Of a stretch of 10,113 nt of DNA, positions 1 to 10,113 are shown in pieces. A program made the translations under genes and the position numbers. The stretch's first letter is position 1; every line of letters starts with the position of its first letter. The notes below the pieces were generated by a model. It saw nothing but the letters and a program-made list of their open reading frames with translations. It did not search any database and was not told the DNA's origin. Source of the DNA: Candidatus Aenigmatarchaeota archaeon (GTDB lineage: Archaea; Aenigmatarchaeota; Aenigmatarchaeia; CG10238-14; SpSt-28); contig JAGDWU010000066.1 of NCBI GenBank assembly GCA_023256115.1, positions 1 to 10,113 of the forward strand, in the 5' to 3' direction.

Positions 1-162
1 GTAAATAATGAAAAAGTTGGAATAAAATTTGGAAAGTATTATGCTAGCATTGGTTCAAACATAGATTTTGATTCTTTAAAAAAATTTTTGGAAATTATCA
101 ATTTTCAATATCCGAAAGCATTAGAAATTGCAGATAAATTATCAAAAGAAATAAAGTTATGA
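1..162 (+). CDS. 3' end of an unidentified gene (53 residues visible)
   Basis: The first reading frame is open from the left edge and ends at a TGA (160-162). The visible C-terminus is mostly charged and helical, with a run around FDSLKKFLEI and a tail around ALEIADKLSKEIKL. I do not recognise the family and the N-terminus lies outside the window. The stop overlaps the ATG of the next gene (ATGA at 159-162), so the two are probably co-transcribed and translationally coupled. This is the only gene here that ends in TGA; all complete genes end in TAA. If TGA were read through, only three further residues would follow before a TAA. Codon choice (TTA, AAA, GAA) matches the rest of the window. Confidence 0.75.
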   Translation, partial: VNNEKVGIKFGKYYASIGSNIDFDSLKKFLEIINFQYPKALEIADKLSKEIKL

Positions 163-530
163 AAAAGATTTTAATAATATTAATTTTAATGTTTGTAATA
201 TTAGCAGTTTTAATAGCTTTTAAAATTCAAAAACCTTTAGAAATATATTCTGAAACTTTTCAAGCTTTTGAAAAATGTAAAAAGATTTGCGAAAATGCAA
301 AAGAAAAAATTGATTTATCAAATGGCCCATGCTTAGCAAATCCGATTGAAGGTTTAGAAAATTGGGTTTGCGATATTGCTCACAATCCAAGAATTGAAAT
401 TGATAATTTACCTGAAAATCAATGCTCAGCATTTAGAGAGGGAAAAGCAAAATATTTTGTAGAATTAGATCCAAACTGCAACTTAATAAAAATTTATTAT
501 AAAGGAACTTTTATTTATTCTCTTAAATAA
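159..530 (+). CDS. small Cys-rich membrane-anchored or secreted protein
   Basis: This 123-residue protein starts with MKK followed by an uninterrupted hydrophobic stretch (about residues 4-21), which reads as a signal peptide or a single N-terminal membrane anchor. The rest would lie outside the membrane. It contains six cysteines (residues 40, 44, 58, 71, 89 and 107), an even number that would allow three disulfides or a metal site; the first two form a CxxxC pair. Conserved-looking segments are SNGPCLA, the WVCDIAHNPR region and ENQCSAFREGKA. I have a general impression of similar small proteins in other DPANN genomes but cannot verify it, and no function is assigned. The start overlaps the upstream stop, indicating an operon. 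The 3' end overlaps the 3' end of the convergent DUF72 gene by 16 bp. Confidence 0.75.
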   Translation: MKKILIILILMFVILAVLIAFKIQKPLEIYSETFQAFEKCKKICENAKEKIDLSNGPCLANPIEGLENWVCDIAHNPRIEIDNLPENQCSAFREGKAKYFVELDPNCNLIKIYYKGTFIYSLK

Positions 531-1237
531 TTTTTTAGCATTTGATAGCATTTCCTAGCATTTTCCAACATGTTATGATTATTATTGAAAAAAATATATA
601 TTTTTTTAGCTTTTGACTTTAAAATTTTATCACAAACCTCTTTCAATTCAATTTCTGAATAATTATGAGAATACCAATAAGTTCTTCCATGCATTCTTAA
701 ATAAACTATTTTATTAAAGCTATAAATTTCTCTTGGCAATTTTGTAAATTCAGGAGCGTCAACACTAACAAATGTAATTTCTAATGCTTTTATTTCTTCT
801 AAAATTTTTTTGTCATACCATTCTAAGCTTCTAACTTCAAATGCAAATCTTTCCTTCAAATTACAAAATTTTACAAATTTTTTTAAATTTTCTAAAGTCT
901 TTTTTGGTTTTAAAAATTGTGGAATTTGAAATAAGTAAAAATCTATAAATTCTTCAAGTGGAGTAAATAATCCTTTAAATTTCTCCCATGTTTTATAAGA
1001 TTTTTCACTAAATTTAAAAATGTGAGTTATAAATCTATTAACCTTAATGCTCCATCTTAAGTTCGGATTTAGTTGCTCAGTTTTTCTTTTCCAGCTTTTA
1101 ACTTGATTTTTAAATGGAAATCTGTAAAAAGATGAGTTTAATTCAATTGCATTTAATTTACTATACTTCAAATATCAATCAAAACCATTTGGATTCCAAT
1201 CATATTGCCAACCGCTAGTACCAACAAAAATATTCAT
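515..1237 (-). pseudogene. DUF72 (YecE-like) TIM-barrel protein interrupted by an in-frame TGA
   Basis: Reading from the ATG at 1237 gives an N-terminus typical of DUF72: [20 protein letters not shown], with the family's GTSGW signature. Codon 21 is then TGA (1177-1175), after which the frame continues [20 protein letters not shown], another signature block, to a TAA at 517-515. The total would be 240 codons, about normal for an archaeal member. From memory, homologues have Trp at the TGA position (FDWY or LEWY), so one TGG-to-TGA change explains it. A TTG at 1171 could restart translation, but the product would lack GTSGW. C-terminal signatures (the VSVDAPE region and FFNNNHNMLENA) are intact. 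The biochemical role of DUF72 is not established. A recent nonsense mutation or sequence error is likelier than decay. The gene diverges from rpl14 with 13 bp between start codons. Confidence 0.8.
536..565. repeat. three tandem 10-bp units with TAGCATTT core
   Basis: On the + strand, TAGCATTTGA, TAGCATTTCC and TAGCATTTTC follow one another without gaps, immediately after a run of six T. The unit length is not a multiple of three, and the block lies inside the C-terminal coding part of the DUF72 gene (opposite strand). It also sits just downstream of the stop of the small Cys-rich gene. Its T-rich start could help end that transcript, which is speculative. Confidence 0.6.
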
Positions 1238-1250
1238 AAAAAATATATTA

Positions 1251-1649
1251 ATGAAAGGAGTAAGAGCAAGGATAGTAAAAGCATTAAATGTTGGAGCTTA
1301 TTTGAAATGTGTAGATAATTCTGGAGCTACAGTCTTAAAAATTATTGGAGTTTATGGATATAAAGGTAGAAGAAAAAGAATGCCTAAAGCTGGAATAGCT
1401 GACATGGTAAAAGTTAGTATAGTAGATGGCGATCCAAAATTAAAACATCAACAAGCTTGGGCAGTAATTGTAAGGCAAAGAAAAGAATATAGAAGGTTAG
1501 ATGGATTAAGAGTAAAGTTTGAAGATAATGCAGCTATATTAGTAAATGAAGAGGGAGAACCAAAAGGAACTGAAATTAAAGGGCCTGTTGCAAAAGAAGT
1601 TGTTGAAAGATTTAGCACAATTGGTAAAATTGCTTCAATTGTTGTTTAA
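1251..1649 (+). CDS. rpl14: 50S ribosomal protein uL14 (L14)
   Basis: This 132-residue protein matches archaeal uL14 over its full expected length. uL14 binds 23S rRNA on the subunit-interface face of the large subunit. Recognisable blocks include MKGVRARI at the start, the VDNSGA segment, the [18 protein letters not shown] loop, [12 protein letters not shown], the VKFEDNAA segment and [15 protein letters not shown]. The start at 1251 is supported by the usual MKG-x-RA N-terminus. The AAAGGAG string lies inside the first codons and is not a ribosome binding site. Archaeal rpl14 normally lies in the spc ribosomal operon beside the L24/S4 genes; here it is flanked by the divergent DUF72 gene and a DNA ligase, so it appears separated from that operon. 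Confidence 0.97.
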
Positions 1650-1669
1650 TATTTACAAATTTATTAAAG

Positions 1670-1677
1670 CTATAATG
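1670..1677 (+). promoter_or_regulatory. candidate TATA box for the DNA ligase gene
   Basis: CTATAATG is centred about 23 bp before the ligase ATG in the 47-bp gap after rpl14. That spacing suits an archaeal TATA box driving a leaderless or near-leaderless transcript. The AT-rich background makes chance matches common. Confidence 0.4.
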
Positions 1678-1696
1678 TTGTTTTTATGATATTTTT

Positions 1697-3385
1697 ATGT
1701 TGTATATAGAGTTGTGTGATGTTTATGAAAAACTAGAAAAAATTAGCTCAAAAATAGGGAAAACAGAAATTTTAGCTAATTTTTTTAAAAAATGTGAAAC
1801 AAACGTATTAAGGCAAGCAGTTTTATTAACATTAGGAACAATATTTTTACCTTTTGAAAATAGAGAGCTTGGAGTTGCATTAAAATTAGCAATGAGAGCA
1901 ATTTCAAAAGCAACTGGCTTTAAAATAGATGAAATAGAAAAGCTTTATGTAAAATATGGCGATTTAGGAAAAGTTGCTGAAATTTGTGTTTCTCAAAGAA
2001 AGCAAAAAACATTTTTTAAAAAAGATTTAACAATTGAATATGTTTTTAATCAATTAAGAGAAATTGGTTTTGCGGAAGGCGAAGGTTCACAAGATAAAAA
2101 AATATCAATTTTAGCTGGTTTACTAAATTTTTCTCAACCAAAAGAAGCAAGATATTTAATTAGAACTGTATTAGAGGAATTAAGAGTTGGTGTTGCGGAA
2201 GGAATTGTAAGAGATGCTATTGTTATGGCTTTTTTCAAAGCTGGCGAAAAAGAAAAGGCTGTTGAAGCAGTTGAATTTGCATATAATATTTTAAGCGATT
2301 ATGGTGAAGTTGCTGTAATTGCGAAAGAGCAAGGAATTGAAGGTTTAAAAAATGTTAAACCTATTTTAGGCAGGCCAATGCAAGTAATGCTTGGAGTTAA
2401 AGCAGAATCAATTGAAGAAGTAGTAAGAAGACATGGAAAAGTTTTAGCTGAATTTAAATATGATGGTTTAAGATTAATAATTCATAAAAAAGAAAATAAG
2501 ATTTGGTTATTTACCAGAAGACAAGAAGATGTAACAGCTCAGTTTCCAGATATAGTTGAAGAAGTTCTGAAAAATATAAAAGCGAAAGAATGCATAATTG
2601 AAGGTGAATGCTGGCCAATAGATCCTCAAACAAAAAATCCATTGCCATTTCAAAAATTAAGTCAGCGAATTCATAGAAAATACGATATTGATAAAATGGT
2701 AAAAGAAGTTCCTGTTCAGTTGAACTTATTTGATATTGTTTATGTAGATGGTAAAAATTTGTTTCATTTACCTTTGAGAGAAAGAAGAGAAATATTAAAA
2801 AGTGTTGTAAATGAAAGTGAAAAAATTAAGTTTGCTGAAAGCATTGTAAGCAGTGATATAAAAGAATTGGAAGAGTTTTATAATAAAGCACTACAATTAA
2901 AACAAGAAGGAATTATGCTAAAAAATTTAGAAAGCGAATACAAATTTGGAAGGCATGTTGGTGGTTGGTACAAAATTAAGCCTGTAATGGAAACTTTAGA
3001 TGTTGTAATTGTTGGTGCAGAATGGGGAGAAGGTGCAAGAAGCAAATGGTTATCGAGCTATTTATTTGCAGTTAGAGATCCTGATACTGGAGAATATTTA
3101 ACTTGTGGCATGGGCGGAACTGGATTAACAGAAGAGCAATTTGAAGCAATGACAGAAATGTTAAAGCCTTTAATTGTTAAAGAAGAAGGAAAATTTGTTC
3201 ATATTAAACCAAAAATAGTTGTTGAAGTAAGTTATCAAGAAATTCAAGTTAGCCCAAAGTATAGCTCTGGTTATGCTTTAAGATTTCCGAGAATTGAAAG
3301 AATAAGATTTGATAAAGGTCCGGAAGAAGCAGACACTATAGATAGGTTAATAGAACTATTTAAATCACAAGGAAAAAAAGGTTAA
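1697..3385 (+). CDS. lig: ATP-dependent DNA ligase (archaeal replicative type)
   Basis: This enzyme seals nicks in DNA during replication and repair by forming an enzyme-AMP intermediate and transferring AMP to the 5' phosphate. The 562-residue length is normal for archaeal DNA ligase I. An N-terminal helical DNA-binding domain covers about residues 1-220, including the conserved VRDAIVMAFF region. The adenylation domain carries motif I KYDG with the predicted nucleophile Lys254, IIEGECW near 300, the LFDIVYVDG motif III near 344-352, EGIMLK (404-409) and WYKIKP motif V (424-429). The OB-fold domain ends with motif VI in RFPRIERIRFDK (529-540). All catalytic motifs are present. The start MLYIEL fits the family. 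The TAA overlaps the stop codon of the convergent 99-residue gene, the two sharing the palindrome TTAA. Confidence 0.97.
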   Translation: MLYIELCDVYEKLEKISSKIGKTEILANFFKKCETNVLRQAVLLTLGTIFLPFENRELGVALKLAMRAISKATGFKIDEIEKLYVKYGDLGKVAEICVSQRKQKTFFKKDLTIEYVFNQLREIGFAEGEGSQDKKISILAGLLNFSQPKEARYLIRTVLEELRVGVAEGIVRDAIVMAFFKAGEKEKAVEAVEFAYNILSDYGEVAVIAKEQGIEGLKNVKPILGRPMQVMLGVKAESIEEVVRRHGKVLAEFKYDGLRLIIHKKENKIWLFTRRQEDVTAQFPDIVEEVLKNIKAKECIIEGECWPIDPQTKNPLPFQKLSQRIHRKYDIDKMVKEVPVQLNLFDIVYVDGKNLFHLPLRERREILKSVVNESEKIKFAESIVSSDIKELEEFYNKALQLKQEGIMLKNLESEYKFGRHVGGWYKIKPVMETLDVVIVGAEWGEGARSKWLSSYLFAVRDPDTGEYLTCGMGGTGLTEEQFEAMTEMLKPLIVKEEGKFVHIKPKIVVEVSYQEIQVSPKYSSGYALRFPRIERIRFDKGPEEADTIDRLIELFKSQGKKG

Positions 3386-3681
3386 ACTCTTCTTAACAAA
3401 ATTCTTATTTCATCTAATTTTGAATTTATTAAATCTAGTTGAGCTCTAATATGTTCAATCTTTGTTTCCAAAAGTCTTATCCTTTCTTCTATGTTTTTTT
3501 CTTGAATTTGAATTTGCTGGCTTGATTGCATTGCTGGCTGTATAGGTTGTGATGAAGATAATGATTGTTCAGCATATTGACTTTGAGAATATTGCTTAGT
3601 TGTTTGATATAACTCTGGAAATTTTTTAAGAATATCTTCTTTTAATTCCTCTTCTTTTTTCTTTTTACCAAAGAGGAACAT
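3382..3681 (-). CDS. small coiled-coil protein of unknown function
   Basis: This 99-residue protein has three visible parts. The first is a short basic and acidic N-terminus (MFLFGKKKKEEE). The second is a low-complexity linker rich in Gln and Ser (about residues 26-60). The third is a C-terminal helix (about 61-99) with heptad-like spacing of Leu and Ile, such as RIRLLETKIEHIRAQLDLI, consistent with a coiled coil and oligomerisation or partner binding. I do not recognise the family. It is the last gene of a three-gene operon; its ATG lies 2 nt after the TAA of the gene before it. Its own TAA overlaps the ligase stop. The linker composition suggests a flexible tether rather than an enzyme. 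Confidence 0.65.
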   Translation of the reverse strand: MFLFGKKKKEEELKEDILKKFPELYQTTKQYSQSQYAEQSLSSSQPIQPAMQSSQQIQIQEKNIEERIRLLETKIEHIRAQLDLINSKLDEIRILLRRV

Positions 3682-3683
3682 AA

Positions 3684-4163
3684 TTATTTTGTTAAATCTT
3701 CTATTAAATGATTTTTCACTTTTTCTAATATTTCTCTTATTTCTTTAATATATTTATCTTTTTGATGCTTATAAAACAAATAATAATAAAGAAAATAGAA
3801 AAATTTTTCAATTGTGCTTGTATAGGAAAAAACAATTCTAAGTAATGCTCTAATTTTTATTGTTATATTACCATAACCTCCTTCTTTTGCTGGCATTTCA
3901 CCTTCAAAAATGTTTTCAAAAGTTATTTGAACATATCTATCTGGAAATTCTGGAGTAATATCAATTCTAACAAAAAATCCTGGCGTGCCACTAATATCAT
4001 ATCTTGTTTCCTTTTCCCATACTTTTGCTGTTTTTACTTCATAGTACTTTCTATAATATGATGCTATATTTCTTATTGCCCTTTCCGGATTTTTGCTCTC
4101 TGTTTTTATTACTAAGTATTCATTTTCCGGAATCCAAACTTCATAAACAATTTGCTCCGGCAT
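3684..4163 (-). CDS. unknown protein, distant relative of its operon neighbour
   Basis: This 159-residue protein is of no family I can name. The N-terminal two thirds alternates short predicted strands (QIVYEVWIP, EYLVIKTES, FFVRIDI, RYVQITFE). A GGYGNITIKIRALLRI strand pair follows, then an aromatic-rich segment (about 120-133, FFYFLYYYLFYK) and a C-terminal amphipathic helix. The pattern of a Gly-x-Gly turn, two strands, an aromatic stretch and a long charged helix recurs in the 170-residue protein encoded just upstream, suggesting distant homology. Strands followed by a long C-terminal helix could indicate a helix-grip-like (SRPBCC/START) fold, but that is a guess. The aromatic stretch is short and contains Lys and His, so a membrane segment is uncertain. 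The ATG lies 1 nt after the upstream stop, so the two are tightly coupled. Confidence 0.7.
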   Translation of the reverse strand: MPEQIVYEVWIPENEYLVIKTESKNPERAIRNIASYYRKYYEVKTAKVWEKETRYDISGTPGFFVRIDITPEFPDRYVQITFENIFEGEMPAKEGGYGNITIKIRALLRIVFSYTSTIEKFFYFLYYYLFYKHQKDKYIKEIREILEKVKNHLIEDLTK

Positions 4164-4164
4164 T

Positions 4165-4677
4165 TTAAATTTTCATTAGTTCTTTTAATCTTCTTTCAAA
4201 TCTTATAATTTTTTCTTTTCCTTTTTCAACATATTTTTCAACAATTTTTTTATAATAAAGTTCGTAAAAAATTTTATCCATAAAGAATCTATACACAATA
4301 GATTGTTGATATCTTTCTTCCATGGGAAATTCAACAAATAAAGTTAATTTAAATGTTATTTTTACTTTTCCGCTTCCAGTTTCATCTACAGAACTTGAAA
4401 ATTCTATTTCAGCTAAATAATAGCTAAAGTTATCCAATTTAATTAATGCTCTAAATTTTTCTGAAATTTCTTCCTTTTCCTTTCTTTTTACGCTTGTTTC
4501 AAATCTGGCTAAATCTTCCTCTTTTATTTCCAATGCTCCCGCTATTAATTTTTCCCTATTTTTTACTATTATCGAAGCGTTTGGACCTTCATATTCAACA
4601 ACAATTGGATGAATAATTAAATCAATTTTTCTAACTATTGCTGCAGTATATAATATTGGCGGCTTTAAAAAAACCAT
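4165..4677 (-). CDS. unknown protein, first gene of a three-gene operon
   Basis: This 170-residue protein is not one I recognise. A strand-rich N-terminus (IVRKIDLIIHPIVVEYE) is followed by a charged helical stretch (about 51-76). Next come strands around FRALIKLDNFSYYLAEIEF, a GSGKVKITFKLTLFVEF segment (101-117), an aromatic stretch (RFFMDKIFYELYYKK) and a long basic C-terminal helix ending in KEL. The second half parallels that of the next gene in the operon, so the two may be ancient paralogues forming a pair. The start codon is only 8 bp from the divergent start of the 567-residue gene, and the shared 16-bp inverted repeat covers both starts. The start context is TAATAAATT followed by ATG, identical to that of two other genes here. 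Confidence 0.72.
   Translation of the reverse strand: MVFLKPPILYTAAIVRKIDLIIHPIVVEYEGPNASIIVKNREKLIAGALEIKEEDLARFETSVKRKEKEEISEKFRALIKLDNFSYYLAEIEFSSSVDETGSGKVKITFKLTLFVEFPMEERYQQSIVYRFFMDKIFYELYYKKIVEKYVEKGKEKIIRFERRLKELMKI
4647..4654 (+). promoter_or_regulatory. candidate TATA box for the 567-residue gene
   Basis: TATATAAT lies about 35 bp before the ATG at 4686 and inside the coding sequence of the divergent gene. A transcript starting some 26 bp downstream would have a leader of roughly ten bases. The 8-bp gap between the two genes cannot hold a promoter, so one inside the neighbour is required. Confidence 0.45.
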
Positions 4678-4689
4678 AATTTATTATGG
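4674..4689. repeat. 16-bp inverted repeat spanning two divergent start codons
   Basis: CCATAAT and ATTATGG form perfect 7-bp arms around a TT spacer. The arms contain the start codons of the 170-residue (-) and 567-residue (+) genes. The symmetry gives both genes mirror-image start contexts. It could be a shared protein-binding site or simply two good start contexts back to back. Confidence 0.6.
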
Positions 4690-6389
4690 AAATTGTAAAA
4701 GAGGAAAAGGTTGAAATTTCGTTAATTGAGCAACCAAATGCTATTTCTCCAATTGATATGATAGGAAGAATAAATAAAAAATTAGCTAGCTTAAATCAAC
4801 CAAAATTAGAAGATAGAAAAGAATATGTAATTTTTGATGGTGTTAAACCTTGGAGCTATGATTTTACAGCACTATTAGGAAAAGTTTTTAATATTGCATA
4901 TTCAATTTATTTTAAATATTCAAAAATTGCAAAAGTTTTTAAAGTTAAAGAATCTCTTTATGTTAGTCCAACTTATCAACCTTACTATCAAATAACAATA
5001 AAGCAAAAAGAAGAAATAGAAAGTTATATAAGAAGCCAGCTAGCTGGAATTGCAAGTTTAGTTAATGATTATTTATTAGCATTGCATGATAAGCGAAAAT
5101 ATGAACACTTTAAAAATATTTTTGATAAAATAGAAAAGCTAAAAAAAGAAGGCAAAAATTTAAAAGAAGAAGAAAGTAAATTAAGGCACATTTTTATTGA
5201 TCAAGTTGATATTCATACTGGAGATTTTTCTTTGGTTAATTTAGCAAGAACAAGATGGCCAACTTTAATTGCAGATTTTTTGGAATTAGAAAATGAAACA
5301 AATCCAAAAGAAATAATAGAAAATTTGAAAAAGAAAAATATTAATATTTCAATGGCGGAAGCGATTGTTCTAGCAAAAAAGAATCTTTTGTATTTAAGTT
5401 GGAAATCTGATTTTGAAAAAATTGTAAAAGAAAGATATGAAGAAATTAGCAAATTAGTTGAAATGAGAAGAAATTCTATAAATGCATATAAAAAATTAGT
5501 AGCACCATATGTTAAAAAATTATTATCCTACCAAGAATCAGTTCCGTCTAAAACATCATTTTTCAAACCAGCTTCTCAAATGGAAGCATTAGAAGAAACA
5601 GTTTATTGGATAATTAAGCCGGTTCCATTTTACTTTTATCCAAAGCCAAGAATTAAATATGAAATAGATGCAGAAACTTTAGGATTAACAAAAACCGAAA
5701 TAGATTGTTTAACTAAAAAAGATTTAAGCGAAGATGAAAAAGACTTAAAAGAGTTTTTAGGAGTAAAAATTGAAAATAAAAAAGTAAAAGTTGGAGAAGG
5801 GTTAATAACAAAAGCTATGCCAATTGAACCTTCTTTAGATAGAATAATTAGAGTTGGGATTCAAATAATAAATGAAAATTTCGGAACAAACTTTACTATA
5901 GCGGATGCGCTCAAAATAAGGCAAGATTTATTAGCCGAAGAAGAAAAAGCTGGTGCGAGGGAAACTTTAAGATTATCTCCATATTATGCATTTATTGAAG
6001 TTTCTGTTTATAGATGTGTTTTAAGATTACCAGACGGTACAACAATTGAAGATTTTAGCGGAGAAGTTAAACCTTTTTTAATTTCACAAAATTTAGCAAT
6101 TTTAACATTATTACAACAAAAAGCGATTGATGAATGGTATGAAAATCAAGCAAACCTTTTTTTAGGAGAAATTCCAAGAGAAAAAATAATGAAATTTCCA
6201 ACATTATTAAAAAATTCTTTAGAAGAATTTTATCAAAAATTTTTAAAAAGAACTGCCTTTTACGAAAAGTATATTTATGAAAGTCCAAAATGGGAGTTAA
6301 TCGCAGGTAGATATTATTCAGATTTTTTAGTTAGTTTATTTTCAGATATTAAATCTACTCTTAAATCTGCATTTAATGTTCCATTTTAA
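4686..6389 (+). CDS. large unrecognised protein (567 residues)
   Basis: I cannot assign a family. The protein has no signal peptide and no clear membrane segment, so it is probably cytoplasmic or peripherally bound. Much of it looks helical. A highly charged, possibly coiled-coil stretch lies at about 137-168. A distinctive block around 176-199 (HTGDFSLVNLARTRWPTLIA) and the RRNSINAYKKLVAPYVKKLL helix (261-280) look like conserved landmarks. A Pro- and aromatic-rich segment (WIIKPVPFYFYPKPRIKYE, 308-326) separates the halves, and a strand-rich part with VYRCVLRLPDGTTIEDFSGE (441-460) comes near the end. No catalytic motif is evident. It is divergent from the three-gene operon of unknowns and converges on the TIP49-like ATPase, sharing stop bases TTAA. 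I have a vague impression of similar long proteins in other DPANN archaea, which I cannot confirm. Confidence 0.8.
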   Translation: MEIVKEEKVEISLIEQPNAISPIDMIGRINKKLASLNQPKLEDRKEYVIFDGVKPWSYDFTALLGKVFNIAYSIYFKYSKIAKVFKVKESLYVSPTYQPYYQITIKQKEEIESYIRSQLAGIASLVNDYLLALHDKRKYEHFKNIFDKIEKLKKEGKNLKEEESKLRHIFIDQVDIHTGDFSLVNLARTRWPTLIADFLELENETNPKEIIENLKKKNINISMAEAIVLAKKNLLYLSWKSDFEKIVKERYEEISKLVEMRRNSINAYKKLVAPYVKKLLSYQESVPSKTSFFKPASQMEALEETVYWIIKPVPFYFYPKPRIKYEIDAETLGLTKTEIDCLTKKDLSEDEKDLKEFLGVKIENKKVKVGEGLITKAMPIEPSLDRIIRVGIQIINENFGTNFTIADALKIRQDLLAEEEKAGARETLRLSPYYAFIEVSVYRCVLRLPDGTTIEDFSGEVKPFLISQNLAILTLLQQKAIDEWYENQANLFLGEIPREKIMKFPTLLKNSLEEFYQKFLKRTAFYEKYIYESPKWELIAGRYYSDFLVSLFSDIKSTLKSAFNVPF

Positions 6390-7750
6390 TATTCTAAAAA
6401 TTGTTTTTCAAATTTTTTAACATATTCAACACTTCTTTTAACATCTACAAATAATTTCTCAACTCTTTCAATATGCTCTTTTTTTATTTTTTTCTCTTTT
6501 TCTTCTCTAGCAACAATCCAAGCAGGAGCTAATAATTGTAATGCATATCTTAATGAATTTTTTTCTCCTAATTCTGTTAAATATTCTAATGCATTTTCAT
6601 CAATTTCAATTTTATCATTTTTAGCTTTAATTTTTATTATTTCCTTTATTTCATCTTTATTGTAAGGCTTAGTATTTATTATTAAAAGTCTATCTAACAA
6701 ATCAATTGGCATAGCATGTGGAGCTTTATAATCTGTTCCTCTAATTGTTGCAACTCCTCTATTAGTTGCAAAAATAAATATTGGAGCTAATTCTTGTTCC
6801 ATTGCTCTGTTTAAAAATGCAAAAGTTTCAATATCTAATAAAGAACATTCATCAATAAAAACAACTCCAGGAATTAATTCGGCTTTTCCTTCTTTTACCC
6901 ATTCTCTGACTAATTCATCAACTTCTTTTCTAATTTCATTATCTATTTCTTTTCTTCCAGCCCCAAAAAATATGCTTGCCAAATCAATTTCACTTTTTGC
7001 CCTTGCTAAATCTAATTGATGTAAACTAACAACATAAACAAATTCCTTTTCTTTCAATACTTTTCCTTCTGGTAATGGAACTGGCTTTTCTGCATATAAG
7101 CTTTCTTCGCTTGCTTTTACAACTCTTTCACTTTTTCCATATTTGTAAACTCTTCCGCTTTCAACATCTAATGCTATTATATCACCAACTTCTACATTTT
7201 GCTGAATTAATTGAATTGCAAATGTTTGATCAACATTTAATTTTTTGCTTTCGTCTTTTGTTTCTAATTTTATTGTTGCACCGATAGGAATTTGATAATA
7301 AGGATTATATGGATGTGGCTTATACTTAATATCCAATTCAACAACTTCACCTTCATAAACTTTTCTTATTTCTCTAATTCTAACTCCAATCGCTTTTCTT
7401 AAAACTTGAGTTAAAAATTCTGTTTTTTTAATTTCTGCACTATAAATTTCGCTTGCAGCTAAATGAACAAATGGAACATCTTTTCCAAGCTCTCTTGCTA
7501 TACCTATTGCTAAAGCTGTTTTCCCACTTCCAGGCGGGCCAACAAGCAAAATTCCTCTACCAGCAAATTTTCCTTCTTTTATTAATTTAACAACAATTGC
7601 AGCTGCTTCTCTAGCTTCAACTTGGCCAACAAACCCATCTGCAATAAATTCTGCTTTTAATCCTTTTACACCCAAACCTTTTATATGGCTATGTGCTGCT
7701 ATTCTTTCTATTTCCTTTAATTCTTCTGCCATTTCTCTTATTTCAGGCAT
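6386..7750 (-). CDS. TIP49/RuvB-like (RuvBL-family) AAA+ ATPase
   Basis: This 454-residue protein has the complete TIP49 architecture. It opens with AAHSHIKGLGV, followed by a GFVGQ segment and Walker A GPPGSGKT (71-78). A strand-rich inserted domain II covers about 125-290, then Walker B VVFIDE (296-301). Sensor 1 follows in FIFATNRG, then the IRGTDYKAPHAMPIDLLDRL block with the arginine-finger region, and sensor 2 in NSLRYALQLL (398-407). Eukaryotic homologues form hexamers that assemble or remodel protein and RNA-protein complexes; the archaeal role is less clear. After Walker B the sequence is DECSLLDIE where, from memory, the family usually has DEVHMLDIE. The start is supported by the family N-terminus and by the TAATAAATT context before the ATG. 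It converges on the 567-residue gene with overlapping stops. Confidence 0.95.
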   Translation of the reverse strand: MPEIREMAEELKEIERIAAHSHIKGLGVKGLKAEFIADGFVGQVEAREAAAIVVKLIKEGKFAGRGILLVGPPGSGKTALAIGIARELGKDVPFVHLAASEIYSAEIKKTEFLTQVLRKAIGVRIREIRKVYEGEVVELDIKYKPHPYNPYYQIPIGATIKLETKDESKKLNVDQTFAIQLIQQNVEVGDIIALDVESGRVYKYGKSERVVKASEESLYAEKPVPLPEGKVLKEKEFVYVVSLHQLDLARAKSEIDLASIFFGAGRKEIDNEIRKEVDELVREWVKEGKAELIPGVVFIDECSLLDIETFAFLNRAMEQELAPIFIFATNRGVATIRGTDYKAPHAMPIDLLDRLLIINTKPYNKDEIKEIIKIKAKNDKIEIDENALEYLTELGEKNSLRYALQLLAPAWIVAREEKEKKIKKEHIERVEKLFVDVKRSVEYVKKFEKQFLEY

Positions 7751-7793
7751 AATTTATTACTTTAAATAACAATCTTGTAAATTTTTAATTAAG

Positions 7794-7810
7794 TTGCATT
7801 TATAATGCAA
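7794..7810. repeat. 7-bp perfect inverted repeat (short hairpin)
   Basis: TTGCATT and AATGCAA flank a TAT loop. With one bulge the pairing extends a further three bases on each side (AGT/ACT). If the ATPase transcript starts at the strong upstream TATA-like site, this hairpin would lie in its 5' leader. Otherwise it could be an operator or a weak terminator for asnS. Confidence 0.5.
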
Positions 7811-7841
7811 ACTAATATAATATTCTTGACTATAAATCCAT

Positions 7842-7855
7842 CTATATTTATATAG
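7842..7855. repeat. 6-bp inverted repeat CTATAT-TT-ATATAG
   Basis: The site begins 17 bp downstream of the asnS stop codon and reads as a TATA box on both strands. It may be the ATPase promoter or part of transcript termination. It is all AT apart from the end bases, so a stable hairpin is unlikely. Confidence 0.35.
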
Positions 7856-7871
7856 CTTCTTTTCAATAAAA

Positions 7872-9170
7872 TTACACTAGAATTTCTGTTTCCCTTAATC
7901 TTGGAAATGGTAACGTTTCTCTAATATGATCTAATTTACAAATCCACATTAAAAGTCTTTCAACTCCTAAACCCCAACCACTATGCGGAACGCTTCCATA
8001 TTTTCTTAAATCTAAATACCATTTATAATTTTCGACTGGCAAATTCCATTCTTTAATTTTATTTAATAATATATCATAATTATCTTCTCTTTCTGAACCA
8101 CCAATAATTTCTCCATAACCTTCTGGCGCTAACAAATCAAAATTTTCAACTGTTTTTCCGTTTCCACTTTCTTTCATATAAAATGCTTTCAATTTTCTTG
8201 GATAATGAGTAACAAATATCGGAACTTCAAATTCTAATGTTAAAACTTTTTCTTCATCAGCTCCCAAATCATTTCCATATTCAATTTTTAAACCTTTCTT
8301 TTGCAAAATTTCGATAGCTTCTTCATATTTTATTCTTTGCCAATCTTTTTCTATTGCATTTTTTAAAGGTTTTAAATCTCTTCCCAAAAATTCTAATAAT
8401 TTTTTATCATTTTCAATAACTCTTTCTAACACTTTTTTTAAATATTTTTCTGTTTCATTTATTAAATCATTTAATTTATACCAAGCTGCCTCTATTTCTA
8501 AATGCCAAAATTCATGTAAATGCCTTCTAGTTCTTGATTTTTCAGCTCTAAAAGAAGGTGCTAAACAATATACTTTTTCTAATGAAAATATTAATGCTTC
8601 TAAATATAATTGAGAGCTTTGTGTTAAGTATGCTTTTTTTCCAAAGTAATCAAGCGAAAATAAAGTTTGAACCTCTTCAACTGCTACTGGAATTATAATT
8701 GGTGGGTTAACTTCTATATAACCAAGCTTTTCCAATTCTTCTCTTAAATATTTTAATAGATTGGATTTCAATTTCATTATCGCATTTTGCTTTCTAGTTC
8801 TAATATATAGATGTCTATATTTCATTATAGTCGAAATTTCTTCCCTTCCATGTAATGGAAATGGAGAACCTTTATCAAAAATTTTGAAGTTACTAACCTC
8901 TATTTCATAACCTTCTGGTGCTCTTTCTTCTTTTCTTAAGATTCCGCTAATTTCAATAGATCCTTCAATTTGTAAATCCAAAAGATCTTTCCAATCTTTT
9001 TCGCTAAAATTTTCTTTTTTTGCAACACATTGAATTATTCCGGTAGAATCTCTTAATACTATAAAAATGTTTTCTTTTAATTCTCTTTTTCTATAAATCC
9101 AGCCTTTTATTGTTATTTTCTTTCCAATATATTGTTCATTTAATATATCTTTAATAAACAACTCTTTCAT
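7872..9170 (-). CDS. asnS: asparaginyl-tRNA synthetase (class IIb)
   Basis: This enzyme activates asparagine with ATP and charges tRNA-Asn. Its 432 residues cover the full archaeal AsnRS. The N-terminal OB-fold anticodon-binding domain (about 18-100) includes VLRDSTGIIQCV. Motif 1 lies around 136-161 and the TQSSQLYLEA segment at 183-192. Motif 2 is FRAEKSRTRRHLHEFWHLE (208-226), followed by EIIGGSERE and motif 3 GLGVERLLMWIC (400-411). AsnRS rather than AspRS is supported by TQSSQLY and by GSVPHSGWGLG. The start at 9170 has the same TAATAAATT leader as two other genes here. It lies 17 bp after the stop of the upstream AsnRS-like chimera. An organism with this enzyme can charge Asn directly rather than by transamidation of Asp-tRNA-Asn. 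Confidence 0.96.
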   Translation of the reverse strand: MKELFIKDILNEQYIGKKITIKGWIYRKRELKENIFIVLRDSTGIIQCVAKKENFSEKDWKDLLDLQIEGSIEISGILRKEERAPEGYEIEVSNFKIFDKGSPFPLHGREEISTIMKYRHLYIRTRKQNAIMKLKSNLLKYLREELEKLGYIEVNPPIIIPVAVEEVQTLFSLDYFGKKAYLTQSSQLYLEALIFSLEKVYCLAPSFRAEKSRTRRHLHEFWHLEIEAAWYKLNDLINETEKYLKKVLERVIENDKKLLEFLGRDLKPLKNAIEKDWQRIKYEEAIEILQKKGLKIEYGNDLGADEEKVLTLEFEVPIFVTHYPRKLKAFYMKESGNGKTVENFDLLAPEGYGEIIGGSEREDNYDILLNKIKEWNLPVENYKWYLDLRKYGSVPHSGWGLGVERLLMWICKLDHIRETLPFPRLRETEILV

Positions 9171-9186
9171 AATTTATTATTATAAT

Positions 9187-9194
9187 ATTATAAA
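9187..9194 (-). promoter_or_regulatory. candidate TATA box for asnS
   Basis: On the minus strand TTTATAAT ends 16 bp before the asnS ATG and overlaps the end of the upstream gene. It is slightly closer than ideal for a leaderless archaeal promoter. asnS could instead be read through from upstream. Confidence 0.3.
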
Positions 9195-10113
9195 TCCATA
9201 ACAATACCAGGTATTCTTGGAAAAGGTTGAACTTCAGCTATATGTTTGACTTCGCAAATCCAAGCTAATAATCTTTCTAAGCCTATTCCTGCGCCTGCGG
9301 AAGGTTTTAATTTTCCTTTTTTTGATAGCTCTAAAAATAATACATATTTTTCTTTCTTTATTCTATCTCTTTCCATTTTTTTAACTAATTTATAATATTC
9401 TATTTCTCTTTTTGAACCAGATAAAATTTCTCCAATTTTAGGTAAAAGTAAATCATAGTTATCCCATTTGCCTGTTTCAAAATCTTCATAATCATAGAAT
9501 TGTCTTGGAATGTTTCTAACCCAAAGAAAATAGTCAATTTCCTTTACTATTTTTTCTTCCCAATCTTTACCAAACTCTTTTTCTAATTCTTCTCTATCTT
9601 TTTCTTTATTTTTAACAATAATATTAATTCTTCTACTATCACATTCTATTTTTACAACTTCATAAGCTAGCTTCACATCGACACCACTTCGAACAGCAAG
9701 CCTATACATGCCGAGAGGTATCTCCTGAAAGCCGCCGTAACTGGGATAAAGCTCCTCGACATACGTCTGCGCCGTATAGTGAGAATACTGGGGATCCTTA
9801 CCAATAGACAGACGCCTCTGGACAAGATCGGGATCGAGATCCTTGCCTCTGAGCCCCCACCACTTCTCGCTATATTCTCCAAAAAACTCCCAATACAGAT
9901 CCCACCCTAGCAGATTAACCAGGATTTCCTCGAAATTGCCCCCCTCACGTGGGCCAAGCTTATCAGGCACTGTAATATTTCGCTTAATTGATCTCAGCAT
10001 ATTTATATTGTTTTCAGTAATAACTGGAATTACATTATCAAATATATTCCCATATTTATATATACGAGGAATTGATTTTAAATTTATAGTATTAACCAGT
10101 CTTTTTACATAAT
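9188..10113 (-). CDS. chimeric frame: FAD amine-oxidase/UGM-like segment joined to C-terminal half of an AsnRS-like asparagine synthetase
   Basis: The frame is open from the right edge to TAA at 9190-9188; the first ATG inside the window (10000) is probably internal. Numbering from that Met, the part before about residue 115 resembles FAD-dependent amine oxidases related to UDP-galactopyranose mutase. It has IPRIYKYGNIFD (upstream of the Met), NFEEILVNLLG, the typical EFFGEYSEKWWG (38-49), RRLS, and PSYGGFQEIPLGMYRLA before a GVDVKL strand. The part from about 135 onward is class II synthetase. It shows WVRNIPRQFYDYED, KWDNYDLL, EILSGSKRE and motif 3 SAGAGIGLERLLAWICE (234-250), ending QPFPRIPGIVMDL. 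This matches the AsnRS paralogue that makes asparagine in some archaea. Motifs 1 and 2 are missing, as is the second half of the oxidase. A truncated, probably non-functional fusion or an assembly join is likely. Confidence 0.65.
   Translation of the reverse strand, partial: YVKRLVNTINLKSIPRIYKYGNIFDNVIPVITENNINMLRSIKRNITVPDKLGPREGGNFEEILVNLLGWDLYWEFFGEYSEKWWGLRGKDLDPDLVQRRLSIGKDPQYSHYTAQTYVEELYPSYGGFQEIPLGMYRLAVRSGVDVKLAYEVVKIECDSRRINIIVKNKEKDREELEKEFGKDWEEKIVKEIDYFLWVRNIPRQFYDYEDFETGKWDNYDLLLPKIGEILSGSKREIEYYKLVKKMERDRIKKEKYVLFLELSKKGKLKPSAGAGIGLERLLAWICEVKHIAEVQPFPRIPGIVMDL
9661..9970. other. GC-rich island inside the chimeric gene
   Basis: A hand count gives 154 G or C in 300 bases for 9661-9960 (about 51%). 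The 60 bases to the left have 10 (17%), and 10021-10113 has 19 of 93 (20%). Codons inside the island (CTG, CTC, GAG, AAG, AGG, CCC, GGC) differ from the TTA, GAA, AAA and AGA used elsewhere. The left edge falls at about the point where the protein changes from oxidase-like to synthetase-like. The right edge falls inside the oxidase-like part. A 10-bp palindrome, AAGCTAGCTT (9664-9673), sits on the left edge. No transposase, terminal repeat or target duplication is visible. Confidence 0.85.

Follow-up and report, generated by a model that had tools for sequence, protein, structure and literature searches.

The window analysed here, a stretch of 10,113 nucleotides, is the entire contig C9 of a 624,674-base, 110-contig draft genome with a completeness of 82.4% and a contamination of 2.4%, judged to be archaeal from the genes present. 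On its minus strand, a stop-free frame runs from the contig end at 10111 to a stop codon at 9188-9190 and encodes 307 residues. The first-pass annotation had described a single uninterrupted frame uniting two unrelated protein families, and this is what is observed, since the minus-strand frame is open throughout and profile matches to both families are found. The upstream part (9584..10111, minus strand) comes from the interior of an FAD-dependent oxidoreductase resembling UDP-galactopyranose mutase and protoporphyrinogen oxidase, and the downstream part (9188..9598, minus strand), composed of frame residues 172-307 and the stop codon, is the C-terminal half of an archaeal asparagine synthetase A related to asparaginyl-tRNA synthetase (AsnRS). 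An ATG at 10000 had been taken as the gene start. It is internal, corresponds to frame residue 38 and would give a 270-residue version; the proposal was abandoned because the frame remains open up to the contig end and the related oxidoreductase P0001, described below, has a lysine at this position and extends upstream. The synthetase fragment is followed, after 17 bases, by an intact AsnRS gene (asnS, 7872..9170, minus strand), whose product scores 497.7 bits with NF003037, above the cut-off of 414, and shares 74.8% identity with a frame of G001, a genome from the same genus. Elsewhere in the window, a TIP49-type ATPase gene was observed at 6386-7750 (PF06068, E 3e-136) in what is a small genome, and a plus-strand ORF of 567 amino acids at 4686-6389 had no Pfam match above cut-off. 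No tRNA or Rfam family was found in the window.

The origin of the first part is best seen from P0001, an intact FAD oxidoreductase of 438 amino acids that is encoded on a different contig of 5316 bases. Frame residues 1-176 align with P0001 residues 69-244 without a gap and with 173 identities out of 176. The mismatches are at frame residues 38, 98 and 147, and none is present in residues 148-176. The residues of P0001 before 69 would fall past the contig end and its sequence after 244 is missing from the frame. As a consequence of beginning at residue 69, the frame gives no match to the PF13450 Rossmann-type N-terminal region, which covers residues 8-73 of P0001. In P0001 itself, PF01593 and PF13450 both score above cut-off, NF005548 covers residues 4-423 at 130.5 bits against a cut-off of 389, and the solved chains that match it best by sequence are UDP-galactopyranose mutases. 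The whole frame matches models of FAD oxidoreductases weakly (19.0-27.8 bits) and within residues 16-170. The assignment of the first part to relatives of UDP-galactopyranose mutase and protoporphyrinogen oxidase was thus essentially right, as judged from the profile and solved-chain matches, and the EFFGEYSEKWWG block that had been reported in it is present and identical in P0001-P0004. At residue 98 (window position 9820), the frame has a glutamine of its own; the position is conserved, with proline in P0001-P0004.

The second part was placed in the same way. Against NF005054 (asparagine synthetase A), the whole frame scores 167.5 bits at frame residues 168-305 (profile 177-316 of 318), and the isolated piece 9188-9604 scores 169.1 bits, its residues 4-136 lying on profile positions 182-316 of 318; both values are below the cut-off of 309 bits. 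This part also matches residues 163-290 of the solved chain 3p8t_A (E 5.5e-37), which upholds the AsnRS-related family that had been assigned to it. Its relatives are 306-348 amino acids long in 105 of the 120 matches listed, the other 15 being shorter, down to 176 amino acids, and no synthetase homology was found upstream of frame residue 172. Class II motifs 1 and 2 presumably belong to the N-terminal half of this enzyme. The earlier description of a paralogue lacking both motifs was mistaken if the lack is taken as natural: the fragment is what remains, on the C-terminal side, of an enzyme with a length of about 306-348 amino acids, and the N-terminal half is absent here.

Conservation was scored over 51 columns in which the 120 matches listed agree to at least 97%; these matches were picked for their similarity to the window's synthetase half, a choice that favours a high score. 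The synthetase half keeps 50 of the 51, the exception being residue 195 (proline to phenylalanine), and it does not look decayed on this ground. Among the 120 matches listed, 95 show no change in these columns, 17 show one and eight show two. Four synthetases from the same order change 9-13 of the 51 columns, but belong to another subtype. In the segment 9500-9529, the phenylalanine at residue 195 stands against proline in all 120 matches listed, and a glutamine at residue 204 stands against glutamate in eight relatives compared; these deviations may be either real changes or mistakes in the sequence close to the end of the contig. Identity to the synthetase half was 63-70% for four listed matches that were measured, of which two bear the names Bathyarchaeota and Nitrososphaeria, and 41-49% for four same-order relatives. 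These identities suggest an asparagine synthetase gene from another archaeal phylum, with an organism name attached to only a few of the 120 matches listed.

The oxidoreductase piece was found to be a compositional mosaic, in which a block of 324 bases with about 50% GC is flanked by parts of the same gene with 20-23% GC. The GC-rich block lies at 9677..10000 on the minus strand (GC 0.497, GC3 0.519) and encodes frame residues 38-145. Codon use was compared with 2000 resampled stretches, for which 10 of the 110 contigs supplied 76 ORFs. In this comparison, the GC-rich block scored under all 2000 of the same-genome stretches. The AT-rich oxidoreductase parts, residues 1-37 and 146-176, were not unusual (20th and 80th percentiles) and the synthetase half was at the 59th percentile. 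High-GC stretches are not unique in the genome, as GC maxima over 200 bases reach 0.33-0.50 in 10 other contigs. The Marsarchaeota homologue in L022 has 25-37% GC in each 111-base step. Conservation and codon use together make the GC-rich tail look foreign and the synthetase half look native and under constraint.

The place of the join follows from the two alignments. The match to P0001 is ungapped through frame residue 176 (window position 9584), where P0001 reads ...KNKEKDREEL, and diverges thereafter. The synthetase match begins at frame residue 172-173 (window 9598-9595), and the synthetase family is conserved from DREEL-E on, its near-invariant upstream residues not being in the window. 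The two parents thus overlap in the peptide DREEL (9584..9598, minus strand), which P0001 shares with 19 of the 120 synthetases listed as closest, and this sets the join at about 9584-9598. If the codons agree, the shared stretch would amount to some 15-18 bases, the overlap being known at the protein level only. Five-residue words are not rare by chance: the longest common word was of five residues in 23 of 120 pairs, and words of at least five were found in 303 of 2400 shuffled comparisons. The argument therefore rests on the coincidence of the join with DREEL and not on the existence of DREEL.

A breakpoint at 9661 had been proposed previously, which is off by about 60-80 bases with respect to these limits. 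The attraction of a join at 9661-9676 is that GC falls there from about 0.5 to about 0.2, with the drop near 9670. P0001 crosses this step ungapped, without a mismatch over residues 148-176, which places the step inside the oxidoreductase. Moreover, a synthetase beginning there should display its near-invariant residues at frame positions 152, 154, 156-158, 164, 167 and 168, and these are absent from the window. A join at the step is consequently very improbable.

Searching the two parts separately, as had been suggested, returned no protein with both among the matches listed. In these searches, a relative is found only if it has exact short words in common with the query. Of 45 candidates, four matched the first part at E <= 1e-3; their Pfam domains are of the FAD/NAD-binding kind, and PF00152 is found in none of them. 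For the second part, the 120 matches listed out of 1020 have PF00152 only. The missing halves were also sought within the window's own genome. With P0001 as query against the 110 contigs of this 82%-complete genome, the window piece was the sole match. With the synthetase P0005 as query, this half, the AsnRS and a synthetase-like frame on contig C43 were recovered, with no separate N-terminal half; the only frames elsewhere in the genome that align to the N-terminal part of P0005 are the AsnRS and the C43 frame. With the genome at 82% completeness, the missing halves may be in DNA that did not enter the assembly. In G001, which is 94% complete, the AsnRS gene is flanked by other genes on both sides, and this genome had no match to the synthetase A P0007 at E <= 1e-50 and none to P0001 at E <= 1e-10. 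A frame of 384 amino acids on G001 contig C8, putatively UDP-galactopyranose-mutase-like, was considered as the parent of the tail and rejected (E 5.4e-5, 27% identity). It adjoins a putative glycosyltransferase-like frame.

Across the window's phylum, P0001 found a match at E <= 1e-10 in eight of 156 genomes including the window's own, the other seven being 25-28% identical. The closest named relatives of the oxidoreductase belong to Marsarchaeota G1, with 48-54% identity. In the search of genome contigs for a donor, P0001 matched one locus, in Marsarchaeota G1 BE_D (G057); in the class of G057, it was found in one of 197 genomes, G057 itself; and among 398 genomes drawn from the phylum of G057, three had matches at E <= 1e-15, G057 included, with 50, 37 and 25% identity. 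None of the candidates across the genome contigs and the class and phylum of G057 came near 98% identity. Mobile elements were discarded as the origin of the tail: the 514-base tail was unmatched in a phage collection, no 150-residue tblastn match was obtained in plasmids, and in viral contigs neither the frame nor P0001 had a confirmed relative.

Taken as a whole, the frame is very probably a chimera of two separate archaeal genes, produced by assembly or amplification at the contig end. The two genes would have been joined at a short shared sequence, that of the peptide DREEL. Below 9598, the sequence would be that of the window's own archaeon, with asnS lying behind the 3' half of the gene for asparagine synthetase A. 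The sequence between position 9584 and the contig end would have come from a different DNA molecule, as an inner portion of the gene for an FAD oxidoreductase. Both genes read the shared stretch in one and the same frame, and for this reason such a join leaves the frame open. We infer that the synthetase half is native to the window's genome and that the join was made during assembly or amplification rather than in the cell. The foreign piece forms the last 516-530 bases of the contig, which speaks for a chimera, and each parent has intact relatives encoded by a gene of their own, P0001 for the one and the full-length synthetases for the other. The protein identity with P0001 is 98% and not 100%, so that the parent may be another strain, or else the contig end has errors. 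Misassembly or an amplification chimera had been among the readings first offered, and this one is now favoured, short of proof, by the terminal position of the foreign piece, the intact separate parents and the lack of a bridging homologue among the matches listed. Against it, passages of one study state that, in its authors' experience, assemblers rarely make chimeric scaffolds of two organisms (PMC7111523).

The frame could have arisen instead by a real and very recent recombination in the cell, in which oxidoreductase DNA from a neighbour or host archaeon entered the asparagine synthetase gene and disrupted it. The existence of a near-identical intact protein (P0001, 98%) means that a donor may share the habitat, the best oxidoreductase relatives other than P0001 are from a different archaeal phylum, and the synthetase, being unlike those of the four same-order relatives, may itself be an import. 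Such an event is nevertheless improbable, since the foreign piece sits at a contig end, the oxidoreductase exceeds 28% identity in no other genome searched of the window's phylum, and the synthetase half shows no decay; the 50 near-invariant residues kept out of 51 likewise weigh against the earlier idea of a fossil of recombination. Such a recombination, improbable as it is, would amount to a transfer between phyla through a shared stretch of about 15-18 bases, in a small archaeon and caught before decay. A functional two-domain fusion protein has the open frame alone in its favour and is barely conceivable: neither half is complete, the oxidoreductase lacking the sequence after P0001 residue 244 and the synthetase its N-terminal half, and no homologue among the matches listed spans both parts. 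The odd in-frame fusion that had been one of the readings first offered is likewise not supported, both parts being combined in none of the four oxidoreductase matches and none of the 120 listed synthetase matches, and an intact oxidoreductase of 98% identity being on record. From its sequence, the frame is most likely not a natural fusion gene and not a new protein.

The probable chimeric origin has consequences for annotation, which would otherwise take up a spurious two-domain fusion and wrongly credit the window's archaeal lineage with this oxidoreductase. In addition, a join that preserves the frame can arise from a short shared peptide, so that a chimera is not contradicted by an open frame, and a breakpoint need not coincide with a GC step.

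Each part of the frame has a known counterpart. Like the archaeal asparagine synthetase A enzymes (NF005054; PDB 3p8t and 1nnh), the window has their C-terminal half in frame residues 172-307, with 50 of 51 near-invariant residues, but unrelated sequence takes the place of the N-terminal half. P0001 resembles the PRK07208-like FAD oxidoreductases and relatives of UDP-galactopyranose mutase (NF005548, TIGR00031, PF01593) in its match to NF005548 over residues 4-423 and in its PF01593 score, yet it remains under the NCBIfam cut-offs and the window carries only its residues 69-244. As for the join, passages of a study of MDA chimeras describe how overlaps 3 to 30 bases long were sought between their two parts (PMC6515389), and the short shared stretch at DREEL may be of this kind. 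The chimeric scaffolds of metagenome assemblies, which according to passages of PMC7111523 lack paired-read support or show a change of coverage or phylogeny across the join, provide the other parallel, in that the window frame appears to join the sequences of two organisms.
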